The translations under genes and the position numbers were made by a program. Positions 1-64,000 of a stretch of 64,000 nucleotides of DNA are shown piece by piece. The first letter of the stretch is position 1; each line of letters begins with the position of its first letter. Source of the stretch: Glycomyces albidus. Lineage in GTDB: Bacteria > Actinomycetota > Actinomycetes > Mycobacteriales > Micromonosporaceae. The notes under the pieces are model-generated. The model was not told where the DNA came from, ran no database searches, and saw nothing but the letters and a program-made list of their open reading frames with translations. Location of the stretch: assembly GCF_009451885.1 (NCBI RefSeq), contig NZ_WIAO01000001.1, forward strand, positions 186,001-250,000, in the 5' to 3' direction.

Positions 1-9
1 TTCGGGAGC

Positions 10-36
10 CCGGACCGGGGGTCGGGCCCGGTCCGG
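10..36. terminator. GC hairpin at left edge
   Basis: A perfect 10-bp inverted repeat (10-19 with 27-36, loop of 7) lies at the left edge, likely a terminator for a gene outside the window. Bases 37-200 hold no convincing gene. Confidence 0.4.
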
Positions 37-200
37 AGCCGTGCGACCGGGACCTGAAGCAGCGCACCGGCTCCCCGCACGAGCCGTCGTCGGCGACCGG
101 CAAACCCCAGGCGTGCGTCCCACCGGAGCGGGCCGACCGGCTCGCCGCGCAGGGCGGCGGTCTCACCGGCGGCGCAGCGGCGTGCGGCCGCCCGCTCCCG

Positions 201-875
201 TCACCGCCCTTCTGCGACCGCCTTGACGCCGGCGAGCCAGGAGTCGACGCCCGCTTGGAGGGCGGCGCTCGGGATGAGTGCGGCGATGACCGGCCCGGCG
301 AGGGTCTCCCTGCACGACAGCCTGGTCTGGCCCTCGTCGGTGCGCTCGGTGCGGTAGACGTGGGTGAAGTTCGCTCCGGCGCTGGTGCTCACGTAGGTGA
401 GGAGCCGTCCGGGTTCGACGGCACCGAATATCGAGGTGATCCGGTTGGGTCCGGCGCTCCATGTGAACGCGCCGCCGGGTCGGGCGGCTTCGTCGGCTTC
501 GACGCTGTGGATGTCGGCGCGGACGGTCGGCCAGCGCTCGACGTCGGCGAGGACGGACCACACCGCCTCCGGTTCGGCGTCGATGAGGATCTCGCCCGCG
601 GCCTGCGTAGGGGCGCGTTCGTCGACGAGGCCGTCGGCGACCGCGTCGAGGAGGGCGTCGAGTCCGGGTCCGGTGTAGAGCGCGGGGCCGAGCGGCGGAG
701 CACCGCCGGCGAGCCAGCCGTCCGGGTCCTCCAGGACCGCGATCCCGGCCGCACCCGGGAGGGTCAGCCCGTCGGGTGCGGGTTCTTCGACGGCGCTCGG
801 CTGCGCGCCGGGAGTGAGGGCGAGGACCGAGCGGCGGCCGTCTTCGCTCCAGCGCAGGATTCTGATGGTGCCCAT
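201..875 (-). CDS. SRPBCC (polyketide cyclase/dehydrase-like) protein
   Basis: A 224-residue protein in two parts. Residues 1 to about 90 are a short unassigned N-terminal region starting MGTIRILRWSEDG. Residues about 95-224 form an SRPBCC fold: the opening strand and helix read EILIDAEPEAVWSVLADVERWP, followed by beta strands such as GAFTWSAGPNRITSIFGAVEPGRLLTY, and a C-terminal amphipathic helix. SRPBCC proteins bind hydrophobic ligands; no ligand can be named here. The start at 875 is preferred over the upstream in-frame ATGs because GAAAGGAACACC lies just before it. The gene diverges from a TetR regulator with only 87 bases between them, suggesting control by that regulator. Confidence 0.8.
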   Translation of the reverse strand: MGTIRILRWSEDGRRSVLALTPGAQPSAVEEPAPDGLTLPGAAGIAVLEDPDGWLAGGAPPLGPALYTGPGLDALLDAVADGLVDERAPTQAAGEILIDAEPEAVWSVLADVERWPTVRADIHSVEADEAARPGGAFTWSAGPNRITSIFGAVEPGRLLTYVSTSAGANFTHVYRTERTDEGQTRLSCRETLAGPVIAALIPSAALQAGVDSWLAGVKAVAEGR

Positions 876-892
876 GGTGTTCCTTTCGTTCC

Positions 893-916
893 CGTACATC
901 GTACCGTACAACATAC
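893..916. promoter_or_regulatory. Tandem CGTACAnCnTAC repeat, possible TetR operator
   Basis: Two adjacent 12-bp units, CGTACATCGTAC and CGTACAACATAC, sit between the divergent SRPBCC and TetR genes. Position and repetition suggest an operator of the TetR protein; this is inference. Confidence 0.35.
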
Positions 917-962
917 GGCAATCGGCCGGGTGTGGCAACTCGCGCGGCATTAGAATCAGGTC

Positions 963-1700
963 GTGGATTCACGATGGCCTGACCCCGGCACTGCGCTGCC
1001 GCTGCTGTGGCGGACCGCCGAGCGTCCCAGCCGCGGCAGCGGCCTGACCGTCGGGGCGATCGTGGAGGCGGCCGTGGCGATCGCCGACGCCGACGGGATC
1101 GGCGCGGTGACCATGCGCAGCGTCGCCGAGCGGCTCGGCGTGGGCACGATGTCGCTGTACACCCATGTACCCGGCAAGCGCGAGCTGCACGCGCTCATGC
1201 TCGACCAGGTGTTCGCCGACGGCGCGGAGGCGCCCGAGGGCGGCCGGGACTGGCGGGAGCGGTGCGCGGCGATCGCGCGGCGGGACCGGGAGCGGTACCT
1301 GCGGCACCCGTGGCTGCTGGAGCTGCCGGCCGCGCGGCCGGCGTTCGGGCCGGGCGTGGCCGCGAAGTACGACCGCGATCTGGCCGCCTTGGAGGGGACC
1401 GGGTTGAGCGCCGCGGAGATGAATGCGGCCGTGATGGCGCTGACGAGTTTCGTGTACGGCGCGGCGCGGTTCCAGAGCCAGGCCCGGTCGGACGAGCGGG
1501 ACGGCCGGACCGAGCAGCGGTTCTGGCAGGCGCATGAGCCGTTCCTGCACCTGGTGCTCGATCCCGAGCGGTTCCCGACCGCCCACCGGGTGGCCGAGGC
1601 GGCCCGGCGCGAGGGGGACGCCGACCACGACTCGTCGTTCGAGTTCGGCCTCGAGCGGCTCCTGGTCGGCATCGGCGACCTCGTCGCACGCCGCCGCTAG
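963..1700 (+). CDS. TetR family regulator with TetR_C-type ligand domain
   Basis: A 245-residue DNA-binding repressor. The helix-turn-helix is at about residues 30-75: a helix of AAVAIADADGIGAVTMRSVA, then ERLGVGTMSLYTHVPGKREL, the TetR recognition helix. The remainder is a helical ligand/dimer domain of the TetR_C_1 (tetracycline repressor-like) type, with two conserved Trp/Pro-rich stretches. It starts with GTG; no strong ribosome site is visible, so the message may be nearly leaderless. It diverges from the SRPBCC gene and probably regulates it and itself. The ligand is unknown. Confidence 0.85.
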   Translation: MDSRWPDPGTALPLLWRTAERPSRGSGLTVGAIVEAAVAIADADGIGAVTMRSVAERLGVGTMSLYTHVPGKRELHALMLDQVFADGAEAPEGGRDWRERCAAIARRDRERYLRHPWLLELPAARPAFGPGVAAKYDRDLAALEGTGLSAAEMNAAVMALTSFVYGAARFQSQARSDERDGRTEQRFWQAHEPFLHLVLDPERFPTAHRVAEAARREGDADHDSSFEFGLERLLVGIGDLVARRR

Positions 1701-1760
1701 ACGGCCCGGCCCAGCCGAGTCCTTTCGACCGCCCGCGGGACCGCCCCGTTCTGCGACACC

Positions 1761-1832
1761 GCCCGGGGCCTGTCCGGTGAACCGGCCGGGCCGGAGGCGG
1801 CCTGGCGCGTTCACTGGACGGGCCCCGGGTGC
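1761..1832. terminator. Bidirectional terminator between convergent genes
   Basis: Long imperfect inverted repeat: arm 1761-1782 pairs with 1809-1832 (core GGGGCC-GTCC-GTGAAC with few mismatches), with further GC-rich pairing in the loop. It lies between the convergent TetR and LPXTG genes. Confidence 0.6.
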
Positions 1833-1878
1833 CGGATCGCTGCGGCTTGCGGGTCCGGGTGCGGTGCTTCGGTTCCGG

Positions 1879-3426
1879 TCAGCCGGTGCGGCGGCGCCCG
1901 GCGAGGGCCAGGATCAGGCCCGAGAGCAGCGCGGTGGAGGCGGCGGCGATGAACCAGGCCGTGGAGGCCCCGGTCACCGGCAGCTTCGGCCCGCCGCCGC
2001 CGATCGTCAGGTCGGCGGTGCTGTTCCGCAGGTCCGCGTCGAGGGCGCCGGGGTACTCCTCGTCGCCGAGGGTGACGACCTGGACGGAGCCCTTGTCGGT
2101 CGACCGCTTGTCGGTGATCTCCACGGTCAGCCGGTACTCGTGCACCGTTCCGGGGTCGGTGCCGTAGAACAGGCACACGAAGTCGGTCTCGTCCTCGTCG
2201 ACCGCGGGCATGGAGTCGTTGAGGAAGTCGCTGTCGCCCTCCTCGCAGTGCCAGCCGTCCTCGGGGGCCTCGATGCCGACGAACGCGACGCCGGCGGGCA
2301 GGTCGCCGACGAGCGCGTACGAGCCGGGTCCGTCCATGAAGGTCGGTGCCTCGGCCGGGCCGCGGTTCTCGACCGGGATGGTGACGGTGACCTCGTCGCC
2401 GTTGCCGCCCTTGAACTTCGCGCCGTCGACGGCGAGGTCGTAGGGCTGCTCGGCGCTCCAGATGTCGATCCGGCCGGTCTCGGGGTCGGCGAAGTCGGAC
2501 TCGGGCTCGCTCACGGCCTGGAATCCGAGCACGTCATCGGAGCCGTCCCAGGTGACGCCGCCGAACCAGGACTCGAGCGACTCCGCGTCGATCGGGAACA
2601 CCGCGTAGCTGCACCCGCAGAGGTGGATCGGGCCGGGCGCGGTCGCGGCGACCTCGTAGCGGATCGGTTCGGTGAAGGTGAAGGCGGTGCCGCGCGCGTC
2701 CTCGAAGTCGGTGACGGCGCAGACGAGCGCGCCGTGGTCGTCCATGCAGTTGTCCCAGTCGTCCTGGGGTGCGACGAGGCCCTGCGGCAGGTAGTCGGCG
2801 GCGAACGCGGACACGACGACGGCGGCCGTGTCGTCCGGGAGCGCCTTGTCCTGGAGGAACTCGGGCCGGACGGCGGCGGCGTCGCCGGGCGCGATGCCGT
2901 CGTAGGCGACATGGCTGTGCATGTAGGGGTCTTCGGTGTCGGGGGCGACGACCTCCATGTCCTCGTCGAGGACCAGGACGGTCTCCCCGTCGACGGCGAT
3001 GGTCACGGTGTACGGGTGGACGCCGAGGTCGGCGCCGGGTTCGGCGGCGTAGAGGTAGCTGAAGTCGACGGTCCGGCCGGCGTCGGGGGCCTCGCAGGCG
3101 AGGAGGCCGGTGGCGGCGTCGGGGCTGCAGCCGCCGTACTGGGGGTCGTGGTGCTCCCGGTACACGACGCCCGTGTCGGGGGCGAGCGAGAAGTCCGCGG
3201 TGACGTCGTGCGCGCCTTCGGTGAAGTCGTCGCCGAACGCGATGGTGAGCGAGCCGTACCACTCCTCGCCGTCGGCGGTGATGCGGTGGGAGCTCGGGTG
3301 GACGACGTCGACGGGGACCGGCGCCTGGGCGGCGGCCGGGTGTGCGAAGGCACCGGCGCCGGCCAGAGCCGCGGCAATGGAGGCGGCGACGGCGCGGCCG
3401 GCGCGTGAGGGGTTGCGGTGACGCAT
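1879..3426 (-). CDS. Secreted LPXTG-anchored surface protein, function unknown
   Basis: A 515-residue exported protein. The N-terminus (MRHRNPSRAGRAVAASIAAA...) is a basic, Ala-rich signal peptide with likely cleavage after AHPAAA-Q. The C-terminus carries a sortase signal: LPVTG at about residues 482-486, a hydrophobic segment (WFIAAASTALLSGLILAL) and the tail AGRRRTG. The body has repeated beta-sandwich-like segments rich in Asp, Gly and Val, with several Cys residues (CGCSY, NCMDD, CLFYG), consistent with extracellular disulfides and CARDB/DUF11-like domains; no enzyme motif is seen. The start is chosen over the much longer frame because GAAAGGAATCGAACC precedes it. It should be covalently attached to peptidoglycan. 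Confidence 0.8.
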   Translation of the reverse strand: MRHRNPSRAGRAVAASIAAALAGAGAFAHPAAAQAPVPVDVVHPSSHRITADGEEWYGSLTIAFGDDFTEGAHDVTADFSLAPDTGVVYREHHDPQYGGCSPDAATGLLACEAPDAGRTVDFSYLYAAEPGADLGVHPYTVTIAVDGETVLVLDEDMEVVAPDTEDPYMHSHVAYDGIAPGDAAAVRPEFLQDKALPDDTAAVVVSAFAADYLPQGLVAPQDDWDNCMDDHGALVCAVTDFEDARGTAFTFTEPIRYEVAATAPGPIHLCGCSYAVFPIDAESLESWFGGVTWDGSDDVLGFQAVSEPESDFADPETGRIDIWSAEQPYDLAVDGAKFKGGNGDEVTVTIPVENRGPAEAPTFMDGPGSYALVGDLPAGVAFVGIEAPEDGWHCEEGDSDFLNDSMPAVDEDETDFVCLFYGTDPGTVHEYRLTVEITDKRSTDKGSVQVVTLGDEEYPGALDADLRNSTADLTIGGGGPKLPVTGASTAWFIAAASTALLSGLILALAGRRRTG

Positions 3427-3545
3427 GGTTCGATTCCTTTCCGGCCGGGCGGCCGTCTCCCGGCCGCCCGTGGAATGACGGGTTCGATTACTACACGCAT
3501 CCGCATCGTCACCGGATGCAGTCCGGCGCGGTGTTCTTCGGATCG

Positions 3546-3902
3546 TTACAGCGCCAGGTCCAGGGCGAGTGTGGCGATCGCCAGGCCGAGGAACGAGAAG
3601 GTCCCGACGGTCTCCTTCGGCCAGAAGTCCGCGAGGACGTGGGTGTAGACGGCGCAGGTCCAGAACAGGACCAGGCCGGCCGCGGCGGCGGTGCCGACCA
3701 GGGGGAGCCCGGCCAGTCCGGCGAGCAGGCCGATCCCGCCGAGGGCCTTGAGGACGCCGATCGGGAACACCAGCATCGAGTGCGGCACCTTCGCGCCGTC
3801 CATGAGCGGCAGGATGACTCTGAGGCGGGCCATGGCGCCGAGCCCGGATCCGAGGTTGGCGAGGCCGCCGACGAGGGCGAGGACGAAGTAGAGGGTCGAC
3901 AT
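3546..3902 (-). CDS. DoxX-like small membrane protein
   Basis: A 118-residue protein with four hydrophobic segments (from about residues 4-24, 42-62, 65-85, 95-115), matching DoxX/DoxX-like proteins in size and pattern (LGAMARLRVILPLM, FPIGVLKALGGIGLLAG). The start is fixed by AAAGGAG eight bases upstream. It lies 115 bases downstream of, and in the same direction as, an ECF41 sigma factor gene. ECF41 genes are typically paired with a COE (carboxymuconolactone decarboxylase, oxidoreductase or epimerase) or DoxX-type partner, so this is the probable target or partner of that sigma factor. The substrate is unknown. Confidence 0.8.
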   Translation of the reverse strand: MSTLYFVLALVGGLANLGSGLGAMARLRVILPLMDGAKVPHSMLVFPIGVLKALGGIGLLAGLAGLPLVGTAAAAGLVLFWTCAVYTHVLADFWPKETVGTFSFLGLAIATLALDLAL

Positions 3903-4017
3903 TGGCGTCTCCTTTGCGGTGGCGGTCGGATGGGCGACGCGGTACAGGCCGGTGCGGTGGTGGCGGCACGGCCGAGGCACGCCCGTCGCCCGACGGGTGT
4001 CGTGGTCTCGTTCGGTT

Positions 4018-4950
4018 TCAGCGGAGCCGGGTGAGCTTCTCGGGGTTGGTGACGGCGTAGACGCCGGTGACGGCCCCGTCCTCGGGGCACAGGTCGAGCA
4101 TGAGGACGCCGACGAGGTGACCGTCGCGGATCATCAGGGCCGACGGGGAGCCGTTGACGGGCCGGAACTCGACCGCGAGCCCTGCGGAGCGGCGGTAGGT
4201 GCGGCCGGTCAGGAGGCGGGCGATGCGCTCGGCGCCGTGCAGGGGCCGGGGCCCGGCGGCGGGGGCGAGGCCGCCGCCGTCGCAGGTGAGGACCACCTCG
4301 GGGGCCATGAGTCCGATGAGCGACGCGAGGTCGCCGCCGGCGACGGCGTCCATGAACCGCTCGGTGACCTGCCGGTGCAGCGCCGGGTCGACCCGGTGCT
4401 TGGGGCGCCGGGACTGGACGTGCGCCCGGGCGCGGTGCGCGGTCTGGCGGACCGAGGCCGGAGTGCGGTCGAGCATCGCGGCGATCTCGTTGTGGCCGTA
4501 GCCGAAGACGTCGGCGAGGACGAACACGGCGCGTTCGGCGGGGGTGAGGGATTCCAGGACGACCATGAGCGCCATCGACACCGACTCGGCCAGGACGGCC
4601 CGTTCGGCGCCGTCGCCGGCGGACCCGTCGAGTGCGGCGCGGTCGTAGGCGGTGCTGCCGGGTCCGGTCGGGAGCGGTTCGGGCAGCCACGGTCCGATGT
4701 AGGTCTCGCGGCGGCGCCTGACCGCGGCCTGCCGCGCGATGGCGGCGTTGATCGCGACGCGCACGAGGTAGGCGCGGGGATGCGCGATCGGCGCGCCGTG
4801 CGAGCGGGCCTCCCAGGACAGCCAGGTCTCCTGGAGGACGTCCTCGGTGTCGGCGACGGTGCCGAGCATCGCGTAGACGATGCCGAAGAGCAGCTCGCGG
4901 TGGTCGGTGAACACCGCGGTGGCCGAGCCTGCGTCCGCGTCCGGTTCCAT
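4018..4950 (-). CDS. ECF41-family RNA polymerase sigma factor (SigJ-like)
   Basis: A 310-residue sigma factor. Region 2 is at about residues 15-80 (ELLFGIVYAMLGTVADTEDVLQE) and region 4 at about 130-190 (LTPAERAVFVLADVFGYGHNEIA, then a helix-turn-helix). A C-terminal SnoaL/NTF2-like extension covers about 200-310. Three motifs diagnostic of ECF41 are visible: LPEPL near residue 87, DGGG near 222 and NPEKL near 302. In this family the extension works in cis, both activating and inhibiting the sigma core, with no anti-sigma protein; that is family knowledge. GGAGG precedes the ATG. The gene lies upstream of the DoxX-like gene. Confidence 0.92.
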   Translation of the reverse strand: MEPDADAGSATAVFTDHRELLFGIVYAMLGTVADTEDVLQETWLSWEARSHGAPIAHPRAYLVRVAINAAIARQAAVRRRRETYIGPWLPEPLPTGPGSTAYDRAALDGSAGDGAERAVLAESVSMALMVVLESLTPAERAVFVLADVFGYGHNEIAAMLDRTPASVRQTAHRARAHVQSRRPKHRVDPALHRQVTERFMDAVAGGDLASLIGLMAPEVVLTCDGGGLAPAAGPRPLHGAERIARLLTGRTYRRSAGLAVEFRPVNGSPSALMIRDGHLVGVLMLDLCPEDGAVTGVYAVTNPEKLTRLR

Positions 4951-4990
4951 TCGTCGCCTCCTCGATCGGCGGGTGGTGTCGCCGATCTGA

Positions 4991-5017
4991 GAGCGGTGCG
5001 GGGCCCGGTTCGTGACA
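4991..5017 (-). promoter_or_regulatory. Possible ECF41 autoregulatory promoter
   Basis: On the minus strand TGTCACG (from 5017) matches the reported ECF41 -35 motif TGTCACA. The expected CGTC about 16 bases downstream is only partly matched (CGCTC). It lies about 45 bases upstream of the sigma gene start. Confidence 0.35.
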
Positions 5018-5066
5018 ACCGGGCCCGTAATGTGACCGAGACCGCAGGGCCCCGGTCGTGCGGGGC

Positions 5067-6641
5067 CTACTCGGTCCCGATGTAGATGAGGGACTTGAGC
5101 ACGTACTTCCCCGGTTCGAGGACGCCCCTGAGCACCGGGAGCACCGTGGCCGGCCAGTACAGGTGGGTGCCGGGCATCGGTTCGATCAGGTCGGCTTCGC
5201 GGCCGGTCCCGCTGTCGATGATCTCCGAGCGCAGTCCCTGGCTGGTGACGAGGGCCTTCGCCTCGCCGACCTGGGCGACGTGCCCGGACTTGGGCACGCA
5301 CCAGCCGCCTTCGCCGGTGTAGAGGAGCCGGCCGGTCTCGATGACGTGGACGCGCGCGTGCCAGCCGTCCACGGCCGCCTCGAGCGAGGTCGTGATCGAC
5401 ACGTCCTCCCACGGCTGCCAGTTGACCGTCAGCACGCCGTTCTCGTCGATCGAGCCCTCGTCGGAGTCCTCGCGGCCGCGCCAGTGCCGGCCGTCCTCGG
5501 ACAGGAGCAGGGCCCCGTCGGGGACGGCGGCCTCCAGGCCCGGTCCGGGGGTGGCGTGCGAGAACCCCGCCAGCGTGGAGTAGGCGAACTTCGCGTACGC
5601 CGCTTGGCCGCCCCGGGCCCACGGGTGCCACGCCTGGCCGTTGAGGCGGGTGACGTGGCCGGCGCGGTCGCGCACGTGGACGGCACGGGCGGCCTTGTGC
5701 GGCTCCACCACCGGCGCGGGCGCGACGGCCTCGGCGGTCCAGAAGGGATGCTCGGGGCCGGCGAGCAGCCCGATGAAGACCTTGGAGGCCCACCAGGGCG
5801 AGCCGGCGGTCAGGTACTGCTCGACGACCGCGTCGTTGGGGTAGGAGTAGCCCACGGTCAGGCGCCCCTCGGGGTCGAGCATCGGCCGGCGCCACCACCA
5901 GTCGAGGTGGCGCCGCGCGTATCCGGCGGCCTCGCCCCACGGCACGGCCTCGACGTTCGCGGCGGCCAGCGCGCCCCACAGGCAGCCCTGCGCGAACCGG
6001 TACCCCAGGCTCCGTCCATAGGGGACGGCGGCGCCGTCGGCGGCGAACCAGGACCCGAACCGGCGGGCGAACGCGGTCGCGCTGGGCACGAACCGGTCGT
6101 CCCCGGAGAGGCGGTAGTGCAGCAGCGCGTACGTGTGGAACGCGAACGGGTTGTAGTAGTCGACGCGGCCGCCGAAGCCGTCCTCGAACACCGAGTCGCC
6201 CAGGAGCATCTCCCCCATGCGCTCCAGGTGCGCGGTCGCGACGGCGCTGTCGTGCTTGACGCCGATGCGGGCCAGGCCGTGGCCGGCGAACACCGGGAAG
6301 TAGTGCCAGTTGGTGTCGGCGACCTCGGTCGTGTACGCGGCGGACAGCCAGGCGGCGACGTTGTCCTTCGCCTTGGCCTCCAAGGGCTCCCAGAGCTTCT
6401 CGGGTGCCTGGGCCAGGCCCCAGCCGACGGAGGCGGCCTCGACGCAGCGCTGGCTGGTGGCGTTCATGTCGCCGACGTACCAGTCGTCCTCGGGGTCGAG
6501 GGCGCGGGCGAGGGCGGCGGCGAGCGGTTCCCAGACGGCGTCGGGGACGTGGTCCTTGGCGGCGGCCAGCCCCCACAGCGGGCGGGTGAGGAGCTCGAAC
6601 CAGTTCTCGCGGTGGGAGTGGTTGGACATGGTGACGGGCAT
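5067..6641 (-). CDS. DUF2264 family protein, putative glycoside-active enzyme
   Basis: A 524-residue cytoplasmic protein (no signal peptide). The N-terminal two thirds look like an alpha/alpha barrel rich in Trp and Tyr (DTNWHYFPVFAGHGLARIG, GGRVDYYNPFAFHTYALLHYR, GRSLGYRFAQGCLWGALAAA, SYPNDAVVEQYLTAGSPWWASK); the last third is beta-rich. This is the DUF2264 pattern, found in actinobacteria and fungi near carbohydrate genes, and its activity is not established. Two ATGs (6641 and 6629) compete; 6641 is preceded by AGGGG. The gene runs divergently from the lanthipeptide synthetase and is probably unrelated to it. Confidence 0.75.
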   Translation of the reverse strand: MPVTMSNHSHRENWFELLTRPLWGLAAAKDHVPDAVWEPLAAALARALDPEDDWYVGDMNATSQRCVEAASVGWGLAQAPEKLWEPLEAKAKDNVAAWLSAAYTTEVADTNWHYFPVFAGHGLARIGVKHDSAVATAHLERMGEMLLGDSVFEDGFGGRVDYYNPFAFHTYALLHYRLSGDDRFVPSATAFARRFGSWFAADGAAVPYGRSLGYRFAQGCLWGALAAANVEAVPWGEAAGYARRHLDWWWRRPMLDPEGRLTVGYSYPNDAVVEQYLTAGSPWWASKVFIGLLAGPEHPFWTAEAVAPAPVVEPHKAARAVHVRDRAGHVTRLNGQAWHPWARGGQAAYAKFAYSTLAGFSHATPGPGLEAAVPDGALLLSEDGRHWRGREDSDEGSIDENGVLTVNWQPWEDVSITTSLEAAVDGWHARVHVIETGRLLYTGEGGWCVPKSGHVAQVGEAKALVTSQGLRSEIIDSGTGREADLIEPMPGTHLYWPATVLPVLRGVLEPGKYVLKSLIYIGTE

Positions 6642-6932
6642 GGCGCCGGGCCCCTGAGCGGCGAGTTCGACCGCTGGCCGGCCGATCGCCAGCGCGGCGG
6701 CGCCCCATCCTGCATGGCTCTGGTCCAACGGTCCGAACAAACGCTGCGGAGAAGTCACGCTGGCAGACGCTATCAACGCGGGTCGGCTCCCGCAACCCCG
6801 GCGGGGTATGCGGCGGTATCGGACCCGTGGGTTATTCACAGGTCGAATCGTGTCAAACCGGGGTGGATTCGTCGGAGCGTTCCCAGGACGATGAGTGGCA
6901 GTCGCAAGTCGCGCTGGACCGGGAGGGCACGC
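6642..6932. other. Divergent promoter region of DUF2264 and lanthipeptide cluster
   Basis: About 290 bases between two divergent starts. No confident -35/-10 pair is seen. A short inverted repeat CGAATC...GATTCG (about 6844-6869) lies upstream of the synthetase and could be a regulator site; this is weak. Confidence 0.3.
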
Positions 6933-9518
6933 ATGGGAGATCGGTACGAGGCGTTCTGCATGGCGGACCCGTCGTTCTACGACGCGATGCACTCGGAGGC
7001 GACGGCCGGCGCTTCGTACGCGGTGGCGGCGCGGCCGCTGCCGGAGGGGTGGCGGTGCTCGGCGAAGGACGACTGGCTGACCGTGCGCCGCGACGAGGCG
7101 CCGCTGCCGCTGCAGGGCTGGAAGATCCACGCCTCGGCGACGCTGGACGCGGCCGAACGGGTCCTGGAGGCGGTGTGGGACTACTGCGTGCCGCGCGGGA
7201 TCCAGTTCAAGTTCCTGCGCTCGCCGGGGGCGTTCCGGGCGCGGGTGTCGAAGTACGCGCCGCGGGGGTTCTCGGGGAAGCTCGTCACGGTCTACCCGGG
7301 CGACGACGCCGAGTGCGAGCGGATCCTGACCGAGCTGGGGGCCGAACTCGACGGCGTGCCGGGCCCGTACATCCTCAGCGACCTGCGCTGGGGCTCGGGG
7401 CCGCTGCATGTGCGGTACGGGGCGTTCGCCAACCGGTTCACCACGGACGCGACCGGCGCGGTGGTGCCGGCCCTGGAGGACGGCGAGGGGAATCTGGTCG
7501 CCGACCGGCGCGACCCGGTGTTCCGGGTCCCGGAGTGGGTCGAGCTGCCGGGGTTCCTCGAACCGCACCTGAAGGCGCGCAACGCGGTCACGGTCACCGA
7601 CATCCCTTACACGATCGAGCGGGTCCTGCACTTCTCCAACGGCGGCGGCATCTACCTGGCCCGGCACGAGGACGGCAGGCAGGTGGTCCTCAAGGAGGGC
7701 CGCCCGCACGCCGGGCTCGACGCGTGGGGCGAGGACGCGGTGCAGCGCGTCGAACGCGAGCACGAGATCCTCTCGCTCCTGGCCGGAGTGCCGGGGATCC
7801 CCGAGGTGTACGAGCTGTTCTGGCTCGGGGAGCACCGGTTCATGGCGATGGAGTACATCGAGGGCGAGGTCCTCAGCAAAGCGGTCGTCACCCGCTACCC
7901 CCTGGTCGATCCGGCCGCGACGGCCGAGGACTACGCGCGGTTCGCCGACTGGGCCCGGGGCGTGTACGACCGGCTGGCCGCGATCGTCGCGGCCGTCCAC
8001 GGCCGCGGGATCGCCTACGGGGACCTGCACCTGTTCAACGTCATGGTCCGGCCCGACGGGAGCCCGTGCCTGCTCGACTTCGAGGTGGCCGGGCCGATCG
8101 GCTCCGAACGCAAAGCGGGCCTGGGCAACCAGGGCTTCGCCGCGCCCCGGTCGATGGCCGGCGCCGAGGCGGACCGGTACTCCCTCGCCTGCATGAAGCT
8201 GGCGCTGTTCCTGCCGATGACGAACCTGCTGGGCCTGCACCGGCTCAAGGCCCGGCACTTCGCCGAGATCATCACCGGGCACTTCCCGGTCCCGGCCGAC
8301 TGGTTCGACGACGCGCTCGAGCGCATCGCCCCGGCCGCGTTCGCGTACGAGCCGCCCCGCATCGACGCCGATCCCGGCGCGTGGCCGGGCGTGCGCGACG
8401 CCATCGCGGCCGCGATCACCGCCGCCGCCACCCCCGACCGGGACGACCGGCTGTTCCCCGGCGACGTCGAGCAGTTCGAGTCCGGCGCCCTCGGCCTGTC
8501 CTTCGGCGCCGCCGGCGTCCTGTACGCCCTGGACGCGGCCGGCGCGGGCCGGTTCGAGCAGTACGAGGCGTGGCTGCGCGACCGCGCGACCGCCCCCGCC
8601 ACGGGCTCGCGCCTCGGCCTCTACGACGGGCTCCTGGGGGCCGCGTTCACTCTGGGCCGCTTCGGGTACGCGCAGGACGCGCTCGACATCGCCGACATCG
8701 TCCTGCGCGAAGACTGGGAGACCCTCGGCGGCGACCTGTCCGGCGGCATCGCCGGCATCGGCCTCGGCCTCCTGCACCTCGGTGCGGCGCACGGCGAACC
8801 GGACCTGACGGCGGCGGGGCTGCGCTGCGCCGGCATCGTCGCGGACCGGCTCGGCGCGGAGACCGGCACCGCGTCGACCAGCGGCGGCCGCGAACCGTGG
8901 GCGGGCCTGATGCGCGGCGGCGCGGGCCGCGCGGTCCTGTTCATGCGCGCCGCCGACGCGACCGGCGACGCCGGCTACCTCGACGCCGCCGAGGCGGCGC
9001 TGCGTGCCGACCTCCGCCGGACCGTCGTGCGCGACAACGGCTCCCGCGAGGTCGACGAGGGCTGGCGCACCATGCCGTACCTCGACGCCGGCAGCGTCGG
9101 CATCGGTCTCGTGCTGGACGCCTTCGCGTCCCGCCGCCCGGTCGCCGACTTCGCGGCGGCCGCGGAGGGCATCGCGGTCACCGCGTCCTCCCCCATGTAC
9201 ATCCTGCCCGGCCTATTCACCGGCCGGGCCGGGATCCTCCTCTACCTGGCCGCACGCACCCAGACTTCCGCTTCGGAACCCTTGGTGCGCAGGCAGGTCG
9301 AGGCGCTCGCTTGGCATGCACTGCCGTACGGCGACGGGATGGCGTTCCCCGGCACCGGGCTGCTGCGGCTGTCGATGGACCTGGCCACCGGCGGTGCGGG
9401 CGTCCTGCTCGCCCTCGGCGCCGTCCACGGCGGGCCCGGACTGCCGCTGGTCGACGACGCCCTCGCCCCACAGACGCCCGCGCCGCCGGCGCGGGTCAGC
9501 GAAATCATCTCCCGATGA
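6933..9518 (+). CDS. lanKC: Class III lanthipeptide synthetase (LanKC, RamC-like)
   Basis: An 861-residue enzyme with the three LanKC parts. An N-terminal lyase-like part (about 1-215) is followed by a Ser/Thr kinase part (about 220-500) with Lys254 in VVLKEG, catalytic GDLHLFN (Asp364) and a DFE metal loop (Asp382). The C-terminal LanC-like cyclase (about 510-861) has Gly-rich helices (SGGIAGIGLGLLH, GRAGILLYLAAR, GGAGVLLALGAVHGG) but none of the Cys-Cys-His zinc ligands of true LanC, as expected for class III. It should phosphorylate Ser/Thr in the precursor encoded 20 bases downstream, eliminate phosphate, and close lanthionine or labionin rings. GGGAGGG before the ATG fixes the start. Confidence 0.93.
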   Translation: MGDRYEAFCMADPSFYDAMHSEATAGASYAVAARPLPEGWRCSAKDDWLTVRRDEAPLPLQGWKIHASATLDAAERVLEAVWDYCVPRGIQFKFLRSPGAFRARVSKYAPRGFSGKLVTVYPGDDAECERILTELGAELDGVPGPYILSDLRWGSGPLHVRYGAFANRFTTDATGAVVPALEDGEGNLVADRRDPVFRVPEWVELPGFLEPHLKARNAVTVTDIPYTIERVLHFSNGGGIYLARHEDGRQVVLKEGRPHAGLDAWGEDAVQRVEREHEILSLLAGVPGIPEVYELFWLGEHRFMAMEYIEGEVLSKAVVTRYPLVDPAATAEDYARFADWARGVYDRLAAIVAAVHGRGIAYGDLHLFNVMVRPDGSPCLLDFEVAGPIGSERKAGLGNQGFAAPRSMAGAEADRYSLACMKLALFLPMTNLLGLHRLKARHFAEIITGHFPVPADWFDDALERIAPAAFAYEPPRIDADPGAWPGVRDAIAAAITAAATPDRDDRLFPGDVEQFESGALGLSFGAAGVLYALDAAGAGRFEQYEAWLRDRATAPATGSRLGLYDGLLGAAFTLGRFGYAQDALDIADIVLREDWETLGGDLSGGIAGIGLGLLHLGAAHGEPDLTAAGLRCAGIVADRLGAETGTASTSGGREPWAGLMRGGAGRAVLFMRAADATGDAGYLDAAEAALRADLRRTVVRDNGSREVDEGWRTMPYLDAGSVGIGLVLDAFASRRPVADFAAAAEGIAVTASSPMYILPGLFTGRAGILLYLAARTQTSASEPLVRRQVEALAWHALPYGDGMAFPGTGLLRLSMDLATGGAGVLLALGAVHGGPGLPLVDDALAPQTPAPPARVSEIISR

Positions 9519-9538
9519 ACCGATGAAAGGAAGAAGAC

Positions 9539-9685
9539 ATGGCTCTTCTCGATCTGCAAGGCATGGAGAACGAGGTCGCCACGAAGGGCGGCGGGTCCAG
9601 CGCGAGCGGGCACTCCTGCCCCAGCAACCTGAGCGCCACGCTGTGCGGGGGCACGAGCGGCCTCTCGGTCCTGCTCTGCCACTAG
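9539..9685 (+). CDS. lanA: Class III lanthipeptide precursor, SapB/RamS-like, three ring motifs
   Basis: A 48-residue peptide too short for common ORF cut-offs, 20 bases after the synthetase and preceded by GAAAGGAAGAAG. The leader begins MALLDLQGMENE, matching the LxLQ leader motif of RamS (FDLQSME) that LanKC enzymes recognise. The core contains three SxxSxxxC units: Ser20-Ser23-Cys27, Ser29-Ser32-Cys36 and Ser40-Ser43-Cys47, each able to form a lanthionine or labionin ring. The last two (SNLSATLC and SGLSVLLC, separated by GGT and ending in H) line up with the two rings of the aerial-hypha surfactant SapB; the first is extra. All three Cys fall in such units. The product is probably an amphiphilic, three-ring morphogen or antimicrobial; its activity is inferred. 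Confidence 0.93.
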   Translation: MALLDLQGMENEVATKGGGSSASGHSCPSNLSATLCGGTSGLSVLLCH

Positions 9686-9693
9686 AACCACCC

Positions 9694-9735
9694 GCCGCGG
9701 CCCCGGACTCGGTCACCGAAGTCCGGGGCCGCGGC
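9694..9735 (+). terminator. Hairpin after the lanthipeptide precursor gene
   Basis: A perfect 15-bp inverted repeat (9694-9708 with 9721-9735, loop 12), starting 8 bases after the precursor stop codon and lacking a U-tract. It probably protects or partly terminates the message, giving far more precursor than transporter transcript. Confidence 0.75.
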
Positions 9736-9912
9736 CCCGCACGGGACCGGCCGACGCGGCCGCCGGGAACGCACACCGACGCCCGCGACCGAACGCGGAG
9801 CTCGATCGCGGGCCAGGAGGGCGGAGGCATCGGACGAGGTCGAACCACCGAGGCAGGTCCCGGACGGCCGTGCACGGCCCTCCCCGGCCCCGCTCACCGC
9901 AAGGAGCCGCCC

Positions 9913-10125
9913 GTGATCGCCGAACCTGCCGCGCCCGAAGGGCCGCTGCGCATTCAGGTCCGTGCCGGCTCCCGGCGCCGGACCGGTCGGCCACCCGCAC
10001 CCGCGGCTGCGGCCGGCGAACGGAGCCGCACACGACCAGCACCCGGCTGCGCGACCGCACCGCCTTCGACGGGTCACCGGTGTCCACGACGTTGGAACGC
10101 CGCTTCCAAGGACGACCCTCCCTGA
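9913..10125 (+). pseudogene. Possible vestigial copy of the transporter start
   Basis: The sequence AAGGAGCCGCCCGTGATCGC at 9903 onward nearly repeats the ribosome site and start of the transporter gene at 10483 onward (AAGGAGTCGCCCGTGACCGC). The frame it opens runs 70 codons (MIAEPAAPEGPLRI..., compare MTAETDATTEVPLTF) and then becomes low-complexity Arg/Pro sequence with no recognisable domain. It looks like a decayed partial duplication and is probably not a functional gene. It lacks SxxSxxxC motifs, so it is not a second precursor. Confidence 0.25.
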
Positions 10126-10482
10126 CCGGCACGACTGCCGGCATCCGGTGCGGCGGTCGGCGAACGGGGCCGCACTTGACCAGCACCCGGCTACGCGACC
10201 GCACCGCCCTTGTCGACTCATTCGTGTTCACGGCTATGGAGGTCCGCTTCCCCGGTCGACGCAGACTGGTCGGCGCGATCGCCCATCGGCCACCGTCCTC
10301 CGTTGCCGGGGGCTGCGGCCGGCGATCGGAGCCGCACATGACTGGCCCCCTGCTGTGCGGTCGCGCCGCGGTGGACCGCCCGCCGGCGCTCACGGCTATG
10401 GAACGCCACCACCGTGGCCGGCCTCCACTCACCGATACGGGTCCCGGCCGGCCACCGGCCTCCGGGACTACGGCCTAGGAAA
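10005..10482. repeat. Degenerate tandem repeats, three units of about 140-165 bp
   Basis: Three units start at 10005, 10147 and 10311 with variants of GGCTGCGGCCGGCGAACGGA, continue as GCCGCAC-TGACCAGCACCCGGCT-CGCGACCGCACCGCC, and each carries a second anchor (near 10100, 10243 and 10406) resembling GACGCCGCTTCC-GG-CGACC. A weaker fourth unit may end near 9912. No frame across them encodes a recognisable domain. They fill the space between the lanthipeptide precursor and its ABC transporter; purpose unknown. Confidence 0.6.
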
Positions 10483-10492
10483 GGAGTCGCCC

Positions 10493-12169
10493 GTGACCGC
10501 TGAAACCGATGCTACGACCGAGGTGCCGCTAACCTTCGGGGCCGTGGTGCGGCAGTCGCGGGCGTGGCTGCCGCTGATCGGGGCCGCCGCGCTGCTCGGG
10601 TCACTCGGCATGCTCGCGCTGCCGCTGGCGCTGGCGGCCGCTGTGGACACCGTCGCCGCCGGGCGCGACGCGACCGGGCCGGTCGCCGCAGCCGCGGGGC
10701 TCGTCCTGCTCGGCGTCGCCTGCGATCTCGCCGAAGCCGCAGCGGAGACCTCCTGCGCCGCCGGCGCCTCGGCGCGCCTGCGCACCGGACTGGTCCGGCG
10801 GATGCTCGCCGCACCACACCGCATCGCGCGGTTCGAACCGGGCGACCTCGTCGCGCGCATGTCCGCGGGCGCGGCCGACGCGGGCCATGCCGGACCGAGC
10901 ACCGTCGGCGCGATCGCCGCGGCACTGCCTCCGCTGGGAAGCCTGGCAGTCCTGGTCTGGCTCGACTGGCGGCTCGCCGCCGCATTCGCGGCCGGGCTCG
11001 CCCTCGTCGCCCTCGTCCTGCGGCTCTTCGCCCGCCAGACCGCGGCCGCAGCGCAGCAGTACCAAGCGGCCCAAGGCGAGATGGCCGCCCGCCTCACCGA
11101 GGCGATCGAGGGCAGCCGCACGATCGCCGCCGCCGGGACAACCGGCGCGGAGACCCGACGCGTCCTCGCCGGCCTCCCCGATCTCGCCAGGCACGGCCTC
11201 GCGACCTGGAAGGCCCTGTCGGCCGCCGGGGCACGGGCCGCGATCGCCGGTCCACTCGCGACGATCGGCGTCCTCGCCGTCGCCGGGTTCCTCGTCAGCG
11301 GCGGCAGCCTCACCGCCGGCGAGCTCCTCGCGGCCGGCCAGTACGCGATGATGGGCGCCGGCCTCGGCTCCCTCACCGGTGTCGTCGCCGCCGTCGCCCG
11401 GGCCCGCGCGGCGGTCGCGCGCCTCGCCGACGTCCACGACCTCAGTGCCATGTCATACGGCACCGACGACCTCCCCGCCGGTCCGGGCGGGCTCGAGTTC
11501 ACCTCCGTGACCGTCCGCGGCGACACCGGCCCGATCCTCCGCGACGTCACCTTCCGCATCCCCGGCGGCGCACTCGCGGCCGTGGTCGGCACCGCGGGCT
11601 CGGGGAAGTCGACCCTCGCCGAGACCGCCGTCCGCCTCCGCGACCCCGACAGCGGCACGGTCACGCTCGACGGCCGCCCGCTCCCTGCATTGAGCCGCAC
11701 CGCACTCCGCACCGCCGCGGGCCTCGCCACCGCCCGCCCCGCCCTCGCCGGCGCGACCCTCGCCGACGCCATGGGCCCGGGCCGGCCCCGGGCCGCGGTC
11801 ACCGCGGCCGCGACCGCGGTGGGCGCCCACGATTTCGCGGCCCGCCTTCCCGCAACATATGACACACCACTGCCCGAGGTTCCCATGTCGGGCGGCGAAG
11901 CCCAGCGGATCGGCCTCGCCCGCGCCTGGCACGCCGAACGGCTGCTGGTCCTCGACGACGCGACCTCCAGCCTGGACGTCCTCAGCGCCCGCCGCATCGA
12001 GGACGCGCTCGCGTCGACCGGCCGCACCCGGCTCGCAGTGACCTATGACGCGGCACTGGCCGCCCGCGCCGACCTCGTGGTCTGGCTGCACGAGGGATCG
12101 GTCCGCGCGGTCGGACGGCACGAGGCGCTGTGGACCGACCCGGACTACCGGGCGGTGTTCGCCCGATGA
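10493..12169 (+). CDS. ABC transporter, fused membrane and ATPase domains (RamA-like)
   Basis: A 558-residue exporter subunit. An N-terminal transmembrane domain (about residues 20-310, with Ala/Leu-rich helices) is followed by a nucleotide-binding domain: Walker A GTAGSGKST, signature MSGGEAQRIGLARA, Walker B LLVLDDATSSLD. The Q-loop region is poorly conserved (TARPALAGATL) and the H-loop reads AVTYDAAL instead of a His, so ATP hydrolysis by this half may be degenerate. It starts with GTG after AAAGGAG and overlaps the next transporter gene by ATGA. As in ram clusters, the pair probably exports the modified peptide as a heterodimer. Confidence 0.9.
   Translation: MTAETDATTEVPLTFGAVVRQSRAWLPLIGAAALLGSLGMLALPLALAAAVDTVAAGRDATGPVAAAAGLVLLGVACDLAEAAAETSCAAGASARLRTGLVRRMLAAPHRIARFEPGDLVARMSAGAADAGHAGPSTVGAIAAALPPLGSLAVLVWLDWRLAAAFAAGLALVALVLRLFARQTAAAAQQYQAAQGEMAARLTEAIEGSRTIAAAGTTGAETRRVLAGLPDLARHGLATWKALSAAGARAAIAGPLATIGVLAVAGFLVSGGSLTAGELLAAGQYAMMGAGLGSLTGVVAAVARARAAVARLADVHDLSAMSYGTDDLPAGPGGLEFTSVTVRGDTGPILRDVTFRIPGGALAAVVGTAGSGKSTLAETAVRLRDPDSGTVTLDGRPLPALSRTALRTAAGLATARPALAGATLADAMGPGRPRAAVTAAATAVGAHDFAARLPATYDTPLPEVPMSGGEAQRIGLARAWHAERLLVLDDATSSLDVLSARRIEDALASTGRTRLAVTYDAALAARADLVVWLHEGSVRAVGRHEALWTDPDYRAVFAR
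11444..11460 (+). repeat. Dispersed motif copy H (partial)
   Basis: AGTGCCATGTCATACGG, a partial copy of the AGTGGCATGTCACATGTC motif family, inside the first ABC transporter gene at the linker before its ATPase domain. It is the most divergent copy. Confidence 0.4.
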
Positions 12170-14217
12170 AGCGCGAGATCCGCTACGCCGCATCGGGATT
12201 GCGACCCCGCGCAGTCGCGGCCCTGCTGGCCTGGTCGGCGCTGGAGGTCCTGCCGACGGCCCTGTTCGGCCTCATGCTCGCCCGCGCGGTCGACGAGGGG
12301 TTCCTGGCGGGGCGGCCCTGGACGGGCGCGGCCTGGCTGGGCGGGGTCCTGGTCGCCGCGATCGTGGGCGCCCTGGGGGCGGGGCGCGTGTATGCAGTGC
12401 TCGGTGCGGTGGTCGAGCCGTTCCGCGACCGCCTGGTGCGCCGGGTGGTCCACCGCTCGCTGCATCGGGCGGTCGCGGGGCGGCCCGAGATCGGGGCGCT
12501 GTCGCTGCTGACCCGGCAGGTCGAGATCGCACGCGACGCGTATGCCGGCATCGTGGTCTCGGTGCGCGGCTGCCTGGTCACGACGGTGGGCGTCGGCGCC
12601 GGGCTGCTGGCGCTCGACCCGCGGCTCGCGCTCCTGGTCCTGCCGCCGTTCTTCCTGGGGCTGTTCGCGTTCGCGGCGACGCTCGGTTTCGCTGCCGGCC
12701 GCCAGCGGGACGCCGCGGACGCCGACGCGGACTTGACCGACCGCGCCGGCCAGGTGGCCGCGGCCGCCCGGGACCTGGCCGCCTGCGGCGGCGAATCCCA
12801 GGGTGAAGCGCTGGCGGCCGAGCCGATCGCGGCCCTGGCGAAGGCGGAACGGGCCCTCGCGGCGGCCGCCGCCCTCCGCACGCTCTGCTTCGCCGTCGGC
12901 GGCTGGCTTCCGCTGCTCATCCTCCTGGCCGCCGCCACGTGGCTGCTCGACCGGGGCGTCACCGCCGGGGCCCTCACCGGCGCCCTCCTTTACGTCCTCA
13001 CCGGGCTCCAACCGGCCCTCGCCTCCCTGATCTCCGGCCTCGGCACCAGCGGTCTGCGCCTCTACATCGCCCTGACGCGCATCCTCCCGGCCTTGTCGCA
13101 CCCCGAGAGCACCATCGAACCGGGGGCGACACCGAACCAGAACACCACTCACCTTGACCGGCCTCGCACCCCCGACCCGACCGCACCGTCGGACCCCCAG
13201 GGCACTATCGAAACGGGGGCGCCAGACAATCCGACGCCTGCTCGCATCCACGCCTCCCAGGCCGCCGGTCCGGCCGAGCAGCCAGGCCGGCAGGTCACTC
13301 CCGAAGCGGAGACGGCACCGAAACCGAGCAATGGCCATCTTCGGCTGCGACCCAAGGTGTCGGACCTCTCCAGCATGATGGCAACGGGAAGCCCCCCGGG
13401 CACCCGAGTTGAAGGCAGCGGGCTGGCGGATTCCGATCGCTCGACGTCCGCTTCGGCCGCCGGGCGCCCAGTCGGCCCCCGGAGCGCACCGGCCCCGGTC
13501 CTCGCGGCGCACGGCCTGACCTTCGCGTACGGCCCGCACTCCGCGCCGGCCGTCGAGGATCTCGAGCTCGCGATCCAGGCCGGCGATCACCTGGCGGTCG
13601 TCGGGCCCAGCGGCATCGGCAAGTCGACACTCGCGGCACTCCTGTGTGGACTCATCCGCCCCGACCGCGGCACGGTCGCCTACGCCGGTGCCGACGCCGC
13701 GCGGCTGTCGCCGCGCGCGCTCGCCCGCCGTCGCGTACTGCTGCCGCAGGGCGGGTACGTCTTCACCGGGACCGTCCGCGCGAATCTCGCCTACCTCGAT
13801 CCGACCGCCGCTGACGAGGCGATCACCGCCGCGGCGGCGGCGGTCGGCGCCGACGGGCTCGTCGACCGGCTCGGCGGTCTCGGCGCCGCGGTGGAACCGC
13901 GCAGCCTCTCCAACGGCGAACGCCAGCTCCTCGCCCTCGCGCGGGCGTACCTGTCGCCCGCGCCGCTCGCGATCCTCGACGAGGCCACCTGCCATCTCGA
14001 CCCGGCCGCCGAGGAGCGGGCCGAGCGGGCGTTCGCCGAACGCGGCACGCTCGTGGTGATCGCGCACCGTCCGTCGTCCGCCCTGCGCGCCGAGCGGGTC
14101 CTGGTCCTCGACGGCGGCACCGCCGTCCAAGGCGACCGCGAACTGCTCCAAGGCATCTCGCCGCTGTTCCGTGAACTCGTCGCCCAAGGATCCGGGACGC
14201 CGGCGGCGACCTCGTAG
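12166..14217 (+). CDS. ABC transporter, fused membrane and ATPase domains, with long linker (RamB-like)
   Basis: A 683-residue exporter subunit, translationally coupled (ATGA) to the preceding one. The transmembrane domain covers about residues 1-310. The ATPase domain begins near 450 (LAAHGLTFAYGPHSAPAV) with Walker A GPSGIGKST, Q-loop LLPQGGYVFTG, signature LSNGERQLLALARA, Walker B LAILDEATCHLD and switch His in VVIAHRP, so this half looks catalytically complete. Between them, about residues 315-445, is a Pro/Thr/Ser-rich linker far longer than usual, with an internal repeat (STIEPGATPNQ and GTIETGAPDNP). The partner half seems degenerate, so this one would supply the active site. Confidence 0.9.
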   Translation: MKREIRYAASGLRPRAVAALLAWSALEVLPTALFGLMLARAVDEGFLAGRPWTGAAWLGGVLVAAIVGALGAGRVYAVLGAVVEPFRDRLVRRVVHRSLHRAVAGRPEIGALSLLTRQVEIARDAYAGIVVSVRGCLVTTVGVGAGLLALDPRLALLVLPPFFLGLFAFAATLGFAAGRQRDAADADADLTDRAGQVAAAARDLAACGGESQGEALAAEPIAALAKAERALAAAAALRTLCFAVGGWLPLLILLAAATWLLDRGVTAGALTGALLYVLTGLQPALASLISGLGTSGLRLYIALTRILPALSHPESTIEPGATPNQNTTHLDRPRTPDPTAPSDPQGTIETGAPDNPTPARIHASQAAGPAEQPGRQVTPEAETAPKPSNGHLRLRPKVSDLSSMMATGSPPGTRVEGSGLADSDRSTSASAAGRPVGPRSAPAPVLAAHGLTFAYGPHSAPAVEDLELAIQAGDHLAVVGPSGIGKSTLAALLCGLIRPDRGTVAYAGADAARLSPRALARRRVLLPQGGYVFTGTVRANLAYLDPTAADEAITAAAAAVGADGLVDRLGGLGAAVEPRSLSNGERQLLALARAYLSPAPLAILDEATCHLDPAAEERAERAFAERGTLVVIAHRPSSALRAERVLVLDGGTAVQGDRELLQGISPLFRELVAQGSGTPAATS

Positions 14218-14533
14218 CAGAACCGGGGCGGCCGGCAGTGCGGACTCCCGGGATCGGCCATGGTCGAGGCGGGGCGGTCAACGCCGGGAGAGCGAGCGCG
14301 TTTGAGGTAGGAGTGCTCCACCGGCGCTCGGAGCCTCCTCGAAGTGGGCTCCGGTGCTGCGGAGACGTCCGGGTCCGGGTGCGGCACAGGGAGCACAACG
14401 CAGGTGACTTCGGCTGTGCCACAGGGAGTCCTGTCGAAGCCGGAACACCGCAGGGGGTGGGGTTGGAGGTATCCGAACTGCATACCGCTGCGTCATGCGT
14501 CTTCCTTCCGCAGCGGGCGGTAGCGTCGGGCTG
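14218..14533. other. Gap without gene, downstream of the transporters
   Basis: 316 bases. I see no credible reading frame, terminator or promoter. It contains a near-direct repeat, GGCACAGGGAG and GCCACAGGGAG, at about 14384 and 14419. Confidence 0.4.
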
Positions 14534-14971
14534 ATGGAGTTCGAGCAGCCGAGCGCGTGTCGCTTGCACGGCGCTGGGATCGCGCCGCAGGAGCTGGTCG
14601 GTCGTCGCCTGGTGAGCGTCACCGCCTCCTGGTTCCGGCATGAGTGCGTCCAGCCCGCGGAACCTGTGGAGGTGTGGCTGACCGATGAGCGACACGAGTC
14701 GATCCGGATCACCACCGGCTCGGATTGGTGTCTGATCGTCGAGGCGTCCGAGCCTCACAGGGGCTACGACATGAGCGAAGCGGGCCGCGTCGAGGTGCGT
14801 GAGAGCAGCTGCGAGACGCCGTTCGGCGACCACATCGGGGAGCCCGTCCTCAGCGCAAGGGAGGACTGCGAGCCGTTCACCGGGCGCATGGCACTCGACT
14901 TGACCTTCCCTACCGGTCGAGTGCGCTGTGAGAGCTGGGCGGGTGACCTTCGTCTGCGGCATGCTTCATGA
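14534..14971 (+). CDS. Conserved hypothetical protein
   Basis: A 145-residue soluble protein of unknown function. Visible features are a stretch with paired aromatic and acidic residues (GSDWCLIVEASEPHRGYDMSE) and a C-terminal TGRVRCESWAGDLRL, a pattern typical of a single small beta-rich domain. Its codon use matches a real gene. No strong ribosome site precedes the ATG; the in-frame start at 14495 is an alternative. It lies between the transporter genes and the RamR-type regulator, but nothing shows a role in lanthipeptide production. Confidence 0.6.
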   Translation: MEFEQPSACRLHGAGIAPQELVGRRLVSVTASWFRHECVQPAEPVEVWLTDERHESIRITTGSDWCLIVEASEPHRGYDMSEAGRVEVRESSCETPFGDHIGEPVLSAREDCEPFTGRMALDLTFPTGRVRCESWAGDLRLRHAS

Positions 14972-15111
14972 GCCCATGCTCGTCGCCCGTCTCTGCAACC
15001 TCGTCCGCGCCGCCCGCCCCGAAGCAGGTGGTTGACAACGCGACTCGGACGGCACCGCGGAACCGGCAGCGACCTCATCGGCCCACACGGCCCGACGCCT
15101 GCGGTCGCGGG

Positions 15112-15714
15112 TCAGATCCAGCCGGCCTCTTGGGCGATCCGGATCGCGTCGATGCGGCTGCGCGCGCCGGACTTGTGAATCGCGTTCGACAGGTGGTTCC
15201 GCACCGTCCCGACCCGCAGGAACAGCTTGTCGGCGATCTCGCACGTGCGCGCCCCGGTCGCGGCGAGCCCGAGGACCTCCCGCTCGCGCGGGGTCAGCGG
15301 GTTGGCGCGCGAGCGGATCGCGGCCAGGGCGATGTCGGCGTCGAGGACCGGCTCCCCGCGAGTGAGCTTGCGGATGCCCTCGACGAAGCGGTCGAAGGAG
15401 TCCCCGGTCGTCATGATGCCCACGCGCGGCGCGAAGCGGGTGAGCTCGGGCCGGACCTCGCCGGGCCGGCGCGGGTCCATCAGCAGCAGGACGTTCGACT
15501 CCGGCAGCGCCGCGCAGACTGAGGCCACGTGGTCGTGGGTCAGTAAACCGGCTTCATGCACCACGACGTGCGGCCGCACCCGGCGGGCCACCGCGATGAC
15601 GTCCTCGCCTTCGGGGAGGTCGTGCACCGCCGCGATGTCGCGGACGCCGTCGAGGCAGCGCGCGAGCGCGGTCCGCCAAAGGTCCTGGTCGTGCTTGAGG
15701 AGAACCCGAATCAT
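15112..15714 (-). CDS. ramR: RamR/AmfR-type orphan response regulator
   Basis: A 200-residue LuxR/NarL-type activator. Residues 1-120 form a receiver-like domain and about 135-200 the helix-turn-helix (LTPREREVLGLAATGARTCE, then VGTVRNHLSNAIHKSGARS, ending IDAIRIAQEAGWI). The receiver is atypical: the acidic pair near residues 8-9 reads HD, and the phosphoacceptor position reads VVVHEAG, with Glu54 where Asp is expected. Size, ending and location next to ramCSAB-like genes match RamR/AmfR, which activate such operons. It is convergent with the cluster, as in Streptomyces ram. GGGTGGG precedes the ATG. A Glu at the phosphosite might mimic phosphorylation; that is inference. Confidence 0.85.
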   Translation of the reverse strand: MIRVLLKHDQDLWRTALARCLDGVRDIAAVHDLPEGEDVIAVARRVRPHVVVHEAGLLTHDHVASVCAALPESNVLLLMDPRRPGEVRPELTRFAPRVGIMTTGDSFDRFVEGIRKLTRGEPVLDADIALAAIRSRANPLTPREREVLGLAATGARTCEIADKLFLRVGTVRNHLSNAIHKSGARSRIDAIRIAQEAGWI

Positions 15715-15795
15715 CGATACCCACCCGGTAACGTCGAGCGGACGACGCCCCCACCACACCGCCCTCGGACTACGGCTTCCCTGCCAGGCTTGAGG

Positions 15796-16746
15796 TTACC
15801 GGTCCCGATAGGACACTAAACATCCCCCGCGTGTCCGATCATTGACATATCGGCATCTATTCATACAAGTGTGCTTTGTTCCGTACGGTTGACGGATGCG
15901 CTCCAGACGAGAGAGCGCCATTGCGGGGCCCGTCCAACTTGGACGGGCCTCGCAATGTGTGACATGTGATGTACTACTGAAGCGACTTAAGGCGGCCTGC
16001 GCCGGACCAGCCGCGTCCGATCCCGACTCGGCCGCCGCATCCGGCACCGACTCGCCCACCGCATCCGTCGGCCTCGGACCGGCGTTCGCGAGCGGCACGA
16101 CGCGCGCCCCCTCGGAAACCGACGCCCCGGCCGCGAGCGGCACCGCCGGCGCCGACTCGACGACCCGAGTCTGCTGCCAGTGCTTCGCCGCCCAGCCGAG
16201 GATCCCGCCCACCGCCAGCACCGTCAGGACCGAACCGAGGAGCGACTGCAGACCCGGCCCGGCGATCCAGGCGATGAGCAGGCCCAGACCGACCGTGTAC
16301 ACCGCCCACAGGACACCGCCCAGGGCCGCCATCCGCCCGTACGGCGCACGGCCCTCGCCCGCGGCGATCCACGCCAGCGTGGTCCTGCCCGCCGGAAGGA
16401 ACCGCGCGATGACCGTCGTACGGTACGGATGCCTCGCCACGCTCTTCCCGAGCAGATGCTCGAGCCGGCGCACCGCGCGCATCACCGACCGGTCCGCCAA
16501 GCGCGCGACGAACCGCGGCGGCCGCCGCCGCAGCCCCGCCCGCACCGCGCAGAACACCTTGTAGCCCATGAACTCGCCGAACCACGACGAGCCGGCCGCG
16601 CCGACCAGGAGGACGGCGATCAGCCACGGATTCCCGAACACGAGCCCCGCCGCAGCGGTCACCAGGGTCGCGCTCGGCAGCATCGGAACGAAGAAGTCCG
16701 CCGTGATCATGCCGATGAGGATCACCAGCGCCCAGAAGAAGACCAT
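15796..16746 (-). CDS. DedA/SNARE-associated membrane protein with anomalous C-terminal tail
   Basis: A 316-residue frame. Residues 1-185 are a DedA (SNARE_assoc, VTT) domain: GLVFGNPWLIAVLLVGAAG, FGEFMGYKVF, and the characteristic RFLPAGRTTLAWIAAGEG. DedA proteins flip or move lipids such as undecaprenyl phosphate (family knowledge). About 130 further residues follow, Ala/Glu-rich at first, then reading through a dispersed DNA motif (SHVTHCEA) and a near-perfect hairpin at 15919-15957. Normal DedA proteins end near residue 200-220, so the tail may be untranslated sequence captured by loss of a stop. The gene follows the MMPL transporter, 72 bases downstream, behind a terminator. Confidence 0.75.
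   Translation of the reverse strand: MVFFWALVILIGMITADFFVPMLPSATLVTAAAGLVFGNPWLIAVLLVGAAGSSWFGEFMGYKVFCAVRAGLRRRPPRFVARLADRSVMRAVRRLEHLLGKSVARHPYRTTVIARFLPAGRTTLAWIAAGEGRAPYGRMAALGGVLWAVYTVGLGLLIAWIAGPGLQSLLGSVLTVLAVGGILGWAAKHWQQTRVVESAPAVPLAAGASVSEGARVVPLANAGPRPTDAVGESVPDAAAESGSDAAGPAQAALSRFSSTSHVTHCEARPSWTGPAMALSRLERIRQPYGTKHTCMNRCRYVNDRTRGGCLVSYRDR
15919..15957. terminator. Near-perfect 39-base hairpin
   Basis: Bases 15919-15937 pair with 15939-15957 (CATTGCG.GGCCCGTCCAA), 19 pairs with one G-T wobble. It lies inside the long DedA frame and overlaps a dispersed motif copy by six bases. It would stop transcription from the DedA side. Confidence 0.75.
15952..15978 (-). repeat. Dispersed motif copy B
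   Basis: GCAATGTGTGACATGTGATG and flank; the reverse complement shares 21 contiguous bases (ACATCACATGTCACACATTGC) with copy A at 29580-29606. It is next to a hairpin, as copy A is. Confidence 0.75.
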
Positions 16747-16773
16747 CGGGTCCCCCGTTCACCGAACCCCCGC

Positions 16774-16806
16774 GGGGACCCGGGCCGGGGGTCGGCCCGA
16801 GTCCCC
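16774..16806 (-). terminator. Terminator between MMPL and DedA genes
   Basis: 13-base arms 16774-16786 and 16794-16806 (GGGGACCCGGGCC with GGCCCGAGTCCCC) with one mismatch and a 7-base loop. Confidence 0.6.
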
Positions 16807-16818
16807 TTGGGGCATCGG

Positions 16819-19059
16819 CTACTTGGACGCTCCGACGAGCTCGCGCTCGTCCTCAGGGGCGTCCTTGGCGAGGTGCTGCTGGAGCCGCTCCCCCTCGACG
16901 TCGACGTTCGGCAGGATCCGGTCCAGCCACTTCGGGATCCACCAGGCGCCCCGGCCGATGAGGGCCATGACCGCCGGGATGATCGCCATGCGGACCACGA
17001 ACGCGTCGAACACGACCGCCGCCGCCAGCGCGAAGCCCATCGCGGCGATGAACGACTCGGCGCTGAAGATGAACGCCGCGAACACGCTGATCATGATCAG
17101 CGCGGCCGCCACCACGACCCGCGAGGAGTGCCCGTAGCCCTCCACGATCGCGGCCTTGGGATCGGCGCCGTGCACGTACGCTTCCCGCACCCGCGTGACC
17201 AGGAAGATCTGGTAGTCCATCGCCAGGCCGAACACGAGGCCGATCATGAGGATCGGCATCATCGACATGATCGGACCCGGCTGGTCCACGTTGAACAGCT
17301 CCGCGCCCCAGCCCCACTGGAAGACCGCGACGAGCGCGCCCAGGGCCGCGAACACGCTGAGCATGAACCCGAGCGTGGCCATGAGCGGCACCAGGATCGA
17401 CCGGAACACCAGCAGCAGGATCAGCGCCGCCAGACCCACGACGATGAGCATGTACGGCAGCAGCGCGTCGTTGAGGTTGTCGGAGATGTCGATGCTGATC
17501 GCGGTCGTGCCGGTCACCGCCCAGTCCGCGTCCGCGTCGTCGGCGAGGACGCCGCGGATGTCGTGCACGAGCTGGTTCGTGGCCTCGTCCGCCGGGGCGG
17601 TCTCGGGGATGACGTTGACCAGGACGGTGTCGCCGGCCTGGTTCGGGAAGGCCTGGCCGACGACGGCGATGCCGTCGATGCCGTTCAGCTCCGCGGTGAC
17701 GTTCTCGGCGGCGGTGATCGCGTCGACCCCGTCGCCGAGGTCGCCCACGATCATGAGCTGCCCGTTGAAGCCCTCGCCGAAGCCCTCGCTGATCAGGTCG
17801 TACGCCTGCCGCTGCGTGGTCTCCTCACCCGAGGACCCGGCGTCGGGCATGCCCAGCTCGAGGTCGGTGGCCGGGTAGGCGAGCGCGCCGAGGCCGATGA
17901 TCCCGATGAACGCCACCAGGATCGGGTGGCGGGTGACGAACCCGGCCCAGCGCTTGCCGCCGTTGGGCTTGGAGCCGTGGACGCCGGCGGCGATGCGGCG
18001 GCGCTGGCGTCCGGTGAAGACGCGCTTGCCGGCGAAGCCGGCGAACGCGGGCAGGAGGGTCACGGCGATGAACACGGCGATGAGGACGGTGATCGCGGCG
18101 GCCACGGCCATCTCGGTCAGGAAGGGGATGTTCACGACCGACAGGCCCAGGAGGGCGATGATGACGGTGAGGCCGGCGAAGAACACGGCCGAGCCGGCGG
18201 TGCCGACGGCGCGGCCCATGGCTTCGGCGCGGGCCTGCCGGTCCTCGACGCGGCCGTCCTTGGCCAGTTCGCTGCGGAAGCGCGAGAGGATGAACAGGGC
18301 GTAGTCGATGCCGACGGCGAGGCCGATCATCGAGGCGAGGGTGCCGGTGGATTCGCTGACGTTCATGAAGGACGTGGCGGCGAGGATGCCGGCGGTGGTG
18401 AGCATGACGCCCAGGACCGCGGTGATGATGGGCAGTCCGGCGGCCAGGAGGGCGCCGAAGGTGATGACGAGGACCACGAGCGCCACCGCGATGCCGATGA
18501 GCTCGGTCGCGCTGGTCTCGGGCATGGACTGGAGGACGTCGCCGCCGACTTCGACGCGGACGCCCTGGTCTTCGGCGTGGGCGACGGCGTCTTCGAGGTA
18601 GGTGACGGTGTCCTCGTCGAGCTCCATGGAGGGTTCGGCGTAGGCGACCTGCAGGACGCCGATGGTCTGGTCCTCGGCCGAGAGCATGCCGATCGGCTCG
18701 CCGTTCGGGCCGGTCGCGAGGGGGCTGGTGACGGAGGCGATCTGCGGGGAGTCCTCCATGACGGCGACGAAGTCGTCGATCACCGCGGCGTTCGACTCGG
18801 CCGTGAGGGGCTCGCCGTTCTCGGACTGGATCACGATCTGGGCGGAGCCGCCGTCGGCCGCCATTTCGGGGAAGCGGTCCTCGAGGAGGTCGAACGCCTC
18901 CTGGGATTCGGTGCCGGGGAGGACGAACTCGGGGTTCGTCTCCTGTTGCAGGGTGGCGGCCGCGGTGGCGACGCCGCCGACGATGAGGATCCAGACGGCG
19001 AGGACGAGCCATCGCAGTCGGTAGGACCCTCTGCCGAGACGGTAGAGGAAGGTGGCCAC
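16819..19059 (-). CDS. MMPL family RND-type transporter
   Basis: A 746-residue membrane transporter with two repeats of one helix, an extracytoplasmic domain (about 45-180 and 400-530) and five helices. Visible elements are the first helix LRWLVLAVWILIVGGVA, the proton-relay region GLAVGIDYALFILSRFRSEL with its repeat GLVFGLAMDYQIFLVTRVRE, and conserved GTAGSAVFFAGLTVIIAL and GYGHSSRVVVAAALIM. The GTG start is supported by TTGGAG nine bases upstream. It follows a TetR gene in the same direction and was probably placed under its control. Such proteins export lipids or hydrophobic drugs; the substrate is unknown. Confidence 0.92.
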   Translation of the reverse strand: MATFLYRLGRGSYRLRWLVLAVWILIVGGVATAAATLQQETNPEFVLPGTESQEAFDLLEDRFPEMAADGGSAQIVIQSENGEPLTAESNAAVIDDFVAVMEDSPQIASVTSPLATGPNGEPIGMLSAEDQTIGVLQVAYAEPSMELDEDTVTYLEDAVAHAEDQGVRVEVGGDVLQSMPETSATELIGIAVALVVLVITFGALLAAGLPIITAVLGVMLTTAGILAATSFMNVSESTGTLASMIGLAVGIDYALFILSRFRSELAKDGRVEDRQARAEAMGRAVGTAGSAVFFAGLTVIIALLGLSVVNIPFLTEMAVAAAITVLIAVFIAVTLLPAFAGFAGKRVFTGRQRRRIAAGVHGSKPNGGKRWAGFVTRHPILVAFIGIIGLGALAYPATDLELGMPDAGSSGEETTQRQAYDLISEGFGEGFNGQLMIVGDLGDGVDAITAAENVTAELNGIDGIAVVGQAFPNQAGDTVLVNVIPETAPADEATNQLVHDIRGVLADDADADWAVTGTTAISIDISDNLNDALLPYMLIVVGLAALILLLVFRSILVPLMATLGFMLSVFAALGALVAVFQWGWGAELFNVDQPGPIMSMMPILMIGLVFGLAMDYQIFLVTRVREAYVHGADPKAAIVEGYGHSSRVVVAAALIMISVFAAFIFSAESFIAAMGFALAAAVVFDAFVVRMAIIPAVMALIGRGAWWIPKWLDRILPNVDVEGERLQQHLAKDAPEDERELVGASK

Positions 19060-19196
19060 GGTCGGGTGCTCCAATCGGATGATTGGCCGGCCCCGCCTGC
19101 TGGGCTGTGCCAGCGGGTTGGGTGTGGTGCGGCGGGACCGGTCGGGTGGTGTTCGCCGACGGCGTCGTCGGCGGTGGGTTTCCTGGTGTTCCTTGT

Positions 19197-19838
19197 TCAG
19201 TTGTGGGGTCGGGCGTCCGGGGAGGTCTCGGGCGCGGGCGGCGGCTGGGTGATGCCGCGTTCGAAGACCGCGAAGGCTTCGGTGATGGTCTGGGCGAGGG
19301 TGCGGTCGCCGGGGTCGGCGATCCAGTGCTCGGTGGACGACTTCATGGTCACGAGCGCGGCGCCGAGGAGGAGCCGCGGGTAGAGGTCGTCCTTGCTGGT
19401 GCCGGTCGAGGCGGCGACGATGTCGATCGCCTCGGTGAAGAGGGCCATGAACTGGCCGGACTGCTCCTTGATGAGGGAGGGCGAGGCGTGGATGAGCTGC
19501 TCGCGGCAGCGCATGGCGTCGATGTCGAACTTCTCGTCGAAGCGCATGTCGATCATGGCGTCGCGGAAGGCGTGCCAGATCGGCTGTTTCCGGGAGCGCT
19601 CCCGGAGGTGGGCGAGGAGCTGTCCGGTGGTCTGCTCGAAGTCGTAGAGGAGGGCGGCTTCCTTGGAGGGGAAGTAGTTGTGGAAGGTGCGGGTGGAGAC
19701 GCCGGCCTCGGCGGCGATCTCCTCGGCGGTGACGTTCTCGACACCCTGCTTCGCGATGGCGAGGCGGAAGGTCGCCTCGCTGAGGGCCGCCTTGGTGGCG
19801 GCCTTCTTCCGCTCGCGGAGCCCGGTGGATTCGGCCAT
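19197..19838 (-). CDS. TetR family regulator of the MMPL transporter
   Basis: A 213-residue repressor. The helix-turn-helix at about residues 10-55 reads AATKAALSEATFRLAIAKQG, then AEEIAAEAGVSTRTFHNYFPSKEAALL, the classical TetR pattern. The C-terminal part resembles MftR-like TetR ligand domains (EQLIHASPSLIKEQ, FAVFERGITQP). It lies 137 bases upstream of the MMPL gene on the same strand, so the two are probably cotranscribed and autoregulated through the palindrome overlapping its own promoter. The predicted transcription start coincides with the ATG, so the message is probably leaderless. Confidence 0.88.
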   Translation of the reverse strand: MAESTGLRERKKAATKAALSEATFRLAIAKQGVENVTAEEIAAEAGVSTRTFHNYFPSKEAALLYDFEQTTGQLLAHLRERSRKQPIWHAFRDAMIDMRFDEKFDIDAMRCREQLIHASPSLIKEQSGQFMALFTEAIDIVAASTGTSKDDLYPRLLLGAALVTMKSSTEHWIADPGDRTLAQTITEAFAVFERGITQPPPAPETSPDARPHN

Positions 19839-19841
19839 GCC

Positions 19842-19873
19842 GCAACCCTAGTCGGGGTTGCCGGTGTTTACAA
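19842..19873 (-). promoter_or_regulatory. Promoter and TetR operator, leaderless start
   Basis: Minus strand: -35 TTGTAA (19873-19868), 17-base spacer, -10 TAGGGT (19850-19845), which places the start at about 19838, the A of the TetR ATG. The palindrome GCAACCC-N6-GGGTTGC (19842-19861) overlaps the -10 and spacer, a good repressor position. Confidence 0.6.
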
Positions 19874-19912
19874 GATTCGGATGATGAAATTTTGCAGATC
19901 ACGCAAGTTTTA

Positions 19913-20941
19913 CTATGTGAGAGGCGCCACGCAGGTCACCCCGGGCACCGACCACTCCGTCACCGGCGGCCGCTCACCCGTCGGGTCCACCCGGGTCACC
20001 TGGCCGCCGTGCTGGCACGCCACCAGCACCGTCCCGTCGCCGGTGAGCACCGCGTCGCGCGGCCACGCCGCACCGACCGGCACCGACCGCACCAGGGCTC
20101 CCGCTACCGGGTCCACCACGGCGAGCTGGTCCGGGCCGCGCACGGTGATGTAGACGAGGCCGCGCTCGGGATCGGGCACCACCGCGGCCGGCAGCGGCCG
20201 CGGCGCCTCCTCGTCCAGGCCGATGTCCGGCATCGCCGCGTAGTCGACGGCCTCGCCGCTCGGCAGCGCCACCGGCGCCTCGAACGCGAACGTCGCCGAC
20301 TCGTCGTCGTAGGCGCCGACCGCGAACGCGTTCGCCAGCTCGCCCGCGATCACCGCGCGGTCGCCGACGAACGCGAGGTGGCGGGGACCGAATCCCGGCT
20401 CGAGCTGCGTCGTGGCCGCCGGTGTCAGCTTGCCGTCCTCGCCCAGGTCGAGCGCGTGGATGCGATCGGAGCCCAGATCGACCACCAGCACGCGCGACAT
20501 GTGACATACCACCTGGTGGGCGTGCGGCCCGGACTGGCGATCCGGGTCCGGACCCGAGCCCGACAGCCGGTACACGTCCACGGCCTCGCCGAGGGTGCCG
20601 TCCTCGGCGACCGGCAGCACCGCCACCGACGCCCCCGACCCGTCGCCGGCGCCGTAGTTCGCCACGAGCAGCCACCGGCCCGACGGGTCGACGGTCGCAT
20701 GGCAGGGATTGTTGCCTTCCGTCGACCGGCCCTGGCCCGCGCGGTCCAGCGCGAAGTCCTCGCCGATCCGCCAGGCCGCCGCGAACCCCGGCTCGGTCTC
20801 GGTCAGGGTGTACACCGCGTCGGGCCCGACATGGACCCACGACGGATTCACCACCGCCGCCGGCTCGCCCAGCCCGTCGGGCCCGGCCGCGACCAGGCCC
20901 GGGCCGCCTTCAGTGGTGTAATCGCCAAGGAGGTACCGCAT
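19913..20941 (-). CDS. Lactonase family (YbhE/6-phosphogluconolactonase-type) beta-propeller
   Basis: A 342-residue protein of the seven-bladed lactonase family. Recognisable are NPSWVHVGPDAVYTLTETEPG near the start, the conserved GNNPCHATVDPSGRWLLVANYG, SGPHAHQVV, and GFGPRHLAFVGDRAVIAGELANAFA. Members hydrolyse 6-phosphogluconolactone or related sugar lactones, or have unproven roles. A dispersed DNA motif (20492-20514) falls in it and gives VVCHMSRVL where relatives usually carry a plain Asp/Gly turn. No signal peptide; cytoplasmic. It diverges from msrB with about 105 bases between. Confidence 0.85.
   Translation of the reverse strand: MRYLLGDYTTEGGPGLVAAGPDGLGEPAAVVNPSWVHVGPDAVYTLTETEPGFAAAWRIGEDFALDRAGQGRSTEGNNPCHATVDPSGRWLLVANYGAGDGSGASVAVLPVAEDGTLGEAVDVYRLSGSGPDPDRQSGPHAHQVVCHMSRVLVVDLGSDRIHALDLGEDGKLTPAATTQLEPGFGPRHLAFVGDRAVIAGELANAFAVGAYDDESATFAFEAPVALPSGEAVDYAAMPDIGLDEEAPRPLPAAVVPDPERGLVYITVRGPDQLAVVDPVAGALVRSVPVGAAWPRDAVLTGDGTVLVACQHGGQVTRVDPTGERPPVTEWSVPGVTCVAPLT
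20492..20514 (-). repeat. Dispersed motif copy D
   Basis: Minus strand AGGTGGTATGTCACATGTCG, inside the lactonase gene; matches the consensus core GTG-N6-CACATGTC. Confidence 0.7.
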
Positions 20942-21046
20942 GCGCCGATCCTAGCGGCCCGCCCCCGGCCCGGCGCGCGCTCGGCCTCCCCCGCGCCGAC
21001 ACGCTGTCGGGGCCGGATCGCCGCTGCGGGTTCTAGACTGGAGGGC

Positions 21047-21457
21047 ATGGGTCCTGAACGCGGAAACGACGAGCAGTGGCGTGAGAAGCTCACGCGCGAC
21101 GAATACCGGGTGCTGCGCGAAGGCGGCACCGAGGCGCCGTGGACCGGCGAGTACGTCGACGAGAAGCGCCGCGGCGTGTACCGGTGCCGGGCGTGCGGAT
21201 CGGAGCTGTTCGCCTCCGACACGAAGTTCGACTCCCACTGCGGGTGGCCGTCCTTCTGGACGCCTCTGGCCGGCGACAAGGTCCGCCTGCTGAGCGACGA
21301 CAGCCTCGGCATGCAGCGGACCGAGGTCCGCTGCGCGAACTGCGACTCGCACCTGGGGCACGTGTTCTACGGCGAGGGCTGGGACAACCCCGAGGACGCC
21401 CGGTTCTGCATCAACTCGATCAGCCTCACACTGGAGCCCGAGACGCCCGCCGCGTAG
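21047..21457 (+). CDS. msrB: Peptide methionine-R-sulfoxide reductase
   Basis: A 136-residue MsrB, full length for the family. It reduces the R epimer of methionine sulfoxide in proteins. Both zinc-binding CxxC pairs (CRACG near residue 49, CANC near 96) and the catalytic Cys in RFCINSISL near residue 125 are present; CGWPSF and the HVF of HLGHVFYGEGW are the conserved substrate-pocket segments. GGAGGG lies only one base before the ATG, which is tighter than usual. Monocistronic, followed by a terminator, and divergent from the lactonase gene. Confidence 0.95.
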   Translation: MGPERGNDEQWREKLTRDEYRVLREGGTEAPWTGEYVDEKRRGVYRCRACGSELFASDTKFDSHCGWPSFWTPLAGDKVRLLSDDSLGMQRTEVRCANCDSHLGHVFYGEGWDNPEDARFCINSISLTLEPETPAA

Positions 21458-21576
21458 CGGACTCCCCGAACGCCGACACGACCGACAACGGCGGAGAAGG
21501 AACGCCCCGCGCGGGCCGTCCCGCTTCGGCACCGCCTCATCCCGTTCCCGCCAGCGCCTTCGTGCACTCCCGCTTC

Positions 21577-21602
21577 GCGGCGTCCCGTTCACGGGACGCC
21601 GC
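21577..21602 (+). terminator. Terminator after msrB
   Basis: Perfect 12-bp arms, 21577-21588 and 21591-21602 (GCGGCGTCCCGT with ACGGGACGCCGC). Confidence 0.65.
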
Positions 21603-21683
21603 GCGGGCTCGCCGAGGGCGTGTTCGCGGCACCCGACTAAGCTCACCCTCGTGCCCTGCTCCCGATGACGAAAGAGGCCGAGG

Positions 21684-23279
21684 GTGGAACCCGGGAACCT
21701 GATCGCTGGCCGTTACCGCCTAGAACAGCGCCTTGCCGCGGGCGGCATGGGCGCGGTGTGGCGCGGCACCGACACCCGGCTCAACCGCGTCGTCGCCGTC
21801 AAGCTGCTCCACTCCGGACTGTCGGGCAACGACCGGTTCCGGGCCCGGTTCCACCAGGAGGCGCAGGCGGTCGCCCAGCTGCAGTCGCCCGGGATCGTCG
21901 CGCTCTACGACTACGGCGAGGAGCACGCCCCCGAAGGGCTCGTGTCCTACCTCGTCATGGAGCTCGTGCGCGGCGAGGCCCTCGACAACGTGCTGCGCCA
22001 GCGCCGGCGCCTGTCCCCCGGCGAGACCCTGAAGATCATGGCCTCGGCGGCCGAAGCGCTCGACGTGGCGCACCAGGCCCACATCATCCACCGCGACATC
22101 AAGCCCGGCAACCTGCTCGTCGGCGCCGACGGCAGCGTCAAGATCGTCGACTTCGGCATCGCCGCGGCCAAGGGCGGCGCCGGGCTGACCGAGACCGGCA
22201 CCGTCATGGGCACCCTCGCCTACGCCTCGCCCGAGCAGCTCCAGGGCGCGCAGCTCACCGGCGCGACCGACCTGTACTCGCTCGGCATCGTCGGCTACGA
22301 GGCCCTCGCCGGGCGCCCGCCCTTCGCGGGGAACGAGCCGACCGCGGCGATCGCCGGCCACCTCACCGGCCAGCCCGCCCCGCTCCCGCCCGACGTCCCT
22401 GCGCCGGTCGCCCAGATCATCATGCGCTGCCTGGCGAAGGACCCGCGCCAGCGGTTCGCCTCGGCCGCCGAACTCGCCCGCGTCTGCCGCGCCGGCGGCA
22501 TGGGCGGCGGCACGACCGCGATCCTCGCCTCTCCTCCGCCGCCGTCCCCCGGATTCCAGGACCCCCAGTCGACGCGCGTCATGTCGCCCGGGGCCGCCGG
22601 GGCGATGGGCGCGGCCATGGGCGCGGGCGTCGTCCAGGCGCACACCAGCCCGCAGCAGCAGCAGTTCCTTGACGACTACGCCCCCGCCGCGGGCACCGGC
22701 CAGTACCGCACCGGCGCCGCCGGCGAGCGGCCCCTGCCGCCCCCGCGCGAGATGGAGGACGCCAAGCGCAACCCGACCGGCCCGATCCTCATCGTCGCCG
22801 CCGGGCTCGCGGTCATCCTCATCGCGTTCCTCCTCTGGTCGCCGTGGAACGACGAGGACGAGAACCCCTCGGCCGGCTCAACGGGCGACTCGACCGACGC
22901 CACGCAGGCCGTCGAAGAGCCCGAGACGAGCGCCGAAGAGGAGGAGAGCACCGACGAGGGCGACGGCGAGGACTCCGGCGACGGCGAAGAGGACGAAGAG
23001 ACCACCGAGGAGGAGTCCACCGAAGAGGAGCCCGACCTCGTCGACCTCGACGACTTCCGCGGCTGGGACGTCAACGACGCCATCGAGCAGCTCGAAGGCG
23101 ACGGCTTCACCGACGTGACCGCGAGCCCGACCGCTCCCGAGAGCGACGAGCACGACACCTGCGAGGTCCTCTACCAGACCCCCGAGAGCGGCAGCGAGGT
23201 CGGCTACGACACCGCGATCGAGTTCGCCTACGTCGCCAACGACGAATCCTGCCCCGACGGGGTCGTCGACGGCGCCTGA
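21684..23279 (+). CDS. PASTA-containing Ser/Thr protein kinase (PknB-like)
   Basis: A 531-residue membrane kinase. The kinase domain covers about 8-270: AAGGMGAVWRG glycine loop, VAVKLL lysine, HRDIKPGN catalytic loop, DFG, and GTLAYASPEQ activation segment. A Pro/Ala-rich juxtamembrane region follows, one helix near residues 366-386 (PILIVAAGLAVILIAFLLW), a strongly acidic Glu/Asp/Ser/Thr stretch of about 60 residues, and a single C-terminal PASTA-like domain (about 455-531) with two Cys. Extracellular PASTA domains sense peptidoglycan fragments. One PASTA is fewer than the four of PknB, so this is an accessory kinase. GTG start. Confidence 0.9.
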   Translation: MEPGNLIAGRYRLEQRLAAGGMGAVWRGTDTRLNRVVAVKLLHSGLSGNDRFRARFHQEAQAVAQLQSPGIVALYDYGEEHAPEGLVSYLVMELVRGEALDNVLRQRRRLSPGETLKIMASAAEALDVAHQAHIIHRDIKPGNLLVGADGSVKIVDFGIAAAKGGAGLTETGTVMGTLAYASPEQLQGAQLTGATDLYSLGIVGYEALAGRPPFAGNEPTAAIAGHLTGQPAPLPPDVPAPVAQIIMRCLAKDPRQRFASAAELARVCRAGGMGGGTTAILASPPPPSPGFQDPQSTRVMSPGAAGAMGAAMGAGVVQAHTSPQQQQFLDDYAPAAGTGQYRTGAAGERPLPPPREMEDAKRNPTGPILIVAAGLAVILIAFLLWSPWNDEDENPSAGSTGDSTDATQAVEEPETSAEEEESTDEGDGEDSGDGEEDEETTEEESTEEEPDLVDLDDFRGWDVNDAIEQLEGDGFTDVTASPTAPESDEHDTCEVLYQTPESGSEVGYDTAIEFAYVANDESCPDGVVDGA

Positions 23280-23286
23280 CGGCGGA

Positions 23287-23308
23287 CGGCGGTCATCACC
23301 GACCGCCG
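23287..23308. terminator. Short hairpin between convergent genes
   Basis: 8-bp perfect arms (CGGCGGTC, GACCGCCG) with a 6-base loop, eight bases after the kinase stop codon. The rest of the gap to 23527 shows nothing. Confidence 0.4.
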
Positions 23309-23527
23309 AACGGGGCGGAGAAACCCGGATCGGCTGAACGGGCGGTGGACGGACCCAGCGTCCGGCCGCCGCCCGTCTGCTCATCGATCGGTCTGCACAT
23401 CGATGCGACCTGCCGGCCGCCTGAGGACGGGTTCATCCGAACGTCGTGGTGCCCAACGGGAAAGCACTCCCCCGGTACTGGAACCCTCGGGATCTCGAAC
23501 CTCCGGGAACGGACGCCCCTCAGCCGG

Positions 23528-23863
23528 TCACCACTGGAACAGGCCGATGATCGTGTCCGACCGGAGCAGCAGGGCCGCGAGACCGGCACCGATCGCCAGG
23601 AACACGACGCCGGCGAACCGCTTCCCGAGCAGGAACTCCAGCACCGCGATCGCCAACGGCCCGACGACGAACAGGACCACCGCGGCCTGCATCGCCGCGA
23701 CCCGGAGGTTGGTCACCAGAACGGTCTGATGGTGGTCGTCGGCGCCGCCTCCGCCGCCGAATCCCGCGATCCACAGAAGCCCGGAGCCGAAGAGCCAGAC
23801 GGTGATCGCCGCGAGCACGACGACGCGGAGCCGCGACCCGGTCTCGGGAGAGGGGTGATCCAT
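23528..23863 (-). CDS. Small integral membrane protein, unknown function
   Basis: A 111-residue protein with three or four hydrophobic helices (VVVLAAITVWLFGSGLLWIAG, AAMQAAVVLFVVGPLAIAVLEFLL, FAGVVFLAIGAGLAALLL) and a Gly-rich loop followed by DDHH, which might bind a metal. I do not recognise the family. The ATG at 23863 is chosen because the frame upstream is Arg-rich shadow sequence. It is convergent with the kinase and divergent from hrpB. Confidence 0.6.
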   Translation of the reverse strand: MDHPSPETGSRLRVVVLAAITVWLFGSGLLWIAGFGGGGGADDHHQTVLVTNLRVAAMQAAVVLFVVGPLAIAVLEFLLGKRFAGVVFLAIGAGLAALLLRSDTIIGLFQW

Positions 23864-24045
23864 GAGCCTGCATGCTACCGGCGAACGACCGCGACCGGGA
23901 TGCGCACCAGTGCGAGCGGGCCGAACGCGCCCGATACGCACGACCGGTCGAGCCGGGGCCGCCGGCGAGCGTCTGCCGAGGCGCGAACCGCAGTTCACGA
24001 TGCGGCATCGCGACCGCGGTGCGGGGCGGCGGGGGCTCGGCGAGA

Positions 24046-26562
24046 ATGATCGGCATGCCGCAACCGCCCGCGCTGCCCGACCTGCCGATCCGCGAATCGC
24101 TCCCCGCACTCCTGGAGGCGGTGGCGCGCACCGGGACCGCTGTGCTCGCCGCGCCGCCCGGGACCGGGAAGACCACGCTCGCGCCGCTCGCGCTCGCCGG
24201 ACTCATCGAGACCGCGACCGGTGCCGGGCCGGGGCAGGTGACACGTGACATGCCACAGCGGCGGGTGCTCGTCGCCGAGCCGCGCCGGCTCGCCACCCGC
24301 GCGGCCGCCTCCCGGATGGCCGCCATCCTCGGCGAGCAGGTCGGCGAGCGGGTCGGCTTCCAGATCCGGGGCGAGACCCGCCGGTCCGCGGCGACCCGCG
24401 TCGAGGTCGTGACCACCGGGGTCCTGCTCAACCGGCTCCTGGCCGACCCCGAACTGCCCGGCGTCGACCTCGTCGTCCTCGACGAATGCCACGAGCGGCA
24501 CCTCGAGACCGACACCGCCTGCGCCTTCCTCATCGAGTCCCGCCAGATCCTGCGACCCGACCTCGGGCTCGTCGCCGCCTCGGCCACCGCCGATGTCGCA
24601 CTGTGGACCGGGCTGCTCGCCGGCGACGAAGGCCCCGCCCCCGCCATCGCCTCCGAGCCGATGCGCCACCCGGTCGCGATGCACTGGGCGCCGCCGCGAG
24701 AGCGCCTCAGCCCGCCGGACGGGATGCGGGTCGACCCCAAGTTCCTCGGTCATGTGTCACATATCGTCGGCCGGGCCCTCGACGCCGACGCGGGCGACGC
24801 GCTGGTCTTCCTTCCCGGTGCCGCCGAGATCCGGCGGGTGGCCGAACAACTCAGACACCTCGATTCCGATATACATCAATTGCACGGCTCGGTGTCGCCG
24901 TCCGATCAGGACCGGGCCATGCGCGTCGGCGAGCGCCGCCGGGTCGTCCTCGCCACCGACATCGCCGAATCGAGCCTCACCGTGCCCGGGGTGCGGATCG
25001 TCGTCGACGCCGGACTGGTCCGGCGTCCCGTCGTCGACCACGCCCGGGGCCTGCCGGGCCTGACGACCGCGCCCGCCTCCCGGGCCGCGGCCGACCAGCG
25101 CGCCGGACGCGCCGGACGCGAAGGCCCGGGCGCGGTGTGGCGGTGCTGGAGCGAAGCCGAGCACACGCGCCGCGCCGCCCAGCCCGTGCCCGACGTCGCC
25201 GCCGCCGACCTCACCGCGTTCCGGCTCCAGGCGGCCTGCTGGGGCACCCCGGTCGCCGACCTCGCGATGCCCGGTCCCCCGCCGGCCGGCGCGATCGAGG
25301 CCGCCGAGGCGACCCTGATCGCTTTGGGCGCCATCGACGAGCACGGCGCCGCGACCGACCGCGGCCGCGTCCTCGCCAAGGCCGGGCTCCACCCGCGCCT
25401 GGCGCGGGCGCTCGTCGACGGCGCCGCCCGGGTCGGCTCCGAGAAGGCCGCCGAAGTCGCCGCACTCCTCGGACTCGACAAGCGCGGCAAGGGCGACGAC
25501 CTCCTCGCCCAGTGGCGGCAGCTCCGCACGAGCCGGGACCGCCGATGGGAGCACGAGGTCAAGCGCCTCGCCCGCGCCGTCCCGCGCATCGACCGGCAGG
25601 CCGGCGACGACGAGGCCGCCGCCACCGTCATCGCCCTGGCGTTCCCTGAGCGGGTCGCCAAGCGCGCCGGCGGCCAGTGGCGCACCGCGGGCGGGACCGG
25701 CGCGGTCTGCGCCGAGGGTTCGGCGCTCTCCGGCAGTGAATGGCTCGCCATCGCCGACGCCGACCGCTCCCCAGGCCGGGCCGCCGCGATGATCCGCGCC
25801 GCCGTGCCGATCGACGGGGACCTGGCCCGCGAACTCGTGGGCGAGCGGCGCGAGCAGCGCGTCGAATGGGACCGGGAGCGGCGGGACGTCGCGGCGCGGT
25901 CCGTGCGCCTGGTCGGCGCCATCGAGGACGCCGCCCGGCCGATCGAGGACCCCGACCCGGAGCTGGTCCGGGCGGCGCTGCTCGACGGACTCCGCGACGA
26001 GGGCCTGGGGCTCCTCGGCTGGTCCGCCTCGGCGCGGCGGATGCGGGAGCGGATGGCGTTCTGCCACCGGGAGGTCGGCGACCCGTGGCCGGACGTGGGC
26101 GATGCCGCGCTGCTGGCCGACCCCGCCTGGCTCGAGCCGTGGTGGAGCCGGGCGCGGCGCCGCCGCGACCTGGAGCGGATCGTCGCAGAGGAGGCGCTCA
26201 AGAACCTCGTCCCGTGGTCGGAGGACCTCGAGAAGACCGCCCCGCGCCGGCTGCGCCTCCACAACGGCATGGAGGGGACCGTGGACTACTCGACCGGGCA
26301 CCCGGTCCTGTCGATGAAGCTCCAGCTCTTCTTCGGCGCGACCGCGATCCCGCGCATCGCCGGCGTCCAGGTGCAGGCGCACCTGCTCGACCCGGCCGGG
26401 CGGCCGCTCGCGGTCACCTCCGACCTCGAGTCGTTCTGGAAGGGCCCGTACGGGCAGGTGCGCAAGGAGATGCGCGGCCGCTACCCGAAGCACCCGTGGC
26501 CCGAGGACCCGGCGGCGGCCGAGCCGACCGCGTGGACGAACCGGCGGTTGCGCGGGGGTTAG
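24046..26562 (+). CDS. hrpB: ATP-dependent RNA helicase HrpB
   Basis: An 838-residue DEAH-box helicase. Walker A is APPGTGKTT (near residue 40), the DExH box is DECH (near 146), motif III reads SATAD, and motif VI is QRAGRAGR. After the two RecA domains come the HA2 domain and a C-terminal HrpB_C domain (TVDYSTGHPVLSMKLQLFFG). HrpB homologues unwind or remodel RNA; the cellular role in actinobacteria is unclear. Two in-frame ATGs, 24046 and 24055, are equally possible. Two dispersed DNA motifs fall in this gene, one encoding GQVTRDMPQR just before the conserved VLVAEPRRLA. Its stop codon overlaps that of the convergent protease gene. Confidence 0.93.
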   Translation: MIGMPQPPALPDLPIRESLPALLEAVARTGTAVLAAPPGTGKTTLAPLALAGLIETATGAGPGQVTRDMPQRRVLVAEPRRLATRAAASRMAAILGEQVGERVGFQIRGETRRSAATRVEVVTTGVLLNRLLADPELPGVDLVVLDECHERHLETDTACAFLIESRQILRPDLGLVAASATADVALWTGLLAGDEGPAPAIASEPMRHPVAMHWAPPRERLSPPDGMRVDPKFLGHVSHIVGRALDADAGDALVFLPGAAEIRRVAEQLRHLDSDIHQLHGSVSPSDQDRAMRVGERRRVVLATDIAESSLTVPGVRIVVDAGLVRRPVVDHARGLPGLTTAPASRAAADQRAGRAGREGPGAVWRCWSEAEHTRRAAQPVPDVAAADLTAFRLQAACWGTPVADLAMPGPPPAGAIEAAEATLIALGAIDEHGAATDRGRVLAKAGLHPRLARALVDGAARVGSEKAAEVAALLGLDKRGKGDDLLAQWRQLRTSRDRRWEHEVKRLARAVPRIDRQAGDDEAAATVIALAFPERVAKRAGGQWRTAGGTGAVCAEGSALSGSEWLAIADADRSPGRAAAMIRAAVPIDGDLARELVGERREQRVEWDRERRDVAARSVRLVGAIEDAARPIEDPDPELVRAALLDGLRDEGLGLLGWSASARRMRERMAFCHREVGDPWPDVGDAALLADPAWLEPWWSRARRRRDLERIVAEEALKNLVPWSEDLEKTAPRRLRLHNGMEGTVDYSTGHPVLSMKLQLFFGATAIPRIAGVQVQAHLLDPAGRPLAVTSDLESFWKGPYGQVRKEMRGRYPKHPWPEDPAAAEPTAWTNRRLRGG
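24235..24258 (-). repeat. Dispersed motif copy E
   Basis: Minus strand CTGTGGCATGTCACGTGTCA, within hrpB; keeps GTGGCATGTCAC and then CGTGTCAC. Confidence 0.7.
24749..24765 (+). repeat. Dispersed motif copy F (divergent)
   Basis: GGTCATGTGTCACATAT, 0.5 kb after copy E in hrpB, encoding GHVSHI; the TCACAT core is kept but the flanks differ. Confidence 0.5.
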
Positions 26563-27290
26563 AGCGAGTCGAGCCAGGTGTCGATCGGCAGGAGCATCCA
26601 CGTGCCCCAGAACGCGGCCGCGATCGTGGCGAGCATGAACAGGAAGATCCAGAACGCGGCCGGGAACGGGGTGATGCCGGCGAGCTGGTCGGCGTCCGAC
26701 TGGCCCGAGCCGCGGCCGCCGCGCCGGCGCGACCCCAGCTCCAGGACCGGCTTGACCGCGCCGAGCAGGAGCAGCCAGACGCCCAGGTACGCGGCGGCGG
26801 TCTGCACGATCGCGGTGCCGTACCAGGTCGCGGCGAACACGCCGGCGCCGACGACGAGGAGCGCCAGCGCCCCGTACCAGTTGCGGATGAACACCAGCAT
26901 CACGGCCAGGAGCACGAGCGTGATCCACAGCAGCAGCACGATCCGGCCGGCGCCGACCAGCGCGGCGGCGCCGAGGCCGAGGAGGGCCGGGGCGGTGTAG
27001 CCGGCGACGAGGGTCATCGCGGCGCCGAACCCGGTGGGGCGGCCGCGCGAGAACGTGAGTCCCGAGGTGTCGGCGTGGAGGCGGATGCCGGTGAGGCGCC
27101 GTCGCATGAGGACGGCCATGAGCGCGTGCCCGCCCTCGTGGGCGATGGTGACCAGGCCGCGGGTCCAGCGCCACACCGGCGCGTAGAGGACGGCGGCGGC
27201 CGCTGCCGCGAAGCAGGCGAGCATGACGCCGACCGGCGGGGCGGACTGGGTCTGGGCGAGGGTGTCGATGACGGACTCGATCGGTGGCAC
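26559..27290 (-). CDS. M50B-type membrane zinc protease
   Basis: A 243-residue membrane protein of the M50B-like (DUF/Peptidase_M50B) family. The zinc motif HEGGH at residues 48-52 (TIAHEGGHALMAVLM) is in the first half, followed by five or six helices. A loop of conserved DTSGLTFSRGRPTGF lies after the first helices, where relatives have the same Asp-x-x-Gly pattern. The GTG start at 27290 has GAGG a few bases before. It would cut a membrane or membrane-near substrate, unknown here. Its TAA overlaps the hrpB TAG by three bases. Confidence 0.85.
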   Translation of the reverse strand: MPPIESVIDTLAQTQSAPPVGVMLACFAAAAAAVLYAPVWRWTRGLVTIAHEGGHALMAVLMRRRLTGIRLHADTSGLTFSRGRPTGFGAAMTLVAGYTAPALLGLGAAALVGAGRIVLLLWITLVLLAVMLVFIRNWYGALALLVVGAGVFAATWYGTAIVQTAAAYLGVWLLLLGAVKPVLELGSRRRGGRGSGQSDADQLAGITPFPAAFWIFLFMLATIAAAFWGTWMLLPIDTWLDSL

Positions 27291-27395
27291 GGGACCTCGT
27301 CTTCGGGGTGAAACGGACGCGCGGTGAAGGATGATCGTAGCGGCGGGCATATGGTAGAGGGGGAAGAGGCACCTCCTCCTGGAAGGACGGCCCCC

Positions 27396-27851
27396 ATGGG
27401 CACCGACGACCGCACCGACCCGCACCTGGGCTTCCTCGAGATGAGCGACCGGCTCATGGAGGACCTGGCGGTGCACAACCTGAAGGCGCGCGAGCGGCTC
27501 CGGGAGGGGATCGCCTGGCTGGAGGCGCGGCGGGCGGATGCGAACGAGGCCGAGCACGCCGACATCGAGATCCTCGTGGCGCAGTGCCATGACGCGCTCA
27601 AGCGGATGGAGGCGCTGCGGGGCGCCTACCAGGACGTGCGGGCGATCAACGCGGCCGCGCACGCCGAGCACCTGGAGTGGCTGGACAAGCGGATCCTCGG
27701 CGGGACCGAGTCGCCCGGGGAGCGCGCCGAGCGCCAGCAGCGGCTGGAGCGGCTCCGGGAGGAGCGGCAGGCCCGCATGGGCGAGCTGCGGCGCCGGGCC
27801 GAAGACGCGCAGCGGCCGCCGCAGACCGACGGCGAGGACGGCTCCCGCTGA
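27396..27851 (+). CDS. Predicted coiled-coil protein, unknown function
   Basis: A 151-residue, highly charged, mostly helical protein. Heptad-like stretches run from about residue 15 to 95 (LREGIAWLEARRADANEAEH) and 110-140 (AERQQRLERLREERQARMGE). No Cys-rich motif, signal or membrane segment. GGAAGGA fixes the start. It is upstream of the beta-glucan locus and separated from it by a promoter region; function unknown. Confidence 0.65.
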   Translation: MGTDDRTDPHLGFLEMSDRLMEDLAVHNLKARERLREGIAWLEARRADANEAEHADIEILVAQCHDALKRMEALRGAYQDVRAINAAAHAEHLEWLDKRILGGTESPGERAERQQRLERLREERQARMGELRRRAEDAQRPPQTDGEDGSR

Positions 27852-27981
27852 CCGGGCGCCGGGCGCGGACCCGGCGGTGAACGTTCGCACCCGGAGTGCC
27901 TCCTGGGTCGGGTTCCGCTGAGCCGCAACGGCTCCCTTCGCGGCGGAGGGCCGCCGTCGATAACGGTTCGGTCACGAGCCA

Positions 27982-28011
27982 TTGACATGTCCCTATCCAC
28001 TCGGGTACGAA
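27982..28011 (+). promoter_or_regulatory. Likely promoter of the GH16 gene
   Basis: TTGACA at 27982-27987 with a weak -10 (TACGAA at 28006-28011) 18 bases downstream. The leader then carries the palindromes described below. Confidence 0.5.
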
Positions 28012-28027
28012 TGAGTCCTGGACCAAA

Positions 28028-28045
28028 TGAGAGAGCGCTCTCTCA
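28028..28045. promoter_or_regulatory. LacI-family operator 1
   Basis: TGAGAGAGCGCTCTCTCA, a perfect 18-bp palindrome of the LacI type (central CG, G/C-rich arms), in the leader of the GH16 gene. Confidence 0.8.
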
Positions 28046-28048
28046 CCA

Positions 28049-28066
28049 TGATCTGTTTGCAGATCA
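28049..28066. promoter_or_regulatory. Second-type palindrome in GH16 leader
   Basis: TGATCTG-TTTG-CAGATCA, 7-bp perfect arms between two LacI operators. Possible site for another regulator or a hairpin in the leader RNA. Confidence 0.45.
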
Positions 28067-28070
28067 GCAT

Positions 28071-28088
28071 GGAGAGAGCGATCTCTCC
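28071..28088. promoter_or_regulatory. LacI-family operator 2
   Basis: GGAGAGAGCGATCTCTCC, palindromic with one mismatched pair; its centre is 43 bp from that of operator 1, about four helical turns, suggesting cooperative binding. It ends about 10 bases before the ribosome site. Confidence 0.7.
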
Positions 28089-28108
28089 TCCCCGGCAAAG
28101 GAGCCGTC

Positions 28109-29524
28109 ATGGCAGACGTTCAGACCTCCGTACGCACGAGAACCAGGCGGCGGCTCGCCCGCGCGATCGCCGCCGTGACCGCCGGCGCCGCACTCATCGC
28201 GAGCGTCGGCCTCGCCATCGCGACCGCCGGCGCCCAGACCCAGGACGCCGAGGCCGCGCAGGCCTGGAACCTCGTCTGGTCCGACGAGTTCAACGGGTCC
28301 GCGGGCCAGCTTCCCTCGACCGCGAACTGGCAGTTCGACATCGGCAACTCCTACCCCGGCGGGCCCGCGAACTGGGGCACCGGCGAGATCGCCTACCACA
28401 CGAACAATCCGGCGAACGTCTCCATGGACGGCTCCGGGAACCTCAAGATCACCGCGCTGCGCGACGGCTCGGGCGCGTGGACCTCGGCGCGGATCGAGAC
28501 CGCCCGCGCCGACTTCAAGGCCCCGGCCGGCGGCACCCTGCGGATCGAAGGACGCCTCCAGCTCCCGCAGGTCACCGGTGACGCCGCGCTCGGCTACTGG
28601 CCCGCGTTCTGGGCCCTCGGGTCGCCGTTCCGCGGGAACTACTGGAACTGGCCGGGCATCGGCGAGTTCGACGTCATGGAGAACGTCAACGGGCAGGGCA
28701 CCGTCCACGGCGTCCTGCACTGCGGCGTCGCCCCCGGCGGGCCCTGCAACGAGTTCAACGGCCTCGGCGGGACCACCCAGTGCGGCGGGTCGTGCCACAA
28801 CGGCTTCCACACGTACGCGTTCGAATGGGACGACTCCGGGCCGTCGGGCCAGCTCCGCTGGTACGCCGACGGGCAGCTCTTCCACACGGTGAACGAGAGC
28901 GCCCTGCCCGCGGACACGTGGGCGCAGATGACCGACCACGCCGGGTACTTCATCCTCCTGAACCTGGCGATGGGCGGGGCCTTCCCCGACGGGGTCGCCG
29001 GGCACGCGACGCCGACCGCGGCGACCCAGCCGGGCGCCTCGCTGCTGGTGGACTACGTGCGGGTCTACACCGCGGGCGGCTCGGGCGAGCCGACCGGCGA
29101 GCCGACCACGACGCCCGGCGGAGGCGGGAACCGCGACGCCTACGCCGCGATCGAGGCGACCTCCTTCAACGGGTCGTCGACCGGCCTGCCGGCCGCCGGC
29201 GGGGCCATCGGGCCGCTCGGCAACGGCGACTGGGTCCGCTACGACGACGTCGACTTCGGGTCCTCGAGCCCGCTCGACTTCACCGCCCGCGTGGCCTCGG
29301 GCGCCGCGGGCGGGGTGAGCGGCCTCGTCGAAGTCCGGATCGACTCGCGCACGGCCGCCCCGATCGGGACGTTCGCCGTGGCGAACACCGGCGGCTGGAC
29401 CTCGTGGCGGGACGTGCCGGGGAACGTGTCGGCGGTGACCGGCGTCCACGACGTGTACCTGACGTTCACCTCCGGCCAGCCCCAGGACTTCGTGTCCGTG
29501 GACCAGTTCCACTTCCGGCGCTGA
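28109..29524 (+). CDS. Secreted GH16 beta-glucanase with CBM6
   Basis: A 471-residue secreted enzyme. Signal peptide about 1-43. GH16 domain about 50-320: catalytic signature GEFDVMEN with Glu186 (nucleophile), Asp188 and Glu191 (acid/base), and NWPGIGEFD preceding it. This is the laminarinase/endo-1,3-beta-glucanase branch by its Trp-rich cleft (YWPAFWALG). A Gly/Pro/Thr linker (about 325-345) leads to a C-terminal CBM6-like domain (about 345-471; YAAIEATSFNGSSTG, GDWVRYDDVDFG, VDQFHF). It should cut beta-1,3- or mixed-linkage glucans outside the cell. AAAGGAG precedes the ATG. It is the first gene of a LacI-controlled glucan locus. Confidence 0.93.
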   Translation: MADVQTSVRTRTRRRLARAIAAVTAGAALIASVGLAIATAGAQTQDAEAAQAWNLVWSDEFNGSAGQLPSTANWQFDIGNSYPGGPANWGTGEIAYHTNNPANVSMDGSGNLKITALRDGSGAWTSARIETARADFKAPAGGTLRIEGRLQLPQVTGDAALGYWPAFWALGSPFRGNYWNWPGIGEFDVMENVNGQGTVHGVLHCGVAPGGPCNEFNGLGGTTQCGGSCHNGFHTYAFEWDDSGPSGQLRWYADGQLFHTVNESALPADTWAQMTDHAGYFILLNLAMGGAFPDGVAGHATPTAATQPGASLLVDYVRVYTAGGSGEPTGEPTTTPGGGGNRDAYAAIEATSFNGSSTGLPAAGGAIGPLGNGDWVRYDDVDFGSSSPLDFTARVASGAAGGVSGLVEVRIDSRTAAPIGTFAVANTGGWTSWRDVPGNVSAVTGVHDVYLTFTSGQPQDFVSVDQFHFRR

Positions 29525-29533
29525 CCCCCCGGT

Positions 29534-29570
29534 GTGCGGGCGGGCCGCGGCAAACGCGACCCGTCCGCAC
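29534..29570 (+). terminator. Terminator after the GH16 gene
   Basis: 16-base arms 29534-29549 and 29555-29570 with one mismatch and one wobble, loop GCAAA, 10 bases after the stop. Confidence 0.75.
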
Positions 29571-29579
29571 GGCCCGGGC

Positions 29580-29606
29580 AGTGGCACATCACATGTCACA
29601 CATTGC
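29580..29606 (+). repeat. Dispersed motif copy A
   Basis: AGTGGCACATCACATGTCAC followed by ACATTGC, just after the GH16 terminator. It shares 21 contiguous bases with copy B. Confidence 0.75.
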
Positions 29607-29645
29607 TTGAGAGGGCGAATCCGACGGCGGCGAATCCTCGCCGCC

Positions 29646-29659
29646 AGAGAGCGCTCTCT
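29646..29659. promoter_or_regulatory. LacI-family operator 3
   Basis: AGAGAGCGCTCTCT, perfect palindrome with the same core as operator 1, about 56 bases before the solute-binding protein start, so a separate controlled promoter lies here. Confidence 0.75.
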
Positions 29660-29714
29660 CATCGCGCGCGAGCGTGAATCCCTCATCCGAGTCCAGAACG
29701 ACAGTGGAGTACCA

Positions 29715-30980
29715 GTGAAGACAACCAGACCGATCCGCGCCGCGGCCGCCCTCGCCGCGGCCCTCGTCACCGCGGGCGGGCTCACCGCCTGCTCCGGCGG
29801 CGAGGACGACGGCAAGATCACCTTGAGCGTGGGCCTGTTCGGCGACTTCGGCTTCGGCCCGCTCTACGAGGAGTACACGAAGCTCCACCCCGACATCGAG
29901 TTCGAGGAGCGCATCTCCGAGTTCGCCGACCACCACACGAACCTGACCACGCACCTGGCCACCGGCTCCGGCGCGGCCGACATCGAAGCGGTCGAGGTCG
30001 GCTACATCTCGCAGTACACCGCCCAGCCCGACCGGTTCCACAACCTCCTCGACCTCGGCGCCGACGAGCTCGAAGGGCAGTGGCTCGACTGGAAGTGGCA
30101 GCAGGCGCTGTCGGCCGACGGCGAGTCGCTCATCGGCCTCGGCACCGACGTCGGCGGCATGGCCATGTGCTACCGCCGCGACCTGTTCGAGGCCGCCGGC
30201 CTCCCCGTCGAGCGCGACCAGGTGTCGGCGCTGTGGGCGCAGTCGTGGGAGGACTACGTCGCGGTCGGCGAGCAGTACACCGCCGACACCGGCGGGTACT
30301 TCTTCGAATCCTCCGGGAACATGTTCCGCGCCATGGTCGAACAGGCCGAGGAAGGCGTGTACGACCGCGAGGACAACCTCATCGTCGAGTCGAACCCGGC
30401 GATCGGCGAGGCGTGGGACCTCACCGTCCGCGCGATCGAGGCCGGCATGTCGAACCGGCTCGCGGCCTGGACCCCGGAGTGGAACGCCGGGTTCAACGAG
30501 GGCACCTTCGCCACGATCATCTGCCCCGCGTGGATGACCTCCTACATCGAGACGAACGCCCCCGACGCGACCGGGCTGTGGGACATCGCCACCGTCCCCG
30601 GCGGCGCCGGCAACATGGGCGGCTCGCACCTGGTGCTGCCCGCGCAGGGCGAGCACGCCGAAGAGGCGTACGCGTTCATCGAATGGCTCACCGCCCCCGA
30701 GCAGCAGCTCAAGGTGTTCGAGGCGACCGGGAACTTCCCGTCCACTCCGGAGCTGTACGAGGACCCGGCGCTCACCGGCCTGACCAAGCCGTACTTCAAC
30801 GACGCCCCGGTCGGCGAGATCTTCACCGCCGCGGCGCAGGCCGTGCAGCCGCAGTACCAGGGCCCGCTCCAGGGCGACGTGCTCGCCACCATCGGCCAGG
30901 GCCTCGGCCGCATCGAGGACGGCAGCCAGACGCCGGAAGAGGCGTGGAGCCAGGTCCTCTCGGACCTCGAATCGTTCTAG
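29715..30980 (+). CDS. Sugar ABC transporter solute-binding lipoprotein
   Basis: A 421-residue extracellular solute-binding protein (family 1). The lipobox is LTAC with Cys26 as the lipidated residue. Characteristic segments are HTNLTTHLATGSGAADIEAVEVGY, GLGTDVGGMAMCYRRDLFEAAGL, and SHLVLPAQGEHAEEAYAFIEWLTAPEQQ. GTG start with GGAG upstream. It captures oligosaccharides, presumably those released by the GH16 enzyme, and delivers them to the two permeases downstream. No ATPase gene is in the locus, so a shared MsiK-type ATPase elsewhere probably drives uptake, as in Streptomyces (known there, inferred here). Confidence 0.93.
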   Translation: MKTTRPIRAAAALAAALVTAGGLTACSGGEDDGKITLSVGLFGDFGFGPLYEEYTKLHPDIEFEERISEFADHHTNLTTHLATGSGAADIEAVEVGYISQYTAQPDRFHNLLDLGADELEGQWLDWKWQQALSADGESLIGLGTDVGGMAMCYRRDLFEAAGLPVERDQVSALWAQSWEDYVAVGEQYTADTGGYFFESSGNMFRAMVEQAEEGVYDREDNLIVESNPAIGEAWDLTVRAIEAGMSNRLAAWTPEWNAGFNEGTFATIICPAWMTSYIETNAPDATGLWDIATVPGGAGNMGGSHLVLPAQGEHAEEAYAFIEWLTAPEQQLKVFEATGNFPSTPELYEDPALTGLTKPYFNDAPVGEIFTAAAQAVQPQYQGPLQGDVLATIGQGLGRIEDGSQTPEEAWSQVLSDLESF

Positions 30981-30989
30981 CCCCAGAGC

Positions 30990-31019
30990 GGGGCGGCGGG
31001 CCCAAGGGCCCGCCGCCCC
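30990..31019 (+). terminator. Partial terminator between binding protein and permease
   Basis: Perfect 14-bp arms, 30990-31003 and 31006-31019 (GGGGCGGCGGGCCC). It would lower permease transcript relative to the binding protein. Confidence 0.75.
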
Positions 31020-31110
31020 ATCCGCCCCGCGTCCCCCCGCGACCGTGCCTCTTCCCACTGCCCCACCCCACCGCCCCTCCCCTGCTCCCTCCGACCGTGA
31101 AAGCGACCCG

Positions 31111-32064
31111 ATGACCATCGCCGCCAAAGGGACCGGCACGCGAGGCGGCCCCACGGGCCTCCTGCGCTACCGCCTGGACCTGAAAGCCTCCCCGTACCTG
31201 TACATCGCCCCGTTCTTCGTGCTGTTCGCCGTGTTCGGGCTCTTCCCGCTCGCGTTCACCGCGTGGGTCTCGACCCACGAGTGGAGCCTGCTCTCCGACG
31301 AGCACGCCTTCATCGGCCTGGGGAACTACGAGACGCTGCTGAGCGACCCGTACTTCTGGAACGCCCTGGGGAACACCATGTCGATCCTGGTGCTCGCCAC
31401 GGTCCCGCAGCTCTTCGCCGCCCTGCTGCTGGCGCACCTGCTCACGATGCGGCTGCGCGCGCAGACGTTCTGGCGCATGGGGATGCTCCTGCCGAACGTC
31501 GCCTCCGTGGTGGCGGTCGCGGTCATCTTCAGCCAGCTCTTCGGCCGCGACTTCGGGCTCATCAACTGGGTTCTGGAGTCCCTCGGCGCGGGCCGCATCG
31601 ACTGGCAGGCCGGCAGTGCCACGTCACATGTCGCCATCGCGGTCATGGTCGCGTGGAAGTGGACCGGCTACAACGCCCTCATCTACCTCGCGGCGATGCA
31701 GGCCGTCCCGAGGGAGGTGTACGAGGCCGCCCACCTCGACGGCGCCTCGCGCATGCAGCAGCTCTTCCACGTGACCGTGCCGATGATCCGCCCGACCATC
31801 GTCTTCACCGTGATCGTCTCGACGATCTACGGCCTCCAGATCTTCGCCGAGCCGCAGCTCTTCGGCGGCGGCGGGCAGAACGGCGTCACCGGCGGCGCCT
31901 CCCGCCAGTTCCAGACGCTCACGCTCTACCTGTACGAGCACGGCTTCAACCGCGGCTTCGAGTTCGGCTACGCCTCGGCCGTGGCCTGGACGATGTTCGC
32001 CGTCATCGTCCTCGTCGCCCTCCTCAACTACCTGTTCATCCGCCGCATCAGGAGCGCCTCGTGA
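31111..32064 (+). CDS. Sugar ABC transporter permease (MalF/UgpA-like)
   Basis: A 317-residue permease with six helices. The first is PYLYIAPFFVLFAVFGLFPLAF; the EAA loop contact with the ATPase is near residue 210 (EVYEAAHLDGASRMQQLFHVTVPMIRP). Typical WKWTGYNALIYLAAMQ precedes it. The ATG at 31111 is chosen for length; no strong ribosome site. It overlaps the next permease by GTGA. A dispersed DNA motif at 31615-31640 lies in it, coding SATSHVAIA just before a helix. Confidence 0.9.
   Translation: MTIAAKGTGTRGGPTGLLRYRLDLKASPYLYIAPFFVLFAVFGLFPLAFTAWVSTHEWSLLSDEHAFIGLGNYETLLSDPYFWNALGNTMSILVLATVPQLFAALLLAHLLTMRLRAQTFWRMGMLLPNVASVVAVAVIFSQLFGRDFGLINWVLESLGAGRIDWQAGSATSHVAIAVMVAWKWTGYNALIYLAAMQAVPREVYEAAHLDGASRMQQLFHVTVPMIRPTIVFTVIVSTIYGLQIFAEPQLFGGGGQNGVTGGASRQFQTLTLYLYEHGFNRGFEFGYASAVAWTMFAVIVLVALLNYLFIRRIRSAS
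31615..31640 (+). repeat. Dispersed motif copy C
   Basis: AGTGCCACGTCACATGTCGC followed by CATCGC, inside the first permease gene. Confidence 0.7.
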
Positions 32065-33032
32065 CCGCATCCGACCTCGTCGACCTCTCCGCCGACAGCT
32101 CCCCCGGCGGCCGCGCCGCCGACGGCCGCGGCTCCACCGACTCCCGGCGGCCGGTCCGCACAGCCTTGCCGGGCCGGCCCGGCCGCCGGGCCCGGGCGCG
32201 CCTGCGCGCCCTCCGCGAGCAGCCCGGCCGCCTCGCCTACCTGACCCTGGTGGCGGTCCTGTTCTTCTCCGGGTTCCCGCTCTACTACAGCTTCGTCGTC
32301 GCCTCCCGGGACAACTCGGCGCTCGCGACCGTCCCTCCCCCGGTGCTGCCGGGCGCGAACCTCGTCGAGAACGTCGAGCGGGTCTTCGCCACCGTCCCGT
32401 TCGGGACGGCCCTGGTGAACTCGGTGATCGTCAGCGGCACCGTGACCGCCTCGGTCGTGTTCTTCTCCACGCTCGCCGGTTTCGCGTTCGCGAAACTGGA
32501 GTTCAAGGGCGCCAAGGTGCTCCTGGTGTCGGTCGTGGCGACCATGATGGTGCCCGTGCAGCTCGGCGTCATCCCCCTGTTCATGCTCATGGTCGAGCTG
32601 GAGTGGACGGACACGCTGTGGGCCGTCATCGCGCCGGGCCTGGTGAACGCGTTCGGCGTGTTCTTCATGACCCAGTACCTGCGCGGGGCGCTCCCCGGCT
32701 CGCTCATCGAGTCGGCCCGGATGGACGGGGCCTCGACGTTCCGGATCTTCTGGCAGATCGTCATGCCCGCGGCCCGGCCGGCCGCGGTCGTCCTCGGCGT
32801 GCTTACGTTCCTGACCGCGTGGAACGACTACTTCTGGCCGCTCATCGTCCTCTCCAGCCCCGAGAACCAGACCGTGCAGGTGGCCCTGTCGACCCTCTCG
32901 GGCGGGTACGTGACCGACCAGTCGCTGGTCCTGACCGGGACGATGCTGGCTACGCTTCCACTGCTGGCGGTGTTCGCGCTCTTGGGCAAGTACATGATCA
33001 GCGGGATCATGCAGGGCGCGGTCAAAGGCTGA
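32061..33032 (+). CDS. Sugar ABC transporter permease (MalG/UgpE-like)
   Basis: A 323-residue inner-membrane permease. A Gly/Arg/Ser-rich cytoplasmic N-terminus of about 50 residues precedes six helices. The EAA loop is LIESARMDGASTFRIFWQIVMPAARP; LTAWNDYFWPLI is the usual conserved stretch of this subfamily. Translationally coupled to the first permease (GTGA) with AGGAG in the overlap. Works with the binding protein and first permease in oligosaccharide import. Confidence 0.92.
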   Translation: MTASDLVDLSADSSPGGRAADGRGSTDSRRPVRTALPGRPGRRARARLRALREQPGRLAYLTLVAVLFFSGFPLYYSFVVASRDNSALATVPPPVLPGANLVENVERVFATVPFGTALVNSVIVSGTVTASVVFFSTLAGFAFAKLEFKGAKVLLVSVVATMMVPVQLGVIPLFMLMVELEWTDTLWAVIAPGLVNAFGVFFMTQYLRGALPGSLIESARMDGASTFRIFWQIVMPAARPAAVVLGVLTFLTAWNDYFWPLIVLSSPENQTVQVALSTLSGGYVTDQSLVLTGTMLATLPLLAVFALLGKYMISGIMQGAVKG

Positions 33033-33054
33033 CACGGAGACGGAGGCGGACGCG

Positions 33055-34086
33055 ATGCGGCGTGCGGAAGCGGGACCGGTGCGGAGCCCGCGCCAGGGCC
33101 GGCCGACCCTGGAGGAGGTCGCCGAACGGGCGGGAGTGTCGCGCGCGACCGTCTCCCGCGTGGTGAACGGCCAGACCACGGTCAACGAGGAGCTGCGGCG
33201 GGCGGTCGAGGCCGCCGCCGCCGAGCTCGGGTACGTCCCCCACGCCGCCGCGCGGTCCCTGGTGACGCACCGGACCGACTCGGTGGCGCTCATCCTGCCG
33301 GAGTCCCCGAACCGGGTGTTCTCCGACGACCAGTTCTTCCCCAGCGTCATCCGCGGGGTCGCGACCGAGCTCGACGCGGCCGGGAAGCTCCTGGTCCTCA
33401 TGACCACCGGGTCCCCGGAGGCGCGCCAGCGCGCCGAGCGGTACGCGGTCGGCGGCCACGTCGACGGCGTCATGTTCGCGTCGCTGCACGACGCGGACCT
33501 GCTGCCGGAGCTGATGATCCGCCGCGGCGTCCCGGTGGTGTGCAACGGGCTGCCGCAGCTCGAGGCGCCGTGCATCGACGTCGACCATGAAGGCGGCGTG
33601 CGGGCGGCGGTGGAGTACCTGGTCGCGCAGGGCCGGCGGCGGATCGCGACGATCGCGGGGCCGCTGGACATGGTCGCGGGCCGGGCCCGGCTGGACGGCT
33701 ACCGGGAGGCGCTCGCGGCCGCCGACCGGCGGGCGATCGTGGCGGTCGGGGACTTCACGGCCGAATCGGGGCAGACCGCGATGCGGCAGCTTCTGGCGGA
33801 CGAGCCGGAGCTGGACGCGGTGTTCGTCGCCTCGGACCTGATGGCGCACGGGGCGCTCCAGGCGCTGCGGGACGCGGGGCGGCGGGTCCCCGAGGACGTG
33901 GCGGTGGTGGGGTTCGACGACATCGCTCTGGCGTCGTACTCGGATCCGCCGCTGACGACGGTGCGGCAGCCGATCGCGGAGATCGGCCGGACCATGGCGC
34001 GGACGATGCTGCGGGTCCTGGAGGGGTCCGAGGTGGCGCCGATGACGATCCTGCCGACCGAGCTGGTGGTGCGCGAGTCGGCTTGA
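33055..34086 (+). CDS. LacI family regulator of the beta-glucan locus
   Basis: A 343-residue repressor. The N-terminal helix-turn-helix and hinge read PTLEEVAERAGVSRATVSRV and VNEELRRAVEAAAAELGYVP at about residues 17-60; a periplasmic-binding-protein-like sugar domain follows (DGVMFASLHDADLL, GFDDIALASYSDPPLTTVRQP). It is 22 bases after the second permease, with a GGAGACGGAGG-like ribosome site, so part of the operon. The palindromes with core GAGAGCGCTCTC at 28028, 28071 and 29646 are its likely operators; the sugar inducer is unknown, presumably a small glucan. Confidence 0.92.
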   Translation: MRRAEAGPVRSPRQGRPTLEEVAERAGVSRATVSRVVNGQTTVNEELRRAVEAAAAELGYVPHAAARSLVTHRTDSVALILPESPNRVFSDDQFFPSVIRGVATELDAAGKLLVLMTTGSPEARQRAERYAVGGHVDGVMFASLHDADLLPELMIRRGVPVVCNGLPQLEAPCIDVDHEGGVRAAVEYLVAQGRRRIATIAGPLDMVAGRARLDGYREALAAADRRAIVAVGDFTAESGQTAMRQLLADEPELDAVFVASDLMAHGALQALRDAGRRVPEDVAVVGFDDIALASYSDPPLTTVRQPIAEIGRTMARTMLRVLEGSEVAPMTILPTELVVRESA

Positions 34087-34098
34087 GGGCGCGCTGGA

Positions 34099-34124
34099 GC
34101 CCGGTCCGCACTCGCGGACCGGGC
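34099..34124. terminator. Terminator after the LacI gene
   Basis: 11-bp perfect arms, GCCCGGTCCGC and GCGGACCGGGC, with loop ACTC. Confidence 0.65.
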
Positions 34125-34181
34125 ATCGGTCCTGTCGGGGCCGCGACCGCGCGCCCGCCGGGCGCGTGCGGTGCGGCCTTT

Positions 34182-34325
34182 CTAGGTGAAGACGCTCACC
34201 CCGCCGGGCCCGACGAGCAGGCCGACGATGATGACCACGATCCCGAGGAGTACCTGGCCTCGGAAGATCATGTAGATACCGTAAACCACGAGAAGGACCG
34301 CAAGGATCCAGAGAATCAGTGCCAT
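34182..34325 (-). CDS. Small hydrophobic membrane protein, 47 residues
   Basis: A 47-residue protein with two hydrophobic helices: residues 3-20 (LILWILAVLLVVYGIYMI) and 25-39 (VLLGIVVIIVGLLVG), linked by FRGQ and ended by GPGGVSVF. The short C-terminal GPGG motif and near absence of charges suggest a conserved hydrophobic peptide of actinobacteria; function unknown. The reading frame is intact between ATG and TAG, and base composition drops toward A/T around the start as in a promoter. No clear ribosome site. Too short for ORF length cut-offs. Confidence 0.6.
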   Translation of the reverse strand: MALILWILAVLLVVYGIYMIFRGQVLLGIVVIIVGLLVGPGGVSVFT

Positions 34326-34440
34326 GCGGTCCGTGTACCCATAGGCCCGAGGAATATGTCTACAATCCCCGAACTACTCTCCGTAGCCTCTCCAGTGCGC
34401 GCGGGGCCGGATTGTCGGTGGGGTGTGCTCCACTGGTGTC

Positions 34441-36030
34441 GTGGAGGTCGCTCTGGTGCACGGGAGGGCCGGGGAGGGCTGGACGATGCCCCTGCCCGGC
34501 GGCGCGGTGACCCGCCACCCGGATCTGGCGGCCGCGGTGCGCAAGGCCGAGGCCGAGGAGCCGCCGCGGTGGGTGGTGGCGGACGCGGCCCGGGACTACC
34601 CGCCGCTGATGGCGGCGGGGGCGCGGCTGGACCGGGTGCGCGACCTGCGGTTGGCCGAGCGGATCCTGTCGCGGGTCGAGGCGCACGAGCCGCCGGCGTA
34701 CGTGGTCGAGTCGGATCCTGACGCGGGGACGCTGTTCGAGCGCGAGCCGGGGCCGGTGGACGGGCCGGCCGAGCTGACGCGGCTGCAGGCGGCGTGGCTG
34801 GACCAGCGGCGGCGGACGGCGAACGCGGCGATCCCGGGCCTGGGGGCGCTGCTGGCCGCGGAGTCGGCGGGGGCGCTGGTCGCGGCCGAGATGGGCCGCA
34901 CGGGCGTGCCGTTCGACCGGGAGGTCCACGACCGGCTGCTGCGGGACCTGCTGGGGCCGCGCCCGTCCAAGGGGATGCGGCCGCGCAAGCTCCAGGCGCT
35001 GGCCGACCGGGTCGCGGAGGCGTTCGGGCACCAGTTGAACCCGGATTCGACGAAGCAGGTCCTGGCCGCGTTCCATGCCGCCGGGGTCGATGTGAAGACC
35101 ACGCACGCGTGGGAGCTCCATTCGGTGGACCATCCGGCGGTGGAGGCGCTGAAGGTGTACCGGGAGCATGCGCGCGTGTGGAGCGCGTTCGGCTGGAACT
35201 GGGCCGACGCGTGGGTGCACGACGTGGAGCGGGACGGGCGGACGGCGAGCCGGTTCCGGCCGGTGTACATCGTCGGCGGGGCCGACACGGGCCGGTGGGG
35301 CACCGACGGCGGCGGGGCGCTGCAGCTCCCCCATTCGGTGCGGGAGGCGATCCGGGCCGACCGGGGCTGGAAGCTGGTCGCGGCCGACGCGGCCCAGTTG
35401 GAGCCGCGGCTGCTGGCGGCGATCAGCGGCGACCGGGCGATGATCGCGGCGACGGCGGCGGACGACCTGTACACGGAGTTGGCGCCGAGCCTGGGCGGCG
35501 AGCGCGGGAAGGCGAAGATCGCGCTGATCTCGGCGATGTACGGGGGCACGGCCGGGGATGCGCGGCAGCTGGTGCAGCTCATGCGGGACCGGTTCCCGGA
35601 CGCGTTCGAGCGGGTCGAGTCGGCCGCGCGGATCGGCGAGAAGGGCGGCCTGGTGCGGACCTGGCTGGGGCGGACGGTGCCGGCGCCGAGCGAGCGGTGG
35701 TGGCGCAAGCTCAGTTCCGAGGACGGCACGAAGGCGGCGGCGAGCCGGGGCCGGTTCACCAGGAACTTCATCGTGCAGGGGACGGCCGCGGAGTGGGCGC
35801 TGGTGCTGCTGGCGCTGATCCGGCGCGAGCTGCACGTGCACGGCCTGGGCGAGTTGGTGTTCTTCCTGCACGACGAGGTGATGGTCCACTGCCCGGCCGA
35901 GCGTGCGGCGGAGGTGTCGGCGGTGATCGAGCGTGCCGCCGCGGAGGCGACCCGGACGCTGTTCGGTGCGATGCCGGTGCGGATCCCCCTGCGTCCCAAG
36001 GTGGTCGACAGCTACGCGCAGGCGAAGTGA
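34441..36030 (+). CDS. Bifunctional 3'-5' exonuclease/DNA polymerase-like protein (family A), divergent
   Basis: A 529-residue protein of the short family A polymerase type common in actinobacteria. Motif A is present as VAADAAQLEPRLLA (near residue 315, usual D-x-S-Q-I-E-L-R), motif C as FFLHDEVMVHC (near 477). The O-helix region (near 355-370) reads RGKAKIALISAMYGG, where the usual N-F-G is L-I-S, so the finger Phe/Tyr is lost. The N-terminal part is a weak exonuclease-like domain with few carboxylates. Activity may be reduced or specialised. GTG at 34423 is an alternative start. Monocistronic. Confidence 0.8.
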   Translation: MEVALVHGRAGEGWTMPLPGGAVTRHPDLAAAVRKAEAEEPPRWVVADAARDYPPLMAAGARLDRVRDLRLAERILSRVEAHEPPAYVVESDPDAGTLFEREPGPVDGPAELTRLQAAWLDQRRRTANAAIPGLGALLAAESAGALVAAEMGRTGVPFDREVHDRLLRDLLGPRPSKGMRPRKLQALADRVAEAFGHQLNPDSTKQVLAAFHAAGVDVKTTHAWELHSVDHPAVEALKVYREHARVWSAFGWNWADAWVHDVERDGRTASRFRPVYIVGGADTGRWGTDGGGALQLPHSVREAIRADRGWKLVAADAAQLEPRLLAAISGDRAMIAATAADDLYTELAPSLGGERGKAKIALISAMYGGTAGDARQLVQLMRDRFPDAFERVESAARIGEKGGLVRTWLGRTVPAPSERWWRKLSSEDGTKAAASRGRFTRNFIVQGTAAEWALVLLALIRRELHVHGLGELVFFLHDEVMVHCPAERAAEVSAVIERAAAEATRTLFGAMPVRIPLRPKVVDSYAQAK

Positions 36031-36184
36031 CCGGCTCGCGCGGGGGCCGGCCGACCGGCCGCGAGGAGGAGCCGCGGCGGCGCGGACCGCTGCTCGAGTC
36101 GTAGTACCGGGGTACCACTCGCGTCCCGGAAGATCGCTCTCGAAACGGATGGAGCGCCGCCCGGCGCGCCGTAGCGTCGTGGGC

Positions 36185-37102
36185 ATGATCGAGATCGAGC
36201 ACTTGACGAAGCGCTACGGCAAGAAGACCGCCGTGGACGATCTGACGTTCGCCGTCAAACCCGGCGTCGTGACGGGGTTCCTGGGGCCGAACGGCGCCGG
36301 GAAGTCCACCACGATCCGCGCCATCGTGGGACTGGACGCGCCGACCGCCGGCCTCGCCCGCGTCAACGGCAAGCACTACTCGGAGTTCCGGTCGCCGCTG
36401 ACCGAGGTCGGCGCGCTCCTGGAGGCCAAGTCGGTGCACGCCGGGCGCAGCGCGTACAAGCACCTGCTGGCGCTCGCCCGCACCCACGGCATCCCGACCC
36501 GGCGCGTCCACGAGGTCATCGACCTCGTCGGCCTGCACGAGGTCGCCGGGAAGCGCGTGGGCGGGTTCAGCCTCGGCATGGGCCAGCGCCTGGGCATCGC
36601 GGTGGCGCTGCTGGGCGACCCGGCGGTGCTGATCCTGGACGAGCCGGTGAACGGCCTGGACCCGGACGGTGTGAAGTGGATCCGGCTGCTGCTCAAGGGC
36701 CTGGCCGCGGAGGGCCGGACGGTGTTCCTGTCCTCGCACCTGATGAGCGAGCTGGCGCAGACCGCCGAGCACCTGATCGTGATCGGGCAGGGCCGGCTGC
36801 TGGCCGACACCACGGTCGACGACTTCGTGTCGGGCAGCGGGCAGTCGCGGGTGCGGGTGGTCTCGCCGGATGCGGCGCGGCTGGCCGAGCACCTGGCCGG
36901 CCCGGGCGTCTCGATCGCGAGCCCGGAGCGGGGCGTGCTGGAGGTGAGCGGCACCGAGGCCGCGGTGGTGGGCCAGACGGCCGCCGCGCACGGCCTGGTC
37001 CTGCACGAGCTGCGGACCGACCGCGGCTCCCTCGAGGACGCGTTCATGCAGTTGACCGCGGACGCGGTCGAGTACCGAAACACTCTGGAAGGGGCGAAGT
37101 GA
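36185..37102 (+). CDS. ABC transporter ATP-binding protein
   Basis: A 305-residue ATPase of the bacitracin/drug exporter type (CcmA/BcrA). Walker A GPNGAGKST near residue 39, Q-loop-like region GALLEAKSVHAGR, variant signature FSLGMGQRLGIAVALL, Walker B VLILDEPVNGLD, switch His in LSSHLM. A C-terminal extension of about 80 residues is typical of this family. Coupled to the permease gene by an overlapping TGA/ATG. The two-component system downstream probably controls it. Confidence 0.93.
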   Translation: MIEIEHLTKRYGKKTAVDDLTFAVKPGVVTGFLGPNGAGKSTTIRAIVGLDAPTAGLARVNGKHYSEFRSPLTEVGALLEAKSVHAGRSAYKHLLALARTHGIPTRRVHEVIDLVGLHEVAGKRVGGFSLGMGQRLGIAVALLGDPAVLILDEPVNGLDPDGVKWIRLLLKGLAAEGRTVFLSSHLMSELAQTAEHLIVIGQGRLLADTTVDDFVSGSGQSRVRVVSPDAARLAEHLAGPGVSIASPERGVLEVSGTEAAVVGQTAAAHGLVLHELRTDRGSLEDAFMQLTADAVEYRNTLEGAK

Positions 37103-37920
37103 TGACCGCCGCTGCGATGACCGACCGCCCGGCGTACGCGCCGAAGGGCGAGTACCGACTGACCGGGGCGGGGCTGCTGCGCTCGGAGTGGACGAAGCTG
37201 TGGTCGCTGCGGTCCACCTGGATCGTGCTGCTGTGCGCGGTCGTGTTCGCGGGCGGCCTCGGCGCGCTGATCTCGGGGTCCGTCCCGACGGACCAGGGGT
37301 TCTCGGGCGCGGACATGTCGCTCGGGTTCGCCATGGCCGGCGTGTCGCTGAGCTCGGTGTTCATCGCCGTGCTGGGCATCCTGACGGTCACCGGCGAGTA
37401 CTCGACCGGTTCGATCCGCTCGACGATGTCGGCGGCGCCGCGGCGCCTGAGCGTGCTGTGGTCCAAGGCCGCCGTGTACGGCGCGGTCGTGGCCGCGCTC
37501 TTCACCGTCATGGTGTTCGCGACGTTCTTCCTGTCGCAGGCGCTGTTCGACGGCACCGCGCTGGGCGGGATCTCCGTCGGCGACGACGGGGTCCTCGGAG
37601 CGCTGCTCGGGTACGTGGCGATGATCGTCTACCTGGCGCTGCTGGCGATCGCGATCGGCGCGATCCTGCGGAACTCGGCGGGTTCGATCGGGTTCTACAT
37701 CGGCGTGATCATGATCCTGCCGGAGCTGGCGACGCTGCTGCCGTGGAACTGGGTGTCCGACGTGACCCCGTACGCGCCCGGGAACGTCCCGAACACGCTG
37801 CTCCTGGTCGACACCTCGCAGGGGACGCTCGGCGTCGGCGAGTCGTGGCTGTGGATGGGCGTCTGGCTCGTCGTGGCCTACGGTCTGGCGGCCGTCCTGC
37901 TGAAGCGCCGGGACGTGTGA
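37102..37920 (+). CDS. ABC-2 type transporter permease
   Basis: A 272-residue membrane protein with about six helices: residues 38-56 (IVLLCAVVFAGGLGALI), 80-98, 130-150, 173-195, 205-222 and 245-265. The motif TVTGEYSTGSIRSTMSAAPRR after the second helix is the hallmark of this ABC-2 subfamily. It forms an efflux complex with the ATPase encoded just before. AAGGGG is upstream of the ATG; a GTG three bases earlier is an alternative. The substrate is unknown: antimicrobial or cell-envelope compounds are usual for BceAB/BcrAB-like systems. Confidence 0.92.
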   Translation: MTAAAMTDRPAYAPKGEYRLTGAGLLRSEWTKLWSLRSTWIVLLCAVVFAGGLGALISGSVPTDQGFSGADMSLGFAMAGVSLSSVFIAVLGILTVTGEYSTGSIRSTMSAAPRRLSVLWSKAAVYGAVVAALFTVMVFATFFLSQALFDGTALGGISVGDDGVLGALLGYVAMIVYLALLAIAIGAILRNSAGSIGFYIGVIMILPELATLLPWNWVSDVTPYAPGNVPNTLLLVDTSQGTLGVGESWLWMGVWLVVAYGLAAVLLKRRDV

Positions 37921-37948
37921 CAATCGTCGGCGTGGTGAGAACGGCGTC

Positions 37949-39157
37949 GTGGCGCAGACCGTGAACGCGACCCGCAAGCGCGGGCTGTGGCAGCGGGTGT
38001 CGGAGTTCGACTCACGGCACCCGCTGCTTTGGAACCTGTTCCCGATCTTGCTGTACCTGTTCTTCGGGTGCCTCGGTGTGATCGGGGCGGCGATCGGCGA
38101 GGTCGAGTTCCGGCATCCGTGGGCGCAGGCCGCGGCGGCGGCGCTGTTCCTGGTGCCGACGATCTGGCGGCGGCGGTACCCGTTCTCGGTGCTGGTGAGC
38201 CAGCTGGCGCCGGCGGCGATCACGGTCCCGCTGGCGCTCACCGGGAACGGGTCGGGAGTCGTGGACGGCGCGGCGGCCCTGTCGTTCACGGTGGTGCTGT
38301 ACAACGTGGTGCTGCGGCGCCCGCTCAGGCTCCTGTGGTGGGCGGCGCTGGTGTCGCTGGTGCCGACCTTGATCGACTGGGCGGTGAACCATCCGTTCTC
38401 GGTCGGGAGCTTCCTGGGGTACTTCGTGCCGACGGCGGTCTACTTCGGATTCATCGTGGCGATCGGGATGCTCGTGCGGACCCGCCGGGACTTCCAGAGC
38501 ACCCAGCGCGACCAGGCGACCCGGGAGGCGGTCGCCGAGGAGCGCAACCGGATCGCGCGGGAGATGCACGACATCATCGGGCACAACCTGGCGGTGATCA
38601 ACGCGCTCGCCGACGGCGGCTCGTACGCGGCCGCGGCCTCGCCGGACAAGGCGAAGGAGGCCCTGGAGGCGATCGGGCGGACGAGCCGGGAGGCGCTGGG
38701 CGAGCTGCGGCGGGTCCTGTCGGTGCTCAAGGCCGAGGACCCCGCGGAGATCGAGCTCGCACCCCAGCCGGGCCTGTCCGACATGGACGCGCTGATCGAG
38801 CGGGTCCGGGAGGCGGGGCTGCCGGTGACGCTGCGGGTCTCGGGCGATCCGTGGGAGCTGACGGAGAACCAGCAGCTCGCGGTGTACCGGACGGTGCAGG
38901 AGTCGCTGACGAACGTCCTCAAGCACGCGACCGGGCCGAGGCGGGCCGAGGTGTCCCTGGAGTACCAGGACTCGGGTCTGTCGTTGACGGTGTCGAACTC
39001 CGGCGACCGGGTCGACCAGGCCGGGACCGCGCGCGGTCTGGCGGGGCTGGCGGAGCGGGCGGCGGCGTTCGGCGGCACAATGGTGGCCGGGCCCGAGGCG
39101 CGCGGCGGATGGCGCGTCGCCTTGTGGATGCCCGAGAACGGGAAGGAACGCCGGTGA
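37949..39157 (+). CDS. NarL-type sensor histidine kinase
   Basis: A 402-residue membrane sensor with a short N-terminus, about five or six helices in residues 30-170, then the HisKA_3 segment EERNRIAREMHDIIGHNLAVI (phosphorylated His near 207) and a HATPase domain (NVLKHATGPRRAEVS, ARGLAGLAERAAAFGG). It is 28 bases downstream of the ABC permease gene and overlaps the response regulator gene by GTGA. With few extracellular residues it probably senses signals in the membrane, such as the transporter itself or membrane-active compounds. Confidence 0.92.
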   Translation: MAQTVNATRKRGLWQRVSEFDSRHPLLWNLFPILLYLFFGCLGVIGAAIGEVEFRHPWAQAAAAALFLVPTIWRRRYPFSVLVSQLAPAAITVPLALTGNGSGVVDGAAALSFTVVLYNVVLRRPLRLLWWAALVSLVPTLIDWAVNHPFSVGSFLGYFVPTAVYFGFIVAIGMLVRTRRDFQSTQRDQATREAVAEERNRIAREMHDIIGHNLAVINALADGGSYAAAASPDKAKEALEAIGRTSREALGELRRVLSVLKAEDPAEIELAPQPGLSDMDALIERVREAGLPVTLRVSGDPWELTENQQLAVYRTVQESLTNVLKHATGPRRAEVSLEYQDSGLSLTVSNSGDRVDQAGTARGLAGLAERAAAFGGTMVAGPEARGGWRVALWMPENGKERR

Positions 39158-39825
39158 CCACGCTGCTCATCGTTGACGACCACCCTCTGCAGCGCATGGG
39201 GTTCCGGATGCTCGTGGAGAGCCAGCCGGACCTGGTGGTGCTCGGCGAGGCCGAGAACGGGGCGGACGCGGTGCGCCGTGCGACCGAGCTGGGCCCGGAC
39301 GTGGTCCTCATGGACGTGCGCATGCCCGGTGTCGACGGCATCGAGGCGACCCGGCGGATCATCGCCGCGGGCGGGCGCAGCCGGGTCCTGGTCCTGACGA
39401 CGTTCGACCTCGACGAGTACGCGTACGCGGCGCTGCGGGCGGGCGCGAGCGGGTTCCTGGTCAAGGACGCCCAGCCCGAGGAGCTGCTGGCGGGCATCCG
39501 CGTGGTCGCGGCCGGGGACGCCGTGGTGGCCCCGAAGCTCACGCGCCGGCTCCTGGACCGGTTCGCCGACCAGTTCCCGGTCGGCGACGAGGCCGAGGCG
39601 GGCGCCGACGCCCAGCTCGACGTGCTCACCGAGCGCGAGCGCGAGGTCCTGACCGCGATCGGCAAGGGCTGGAACAACACCGAGATCGCCGAGCGGTTCC
39701 ACCTCGCCGAGTCGACCGTGAAGACGCACGTGGGGCGCATCCTCGCCAAGATCGGGGCCAGGGACCGCGTGCAGGCGGTCATCTTCGCCTACAACACCGG
39801 ACTGGTCTCGCCCGAGAGCCGCTGA
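39154..39825 (+). CDS. LuxR/NarL-type response regulator
   Basis: A 223-residue regulator. Receiver domain 1-120 with VDDH acidic pair, Asp54 phosphoacceptor in LMDVRMPG, conserved Thr-Thr in LTTFD and Lys in FLVKD. The C-terminal LuxR helix-turn-helix at about 155-215 reads LTEREREVLTAIGKGWNNTE and STVKTHVGRILAKIGARDRV. It is translationally coupled to the sensor kinase (GTGA), so a cognate pair, and probably activates the ABC transporter genes upstream. Confidence 0.95.
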   Translation: MTTLLIVDDHPLQRMGFRMLVESQPDLVVLGEAENGADAVRRATELGPDVVLMDVRMPGVDGIEATRRIIAAGGRSRVLVLTTFDLDEYAYAALRAGASGFLVKDAQPEELLAGIRVVAAGDAVVAPKLTRRLLDRFADQFPVGDEAEAGADAQLDVLTEREREVLTAIGKGWNNTEIAERFHLAESTVKTHVGRILAKIGARDRVQAVIFAYNTGLVSPESR

Positions 39826-39863
39826 GGCACCTTGCCGCAGGCGCATGCGCGCCGTGCGCCGGC

Positions 39864-39895
39864 GGTGATATGTCACATGGCACGTGTCATATGGC
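39864..39895. repeat. Dispersed motif copy G, double and near-palindromic
   Basis: GGTGATATGTCACATGGCAC then GTGTCATATGGC. Two overlapping motif units in opposite orientations make a near-palindrome (ATATG-CAC-TG-CA-GTG-CATAT) in the gap between the response regulator and the convergent methyltransferase. The most intact intergenic copy with dyad symmetry. Confidence 0.7.
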
Positions 39896-39993
39896 GCCGG
39901 CGGCCGCGAGGACGTGTGGGAGCCGGACGAGGACGTGGGGCCCGGAGACCACCTGGCCGGGCGACGCCCGCTACTCGGGCGGCCAAAGGGCGT

Positions 39994-40761
39994 TCACAGG
40001 CGCGTGAACGCGAGCAGGTCGCATTCGGCCTCGACCGGCCGCGACACGGTCTCCTCGGCGGCGTCCGCCTCCAGGGCGGCCAGGCCGTCCCGGTACTCCT
40101 CGTCGGTGAGGTGCTCGTACACCGACAGGGCCCGCATGCGCTGGCGCTCGGTGTACTCGCGGAGGCTGTCGGCGGAGCGGTGGTGGACCTCGAGGAGCCC
40201 GGCGTGCGCGAACCCGGCGGCGGCGAAGACGCCGACGGTCTCGCCGAGCGTCGGGAACAGTTCCATGTCGATGTCCCGGCTGCGCGGGAAGTACCGGTAG
40301 AGCAGCAGGTCCTTGAGGCGGTCGGCGAGGGTCGTGGCGATGAGCAGCCGCGCGCCGGGCGCGAGGACCCGGGCGAGCTCGCGGGCCGCGGCGGGCCGGT
40401 CGGGTACGTGGTGCCACACCAGGAACATGAGCGCCAGGTCGACGCCGGCGTCGTCGAGCGGCAGGTCCTCGGCGCTGCCCTCGACATAGGTGACGAGCGG
40501 GTGCGAGGACTCGACGTGGGCGACCTCGCGCATCCGCGCGGACGGCTCGACGCCGACGACCTCGGCGCCGAACGCGTCGGCGAGGACGGGCGCGAACCGG
40601 CCGGTGCCGGAGCCGACGTCGGCGATGCGGGAGATCCGGCGGTCGCCGGCCAGGTCGCGGAAGGCCCGCATCCAGTTGCGGCGGCTGGACGGCAGGAGCC
40701 TGCGTCCCTTGGCGTATCCGGCGTGCTGGGTGCGGTCGTAGTCGACGCGTTCGAGCCCCAC
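39994..40761 (-). CDS. Class I SAM-dependent methyltransferase
   Basis: A 255-residue soluble methyltransferase (Methyltransf_11/25). The SAM-binding motif I is IADVGSGTGRFAPVLADAFG near residue 46, the acidic motif II is VVGVEPSARM, and motif III-like SAEDLPLDDAGVDLALMFLVWHHV. The C-terminal lid ends with EAECDLLAFTRL. GTG start with GAGGGG upstream. It is 15 bases downstream of the GNAT gene and probably in one transcript with it. The substrate is unknown. Confidence 0.88.
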   Translation of the reverse strand: MGLERVDYDRTQHAGYAKGRRLLPSSRRNWMRAFRDLAGDRRISRIADVGSGTGRFAPVLADAFGAEVVGVEPSARMREVAHVESSHPLVTYVEGSAEDLPLDDAGVDLALMFLVWHHVPDRPAAARELARVLAPGARLLIATTLADRLKDLLLYRYFPRSRDIDMELFPTLGETVGVFAAAGFAHAGLLEVHHRSADSLREYTERQRMRALSVYEHLTDEEYRDGLAALEADAAEETVSRPVEAECDLLAFTRL

Positions 40762-40776
40762 GGTGTTCCCCCTCGT

Positions 40777-41319
40777 TCAGTCGGCCCCGGGCGCGGTCGG
40801 CACCCAGAAGCGCAGCTTGTCGCCGCGGCGGTCCTCGAGTACCCCGCCGTTCGCCTCGATGACCTTGCGGGAGGCGGTGTTGTCGGCGTCGCAGGTGATG
40901 AGGGCCTTCTCGATGCCGTAGGACGCGGCGACGGGCAGGGCGGCGGCGAGCATGGCGGTGGCGTGGCCGCGTCGGCGCGCGGAGGGGCGCACGTCGTAGC
41001 CGATGTGGCCGCCGATGTCGCGCAGGTACTCGTTGAGGCGGTGCCGGATGTTGATGCGCCCCAGCCAGGTGTCGCCGTCCACCCACCAGTGGGTGGTGGA
41101 GGGCACGAAGGAGGCGGGCGGGTCCTCGGTGAGCATGCGCTCCATCTCCAGGACGCCGGTGATCCAGACCGAGGGGTCGTCGGGCGGGCCGAACCGCTGG
41201 ATGAGGTCGCCCAGGAGGCTCCCGTCGTCAGGTCCGCCGCGGCCTTCGGCGATGAACTCGCGGACCGCCTCCGCGAACGAGCGGGCCAGCCGGTCGGTGG
41301 GAAGGATCAGTTCTGGCAC
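40777..41319 (-). CDS. GNAT family N-acetyltransferase
   Basis: A 180-residue acetyltransferase. The acetyl-CoA pyrophosphate loop reads VRPSARRRGHATAMLAAALP (motif A, near residue 110-130), followed by ITCDADNTASRKVIEANGG, typical of RimJ-like or related GNATs. GTG start; no clear ribosome site, possibly leaderless. The first gene of an apparent two-gene unit with the methyltransferase; the acceptor is unknown. Confidence 0.85.
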   Translation of the reverse strand: MPELILPTDRLARSFAEAVREFIAEGRGGPDDGSLLGDLIQRFGPPDDPSVWITGVLEMERMLTEDPPASFVPSTTHWWVDGDTWLGRINIRHRLNEYLRDIGGHIGYDVRPSARRRGHATAMLAAALPVAASYGIEKALITCDADNTASRKVIEANGGVLEDRRGDKLRFWVPTAPGAD

Positions 41320-41461
41320 GGTTGCGACGGTAATGGACCCGTTCCGGGACTGCAACCGCAAACCGCACGCGCACCGCGAGTTCGCGGATCGGCGCGGGAA
41401 ATGTAGCGCGGCCGTCATCTTGCGTTGGTACCGTTGCGGGTCGGTTCAAGGGAGGTTCCGC

Positions 41462-42112
41462 ATGGGCGGTTCGGTGCTGGCGGCTTCGGTGCTGCTGTTC
41501 GACATGGACGGGACGCTGGTCGACTCGACGGCGTCGGTGGAGCGGGCGTGGGGGCGGTTCGCCGCCCGCCACGGCCTGGAGGCCGCGGCGATCCTGGCGG
41601 TGGCGCACGGGCGCCCGACGATCGAGGTGGTCGCCGAATTCGCGCCTCCGGGCGTGGACGTGGTCGGCGAGACCGACCGCATCGAAGCCGAGGAGATCGA
41701 CCGCACCGACGGCATCAGCGAGATCCCCGGCGCCGCCGCGCTGCTGGAGTCCCTCGACCCGTCCCGCTGGGCGGTCGTCACGTCGGCGACCCGCGCGCTC
41801 ACCCTCCGCCGCCTCGCCGCGGTCGGCATCCCGCTCCCGAAGGTCCTCGTCGCCGCCGACGACGTCACCAAGGGCAAGCCCCACCCGCAGCCCTACATGC
41901 TCGCCGCCCGCGCGCTCGGCTTCGACGCGAGCGCCGCGGTCGCCTTCGAGGACGCCCCGGCAGGGCTCATCTCGGCCACGGAGGCCGGCGCGGCCACGGT
42001 GGTCGTCGGCGGGTACGAGGGCGACGCCACCGCCGGCCTCCCCCGCGTTCCCGACCTGACCGGCGTCACCGTGACCCAGGACGGCCCGGCCCTGGCGGTG
42101 CACCTGCCCTGA
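41462..42112 (+). CDS. HAD-superfamily sugar-phosphatase-like hydrolase
   Basis: A 216-residue HAD phosphatase with all motifs: I FDMDGTLVDS (nucleophile Asp and acid Asp), II VVTSATR, III Lys in TKGKPHPQPY, IV AFEDAPAGL. Cap domain of type C1 (about residues 20-85). This resembles DOG1/YniC-like sugar-phosphate phosphatases, possibly glycerol- or 2-deoxyglucose-6-phosphate. GGGAGG precedes the ATG. Divergent from the GNAT gene. Confidence 0.9.
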   Translation: MGGSVLAASVLLFDMDGTLVDSTASVERAWGRFAARHGLEAAAILAVAHGRPTIEVVAEFAPPGVDVVGETDRIEAEEIDRTDGISEIPGAAALLESLDPSRWAVVTSATRALTLRRLAAVGIPLPKVLVAADDVTKGKPHPQPYMLAARALGFDASAAVAFEDAPAGLISATEAGAATVVVGGYEGDATAGLPRVPDLTGVTVTQDGPALAVHLP

Positions 42113-42298
42113 GCGGTCACCGCTGCCCGCATCCGCTGTCATGTTTCCGACAATGCAGTGCCGGGTCCGTGTGCGCCCGTTCGATGCGGCACGGGAACCC
42201 ACGTGCGGTTCCCGATCGGTTCCGCCTCGATTCCCGTGCCGCTTCAGGATCCGGCCCCCGCATGCGCCCTGGTCGACGAGGTGCTCCACGATGGGGGC

Positions 42299-42901
42299 AT
42301 GACCCCGACCGGCAGCAGGCGATGGAACCACAACATCCATTACTTCCCGCGCATACTGGGCGCGGTCCCGGCCACCGCTCGCCGCGCACTCGACGTCGGT
42401 TGCGGTGAAGGGATGCTCGCGCGCGAGCTGCGTCGGATCGTTCCGCAGGTGACCGGCATCGACCTCGACCGCCCCAGCGTCGACGAGGCGCGCCGGCACG
42501 GCGACGACATCGACTACGTCCTCGGTGATTTCCTCACGCATCCGTTCACGCCGGCCTCGTACGACTTCGTCTCCTCGGTCGCGACCCTGCACCACCTGGA
42601 CGCCGCAACCGGGTTGAACCGCATGCGCGAACTGCTGCGCCCCGGCGGTGTTCTGGCCGTCGTGGGGCTGGCCCGCAGCGAGATTCCAAGGGATCTGCCG
42701 TGGGACCTGGCCGGAGCCGCCGTCGGGACGGCCCACCGCGCCTTCAAAGGACACTGGGAGCATCCGTCCCCGACGGTGTGGCCGCCTCCGGCGACCTATT
42801 CGCAGATGCGAACGCTGGCGGCCGAGATCCTGCCGGGCGCCCGGTACCGGCGCCATCTGCTGCTGCGCTACAGCATCATCTGGCGCCGACCACCTGAGTG
42901 A
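42299..42901 (+). CDS. Class I SAM-dependent methyltransferase
   Basis: A 200-residue methyltransferase. Motif I ALDVGCGEGMLARELRR near residue 27, motif II ITGIDLDRPS equivalent (VTGIDLDRPSVDEAR), post-II DFVSSVATLHHLD and LLRPGGVLAVVGLARSE. The start is after GGGGG; the upstream frame is shadow. Stands alone between the HAD and hydrolase genes; substrate unknown. Confidence 0.88.
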   Translation: MTPTGSRRWNHNIHYFPRILGAVPATARRALDVGCGEGMLARELRRIVPQVTGIDLDRPSVDEARRHGDDIDYVLGDFLTHPFTPASYDFVSSVATLHHLDAATGLNRMRELLRPGGVLAVVGLARSEIPRDLPWDLAGAAVGTAHRAFKGHWEHPSPTVWPPPATYSQMRTLAAEILPGARYRRHLLLRYSIIWRRPPE

Positions 42902-43067
42902 GGCCTGTCGAGCGTGTGCGCCGGTGCCGCCCCGGTCCGGTCCGAGCGCGCGACCCGACCGGCGTGCGGCGTTCTCGGTGCAGGCGGCCGATTCCTGTAC
43001 GGTGGAGACCGGTGTGCCGGGAAGTCTGGTCGGCGATGAACATGTTCATCCGCTGATCGGAGCACCC

Positions 43068-43961
43068 TTGCGCGACCTCTACAAGTCCCGTGCCGACCGC
43101 GAGGTCATCGTGCGATGGTGCCGTGCACGGCTGGACGCCTGGGAGGTGCCGCACCGCCGCGAGACGATCGCGGTCGAGGGCACCCCGGTGCACCTGACCC
43201 ACATCGGTACCGGACCCGCCCGGGTCGTGTTCGTGCCGGGCACGAACTTCAACGCGGCCACGAGCTTGACGGTCGCGCGTTCCCTTGCTCGCCACTGGGA
43301 CACGACGCTCATCGACCTGCCTGGACAGCCGGGGCTCAGCAGCGGCGGGCGCCCGCATGCCGCCCACCGCGCCTGGTACGGGCGCATGCTCGCCGAGACC
43401 CTAGACGCGTTCGGCGCCGATCAGGTCGTGGCGGTCGGCCATTCGCTCGGCGGGTCGGTGCTCCTGTCGTGCGACTCGGACCGGATCGCCGGTCGCGTAC
43501 TGCTCGCACCCGCCGGTGTCATACCGCTGCATGTGGACATGCGGATGATGGTGCCTTCCCTCCGGTGGCTGCTCGCACCGAGCCAGGAGCGGTCCGAAGC
43601 GCTGCTCGCCGACTTCACCGCGCCCGGCCACGCGCCGCCCGAGGCGATCGTCCAATGGCTCCAGCTGGTGGCCGCCCACTGCCGCTCCACCCTCGCCCCG
43701 CCGCCACTGCCCGAGGCCGTCCTGCGGCGCCGCCTCGGGTCACCGCTGATCGTCGCGACCGGAGCCCATGACTGCTTCCTGCCTCCGGCGCGCCTCGGAC
43801 CGGCGGTCAGGGAGAGGCTCGGCGTCGACCTGCACGTCATCGACGACGCCGGCCACCTCGCCGCCGACGAGCAGCCCGAGGCGATCACCACGCTCGTCGC
43901 CCTCATGCTCGCCGACCCCGACGCCCCGCTGACCGCCTTCACCAGGAGGAACGACCGGTGA
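43068..43961 (+). CDS. Alpha/beta hydrolase
   Basis: A 297-residue alpha/beta-hydrolase. Nucleophile elbow GHSLGGSVLLS (Ser near residue 128), preceding strand FVPGTNFNAATSL (oxyanion region), Asp in VATGAHDCFLPP and catalytic His in IDDAGHLAADEQ. The TTG start is inferred from GATCGGAG seven bases upstream and from the conserved opening RDLYKSRADREVIVRWC typical of this subfamily; upstream frame is shadow. Esterase or similar; substrate unknown. Confidence 0.85.
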   Translation: MRDLYKSRADREVIVRWCRARLDAWEVPHRRETIAVEGTPVHLTHIGTGPARVVFVPGTNFNAATSLTVARSLARHWDTTLIDLPGQPGLSSGGRPHAAHRAWYGRMLAETLDAFGADQVVAVGHSLGGSVLLSCDSDRIAGRVLLAPAGVIPLHVDMRMMVPSLRWLLAPSQERSEALLADFTAPGHAPPEAIVQWLQLVAAHCRSTLAPPPLPEAVLRRRLGSPLIVATGAHDCFLPPARLGPAVRERLGVDLHVIDDAGHLAADEQPEAITTLVALMLADPDAPLTAFTRRNDR

Positions 43962-44268
43962 ATCGGCCCAGAACCGACTGGTGTCCCTTCGCGAGGCGGG
44001 GAACACCGGCGTCAGGGTGATGCAGTTCCGACGGACCGGAGCTGTCCGCCCTCATACCTTCGCCCAGGGGTCTGCGTTGAAACGGAAGGGCTCGGACGTT
44101 CGGTCAGTCGCATCCCCTGTCAGGTGAGCCGGTCCCGTGGCGTCGGGTCAGGACCGAATGCCGGCGGTCGCGGCCGGTGCGGTCCGGCCGCCTGACGCCG
44201 GATGTCACACCGTCGAGCGCCCGAACGTCATGGGAGGTGATCGAAGCCGAACCCATAGGAGATCGAAC
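43962..44268. other. Promoter gap before SDR gene
   Basis: 307 bases without a gene. I see no clear -35/-10 pair or palindrome; it presumably contains the promoter of the SDR gene at 44269. Confidence 0.3.
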
Positions 44269-45033
44269 ATGAACGCCGACAACGCATCAAGCCGGATCGC
44301 CCTGATCACCGGTGCGAACAGGGGCATCGGCCGCGCCACCGCCGAGCGGCTCGCCGCGCTCGGTGCCACCGTCGTCATCGGCGCCCGGCACCGCGAGCGC
44401 GGGGAGGCGGCCGCTGCGTCGATCCGGGAGTCCGGCGGCGACGCCCGCGCGGTCGCGCTCGACGTCACCGACCAGGCGACGGTCCAGCAGGCCGCCGAAG
44501 AGATCGAGGAGCGCTACGGCCGCCTCGACGTGCTGGTCAACAACGCCGGCATCTCCGGGTCGGGGAACGCCGCGCCGCAGGATGCGGTCGACCGCGTACC
44601 GAGCGCGGTCGACCTCGCCGTCGTGCGGGAGGTGTTCGAGGTCAACGTCTTCGGTGTCATCGCCGTCACGAACGCGATGCTCCCGCTGCTGCGGGCCTCC
44701 GACGCCGGCCGCATCGTCAATCTCACCAGCCACGCCGCCTCGCTCACGCTCTACGCCGACCCTCAAGGGCCCCTTGCGGGCCTGCCCTCGGTCGCGTACT
44801 CGCCTTCGAAGACCGCACTGAACGCGGTCACGGTGCAGTACGCCAACGAACTGCGCGGTGAGGGCATCCTCGTCAACGCGGTCGCCCCCGGCTACGTCGA
44901 CACCGAGATCAACGGGAACACCGGGATCCTCACTCCGGAGCAGGCCGCCGAGCACGTCGTGGACCTGGCGCTGCTCGGCGGGGACGGTCCGACCGGCGGA
45001 TTCCACAGCGCCGATGGGCCGCTCCCCTGGTAG
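44269..45033 (+). CDS. Short-chain dehydrogenase/reductase
   Basis: A 254-residue NAD(P)-dependent oxidoreductase with a Rossmann fold. TGANRGIG cofactor loop near residue 13, NNAG near 87, catalytic Ser/Tyr/Lys in NLTSHAASL and YSPSKTAL near 176-180, then PGYVDTEI. ARHRER after the second strand (with Arg) suggests NADPH. AGGAGATCGAAC gives a clear start. Similar to the SDR at 48732, with which it shares the TGAN-GxG and GGDGPTGGF-type ending, so they may be paralogues. Substrate unknown. Confidence 0.92.
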   Translation: MNADNASSRIALITGANRGIGRATAERLAALGATVVIGARHRERGEAAAASIRESGGDARAVALDVTDQATVQQAAEEIEERYGRLDVLVNNAGISGSGNAAPQDAVDRVPSAVDLAVVREVFEVNVFGVIAVTNAMLPLLRASDAGRIVNLTSHAASLTLYADPQGPLAGLPSVAYSPSKTALNAVTVQYANELRGEGILVNAVAPGYVDTEINGNTGILTPEQAAEHVVDLALLGGDGPTGGFHSADGPLPW

Positions 45034-45053
45034 ACCTCGCGCAGCGGGCCGAC

Positions 45054-45084
45054 CGGGCCCGCGGCCGACCTGCCGCGGGTCCCG
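45054..45084. terminator. Terminator between SDR and channel gene
   Basis: Arms 45054-45065 and 45072-45084 (CGGGCCCGCGGC with GCCGCGGGTCCCG, one bulge), loop of six. Confidence 0.55.
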
Positions 45085-45220
45085 ATCGGCGCGGGTTCAG
45101 TTGGGAGAGTGAACGGTGCCGTCGTCCCAGTCGCGGGTGGCGCCGCGATGTTTCCAGAAACGTTCCAGGACTTCCGTCGACGTCGGGCCGGGCGCGGCGT
45201 CCGCGGCTCGCGGTGCGGGC

Positions 45221-46270
45221 TCACGGGCTCCACTCGTGCTGCGGCGGGTCGGAGCGCGACCATCGATGCAGCCCTTCGAGAAAGATCCGAGTGCGGCACG
45301 CCGTGTCCACCGCCCGCCGGTGCTCGGCCTGCGACACGGGCACGCCGAGCGCCGCCGCCAGGGAGTCATCCACAAGGGACACCGCGGCGCGGTCGCGTTC
45401 GCTCGGGACGGGATCGGCGAGTCGCCGCGTGACGGCGTCGCCGAGGTAGATCTCGGCGACCGTGCACTGCATCCGGGCCTGCGCCGAACACAACGCCTCG
45501 GCGGCCGTCCGCAGGCCCGGCGCGTACTCGGCGGCGACGAGGGCGGTCACCGTCGCCTCCGCGACATGCCGCAGCGCGCGCTCGGGGTCGTACTCCGGAC
45601 GCCGCGAGCGGTAGGTGAACGCGACCAGCGGATAGCGGTGCGCCATCTCGTCGACGGCGCGCAGGTGCTCCGCCCAGCTCCGACAGCGCTCGCGGGTCTC
45701 GTCGACGCCCGCCTCGGCGAGGCAGTCGGTGAGCATCGTGACGCCGCCCTGGCCTCGGGCGTCGTCGTGGAGGGCGAGGGTGAACCGGTTGCGCGTCGCC
45801 ACACCGCCGACGACCTCGATCACATAGGTCGCCATCCCGGTGAACATGGTGAATCCGACCCCGGCGCCGAACACGGATATCAGCTGCGCCTGTGTGGACA
45901 GCGGAGTGAGGTCGCCGTAGCCCAGCACCGTGATCGTGCCTGCGGCGTAGTACAGCGCATCGGCGAAGTCGGGGGTGCCGAGCGGGGTCTGGACCGCGAA
46001 GTCGGTGTCCAGCAGGCGCCACACCGCGAGCGCCAGTCCGACGATCGCCAGCAGGATCCAGCCGAGGAACGTGCAGGCCAGCATCGCCGGCCCCGCCAGC
46101 GCGAACACGAAGGTGCCGAGCCGGGTGCTCAACCGGGTCGTCGCGCTCCACACGACGCGCCTGACCGCCGTGGCGAGCAGTCCCTCGCGGTCCGGGTGGA
46201 GCACGGTGACGGCCGCGTCCCAGGCCACCGCCACGATGAGGGCCAAACCGAGTATCTGTACGGCGATCAC
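45221..46270 (-). CDS. Potassium channel-like membrane protein
   Basis: A 349-residue membrane protein. About three or four helices (ILGLALIVAVAWDAAVTVL, FALAGPAMLACTFLGWILLAIV) are followed by a pore region with filter TITVLGYGDLTPLS near residue 113 and a further helix (VGFTMFTGMATYVIEVVGG). After residue 165 comes a helical cytoplasmic part of about 180 residues, without an RCK nucleotide fold. The filter TVLGYGD is a variant of TVGYGD. GTG start. Likely a K+ or small cation channel of the two-helix type; conductance is not proven. Confidence 0.75.
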   Translation of the reverse strand: MIAVQILGLALIVAVAWDAAVTVLHPDREGLLATAVRRVVWSATTRLSTRLGTFVFALAGPAMLACTFLGWILLAIVGLALAVWRLLDTDFAVQTPLGTPDFADALYYAAGTITVLGYGDLTPLSTQAQLISVFGAGVGFTMFTGMATYVIEVVGGVATRNRFTLALHDDARGQGGVTMLTDCLAEAGVDETRERCRSWAEHLRAVDEMAHRYPLVAFTYRSRRPEYDPERALRHVAEATVTALVAAEYAPGLRTAAEALCSAQARMQCTVAEIYLGDAVTRRLADPVPSERDRAAVSLVDDSLAAALGVPVSQAEHRRAVDTACRTRIFLEGLHRWSRSDPPQHEWSP

Positions 46271-46476
46271 GCGGGAGCAGTACCCACTTCGACCGATGCT
46301 GACGCGCGGCGGGCCTTCGCCGCAAGGCACCGGCGGATGGGCCGGAATCGGTCCCGAAGCGGACCGGTTTCGCCGCGAGGGGACGTCCGGCATCGGCCGG
46401 ATGCCGGACGTCTGGGGCACGCCGGGATCGAGCTCAGGTGGTCGCTTCCGGGGCTCGCGGTTCTCGGGACGGCATC

Positions 46477-47424
46477 TCAGGCGGTCGGAAACGCGGTCGT
46501 CGTCAGCGCTTCCGAGACCTCCCAGACGCGCCGCGCCTCGTCCTCGCGGCCGCGCAGCGGCCGGTACATCCGGTGCTCGACGGGAGGGCCTCCGAGATTT
46601 CCCGGGCCGCCGGGGCCGTACAGCGCGCCGGCCTTCGCCTCGGGGCCGGTCGCGGCCATGAGCGCGGGCAGCTTCGCCGTCTCGACGGTGCCGAGGAGGA
46701 TGCCGCGGGCCGAGAGCGCCCGGATCAGGCGGATGTTCGGCGTGTCCTCGTCGCGTCCGAGTTCGGGGCGGGCGGCCAGCAGGCTGGTGGGCGCCACGCC
46801 CGGGTGGGAGAGGTTGCTGGTGATCCCCCACGCGAGGGCCCTGCTGCGGCGTTCCAGCTCGAGCCCGAACAGCCCGAGCGCGATCTTGGACTGGCTGTAT
46901 GCGCGCATGACGTGGTACGAGCGCTCCCAGTTCAGGTCGGCCCAGTTGACCCGGCCCCGCCGGGCGGCGACGCTGATCTGCGAGGTGACCCGGGCCCGGC
47001 CTTCGCGAAGCAGCGGGAGCAGCGAGCCGACCAGTGCGAAATGGCCCAAGTGGTTGGTGCCGAACTGGAGCTCGAAGCCGTCTGCTGTGGTGAGCCGGTT
47101 CGGCGGCTGCATCACGCCCGCATTGTTGATCAGGAGGTGGACGGGCCGCCCGTCCGCCCGCATGGCCTCGCCGAACGCCGCGACCGACTCCAGCGACGAC
47201 AGGTCCAGGCTGCGGAGCGAGACCTGGGCGTTCGGTGCGCTGCGCCGGATGGTCTCGATTGCGCGCTCGCCTTTGCCGAGGTTGCGGACGGGCATGATGA
47301 CCTCCGCGCCGGCCGAGGCGAGACGGGCGGCGATGCCGAGGCCCATCCCGTCGCTGGCGCCGGTGACGACGGCGCGCTTGCCGGTCAGGTCCGGAACGGC
47401 GATGTCGAATTCGGTGCGTGTCAT
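46477..47424 (-). CDS. Short-chain dehydrogenase (retinol dehydrogenase/WW-oxidoreductase type)
   Basis: A 315-residue [15 protein letters not shown] near residue 22, INNAGVM near 99, a catalytic Tyr/Lys in [15 protein letters not shown] near 175-180 and a long NADP-dependent segment [16 protein letters not shown] typical of the RDH/FabG-like family with C-terminal extension. GAGGAGCATCCACC precedes the ATG. It diverges from the XRE regulator gene, with 187 bases between, and is a likely target of it. Substrate unknown. Confidence 0.9.
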
Positions 47425-47611
47425 GGTGGATGCTCCTCGCGGTGGTGGTGTCGCAACCACCGTGCTCGATGCGGCGGCCGCTATCCAGGGCCTCCCGGTC
47501 CGAGGCTGAGCGGGCCGCCCTCGGGTTCGGGCCGGCAAGGGGGGATCGGCGAGTCCTGGCTGAGCGCGCTCGCGGGACGCTATACATGAGCCAGCTCGCG
47601 AGAGGGAGGGC

Positions 47612-48454
47612 ATGGTGATCGATCGCTCCGGACTGGCCGAGTTCCTTCGGGCGCGGCGCGAGGCGCTGCAGCCCGAGGACGTCGGCCTGCCTCGCGGGTT
47701 CCGCCGCAGGACCGCCGGCCTCCGGCGCGAGGAGGTCGCGCTGCTGTGCCACATGTCGACCGACTACTACGCCCGGCTGGAGCGGCGGCGCGGGCCGCAG
47801 CCGTCCGAGCAGATGCTCGCCTCGATCGCGCAGGGCCTGCACCTGTCGCACATCGAGCGCGACCACCTGTTCCGCCTCGCCGGCCACAATCCGCCGGTGC
47901 AGGGGGCGGTGAGCGAGCACATCAGCCCGGGGCTGCTGCGGGTGCTCGACCGCATCGACGACACGCCGGCCGAGATCGTCACCGAACTCGGGGAGACGCT
48001 GAGGCAGACGACGCTCGGCGTCGCTCTCACCGGCGACACGACCCGCTTCAAGGGTCCCGAGCGCAGTCTCGGCTACCGGTGGTTCACCGATCGCGCCGCT
48101 CGCGCACGCTACGATCCGGCGGAGCACGACTTCCTGAGCCGCATGTACGCCTCGGGCCTGCGGGAGGTCCTGGCGCTGCGCGGCCCGGGTTCCCGGGCCG
48201 CTCGGCTCGCCGACCTGCTGCTCGAACGCAGCGAGGAGTTCCGGCGGCTGTGGGCCGACCACGAGGTGGGCGTACGCCCGAACGAGGTCAAGCACTTCAT
48301 CCATCCCGAGGTCGGGGCCCTCGAACTGCACTGCCAGCGGCTCGTCGATCCGGGACACGCGCACTCGCTGCTGGTCTACACCGCCGTTCCCGGCTCCGAG
48401 AGCCACGAGAAGCTGCGGCTGCTCTCCGCCATCGGGACCCAGTCGATCCATTAG
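47612..48454 (+). CDS. XRE regulator with MmyB-like ligand domain
   Basis: A 280-residue regulator. N-terminal helix-turn-helix about 6-80 ([65 protein letters not shown]). The C-terminal domain is MmyB-like PAS (about 100-280; [33 protein letters not shown]). These regulators of actinobacteria are often divergent to SDR or oxidoreductase genes, exactly as here. ATG after GGGAGGG. Confidence 0.9.
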
Positions 48455-48731
48455 GGACAGGCTGGCGTCCGTCCCGGCCGGTCGTCGACGTGGAGACCCG
48501 CCGTGCCCGCAGTGGCCGTGAAGCCATACCGCCGGCGATCAGGTCCGGTTCCTTCGCCAGTACGGCCCGCGCCTGTGCGCCCGCCCGCCCGCGGACGAGC
48601 GCTGACCGCTGTACGTGCCCGAAAGCACAGGCACCGTCAAGACATTCGTCTCGCGCACCCGTCTGGTTTCCTCGCCGCCGTCCGTCAGTGGGGTAGGGAG
48701 CAGATCCCGCACGGAACGAAGGAGAACAACC

Positions 48732-49490
48732 ATGAACACCGATCTGACGCAGCCGACGCAGCAGGCCGGCCACGCCCTCGTCACCGGGGCCAACAAGGGC
48801 CTCGGCTTCGAGACCGCCCGCCGCCTCGGCGAACTCGGCTACACCGTGTTCCTCGGATCGCGCGACGAGCAGCGCGGCAAGGAGGCCGCAGCGGCGCTCG
48901 CCGACAGCGGTTCGGACATCGTCGTGGTCCCGCTCGACGTCGCCTCGGACGAGTCGGTCGCCGAGGCCCTGCGGATCGTCGGCGAGCGCACCGACCGCCT
49001 CGACGTGCTCGTCAACAACGCCGGCGCACCGGGGCACATGGTCCACCCCGGCCAGGCCACTCCCGAAGAGCTGCACGGCGTCTACGACGTGAACGTGTAC
49101 GGGCCCGTGCGGGTCACCAACGCGTTCCTGCCGCTCCTCGAAGCCGCCGACAATCCCCGAGTCGTCATGGTGTCGAGCGGGATCGGGTCGTTCACGGTGA
49201 CCGCGGGCGACGAGTACAGGCTCCCGCTGCACGAGTTCGCGTATTCCTCGTCGAAGGCCGCGCTCAACATGATCACCGTCCGGTACGCGCAGGCCTACCC
49301 GGGGATCAAGTTCAACGCGATCACGCCCGGCGAGGTCGCCAACGGCAAGTTCGCGGCCACCGACATGAACCAGCACCGCGGCCAGCTCACCGCCGCCGAA
49401 GGCAGCGACCCGATCGTCGAGCGCGCCACCCTCGGCGCCGACGGCCCGACCGGGACGTTCATCGACCGCCTCGGCCCGGTCGGCTGGTAG
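48732..49490 (+). CDS. Short-chain dehydrogenase/reductase
   Basis: A 252-residue SDR. TGANKGLGFETAR near residue 18, VNNAG near 95, catalytic Ser and Tyr-Lys in SSGIGSF and YSSSKAALNM, GEVANGKFA in place of the usual PG-x-T segment. Start set by AAGGAGAACAACC. 277 bases separate it from the XRE gene, enough for its own promoter; the XRE protein could also control it. Substrate unknown. Confidence 0.92.
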   Translation: MNTDLTQPTQQAGHALVTGANKGLGFETARRLGELGYTVFLGSRDEQRGKEAAAALADSGSDIVVVPLDVASDESVAEALRIVGERTDRLDVLVNNAGAPGHMVHPGQATPEELHGVYDVNVYGPVRVTNAFLPLLEAADNPRVVMVSSGIGSFTVTAGDEYRLPLHEFAYSSSKAALNMITVRYAQAYPGIKFNAITPGEVANGKFAATDMNQHRGQLTAAEGSDPIVERATLGADGPTGTFIDRLGPVGW

Positions 49491-49518
49491 CCCGAGAGCG
49501 GCGGACGGAAGCGGGCCG

Positions 49519-49550
49519 GAGCGGGCCGGCTCGCAGACGCCGGCCCGCTC
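49519..49550. terminator. Terminator between SDR and P-type ATPase
   Basis: 12-bp perfect arms, GAGCGGGCCGGC and GCCGGCCCGCTC, loop of eight. Confidence 0.65.
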
Positions 49551-49605
49551 GATGCACGCCGCACGAGGTTCACCTTCAGTCCGGACGCCGGTGGGGAGGA
49601 CGCGA

Positions 49606-51510
<1,905 letters not shown>

Positions 51511-51515
51511 GATCG

Positions 51516-51537
51516 TATCTTCGCAATCACGAAGATA
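51516..51537. promoter_or_regulatory. ArsR-type operator
   Basis: TATCTTCG-CAATCA-CGAAGATA, a perfect 8-bp-arm palindrome in the 51-base gap between the divergent ATPase and ArsR genes. Confidence 0.85.
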
Positions 51538-51561
51538 GCAAGGCACGGTACGCTCAGTTCC

Positions 51562-51927
51562 ATGCACGAGAGCATCCCGGACTTCACGATGCCCGACGAC
51601 GACCAGGTCCAGACCGCCGCCGACGCGCTCCGCATGCTCGCCGACCCCACCCGCCTCAAGCTCATGTGGGCGCTGCTCCAGGGCGAGGAGAACGTCGCCT
51701 GCCTCGCCGAGCTCACCGGCGCACGCCCCACCGCGGTCAGCCAGCACCTTGCGAAGCTCCGCCTCGCCGGCCTCGTCCACGCCCGGCGCGAGGGCACGTT
51801 CGTCTACTACTCCGTCGCCGACGACCACCTGAAACCGCTCATCGAGCAGGCCCTCGGCCACGCCGCGGCGAGCCGCACCGCCGGCGCCCGCCCCCCACGC
51901 GAGCGCGCCGCACACGGACCCGCTTGA
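51562..51927 (+). CDS. ArsR-type metal-responsive repressor
   Basis: A 121-residue winged-helix regulator of the SmtB/ArsR family. LADPTRLKLMWALLQGEENV is the alpha 1-2 region; recognition helix TAVSQHLAKLRLAGLVHARR; wing GTFVYYSV; final helices HLKPLIEQALGHAAAS with His residues that could be a zinc or cobalt site of the alpha5 class. Only one Cys (near residue 51) in the N-terminal half, so not the CadC site. It probably represses itself and the pump through the palindrome at 51516. Confidence 0.92.
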   Translation: MHESIPDFTMPDDDQVQTAADALRMLADPTRLKLMWALLQGEENVACLAELTGARPTAVSQHLAKLRLAGLVHARREGTFVYYSVADDHLKPLIEQALGHAAASRTAGARPPRERAAHGPA

Positions 51928-52044
51928 GGAGCACCGGCTTTCGATCGTCCTCAATCGCCGGACAGAGGCGACCGGAAGCAGCGCCGGGCCGGCGATGAGT
52001 GGCACGCACCCGGACGAGCGAGACGCGCGTCAGGACACGGCCTC

Positions 52045-53640
52045 TCAGTGATGCCGTCCTGCACCTTCCCGGAGGCCTCCTCGCCGGCGCACTCGCTTCG
52101 GCGCCTGAATGCCATCGGTGGCGCCGGGCGCCCCGATCGGTCCGGCGCTCCGGTTCCGGGCGCGGATCCGCCGCGACGATTCCCCCGTGCCGTAGAGGCA
52201 TCCGACCGCCAGCGCCGCGAGCAGCAGGGCCGGAAGGAGCAGTGCGCTGGAAGTCGCCGCCGCGATGCCCTCGCGCAATGCGGGATCGTCGGTGGGCTGC
52301 AGGGTCTGCGCCAGGTCGGCGTTCGCGTCCGCGTTCGCCAGGCCCGCTTGCAGCACCGCGCTGACGGCGGCGCTGCCGACCGCGAAACCAAGGATCCGCA
52401 AGGTGCTCATGGCCCCGGCCGCGGCGCCGGTCAGGGATTGCGGGACGTGGGCCATCGCCAGGACGGTGGGCGGGGCGAAGACCACGCCCATGCCGACGCC
52501 GAACACCACCAGACCCGGCAGCAGCAGGGCCCAGTGCGGTCCCGCCGCGATGCCGCCGGACAGGGCGAACAGGCCGGCGGACATCGACCCCAGTCCGGCC
52601 AGGATCGGGCCGCGCCCGCCGTGGCGGTCGGTCAGGCGCCCCGACAGGACGGCGAACGGCACCGACACGGCCGGGCCGAGGGCGATGAGCAGCCCCGCCT
52701 GCGTCGGTCCCAGTCCGGCGACCGTGCGCAACTGCACGACCGTCACCAGCACCATGCCGGCCACCGCGCACGACAGGGCCCCTGTGGTCACGGCCATGAG
52801 GAGGAACTGGTGTGCGCGCAGGACCGCGAACGGCACCAGCGGATCCCGCGACTGCCGGCGGCGCTGCTGCAAGGCGACCGCGGCGGTCAGTGCGGCGAGG
52901 ACCGCGAGGGCGGCAGGGAGTGCCGCCGGCCCGAGCAGCCGCCGCAGCGGCTCGGGGACCCCCTCGAGCAGGAGGTGGACCGCGGCGGCGAGCAGCGCCG
53001 CCAACAGGACCGCACCCGTCAGGTCGAGGCCGGCCGTTCGGGCGGACGGCAGGCGCGGCAGCAGCGGGGTGCAGGCCAGCGCGGCGGCGGCCCAGAGGCC
53101 GATGCCGCCGTAGACCCATCGCCAGTCCAGGTGCTCGGTGATCAGGCCGCCGAGCGCGGGCCCGGTGGCGACGGCCAGCCCGGCCACCATTCCCCATGCG
53201 CCCAGGGCGCGGCCGCGCCGCTCCGGCGGGAAGGTCCGGGTGAGGATGGTCAGCGTCTGGGGGGTCACGAGTGCGGCACCGATGCCCTGGAGCGCCCGGG
53301 CGGCCACCAATGTGGACGGGTTCGGGGCCAGTGCGCAGACCGCCGAAGCCGCTGCCACCAGGAGCAGTCCGATGGCGAGCGCTCGGCGCGGGCCGAGGTG
53401 GTCGCCGAGGCGGCCGGCCAGCGGCAGCAGCGCGGCGAAGGCCAGCAGGTAGCCGTTCACCACCCACATCATCTGGGTCAGTGACGCGTCGAGGTCGGCC
53501 GCGGTGGTCGGCACCGCGACATTCGCCAGCGAGACGGTGGCGCTGAGCAGGAAGACGCTCAGCAGGAGGACGGCGAGGACGCGGCGGCACTCGCCGGTGT
53601 CGGGTTCGCGCAGTCGCGGGCGCGGGAGGGTCGTAGTCAT
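52045..53640 (-). CDS. MFS drug transporter, DHA2 (14-helix) family
   Basis: A 531-residue exporter with about 14 helices. Motif A-like GRLGDHLGPRRALAIGLLLV, motif C in WGMVAGLAVATGPALGGLITEHLDWRWVY, and the typical opening LASLSVALPTTA-like segment (VSLANVAVPTTAADL). A Pro/Arg-rich tail follows residue 480. ATG at 53640; the frame upstream is shadow. Divergent from a MocR-type regulator with a gap of 47 bases, so probably its target. The substrate is probably a drug or antibiotic. Confidence 0.93.
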   Translation of the reverse strand: MTTTLPRPRLREPDTGECRRVLAVLLLSVFLLSATVSLANVAVPTTAADLDASLTQMMWVVNGYLLAFAALLPLAGRLGDHLGPRRALAIGLLLVAAASAVCALAPNPSTLVAARALQGIGAALVTPQTLTILTRTFPPERRGRALGAWGMVAGLAVATGPALGGLITEHLDWRWVYGGIGLWAAAALACTPLLPRLPSARTAGLDLTGAVLLAALLAAAVHLLLEGVPEPLRRLLGPAALPAALAVLAALTAAVALQQRRRQSRDPLVPFAVLRAHQFLLMAVTTGALSCAVAGMVLVTVVQLRTVAGLGPTQAGLLIALGPAVSVPFAVLSGRLTDRHGGRGPILAGLGSMSAGLFALSGGIAAGPHWALLLPGLVVFGVGMGVVFAPPTVLAMAHVPQSLTGAAAGAMSTLRILGFAVGSAAVSAVLQAGLANADANADLAQTLQPTDDPALREGIAAATSSALLLPALLLAALAVGCLYGTGESSRRIRARNRSAGPIGAPGATDGIQAPKRVRRRGGLREGAGRHH

Positions 53641-53687
53641 GGCATGAAGTCTCATGGCCGAGCGGCCCAGTGTTAAGGTCCAGTTCG

Positions 53688-55085
53688 ATGAAGGAAGACT
53701 GGTCCGCTTTGCGGGAGCTGCTCCTGCCGCCGGTGTCCGAAGGCGGGCAGCGAGGCCGACGGCTCGAGCGTGCACTGCGCGAGGCGATGCGCGACGGACG
53801 CCTGCCGGCCGGCACCAGGCTGCCCGGTACGCGCGACCTCGGCGCCCAACTGGGTCTGGCTCGCGGCACCGTCGCCGCCGCTTACACCCAGCTGCGGGCC
53901 GAGGGCTATCTGACGGCCCGGCCCGGTTCCGGTACCCGCGTAGCGGACTCGGTCGCAGCGCCGGTCCCTGCGGCCGAGCCCGATCCTTCCCCGCCGGAGT
54001 GGCGGTTCCGGCTGACGCCCGGCCTGCCGTCGCTGGCGGAGTTCCCGCGCCGGGCCTGGCTGAGGGCGGTCGCCACCGCCGCGGAACGGCTGCCCGATGC
54101 CGCCCTGGGCTATCCGGACGCCGCCGGCCTGCCGCAACTGCGCGCCGAGCTCGCTGCCTACCTGGGGCGGGTGCGGGCGCTGGCGGCGGGCGCCGAGGAC
54201 CTGGTCGTCACCCACGGCACCTTCGACGCGCTGGGCATGGTGGCGGGATCGCTGGTGGCAGCGGGCCACCGGTCGATCGCGATCGAGGACCCCAGCGGGA
54301 CCGACCAGGCCGAGCTGCTCCGCGACCGGGGCCTCGAGACGGTACCGGTGCCCGTGGACGGCCACGGCCTCAGGGTCGACGACCTGGCCCGGACCGGGTG
54401 CCGCGCCGTCATCGTGACACCCGCCCACCAGTATCCGACCGGAGTCGCCCTCTCCGCGGAGCGGCGGCGCGAGCTCATCGCCTGGGCTCGTGAACGCGAC
54501 GGCCTCATCGTGGAGGACGACTACGACGCGGAGTACCGCTATGACCGTCCCGCCGCCGCGGCCCTGCAGAACATGGATCCGGGGCGGGTGGTGTACGTGG
54601 GCTCGGTCAGCAAGACGCTGGCTCCGGCCGTGCGGCTGGGATGGCTGGCCGCGCCGGCCGCGCTGCGCCCGGACCTGGTGCGGCGCAAGTGGCTGGCCAG
54701 CCGCGGGTGCGGCGTGTTCGAGCAGGCCGGATTCGCCGAGCTGCTGCGCGGCGGCGGCTACGACCGCCACCTTCGCCGCACCCGCCTCGTCTACCGGCGC
54801 CGGCGCGACGCCCTGGTCGAGGCGGTCGCCCGCCACCTGCCCGAAGCCGCGCTGCAGGGCCTGGACGCGGGGCTGCACCTGCTTCTGGTCCTCCCCGAGG
54901 GCGGCGACGACGCGGCCGTCGCCCGGGCGGCGGCACGGTCGCAGATCCGGGTCTCGCCCTTGTCGGACTACCTGCACGCAAGGGAGGCGCCGCCCGCTCT
55001 GGTGCTGGGCTTCGCCGGGCTCACTCCCGCCAGGATCGATGCGGCGATCGCCTCCCTGGCCGAGTCGGTCGCGCAGGCGGCGTGA
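53688..55085 (+). CDS. MocR/PdxR-type GntR regulator with aminotransferase domain
   Basis: A 465-residue regulator. N-terminal GntR winged helix about 15-85 (RLERALREAMRDGRLPAGTRLPGTRDLGAQLGLARGTVA). A class I aminotransferase-like domain follows (about 110-460): VTHGTFDALG, TPAHQYPTGV, VEDDYDAEYRYDR and the PLP-binding Lys in SVSKTLAPAVRLG. This fold binds PLP and an amine ligand. The gene is divergent from the MFS exporter (47 bases), so it probably controls it. ATG with no strong ribosome site. Confidence 0.93.
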   Translation: MKEDWSALRELLLPPVSEGGQRGRRLERALREAMRDGRLPAGTRLPGTRDLGAQLGLARGTVAAAYTQLRAEGYLTARPGSGTRVADSVAAPVPAAEPDPSPPEWRFRLTPGLPSLAEFPRRAWLRAVATAAERLPDAALGYPDAAGLPQLRAELAAYLGRVRALAAGAEDLVVTHGTFDALGMVAGSLVAAGHRSIAIEDPSGTDQAELLRDRGLETVPVPVDGHGLRVDDLARTGCRAVIVTPAHQYPTGVALSAERRRELIAWARERDGLIVEDDYDAEYRYDRPAAAALQNMDPGRVVYVGSVSKTLAPAVRLGWLAAPAALRPDLVRRKWLASRGCGVFEQAGFAELLRGGGYDRHLRRTRLVYRRRRDALVEAVARHLPEAALQGLDAGLHLLLVLPEGGDDAAVARAAARSQIRVSPLSDYLHAREAPPALVLGFAGLTPARIDAAIASLAESVAQAA

Positions 55086-55239
55086 GGGCTGACCCGCGAT
55101 TCGTCGGAATCCCTGCGGCTCCCGGCCGGCGCGGTGACCGGGCTCGAGGGCCCGCGGGACCGATAGCGCGTCCCGGTCGACCGGGCGCCGATCGCCGCGC
55201 GCAGGCGAGGCATCGCCGGGGCCTTGTTCGCGGTGCTCC

Positions 55240-55620
55240 TCAATCGGCGCGTCGGACGAGGTGCGGGACTCCTACCGGGTTCGTGATCCAGTGGCCCGCC
55301 ATGCCGGGCGGCAGGGGCTCGAGCTCGTCTCGGGGGAACACGCCGTGCCCGGCCAGGTGGTCGGTGGCCTGTTCTACGTCGTCGGTGAACAGTTCCAGCC
55401 AGAGCTCGGCGCTCGTGTAGTTGTCGACTCGGTCGAGCCAGAGCGTCACCGGTCCGAACCGCACGGAGGCGGACTGCTGGACGCCGGCCGCGATGTCGGC
55501 TCCGCTCTCGTCGACGACGTCCATGCCCAGGACGTCCCGGTAGAAGGCGACGGTCTGCTCGAACTGCGCTTTGGGGAGCTTCATGGCGATGTTCTGACCG
55601 CCGCGGAACCGCGGGTTCAT
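55240..55620 (-). CDS. Glyoxalase/bleomycin-resistance (VOC) protein
   Basis: A 126-residue VOC-fold protein (beta-alpha-beta-beta-beta modules). AFYRDVLGMDVVD, LWLELFTDDVEQATDHLAGHG and HWITNPVGVPHLVR are the usual segments. Its ATG overlaps the stop of the ArsR gene upstream (ATGA), so it is the third gene of an operon with AHSA1 and ArsR genes. Ligand unknown. Confidence 0.9.
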   Translation of the reverse strand: MNPRFRGGQNIAMKLPKAQFEQTVAFYRDVLGMDVVDESGADIAAGVQQSASVRFGPVTLWLDRVDNYTSAELWLELFTDDVEQATDHLAGHGVFPRDELEPLPPGMAGHWITNPVGVPHLVRRAD

Positions 55621-55964
55621 GATCGGTCCTCCGATGTTCTCTCGAGGTGGTCCTGCAAGGTCTGCAGGCGCGTGTCCCAGTCCCGTGCCATCGCGGCGAG
55701 GAACTGCTGCGCCACTTGTATCGGTGCGGAGCGCAGCCGGTACCGCACGCGCCGGCCTTCTCTCGGTTCCGGTGCCACCAGACCCGCCTCGGCGAGGAGG
55801 GTCAGGTGCTTGGCGACCGCCTGTCTTGTGATCGGCAGCCGCTCGGCGAGTTCGGTGACGGTGGCGGGGCCCCCGGACGTCAGCTCGGTCAGCACGGCGC
55901 GCCGCGTCGGGTCGGCGAGCGCGACGAAGACCTGTTCGGCGATCGACTCCGTGTCAGGAGGCAT
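55617..55964 (-). CDS. ArsR-family regulator of the AHSA1 operon
   Basis: A 115-residue winged-helix repressor (ALADPTRRAVLTELTSGGPA, ITRQAVAKHLTLLAEAGLV, wing REGRRVRYRLR, final helix IQVAQQFLAAMARDWD). This is the non-metal class normally partnered by SRPBCC/AHSA1 proteins. Start ATG 55964 lies within the end of the AHSA1 gene (overlap of 11 bases); stop overlaps the VOC gene. It likely binds the twin GCAACC-N4-GGTTGC sites. Confidence 0.92.
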   Translation of the reverse strand: MPPDTESIAEQVFVALADPTRRAVLTELTSGGPATVTELAERLPITRQAVAKHLTLLAEAGLVAPEPREGRRVRYRLRSAPIQVAQQFLAAMARDWDTRLQTLQDHLERTSEDRS

Positions 55965-56385
55965 CGAGGTATCCGACGAGCTCGTCGAGTTCGCTCGACC
56001 AGCCTTCGACATTGCCTTCGAACGCCTCGCGGTGGAGGTTCTCGGGGAGCTGCGCGAATCCGGTCTCGACCACGCGCAGCAGCGTGCCCGCGCCCACCGG
56101 TTCGAGTGCGAACTCGACATAGGTGCGCCTCGGGTCGTCCTCGGGCAGCCCGGTGATGGGCCAGGTGAATCCGAAGACCTTGCCCTCCTCTACGCGCTCG
56201 ACCCGCAGTTCGGCGGTCTCGCCCCCGGGCCACCGCATCCACCCCGGCCCGCCCGGACGCAGATCGATCCGGGCTTCGGTACCGAACCAGCCGCTCAGGC
56301 CCTCGGCGGTGGTCAGCGCGGCCCACACCTTCTCCGGTGAATGAGCGAGCTCCACAGTGCGCTCGATACGGTCCGGAAATCCCAT
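55954..56385 (-). CDS. AHSA1/SRPBCC domain protein
   Basis: A 143-residue AHSA1-type protein. IERTVELAHSPEKVWAALTTAEGLSGWFG is the signature opening, PGGPGWMRWPGGETAELRVERVE and TLLRVVETGFAQLPE follow. First gene of the operon with ArsR and VOC genes. Such SRPBCC/ArsR pairs are common in actinobacteria; the ligand is unknown. The operator lies between 56404 and 56446, just upstream. Confidence 0.9.
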   Translation of the reverse strand: MGFPDRIERTVELAHSPEKVWAALTTAEGLSGWFGTEARIDLRPGGPGWMRWPGGETAELRVERVEEGKVFGFTWPITGLPEDDPRRTYVEFALEPVGAGTLLRVVETGFAQLPENLHREAFEGNVEGWSSELDELVGYLDAS

Positions 56386-56403
56386 GTCCTGCCTCCTGTG
56401 AAT

Positions 56404-56446
56404 CGCAACCTACTGGTTGCCATAGTAACGCAACCTATCGGTTGCG
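56404..56446 (-). promoter_or_regulatory. Twin ArsR operator sites, GCAACC-N4-GGTTGC
   Basis: Two 16-17-bp palindromes: CGCAACCTACTGGTTGC (56404-56420) and CGCAACCTATCGGTTGCG (56429-56446), about 26 bp apart, upstream of the AHSA1 start. Confidence 0.85.
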
Positions 56447-56725
56447 TCAATGATCCCGGGAGGTCCTGCCGGGCCCCGTCCGTGGAGTCGGCATTCGGCC
56501 GGTCCGACGCAAACGCAGCAGACAGGCTCGATTCGTCGGCCGCCATCCGGCACGGCCACCGACAGGAGAAGATTGCGAAGGCTCTGGTGGGTCCGCCGCG
56601 GTACGCCCAAAGCCCCGGGGCTCCGTACGGACCGACCCCCACTGTGACCGAGGTGGTGGCGGCTGATCCCTACACTGAGCGCGTTTCTCCGTCCTTTGCC
56701 CGACAAGAGAGCAGATCACCGCACC

Positions 56726-58042
56726 ATGAGAATCAGAGCAGCGAGAATCAGAGCGGCCCTGTGCTGCCTCGCCGCCTCGGGAATGCTCCTGAGCGCATGC
56801 AGCGACGACCCCGGGACCATCGACGAATCCGGAGGCGATGCCACCACTGCCGAAGCCGCCGAAGAGCCGGCGCAGGCCCAGGCGTTCGACCCTCCGAAGC
56901 AGTTCGACGCCGCAGCGGGCGTGGCGCTTCCGGAGGAGGCCGTGCTCTCCAAGATGAACACCACGGGCGTCAACGTCCAAGAGCTCCCGGTCGCGCTCGT
57001 CGGCACCAAGGCGTTCATCGCCTCCGCGGAGCGGCTCCAGGTCGTCGACACCGCCACCGGGGAGGCGCTCCCCGACGTCGTGCCGCCGACCGGGACCCCA
57101 ATGGCCCCGATGGTGGCGACCGGCCTGGTGGGAGAGAACCCGTACGAGGCCCCGCTCGCCGTCGACTCAGGCGGCACGAGCCTGGTCGTCGCACCGTTCA
57201 TCGTCAGCGGCGATGACGGAGACTACGACCTCGACGTCGTCGCGGTGGACGCGGTCACCGGGGAGGTCGCGTTCGACGTCCCGGTCGATCTGCCCCAGCT
57301 CACCTTCAACGGCTACGCGCACGCCGAGGCCCTCGGCGAGTCCGGCGGCGTCGTCGTGATCGGAGTCGGGGACCAGTACACCGTCGCCGTCGACCTGGCC
57401 GCGCAGGCCCTGGCATGGGAGAGCCCGATGGCGCCCGATGCCGTCTCCGGTGATGTCGTGATCGGGTCGACGGACACCGGCGGCTACGGGAGGGACGCGC
57501 TCCTCATCGCCGACGGCACGCCGAAGTGGCAGGGCAAGGACCTCGGCCTCGACGGCCTCGGCGGCACGTACACCATCGCGGCCGCCGGCCCGAACTTCTT
57601 CGTCGTCCTCGGATCGAACTACACCCTCACCGACGGCCAGCAGCCCTACGACATGCTCTTCGACACCGCCACCGGCGAGGTCGTCCGCCAGGACGAGCGG
57701 GACTTGAGCGGGCACGAATGCAGGTTCGACGGAATGGAGACCGTCGTGTGCTTCTACCGCTCTCCGGACAACTGGGTGGCCGCGATGGACGCCGAGACCG
57801 GCGAATGGCTCTGGGAGACTACCGCGACCGCGCCCGGCGTCAACGTCACGGCCGTGTGGCACGGCGTCGTCTACGGCGTCGGGAGCAGCGGTCCGGCCAC
57901 CCTCGACGCCCGCACCGGTGCCGACACCGGCACCGCCCCGGGTGTTGCTCCATACGTCGTCAACGAGTACACCGCGATCGCCGACACCGTGGCCGGCGAG
58001 TGGGGCGGAGGCGGCGTCTCGGCCTACCCCGCGATCGGATAG
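56726..58042 (+). CDS. PQQ-type beta-propeller lipoprotein
   Basis: A 438-residue exported lipoprotein: lipobox LLSAC with Cys25. The body has a repeated Trp/Asp-x-x-TGE pattern of PQQ/WD-like blades (VVDTATGEALPD, VDAVTGEVAFD, LAWESPMAP, FDTATGEVVRQ, MDAETGEWLWET, LDARTGADTG) with about seven blades. No enzyme residues are recognised. Such lipoproteins act as scaffolds or sensors; function unknown. The gene is single, with a strong terminator. Confidence 0.85.
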   Translation: MRIRAARIRAALCCLAASGMLLSACSDDPGTIDESGGDATTAEAAEEPAQAQAFDPPKQFDAAAGVALPEEAVLSKMNTTGVNVQELPVALVGTKAFIASAERLQVVDTATGEALPDVVPPTGTPMAPMVATGLVGENPYEAPLAVDSGGTSLVVAPFIVSGDDGDYDLDVVAVDAVTGEVAFDVPVDLPQLTFNGYAHAEALGESGGVVVIGVGDQYTVAVDLAAQALAWESPMAPDAVSGDVVIGSTDTGGYGRDALLIADGTPKWQGKDLGLDGLGGTYTIAAAGPNFFVVLGSNYTLTDGQQPYDMLFDTATGEVVRQDERDLSGHECRFDGMETVVCFYRSPDNWVAAMDAETGEWLWETTATAPGVNVTAVWHGVVYGVGSSGPATLDARTGADTGTAPGVAPYVVNEYTAIADTVAGEWGGGGVSAYPAIG

Positions 58043-58066
58043 CACTCCCCCGCGGGAGAGCCCGAG

Positions 58067-58106
58067 TCGATCGGGGCCGGCGCACGCGAGCGCCGGCCCC
58101 GATCGA
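58067..58106. terminator. Strong terminator after the propeller gene
   Basis: Perfect 17-bp arms, 58067-58083 and 58090-58106 (TCGATCGGGGCCGGCGC), loop of six; may serve both convergent genes. Confidence 0.75.
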
Positions 58107-58197
58107 CGAGCGGCGAGCACGTCGGCAAAGGAGTGCCGGTCGGACTCCCGGCCCGGCGAGGGACGCGATGCGCGTCGTCGCGTGCCGCCCGCGGAGG

Positions 58198-58779
58198 TCA
58201 GCGGCGCACCCGGTAGCGCAGGTGAAGGACCCGGTCGCCTTGCAGCACCACGTCGGGATCCTCCAGCAGGTGCTGCGCGTCGACGGACCCGAAGTAGCGC
58301 TTGCCGGACCCGAACACGACGGGTGCGACGTCCATGCGCACCTCGTCGACCAGGCCGGCGGCGAGCGCCTGGCCGCCGACGTCGCCGGCGGCGACCTCGA
58401 CCAGGCGGTCCCCTGCGAGCTCCTGCGCCTTGGCCACGGCCGCCTCGACACCGTCGACGAAGTGGAACGGCGCCTCGGGGTCCCAGCCCTCGGGCTTCGG
58501 GCGGTGCGTCACGACGACAACATGGTCGATCCCGCCCGGGGGCTTCCCGTCCCAGCCGTCCGTGAGGTCGAAGACGCGGCGGCCGGCGATCGTGGTCCCG
58601 ATCTGGTCCCAGTACGGACGGGTGTAGTCGTAGGACGTCTGGGACACCTTCACTTCGCCGCTCTCGTCCAGCGGGACGTCGCCGTTGACCAACCATTCGA
58701 ACAGCGGTCCGGGCTGGTCGCGGTCGTCCGCGATGAAGCCGTCCACCGACACCGTGCCGTACATGACCACCTTGCCCAC
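58198..58779 (-). CDS. RibD C-terminal (dihydrofolate reductase-like) protein
   Basis: A 193-residue protein of the RibD-C family. MYGTVSVDGFIADDRDQPG, TTIAGRRVFDLTDGWDG, GGIDHVVVVTHRP and the Gly-rich NADP region VAAGDVGGQALAAGLVDEVRMDVAPVVFGSG are recognised. GTG start with GAGGAGCG upstream; ATG 58764 is an alternative. Probably an NADPH reductase; substrate unknown. Confidence 0.9.
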   Translation of the reverse strand: MGKVVMYGTVSVDGFIADDRDQPGPLFEWLVNGDVPLDESGEVKVSQTSYDYTRPYWDQIGTTIAGRRVFDLTDGWDGKPPGGIDHVVVVTHRPKPEGWDPEAPFHFVDGVEAAVAKAQELAGDRLVEVAAGDVGGQALAAGLVDEVRMDVAPVVFGSGKRYFGSVDAQHLLEDPDVVLQGDRVLHLRYRVRR

Positions 58780-58846
58780 GGGGCGCTCCTCTGCTCTCGG
58801 TTGCCCCTCAAACTAGCGCGTCCTGAGTGGTCGGTCTTGTAAGAAA

Positions 58847-59683
58847 TCAATCGGCCGGCAGCGGCCAGCTGTCGAGGACATGGCCGGGGTGCTCGCGAAG
58901 GAACCGCCGCCGGACTTCGACGTACCGGGTCGGCGTGAGCCCGGTGAACTCCCGGAACTCGTGGTTGAAGTGGGCCTGGTCGAAGTAGCCCGCGCTACTG
59001 GCGAGCTCGCCCCAGTCGACCGGTCCGGCGGGGTCGATCGCGAACGCGGCGGCGGCGAAGCGGTGGGTGCGGGCCAGGCGCTTCGGCGTGACGCCGATGT
59101 GCTCCTTGAACCGCTGGGCCAGGTGCGTGCTGCTGACGCCGGCCGCCGAGCTCAGGTCGCCGATCGACACCGCCCCGCCGGCCGCTGCGATGACGCTGCT
59201 CGCATGGCGGACCAGCCCCAGGCCGGCCGTCTCGCGCAGCCGCCGCACGAGCTCCTCCTCGAGCAGCGTGAGCATTTCGTGCGGCCCGGCGGCTGCGGCC
59301 AACCGGTCCTGCAACTCGGTGACGGCGGACCGGCCCCACACCTGCTCGATCGTCACCGGCCGGTCGCGCAGCTCGGCCGCGGGCATCGACAGGAACGGTC
59401 CCATCCCCCACGGTTTGAAGTGCACGCCGACCGACCGGGTCCGGGGCGGATAGCCGAACTCCCACGCACGGGTGGGCATGGTGACCACGCAGCCGTCGGC
59501 GTAGTCGGCCGGCTCGCCGTCGGTGCCGGCCCGGATGCGGAACGGCGCCCCGAGGTTGACGATGAGCAGCGCCGCCGGCGGCGGCAGCGTCAGCCGGGCG
59601 TACGGCGGCGCCCCCTCCAGGTAGTAGAGGTCGTCGATCAGCCCGTCCAGCGGCGGTCGCGGCACTCTGGACACGTACTCCAT
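58847..59683 (-). CDS. AraC family regulator
   Basis: A 278-residue regulator. N-terminal cupin-like sensing part to about residue 140 (PPPAALLIVNLGAPFRIRAG, FGYPPRTRSVGVHFKP), C-terminal AraC double helix-turn-helix (about 175-270: GAVSIGDLSSAAGVSSTHLAQRFKEHIGVTPKRLAR and DQAHFNHEFREFTGLTPTRYVE). It precedes the RibD-C gene by about 67 bases on the same strand, so the two may be cotranscribed. Confidence 0.9.
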   Translation of the reverse strand: MEYVSRVPRPPLDGLIDDLYYLEGAPPYARLTLPPPAALLIVNLGAPFRIRAGTDGEPADYADGCVVTMPTRAWEFGYPPRTRSVGVHFKPWGMGPFLSMPAAELRDRPVTIEQVWGRSAVTELQDRLAAAAGPHEMLTLLEEELVRRLRETAGLGLVRHASSVIAAAGGAVSIGDLSSAAGVSSTHLAQRFKEHIGVTPKRLARTHRFAAAAFAIDPAGPVDWGELASSAGYFDQAHFNHEFREFTGLTPTRYVEVRRRFLREHPGHVLDSWPLPAD

Positions 59684-59837
59684 GCCCACAGCATCGCCGA
59701 CGCGTCCCCTGCATCGCGCGCCGGGACGGCCGGGTCCAGGCGTTCGTTCCCCGGGCGCAGCGCGCCGATACCTGCTTCGGCGCACCGGCATTCGCCCCAG
59801 GCCGCCATGCGCGAACAGAGCCCCTCGAGAGCGGTCC

Positions 59838-59866
59838 GGAGCGCCGAGCCGTCGGCTCGGCGCTCC
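59838..59866 (-). terminator. Terminator downstream of the esterase gene
   Basis: Perfect 13-bp arms, 59838-59850 and 59854-59866 (GGAGCGCCGAGCC), loop GTC. Confidence 0.7.
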
Positions 59867-59882
59867 TCACTGCGGGGTGCGG

Positions 59883-61205
59883 CTAACGCAGGGCCCATTG
59901 CTGGTTGGATCCGCCCGTGCAGGTCCACAGGATGAGCGGCGTGCCGTTGCGGGTGCCGCCGCCGAAGGCGTCCAGGCAGAGGCCGCTGCGGGCGTTGGTG
60001 ATCGTGCCGTCGGCGTTGACGTTCCAGAGCTGGTGCGCACCGCCGGTGCAGTCGCCGATCACGGCCTTGGTGCCGCCGGCCGTGCCCGCGGCCTGCGCCT
60101 CGAGGCACTTGCCGTTCACCTGCAGCTCGCCGGTCGCGGTGTGTGTGAACGTCTGGTCGGCGCCGCCGCTGCACCTCCACAGCACCGCCTGCGTCCCGTT
60201 CACCGTCCCCGTGCCGGGGAGGTGCGCGCAGCGGTTCGACGCCTCGCCCGCGATCTCGCCGACGACCGGCTCGGCGGGCGTCAGGCCGAGGAAGCGGAGC
60301 GTCTCCATGAGCCGGTGCGGCACACCGTGGTCGACGCCCGCGAAGCTGACCGCCTCGACCAGCGCCTGGCCGCCGATGGTGCCGTAGCGGGTGCGGGTCG
60401 CGTTCGGCTCCGGGTGGTCGGTGAACTCCGCGACCTGGTCGGTGCCGTGGACGTCGGTCCACTGGTCGATCTGCTCCCCGAAGTTCGGGTAGTAGAGCGC
60501 CTGGTCCTCGGTGCCGTGGAAGATCTGCATGCGCGGCCAGGGCCCGTCGTAACCGGGGTTGGCGCTGCGGACCGCGTCGCCCCACTCCTGCGGGGTGCGG
60601 TCGATCATCCCGGTCGCGCAGGTGCTGTTCCACTCCGAACCGTCGGTCGTCGCGAAGCACGTGAACGGCACACCCGCGTAGACCGACCCGGCCTTGAACA
60701 CCTCGGGGTAGACCCCGAGCAGGACGTTGGTCATCATCGCGCCCGAGGAGATGCCGGTGGCGAAGACCCGGTCCGCGTCGCCGCCGAGTTCGTCGACGGC
60801 GTAGTCCACCATCGACTTGATGCTCGCCGAGTCGCCGCCGGTCCCGGTGAGCGACGCCTGCGAGGCGACGTCGAAGCACTTGCTCTCGCGAGTGACCGAC
60901 GGGTAGACGACGATGTACCCGTACTGGTCGGCCATCTCGTCGAACTGCATCCAGTCGTAGAGGTTGGCCGCGGAGCCGGTGCACCAGTGGTTGGAGACGA
61001 GGATCGCCGGATTCGGTCCGACATCATCGGGCACGTACACGTACATCTCGAGGTTGCCGGGGTTGTCCCCGAAGTCGGTGATCTGAGTGAACTGCGCGGC
61101 GTGCGCCGCTTTCGGGGCTGCGAAGACCGCCAGTGCGGACGCCAGCGCGAGCGCGGTCGCGAAGACCGCCGCCGCACCGCGGCGCCATCGGTGGACTGCC
61201 GACAT
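59883..61205 (-). CDS. Secreted PHB-depolymerase-type esterase with CBM13
   Basis: A 440-residue secreted enzyme. Signal peptide about 1-36 (ends AKAAHAA). The alpha/beta-hydrolase part (about 37-315) is an Esterase_PHB/LpqC (CE1-like) domain, with opening EMYVYVPDDVGPNPAILVSN, nucleophile GISSGAMM near residue 155, and Cys residues. The C-terminal about 120 residues are a ricin-type CBM13 with repeated Q-x-W/F (DQTF, HQLW, NQQW). Probably an acetylxylan or feruloyl-type esterase acting with the GH74 enzyme upstream. Rationale is genomic context. Confidence 0.92.
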   Translation of the reverse strand: MSAVHRWRRGAAAVFATALALASALAVFAAPKAAHAAQFTQITDFGDNPGNLEMYVYVPDDVGPNPAILVSNHWCTGSAANLYDWMQFDEMADQYGYIVVYPSVTRESKCFDVASQASLTGTGGDSASIKSMVDYAVDELGGDADRVFATGISSGAMMTNVLLGVYPEVFKAGSVYAGVPFTCFATTDGSEWNSTCATGMIDRTPQEWGDAVRSANPGYDGPWPRMQIFHGTEDQALYYPNFGEQIDQWTDVHGTDQVAEFTDHPEPNATRTRYGTIGGQALVEAVSFAGVDHGVPHRLMETLRFLGLTPAEPVVGEIAGEASNRCAHLPGTGTVNGTQAVLWRCSGGADQTFTHTATGELQVNGKCLEAQAAGTAGGTKAVIGDCTGGAHQLWNVNADGTITNARSGLCLDAFGGGTRNGTPLILWTCTGGSNQQWALR

Positions 61206-61223
61206 GGAATGGTCCTTCCTTGC

Positions 61224-61263
61224 GGACGCGGGCCCGGCGCCGTCATGCGCCGGACCCGCGTCC
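61224..61263 (-). terminator. Terminator between GH74 and esterase genes
   Basis: 17-base arms 61224-61240 and 61247-61263 with one mismatch, loop CGTCAT. Confidence 0.65.
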
Positions 61264-61295
61264 AGGGGCTCGTCAGGGTGCGGGGACCGGGGTCA

Positions 61296-63671
61296 TCATG
61301 CGGCGATGTCGCCGTAGACGATGCCTCGGCCGTTGGTGGTGAGGTAGACGCGGCCGTAGATCCGGGGGTCGCCGGTGATGGCGGACCCCGACCAGGCCCA
61401 CTGGTGGTCGTCGTCGTTGATGCGGTGCCAGCGGGTGCCGCCGTCGATCGAGCGGTAGATCGCGGCCTTGCCGTCGATCTCGGCCGAGGTGTAGATCGCC
61501 GGGTATCCGGATCGCTTGGCGGGCTTTCCGAAGCCGACGGACTCGGCGGTCTCGAAGGCGGCGATGCGCTTCCAGGTCGTGCCGGCGTCCTTGGAGCGCC
61601 ACATGCCGCCCCCGATGCCTTCGGTCTCGTCCCCGCGTCCGGCGAGCCAGATGTGGTTCTTGTGGCCGGGGACGGCCCGGAAGTCCTCGACGGCCGCGGC
61701 GGGCAGGCCGGTCGCGCCCGTGTCGGTGAAGGTCTTGCCGCCGTCGGTGCTGCGGTAGAACGTGCCGCCCGAGAACGAGTACAGGACCGAGGCCCTGACG
61801 CGGTCGGACCGGATCTTCGCGCCGGCCGGCAGCCCCTCCACGGGGTTCCAGGTCTCGCCGAGGTCCGTGCTGTACACCGGGGTGACCTCGGTGCCGCTGG
61901 GCGACCAGAGGATCGTGGACCCGTCGGCGGTGATCGCGACGGTGCCGCCGTGGCCGTCGCCGGGGACGCCTTCCAGGCGCGCGGCGTTGCGCCAGGTCTT
62001 GCCGCGGTCGGTGGAGACGCCGACGTGTCCCTTCTCGTTGCCGTGGACGTTGCCGGTGCCCACGATGATGTCCGGGTTCGACTGGGCGAAGTCGACGCTG
62101 GTGCCGGTGGACCAGTCGGTGTCGATCATGGGTTCGGCCCGGTCGAGGTCGGTGTGGACGAAGCCGCCGACGTCGCCGACCGCGGAGACGAGCGTGCCGC
62201 CGATCGCGGCGAGGTCGAGGACCGCGCACTCCTCGACGCCTTCGGCGCGGACGCCGACGGCGAACTGCTCGACGGGCAGGGGCACGCGCTCGCCCGCTTC
62301 GTTCTCGCCGATGAGCTCGCCTTGCGAGTCCCACTGGGTCAGCGAGTCGGTGCCCCAGATGGTGGCGCCGGTGCCCCACATGATCCGGTCCGAGTCGTGG
62401 GGGTCGATGGCGAGCGCGTCGATCATCCAGCCGTGCTTGACCGCGTACGCCGGGCCCTGGTCCTCGCCGTTCCACGACAGCCACGGGCTGCCGCTGTCAT
62501 CCATGGCGAACCGGTCGTGCCGGTCCTGGCCCTCGGCGTAGCCCCAGCTCAGCGACCAGGTGGCGCCGGAGTCGGTCGAGCGGTAGAGGATCTCGTCGGG
62601 CCACCAGTTGTTGCGCGTGGCCGCCATCAGCGTGCCGGGGTTCTGGCGGTCGACGGTGATGCCGCCGAAGCCGGGGATCACGCCGCGCGGGTTGTAGGCG
62701 GGCGTGACGTCCGTCCATTCGCCGGTCTGGGTGGCGAGCCGCACGATCTTCCCGCCGCTGCCCGAGGCGGGGGCGCCGTTGTACGGTCCGGGGTCGTGGC
62801 TGGTCACCATGTACAGGTAGCCGTTGGTGTTGTCCACTGCGGACTGCGTGGGGAAGGTGCGGTTGCCGTCGGCGGAGCCGAGGATCTCGGCCGCGCCGGG
62901 GACGGGCTGCCAGGTCGCGCCGCCGTCTTCGGAGACGTACAGCGGGTCGGCCGGGTCGGCCACGCCCACGTAGATCTTGCCGCCGATCTGGTCGAAGTCG
63001 ATCCAGATGACGCCCTGGTTGTCGGAGAGGGTCGGGTTCGAGGGGTCGACGACGAAGTTCCCGGGGTTGGGGAAGTTCTCGACGGCGGCCCAGGTGCGCC
63101 CGTGGTCCTTCGAGCGCCACAGGCCGTTCCCGCTCGGCGTTCCCAGGTACAGCTCGCTGTTGTCGGCGGGGTTGACCGCGAGGCGTTCGCCCATGCCGCG
63201 GCCGGGCATGTTGCCGCCCTGCTTGAACGGCAGTTCGGCGGCGCCCCAGGTCTCGCCCTGGTCGTCGGAGTAGAGGACCGCGCCGTTGTTGGGGTCCCAG
63301 TCGATGGTGTAGGTGCCGACGGCGGCGTAGACGCGGTTCGGTTCGACCGGGTCGGTGGCCATGGAGACGACGCCGGACCAGCCCCACTTGTCGCGGCCGA
63401 CCCAGTCGAGGAGCGGCTTCCAGGTCCGGGTGTCCTCCTGCCAGCGGTAGCAGCCGCCGATGTCGGTGCGGGCGTAGATCAGGCCCGGCTCGGTCTCGTT
63501 GAAGACGATTCCCGGGACGAAGCCGCCGCCGTTGATGACGGCGTTCTTCCAGACGTAGGCGTCGCCGCCGCGGCCGCCCTCTTCACGGGCCCAGGCCGGC
63601 AGGGTGCCGGCGGTGACCGCGGCGGCGGCCGCCGCCGCGCCGACGGATGCGGTGAATGTGCGTCGTCGCAT
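61296..63671 (-). CDS. Secreted GH74 xyloglucanase
   Basis: A 791-residue secreted enzyme. The N-terminus MRRRTFTASVG looks like a Tat-type or Sec signal to about residue 28. The GH74 fold is two seven-bladed propellers, visible through many Asp-box repeats (YSDDQGETW, VSEDGGATW, RSTDSGATW, VSTDRGKTW, YSTDLGETW, RSTDGGKTF, RSKDAGTTW, RSIDGGTRW). Conserved catalytic Asp are expected in DIGGCYRW (near residue 70) and in the second half (DVGGFVH, near 480). It cuts the beta-1,4 backbone of xyloglucan; no CBM is attached. Followed on the same strand by the esterase. Confidence 0.93.
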   Translation of the reverse strand: MRRRTFTASVGAAAAAAAVTAGTLPAWAREEGGRGGDAYVWKNAVINGGGFVPGIVFNETEPGLIYARTDIGGCYRWQEDTRTWKPLLDWVGRDKWGWSGVVSMATDPVEPNRVYAAVGTYTIDWDPNNGAVLYSDDQGETWGAAELPFKQGGNMPGRGMGERLAVNPADNSELYLGTPSGNGLWRSKDHGRTWAAVENFPNPGNFVVDPSNPTLSDNQGVIWIDFDQIGGKIYVGVADPADPLYVSEDGGATWQPVPGAAEILGSADGNRTFPTQSAVDNTNGYLYMVTSHDPGPYNGAPASGSGGKIVRLATQTGEWTDVTPAYNPRGVIPGFGGITVDRQNPGTLMAATRNNWWPDEILYRSTDSGATWSLSWGYAEGQDRHDRFAMDDSGSPWLSWNGEDQGPAYAVKHGWMIDALAIDPHDSDRIMWGTGATIWGTDSLTQWDSQGELIGENEAGERVPLPVEQFAVGVRAEGVEECAVLDLAAIGGTLVSAVGDVGGFVHTDLDRAEPMIDTDWSTGTSVDFAQSNPDIIVGTGNVHGNEKGHVGVSTDRGKTWRNAARLEGVPGDGHGGTVAITADGSTILWSPSGTEVTPVYSTDLGETWNPVEGLPAGAKIRSDRVRASVLYSFSGGTFYRSTDGGKTFTDTGATGLPAAAVEDFRAVPGHKNHIWLAGRGDETEGIGGGMWRSKDAGTTWKRIAAFETAESVGFGKPAKRSGYPAIYTSAEIDGKAAIYRSIDGGTRWHRINDDDHQWAWSGSAITGDPRIYGRVYLTTNGRGIVYGDIAA

Positions 63672-63850
63672 CGAGTACTCCTTTGATTTCGGTTGCGAGC
63701 GGTTGCTGAAAGCGCCGGGACGCGGACGCGGGCCGGCGCGGGAAGTGTTCGGGTGCGGTGCGTGCCTTGGGGAGCGGCCGGGAGTTGCGGGCGTCCGGGC
63801 CCGGCGGGATCCGGACGCCCTCCCCCTTGCGGACCCTCACAGACCGCGGG

Positions 63851-64000
63851 TCATCCCTTCACGGCGCCGGTGATGACGGCCTTCGTGAAGTGCTTCTGAA
63901 TGAACGGGTACATGAGCACGATCGGGATGATCGTGCAGACCACGACGGCCATCTTGAGCGCGGCGGTCGGCGCGGCCTCGCCCTGGTCCCGGTACTGGGC
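63851..64000 (-). CDS. Sugar ABC transporter permease, C-terminal fragment
   Basis: Only the last 49 codons are in the window; the gene continues past the right edge. The ending AALKMAVVVCTIIPIVLMYP and FIQKHFTKAVITGAVKG is typical of LplC/YtcP-type permeases (ABC oligosaccharide importers). It lies upstream of the GH74 gene on the same strand, with 179 bases between, so xyloglucan oligosaccharide import by this system is a reasonable inference. Confidence 0.9.
   Translation of the reverse strand, partial: AQYRDQGEAAPTAALKMAVVVCTIIPIVLMYPFIQKHFTKAVITGAVKG

What the first reader, a model, noticed from the sequence alone, without database searches (positions are those of the whole stretch)
9539..9685. 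SapB-like lanthipeptide precursor with three tandem SxxSxxxC ring motifs
The 48-residue peptide has a RamS-like leader (LDLQGME) and three SxxSxxxC units (Ser20/23-Cys27, Ser29/32-Cys36, Ser40/43-Cys47), and nothing is left of Cys outside them. SapB itself has two. The last two units align with SapB, the first is added at the N-terminus. This predicts a three-ring product with possibly different surface activity or target, in a gene that length-based ORF finders miss.
Basis: partly seen in the sequence, partly recalled or inferred. Interest (0 to 1): 0.85.

Follow-up and report, generated by a model that had tools for sequence, protein, structure and literature searches.

The report
Three-ring SapB-like peptide of Glycomyces
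The window holds a real gene for a small lanthionine peptide with three ring units instead of the usual two, but the same three-unit peptide is common in this genus and its relatives, and a near-identical one in a cousin is very probably the published stackepeptin, so it is a new member of a known kind.

Summary
Window 9539-9685 encodes a 48-residue class III lanthipeptide precursor with three SxxSxxxC units and no other Cys. It starts 20 bases after a class III synthetase gene (LanKC); two ABC exporter genes and a LuxR-type regulator gene follow. It passes the Pfam RamS and NCBIfam SapB/AmfS cut-offs. The three-unit form is not new. It is in 10 of 22 genomes of the genus and in 11 of 80 named LanKC loci, among them Actinoplanes, Phytohabitans, Kibdelosporangium and Actinophytocola. 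A genome with exactly the length of Stackebrandtia nassauensis encodes a core identical at 27 of 29 residues, very probably the published 'supersized' stackepeptin (paper not read). In a LanKC tree the 23 three-unit rows fall in one clade with one two-unit member, G. xiaoerkulensis: most simply one gain of a unit and one loss. One lead is left: three-unit peptides carry histidines in a ring (23 of 27) and after the last Cys (24 of 27), two-unit ones hardly ever (0 and 2 of 74). Ring chemistry and function were not tested.

The parts
6933..9518 (+). LanKC, class III lanthionine synthetase (lyase, kinase, cyclase)
   Evidence: NCBIfam NF038151 1027.9 bits (cut-off 575), class IV model NF038150 351.6 (cut-off 650, not met); Pfam RamC_N 267.9 bits; WKIH, GDL and DFE motifs kept in the three printed alignments with solved LanKC structures
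9539..9685 (+). lanA, 48-aa precursor with three SxxSxxxC units
   Evidence: Pfam RamS 56.2 bits (cut-off 24.3); NCBIfam SapB_AmfS 48.1 bits (cut-off 25)
9694..9735 (+). hairpin with perfect 16-base arms just after lanA, possibly a partial terminator or an mRNA 3' end (role inferred; no run of T follows)
   Evidence: RNA fold -47.9 kcal/mol, z -5.43, 0 of 200 shuffles as good
10493..12169 (+). ABC half-transporter 1
   Evidence: Pfam ABC_membrane 66.4 and ABC_tran 63.2 bits, both over their cut-offs
12166..14217 (+). ABC half-transporter 2
   Evidence: Pfam ABC_tran 82.5 bits over its cut-off; ABC_membrane 20 bits, under its cut-off of 28
15112..15714 (-). LuxR-type regulator gene; membership in the cluster inferred from synteny
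   Evidence: Pfam GerE 52.2 bits (cut-off 23.5); no NCBIfam equivalog cut-off met; a homologue in 27 of 29 compared loci

Best explanation
This is the Glycomyces orthologue of the stackepeptin/SapB-type cluster. The LLDLQ leader recruits LanKC; its kinase and lyase dehydrate Ser20, 23, 29, 32, 40 and 43, and its cyclase joins each Ser pair to the next Cys, giving three lanthionine or labionin rings. The ABC pair exports the peptide and a protease encoded elsewhere trims the leader. The product is most likely an amphiphilic surface or morphogenetic peptide of the SapB kind, with a polar His-bearing N-terminal ring and two more hydrophobic rings. Shown here: gene, family, synteny, constraint, clustering of the three-unit form in one LanKC clade. 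Inferred: all chemistry, export, trimming and function.
For: Family cut-offs met by precursor and LanKC. ABC1 and ABC2 homologues in 28 of 29 compared loci, a regulator homologue in 27 of 29 (L025 and L134 are one locus). 10 of 22 genus genomes carry a three-unit precursor. Core 27 of 29 identical to that of G066, a single contig of 6,841,557 bp, the length in the S. nassauensis genome abstract; it is the only RamS match there, beside the only LanKC over the class III cut-off. The 23 three-unit rows lie in one clade of 24, SH-aLRT 100 (same). A frame with four chaplin-domain matches is in the own genome, and one M1 peptidase, the family of the class III leader protease AplP (PMC10885120 passage). 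Mean hydropathy rises from unit 1 to unit 3: -0.31, 0.76, 2.01.
Against: No product, dehydration or ring was seen. 11 of 22 genus genomes gave no precursor at E <= 0.1, so the peptide is dispensable or patchy. ABC2 misses the Pfam ABC_membrane cut-off. PMC4255298 (passage) found ramR only in streptomycetes, so the regulator need not be a RamR. The M1 family is in 8 of 14 control genomes, so its presence says little. The stackepeptin paper was not read.
Confidence: 0.75

Rival explanations
1. The third unit changes the role: the product is a metal-binding or His-crosslinked peptide that uses His25 in ring 1 and His48 at the C-terminus, not chiefly a surfactant.
For: Among 101 distinct precursors, His after the last Cys is in 24 of 27 three-unit and 2 of 74 two-unit peptides; His within a ring in 23 of 27 and 0 of 74 (by my reading of that list ring 1 itself has it in 22 of 27, L131 having it in ring 3). 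The one two-unit member of the clade, G. xiaoerkulensis, lacks unit 1 and has neither His. A class III peptide that binds copper through a His crosslink exists (noursin, PMC10206099 abstract and passages).
Against: The counts follow one clade, so they are not independent; there is one informative event. L130, L132 and L133 have ring His but no tail His; L023, L026, L127 and L129 have tail His but no ring His. Noursin-type LanKCs form a separate group from RamC (PMC10206099 passage).
Confidence: 0.1
2. Unit 1 is not closed into a ring: only units 2 and 3 mature, and the N-terminal stretch is a linker or is trimmed away with the leader.
For: Unit 1 is polar and unlike SapB rings; in the Actinoplanes group it is shortened to SxxSxxC; one lineage dropped it.
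Against: None of the 27 distinct three-unit peptides has a Cys outside the units (they were picked by this motif, so the Ser/Ser/Cys pattern itself is no independent evidence). Around it GHSCPSN is kept in the 14 compared relatives (likewise chosen by SSxSGHSC).
Confidence: 0.1

Closest known systems
Stackepeptin of Stackebrandtia nassauensis (Jungmann et al. 2016; citation seen, paper not held and not read)
   Same: Class III, multiplied Ser/Ser/Cys motif (title); the only RamS-type precursor in the genome of that length has 27 of 29 core residues of the window peptide
   Different: Two core residues (A22G, L46I in window numbering) and the leader; another genus
SapB / AmfS (RamS family)
   Same: LDLQ leader, SxxSxxxC units, LanKC, two ABC genes, regulator nearby
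   Different: Two units in SapB-type precursors (67 of 80 named LanKC loci) against three here; a polar, His-bearing first unit
Noursin (PMC10206099, passages)
   Same: Class III peptide in which a His matters
   Different: One Cys and an S9 peptidase in the cluster; no sign here of a His crosslink

Membership tests
Class III lanthipeptides, SapB/AmfS (RamS) family | Precursor over the curated family cut-off | tested here: met
   RamS 56.2 against 24.3; SapB_AmfS 48.1 against 25 and lanthi_III_b 30.9 against 30; lanthi_III_a not met, 13.4 against 22
Class III lanthipeptides, SapB/AmfS (RamS) family | Adjacent class III synthetase LanKC, not class IV | tested here: met
   NF038151 1027.9 against 575; NF038150 351.6 against 650
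Class III lanthipeptides, SapB/AmfS (RamS) family | Lanthionine or labionin rings in the product | not testable with these tools
   needs mass spectrometry
Class III lanthipeptides, SapB/AmfS (RamS) family | Role in aerial growth | not testable with these tools
   a four-match chaplin frame in the genome is only circumstantial
Stackepeptin-type (three-unit) subgroup | Three Ser/Ser/Cys units in the core | tested here: met
Stackepeptin-type (three-unit) subgroup | LanKC in the same clade as that of S. nassauensis | tested here: met
   Both in the clade of 24 and in its subclade of 9 rows (SH-aLRT 97); G066 taken as S. nassauensis by length
Stackepeptin-type (three-unit) subgroup | Precursor identical or orthologous to the published stackepeptin sequence | tested here: inconclusive
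   The published sequence was not seen; identification rests on genome length and on being the only RamS match there

The most novel reading that the evidence does not exclude
The third ring is a histidine device rather than a longer surfactant: unit 1 was gained together with His in ring 1 and at the C-terminus, so the three-ring peptides bind a metal or are held ring-to-tail, a property that SapB lacks and that G. xiaoerkulensis gave up when it dropped unit 1 and both His.
Probability: 0.1. Interest if true: 0.6.

Novelty: new member of a known kind. Interest (0 to 1): 0.25.

Why it matters
It turns one published oddity into a clade that spans Glycomycetaceae, Micromonosporaceae and Pseudonocardiaceae, with an inferred direction of change (one gain, one loss) and a natural two-unit relative for comparison. 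What the extra ring does can then be tested by comparing two close relatives.

Tried and rejected
Chance motif: rejected. A second precursor in the own genome: two further weak matches, E 1.6 and 3.7, 37 and 52% identity, with no such precursor in their loci by my motif scan. Plasmid copies: no match at E <= 0.01. Repeats downstream of lanA as further precursors: the motif scan of the own locus gave lanA alone (locus L001, which covers about 1.5 kb either side), and the only match of the repeat stretch in the genome is itself (40 of 219 first-look candidates scored). Papers: 'stackepeptin' 7 listed; 'class III lanthipeptide' with 'three labionin' 0; 'Glycomyces' with 'lanthipeptide' 4 listed, none about this peptide by title (not opened); 'Stackebrandtia' with 'lanthipeptide' 3; 'Stackebrandtia nassauensis' with 'lantibiotic' 6; 'class III lanthipeptide', 'SapB' and 'labionin' 10. 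These searches cover open-licence papers only. Rooting with the far homologues L140 and L141 gave end branches of 4.9 and 7.1 changes per column, so that root is unsafe; the midpoint root is for drawing only. The direction of change therefore rests on parsimony. L032 appears with three units because of a TxxT in its leader; I count it as two. The SapB unit-2 hydropathy line used a segment one residue short and is not used.

Full report
Observation. Frame 9539-9685 (+) reads MALLDLQGMENEVATKGGGSSASGHSCPSNLSATLCGGTSGLSVLLCH and stop. Units lie at residues 20-27, 29-36 and 40-47 and use all three Cys. 0 of 200,000 shuffles of the peptide, and 0 of 200,000 of its last 29 residues, gave three units; no other place in the six frames of the window has two units within 14 residues. 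Against 14 chosen relatives the core has 4-10 synonymous and 0-5 nonsynonymous codon differences.

Setting. LanKC (6933-9518) ends 20 bases before lanA; two ABC half-transporter genes (10493-12169, 12166-14217) follow, and a LuxR-type regulator gene lies beyond on the other strand (15112-15714). The precursor meets the cut-offs of Pfam RamS and NCBIfam SapB_AmfS, just meets lanthi_III_b and fails lanthi_III_a; LanKC meets the class III and not the class IV model. The three printed alignments with solved synthetases keep WKIH, GDL and DFE; the roles of the corresponding residues in ThurKC come from passages of PMC10604976. In 29 loci compared, ABC1 and ABC2 homologues were found in 28 and a regulator homologue in 27, in L126 and L133 upstream of LanKC; L135 (the region of a weak match) has none, L015 ends before, and L025 and L134 are the same locus. 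A perfect 16-base hairpin follows lanA.

Relatives. The window's LanKC is 88-89% identical to those of Glycomyces dulcitolivorans, G. terrestris and G. sambucus. In the genus 11 of 22 genomes, the own one included, have a precursor at E <= 0.1: ten with three units and one (G021) with two. G021 is G. xiaoerkulensis by peptide and contig length. Of 80 named LanKC loci (the best 80 of 206 relatives), my motif scans found a precursor in 78: 11 with three units, 67 with two; none in L039 and L094. The 11 are six Glycomyces, Kibdelosporangium banguiense, Actinophytocola xinjiangensis, Actinoplanes flavus and A. siamensis (first unit SxxSxxC) and Phytohabitans maris. In 101 genomes sampled from the family, 40 match RamS at E <= 0.01, and further three-unit peptides are among them.

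Prior art. G066 is a single contig of 6,841,557 bp, the length given in the abstract of the S. nassauensis genome paper (PMC3035245, outline and abstract). Its only RamS match is MALLDLQGLESPADLSATRGGSSGSGHSCPSNLSATLCGGTSGLSVLICH, with 27 of 29 core residues of the window peptide. The stackepeptin title ('supersized ... [quoted passage not shown] PMC6429369 (passage) ties stackepeptins to S. nassauensis. Table 2 of PMC11251773 (passage) puts stackepeptin and SapB in one subfamily with 2-3 Cys. That stackepeptin has three such motifs is otherwise my recollection.

Evolution. In a LanKC tree of 56 rows the 23 three-unit rows lie in one clade of 24 (SH-aLRT 100) whose only two-unit row is G. xiaoerkulensis, sister to the three-unit G. 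salinus (SH-aLRT 100); two changes of label are needed against about 18 when labels are shuffled, 0 of 500 as low. The 51-row tree agrees, with an unsafe root. One gain and one loss is the simplest reading. Core scores mostly favour units 2+3 as the SapB-equivalent pair, with the exceptions given under the observation check.

Mechanism. From knowledge of the family: the leader helix binds LanKC (the LELQL motif is critical in ThurKC, PMC10604976 passage), Ser are phosphorylated and eliminated, Cys close the rings with or without labionin, the ABC pair exports, an unlinked protease trims. The genome has one M1 peptidase and a frame with four chaplin-domain matches. Hydropathy rises from unit 1 to unit 3. 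None of the steps was tested.

Leftover. Of 101 distinct precursors (those with an LDLQ-like leader and at least two units), His follows the last Cys in 24 of 27 three-unit and 2 of 74 two-unit peptides, and His lies in a ring in 23 of 27 and 0 of 74. The clade makes these counts dependent. The one separate event, G. xiaoerkulensis, lost unit 1 and has neither His; seven other three-unit peptides have only one of the two (L130, L132, L133; L023, L026, L127, L129). I regard this as a lead.

Verdict. Real and well formed, but ordinary for its lineage: a new member of the stackepeptin/SapB kind.

Noticed in passing
window 9865-10504: Between lanA and ABC1 lie three head-to-tail copies of a 144-base repeat (9994-10443, 69-74% identical to the first copy) and a 60-base duplication of the stretch before the ABC1 start (9865-9924 and 10445-10504). 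No such repeat was reported at the same place in L015, L016, L017 and L018.
   Followed up: partly
L025 8624-8752 (G. xiaoerkulensis; same as L013 and L134): A natural two-unit precursor inside the three-unit clade, lacking unit 1, ring His and tail His, beside an intact LanKC frame.
   Followed up: partly
G000:C7:120630-121268 (-): Four chaplin-domain (PF03777) matches in register within one open frame of 335 codons.
   Followed up: no
window about 13110-13500: ABC2 has a long Pro/Ser/Thr-rich stretch between membrane and ATPase parts; in most relatives the tblastn match breaks there.
   Followed up: no
L104, L099, L100, L107, L116: Some relatives have two or three tandem, nearly identical two-unit precursor genes instead of one longer precursor.
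   Followed up: no
L140 (G021) and L141 (G066): Second LanKC-like genes, under the class III cut-off (443.9 and 287.5 bits).
   Followed up: no
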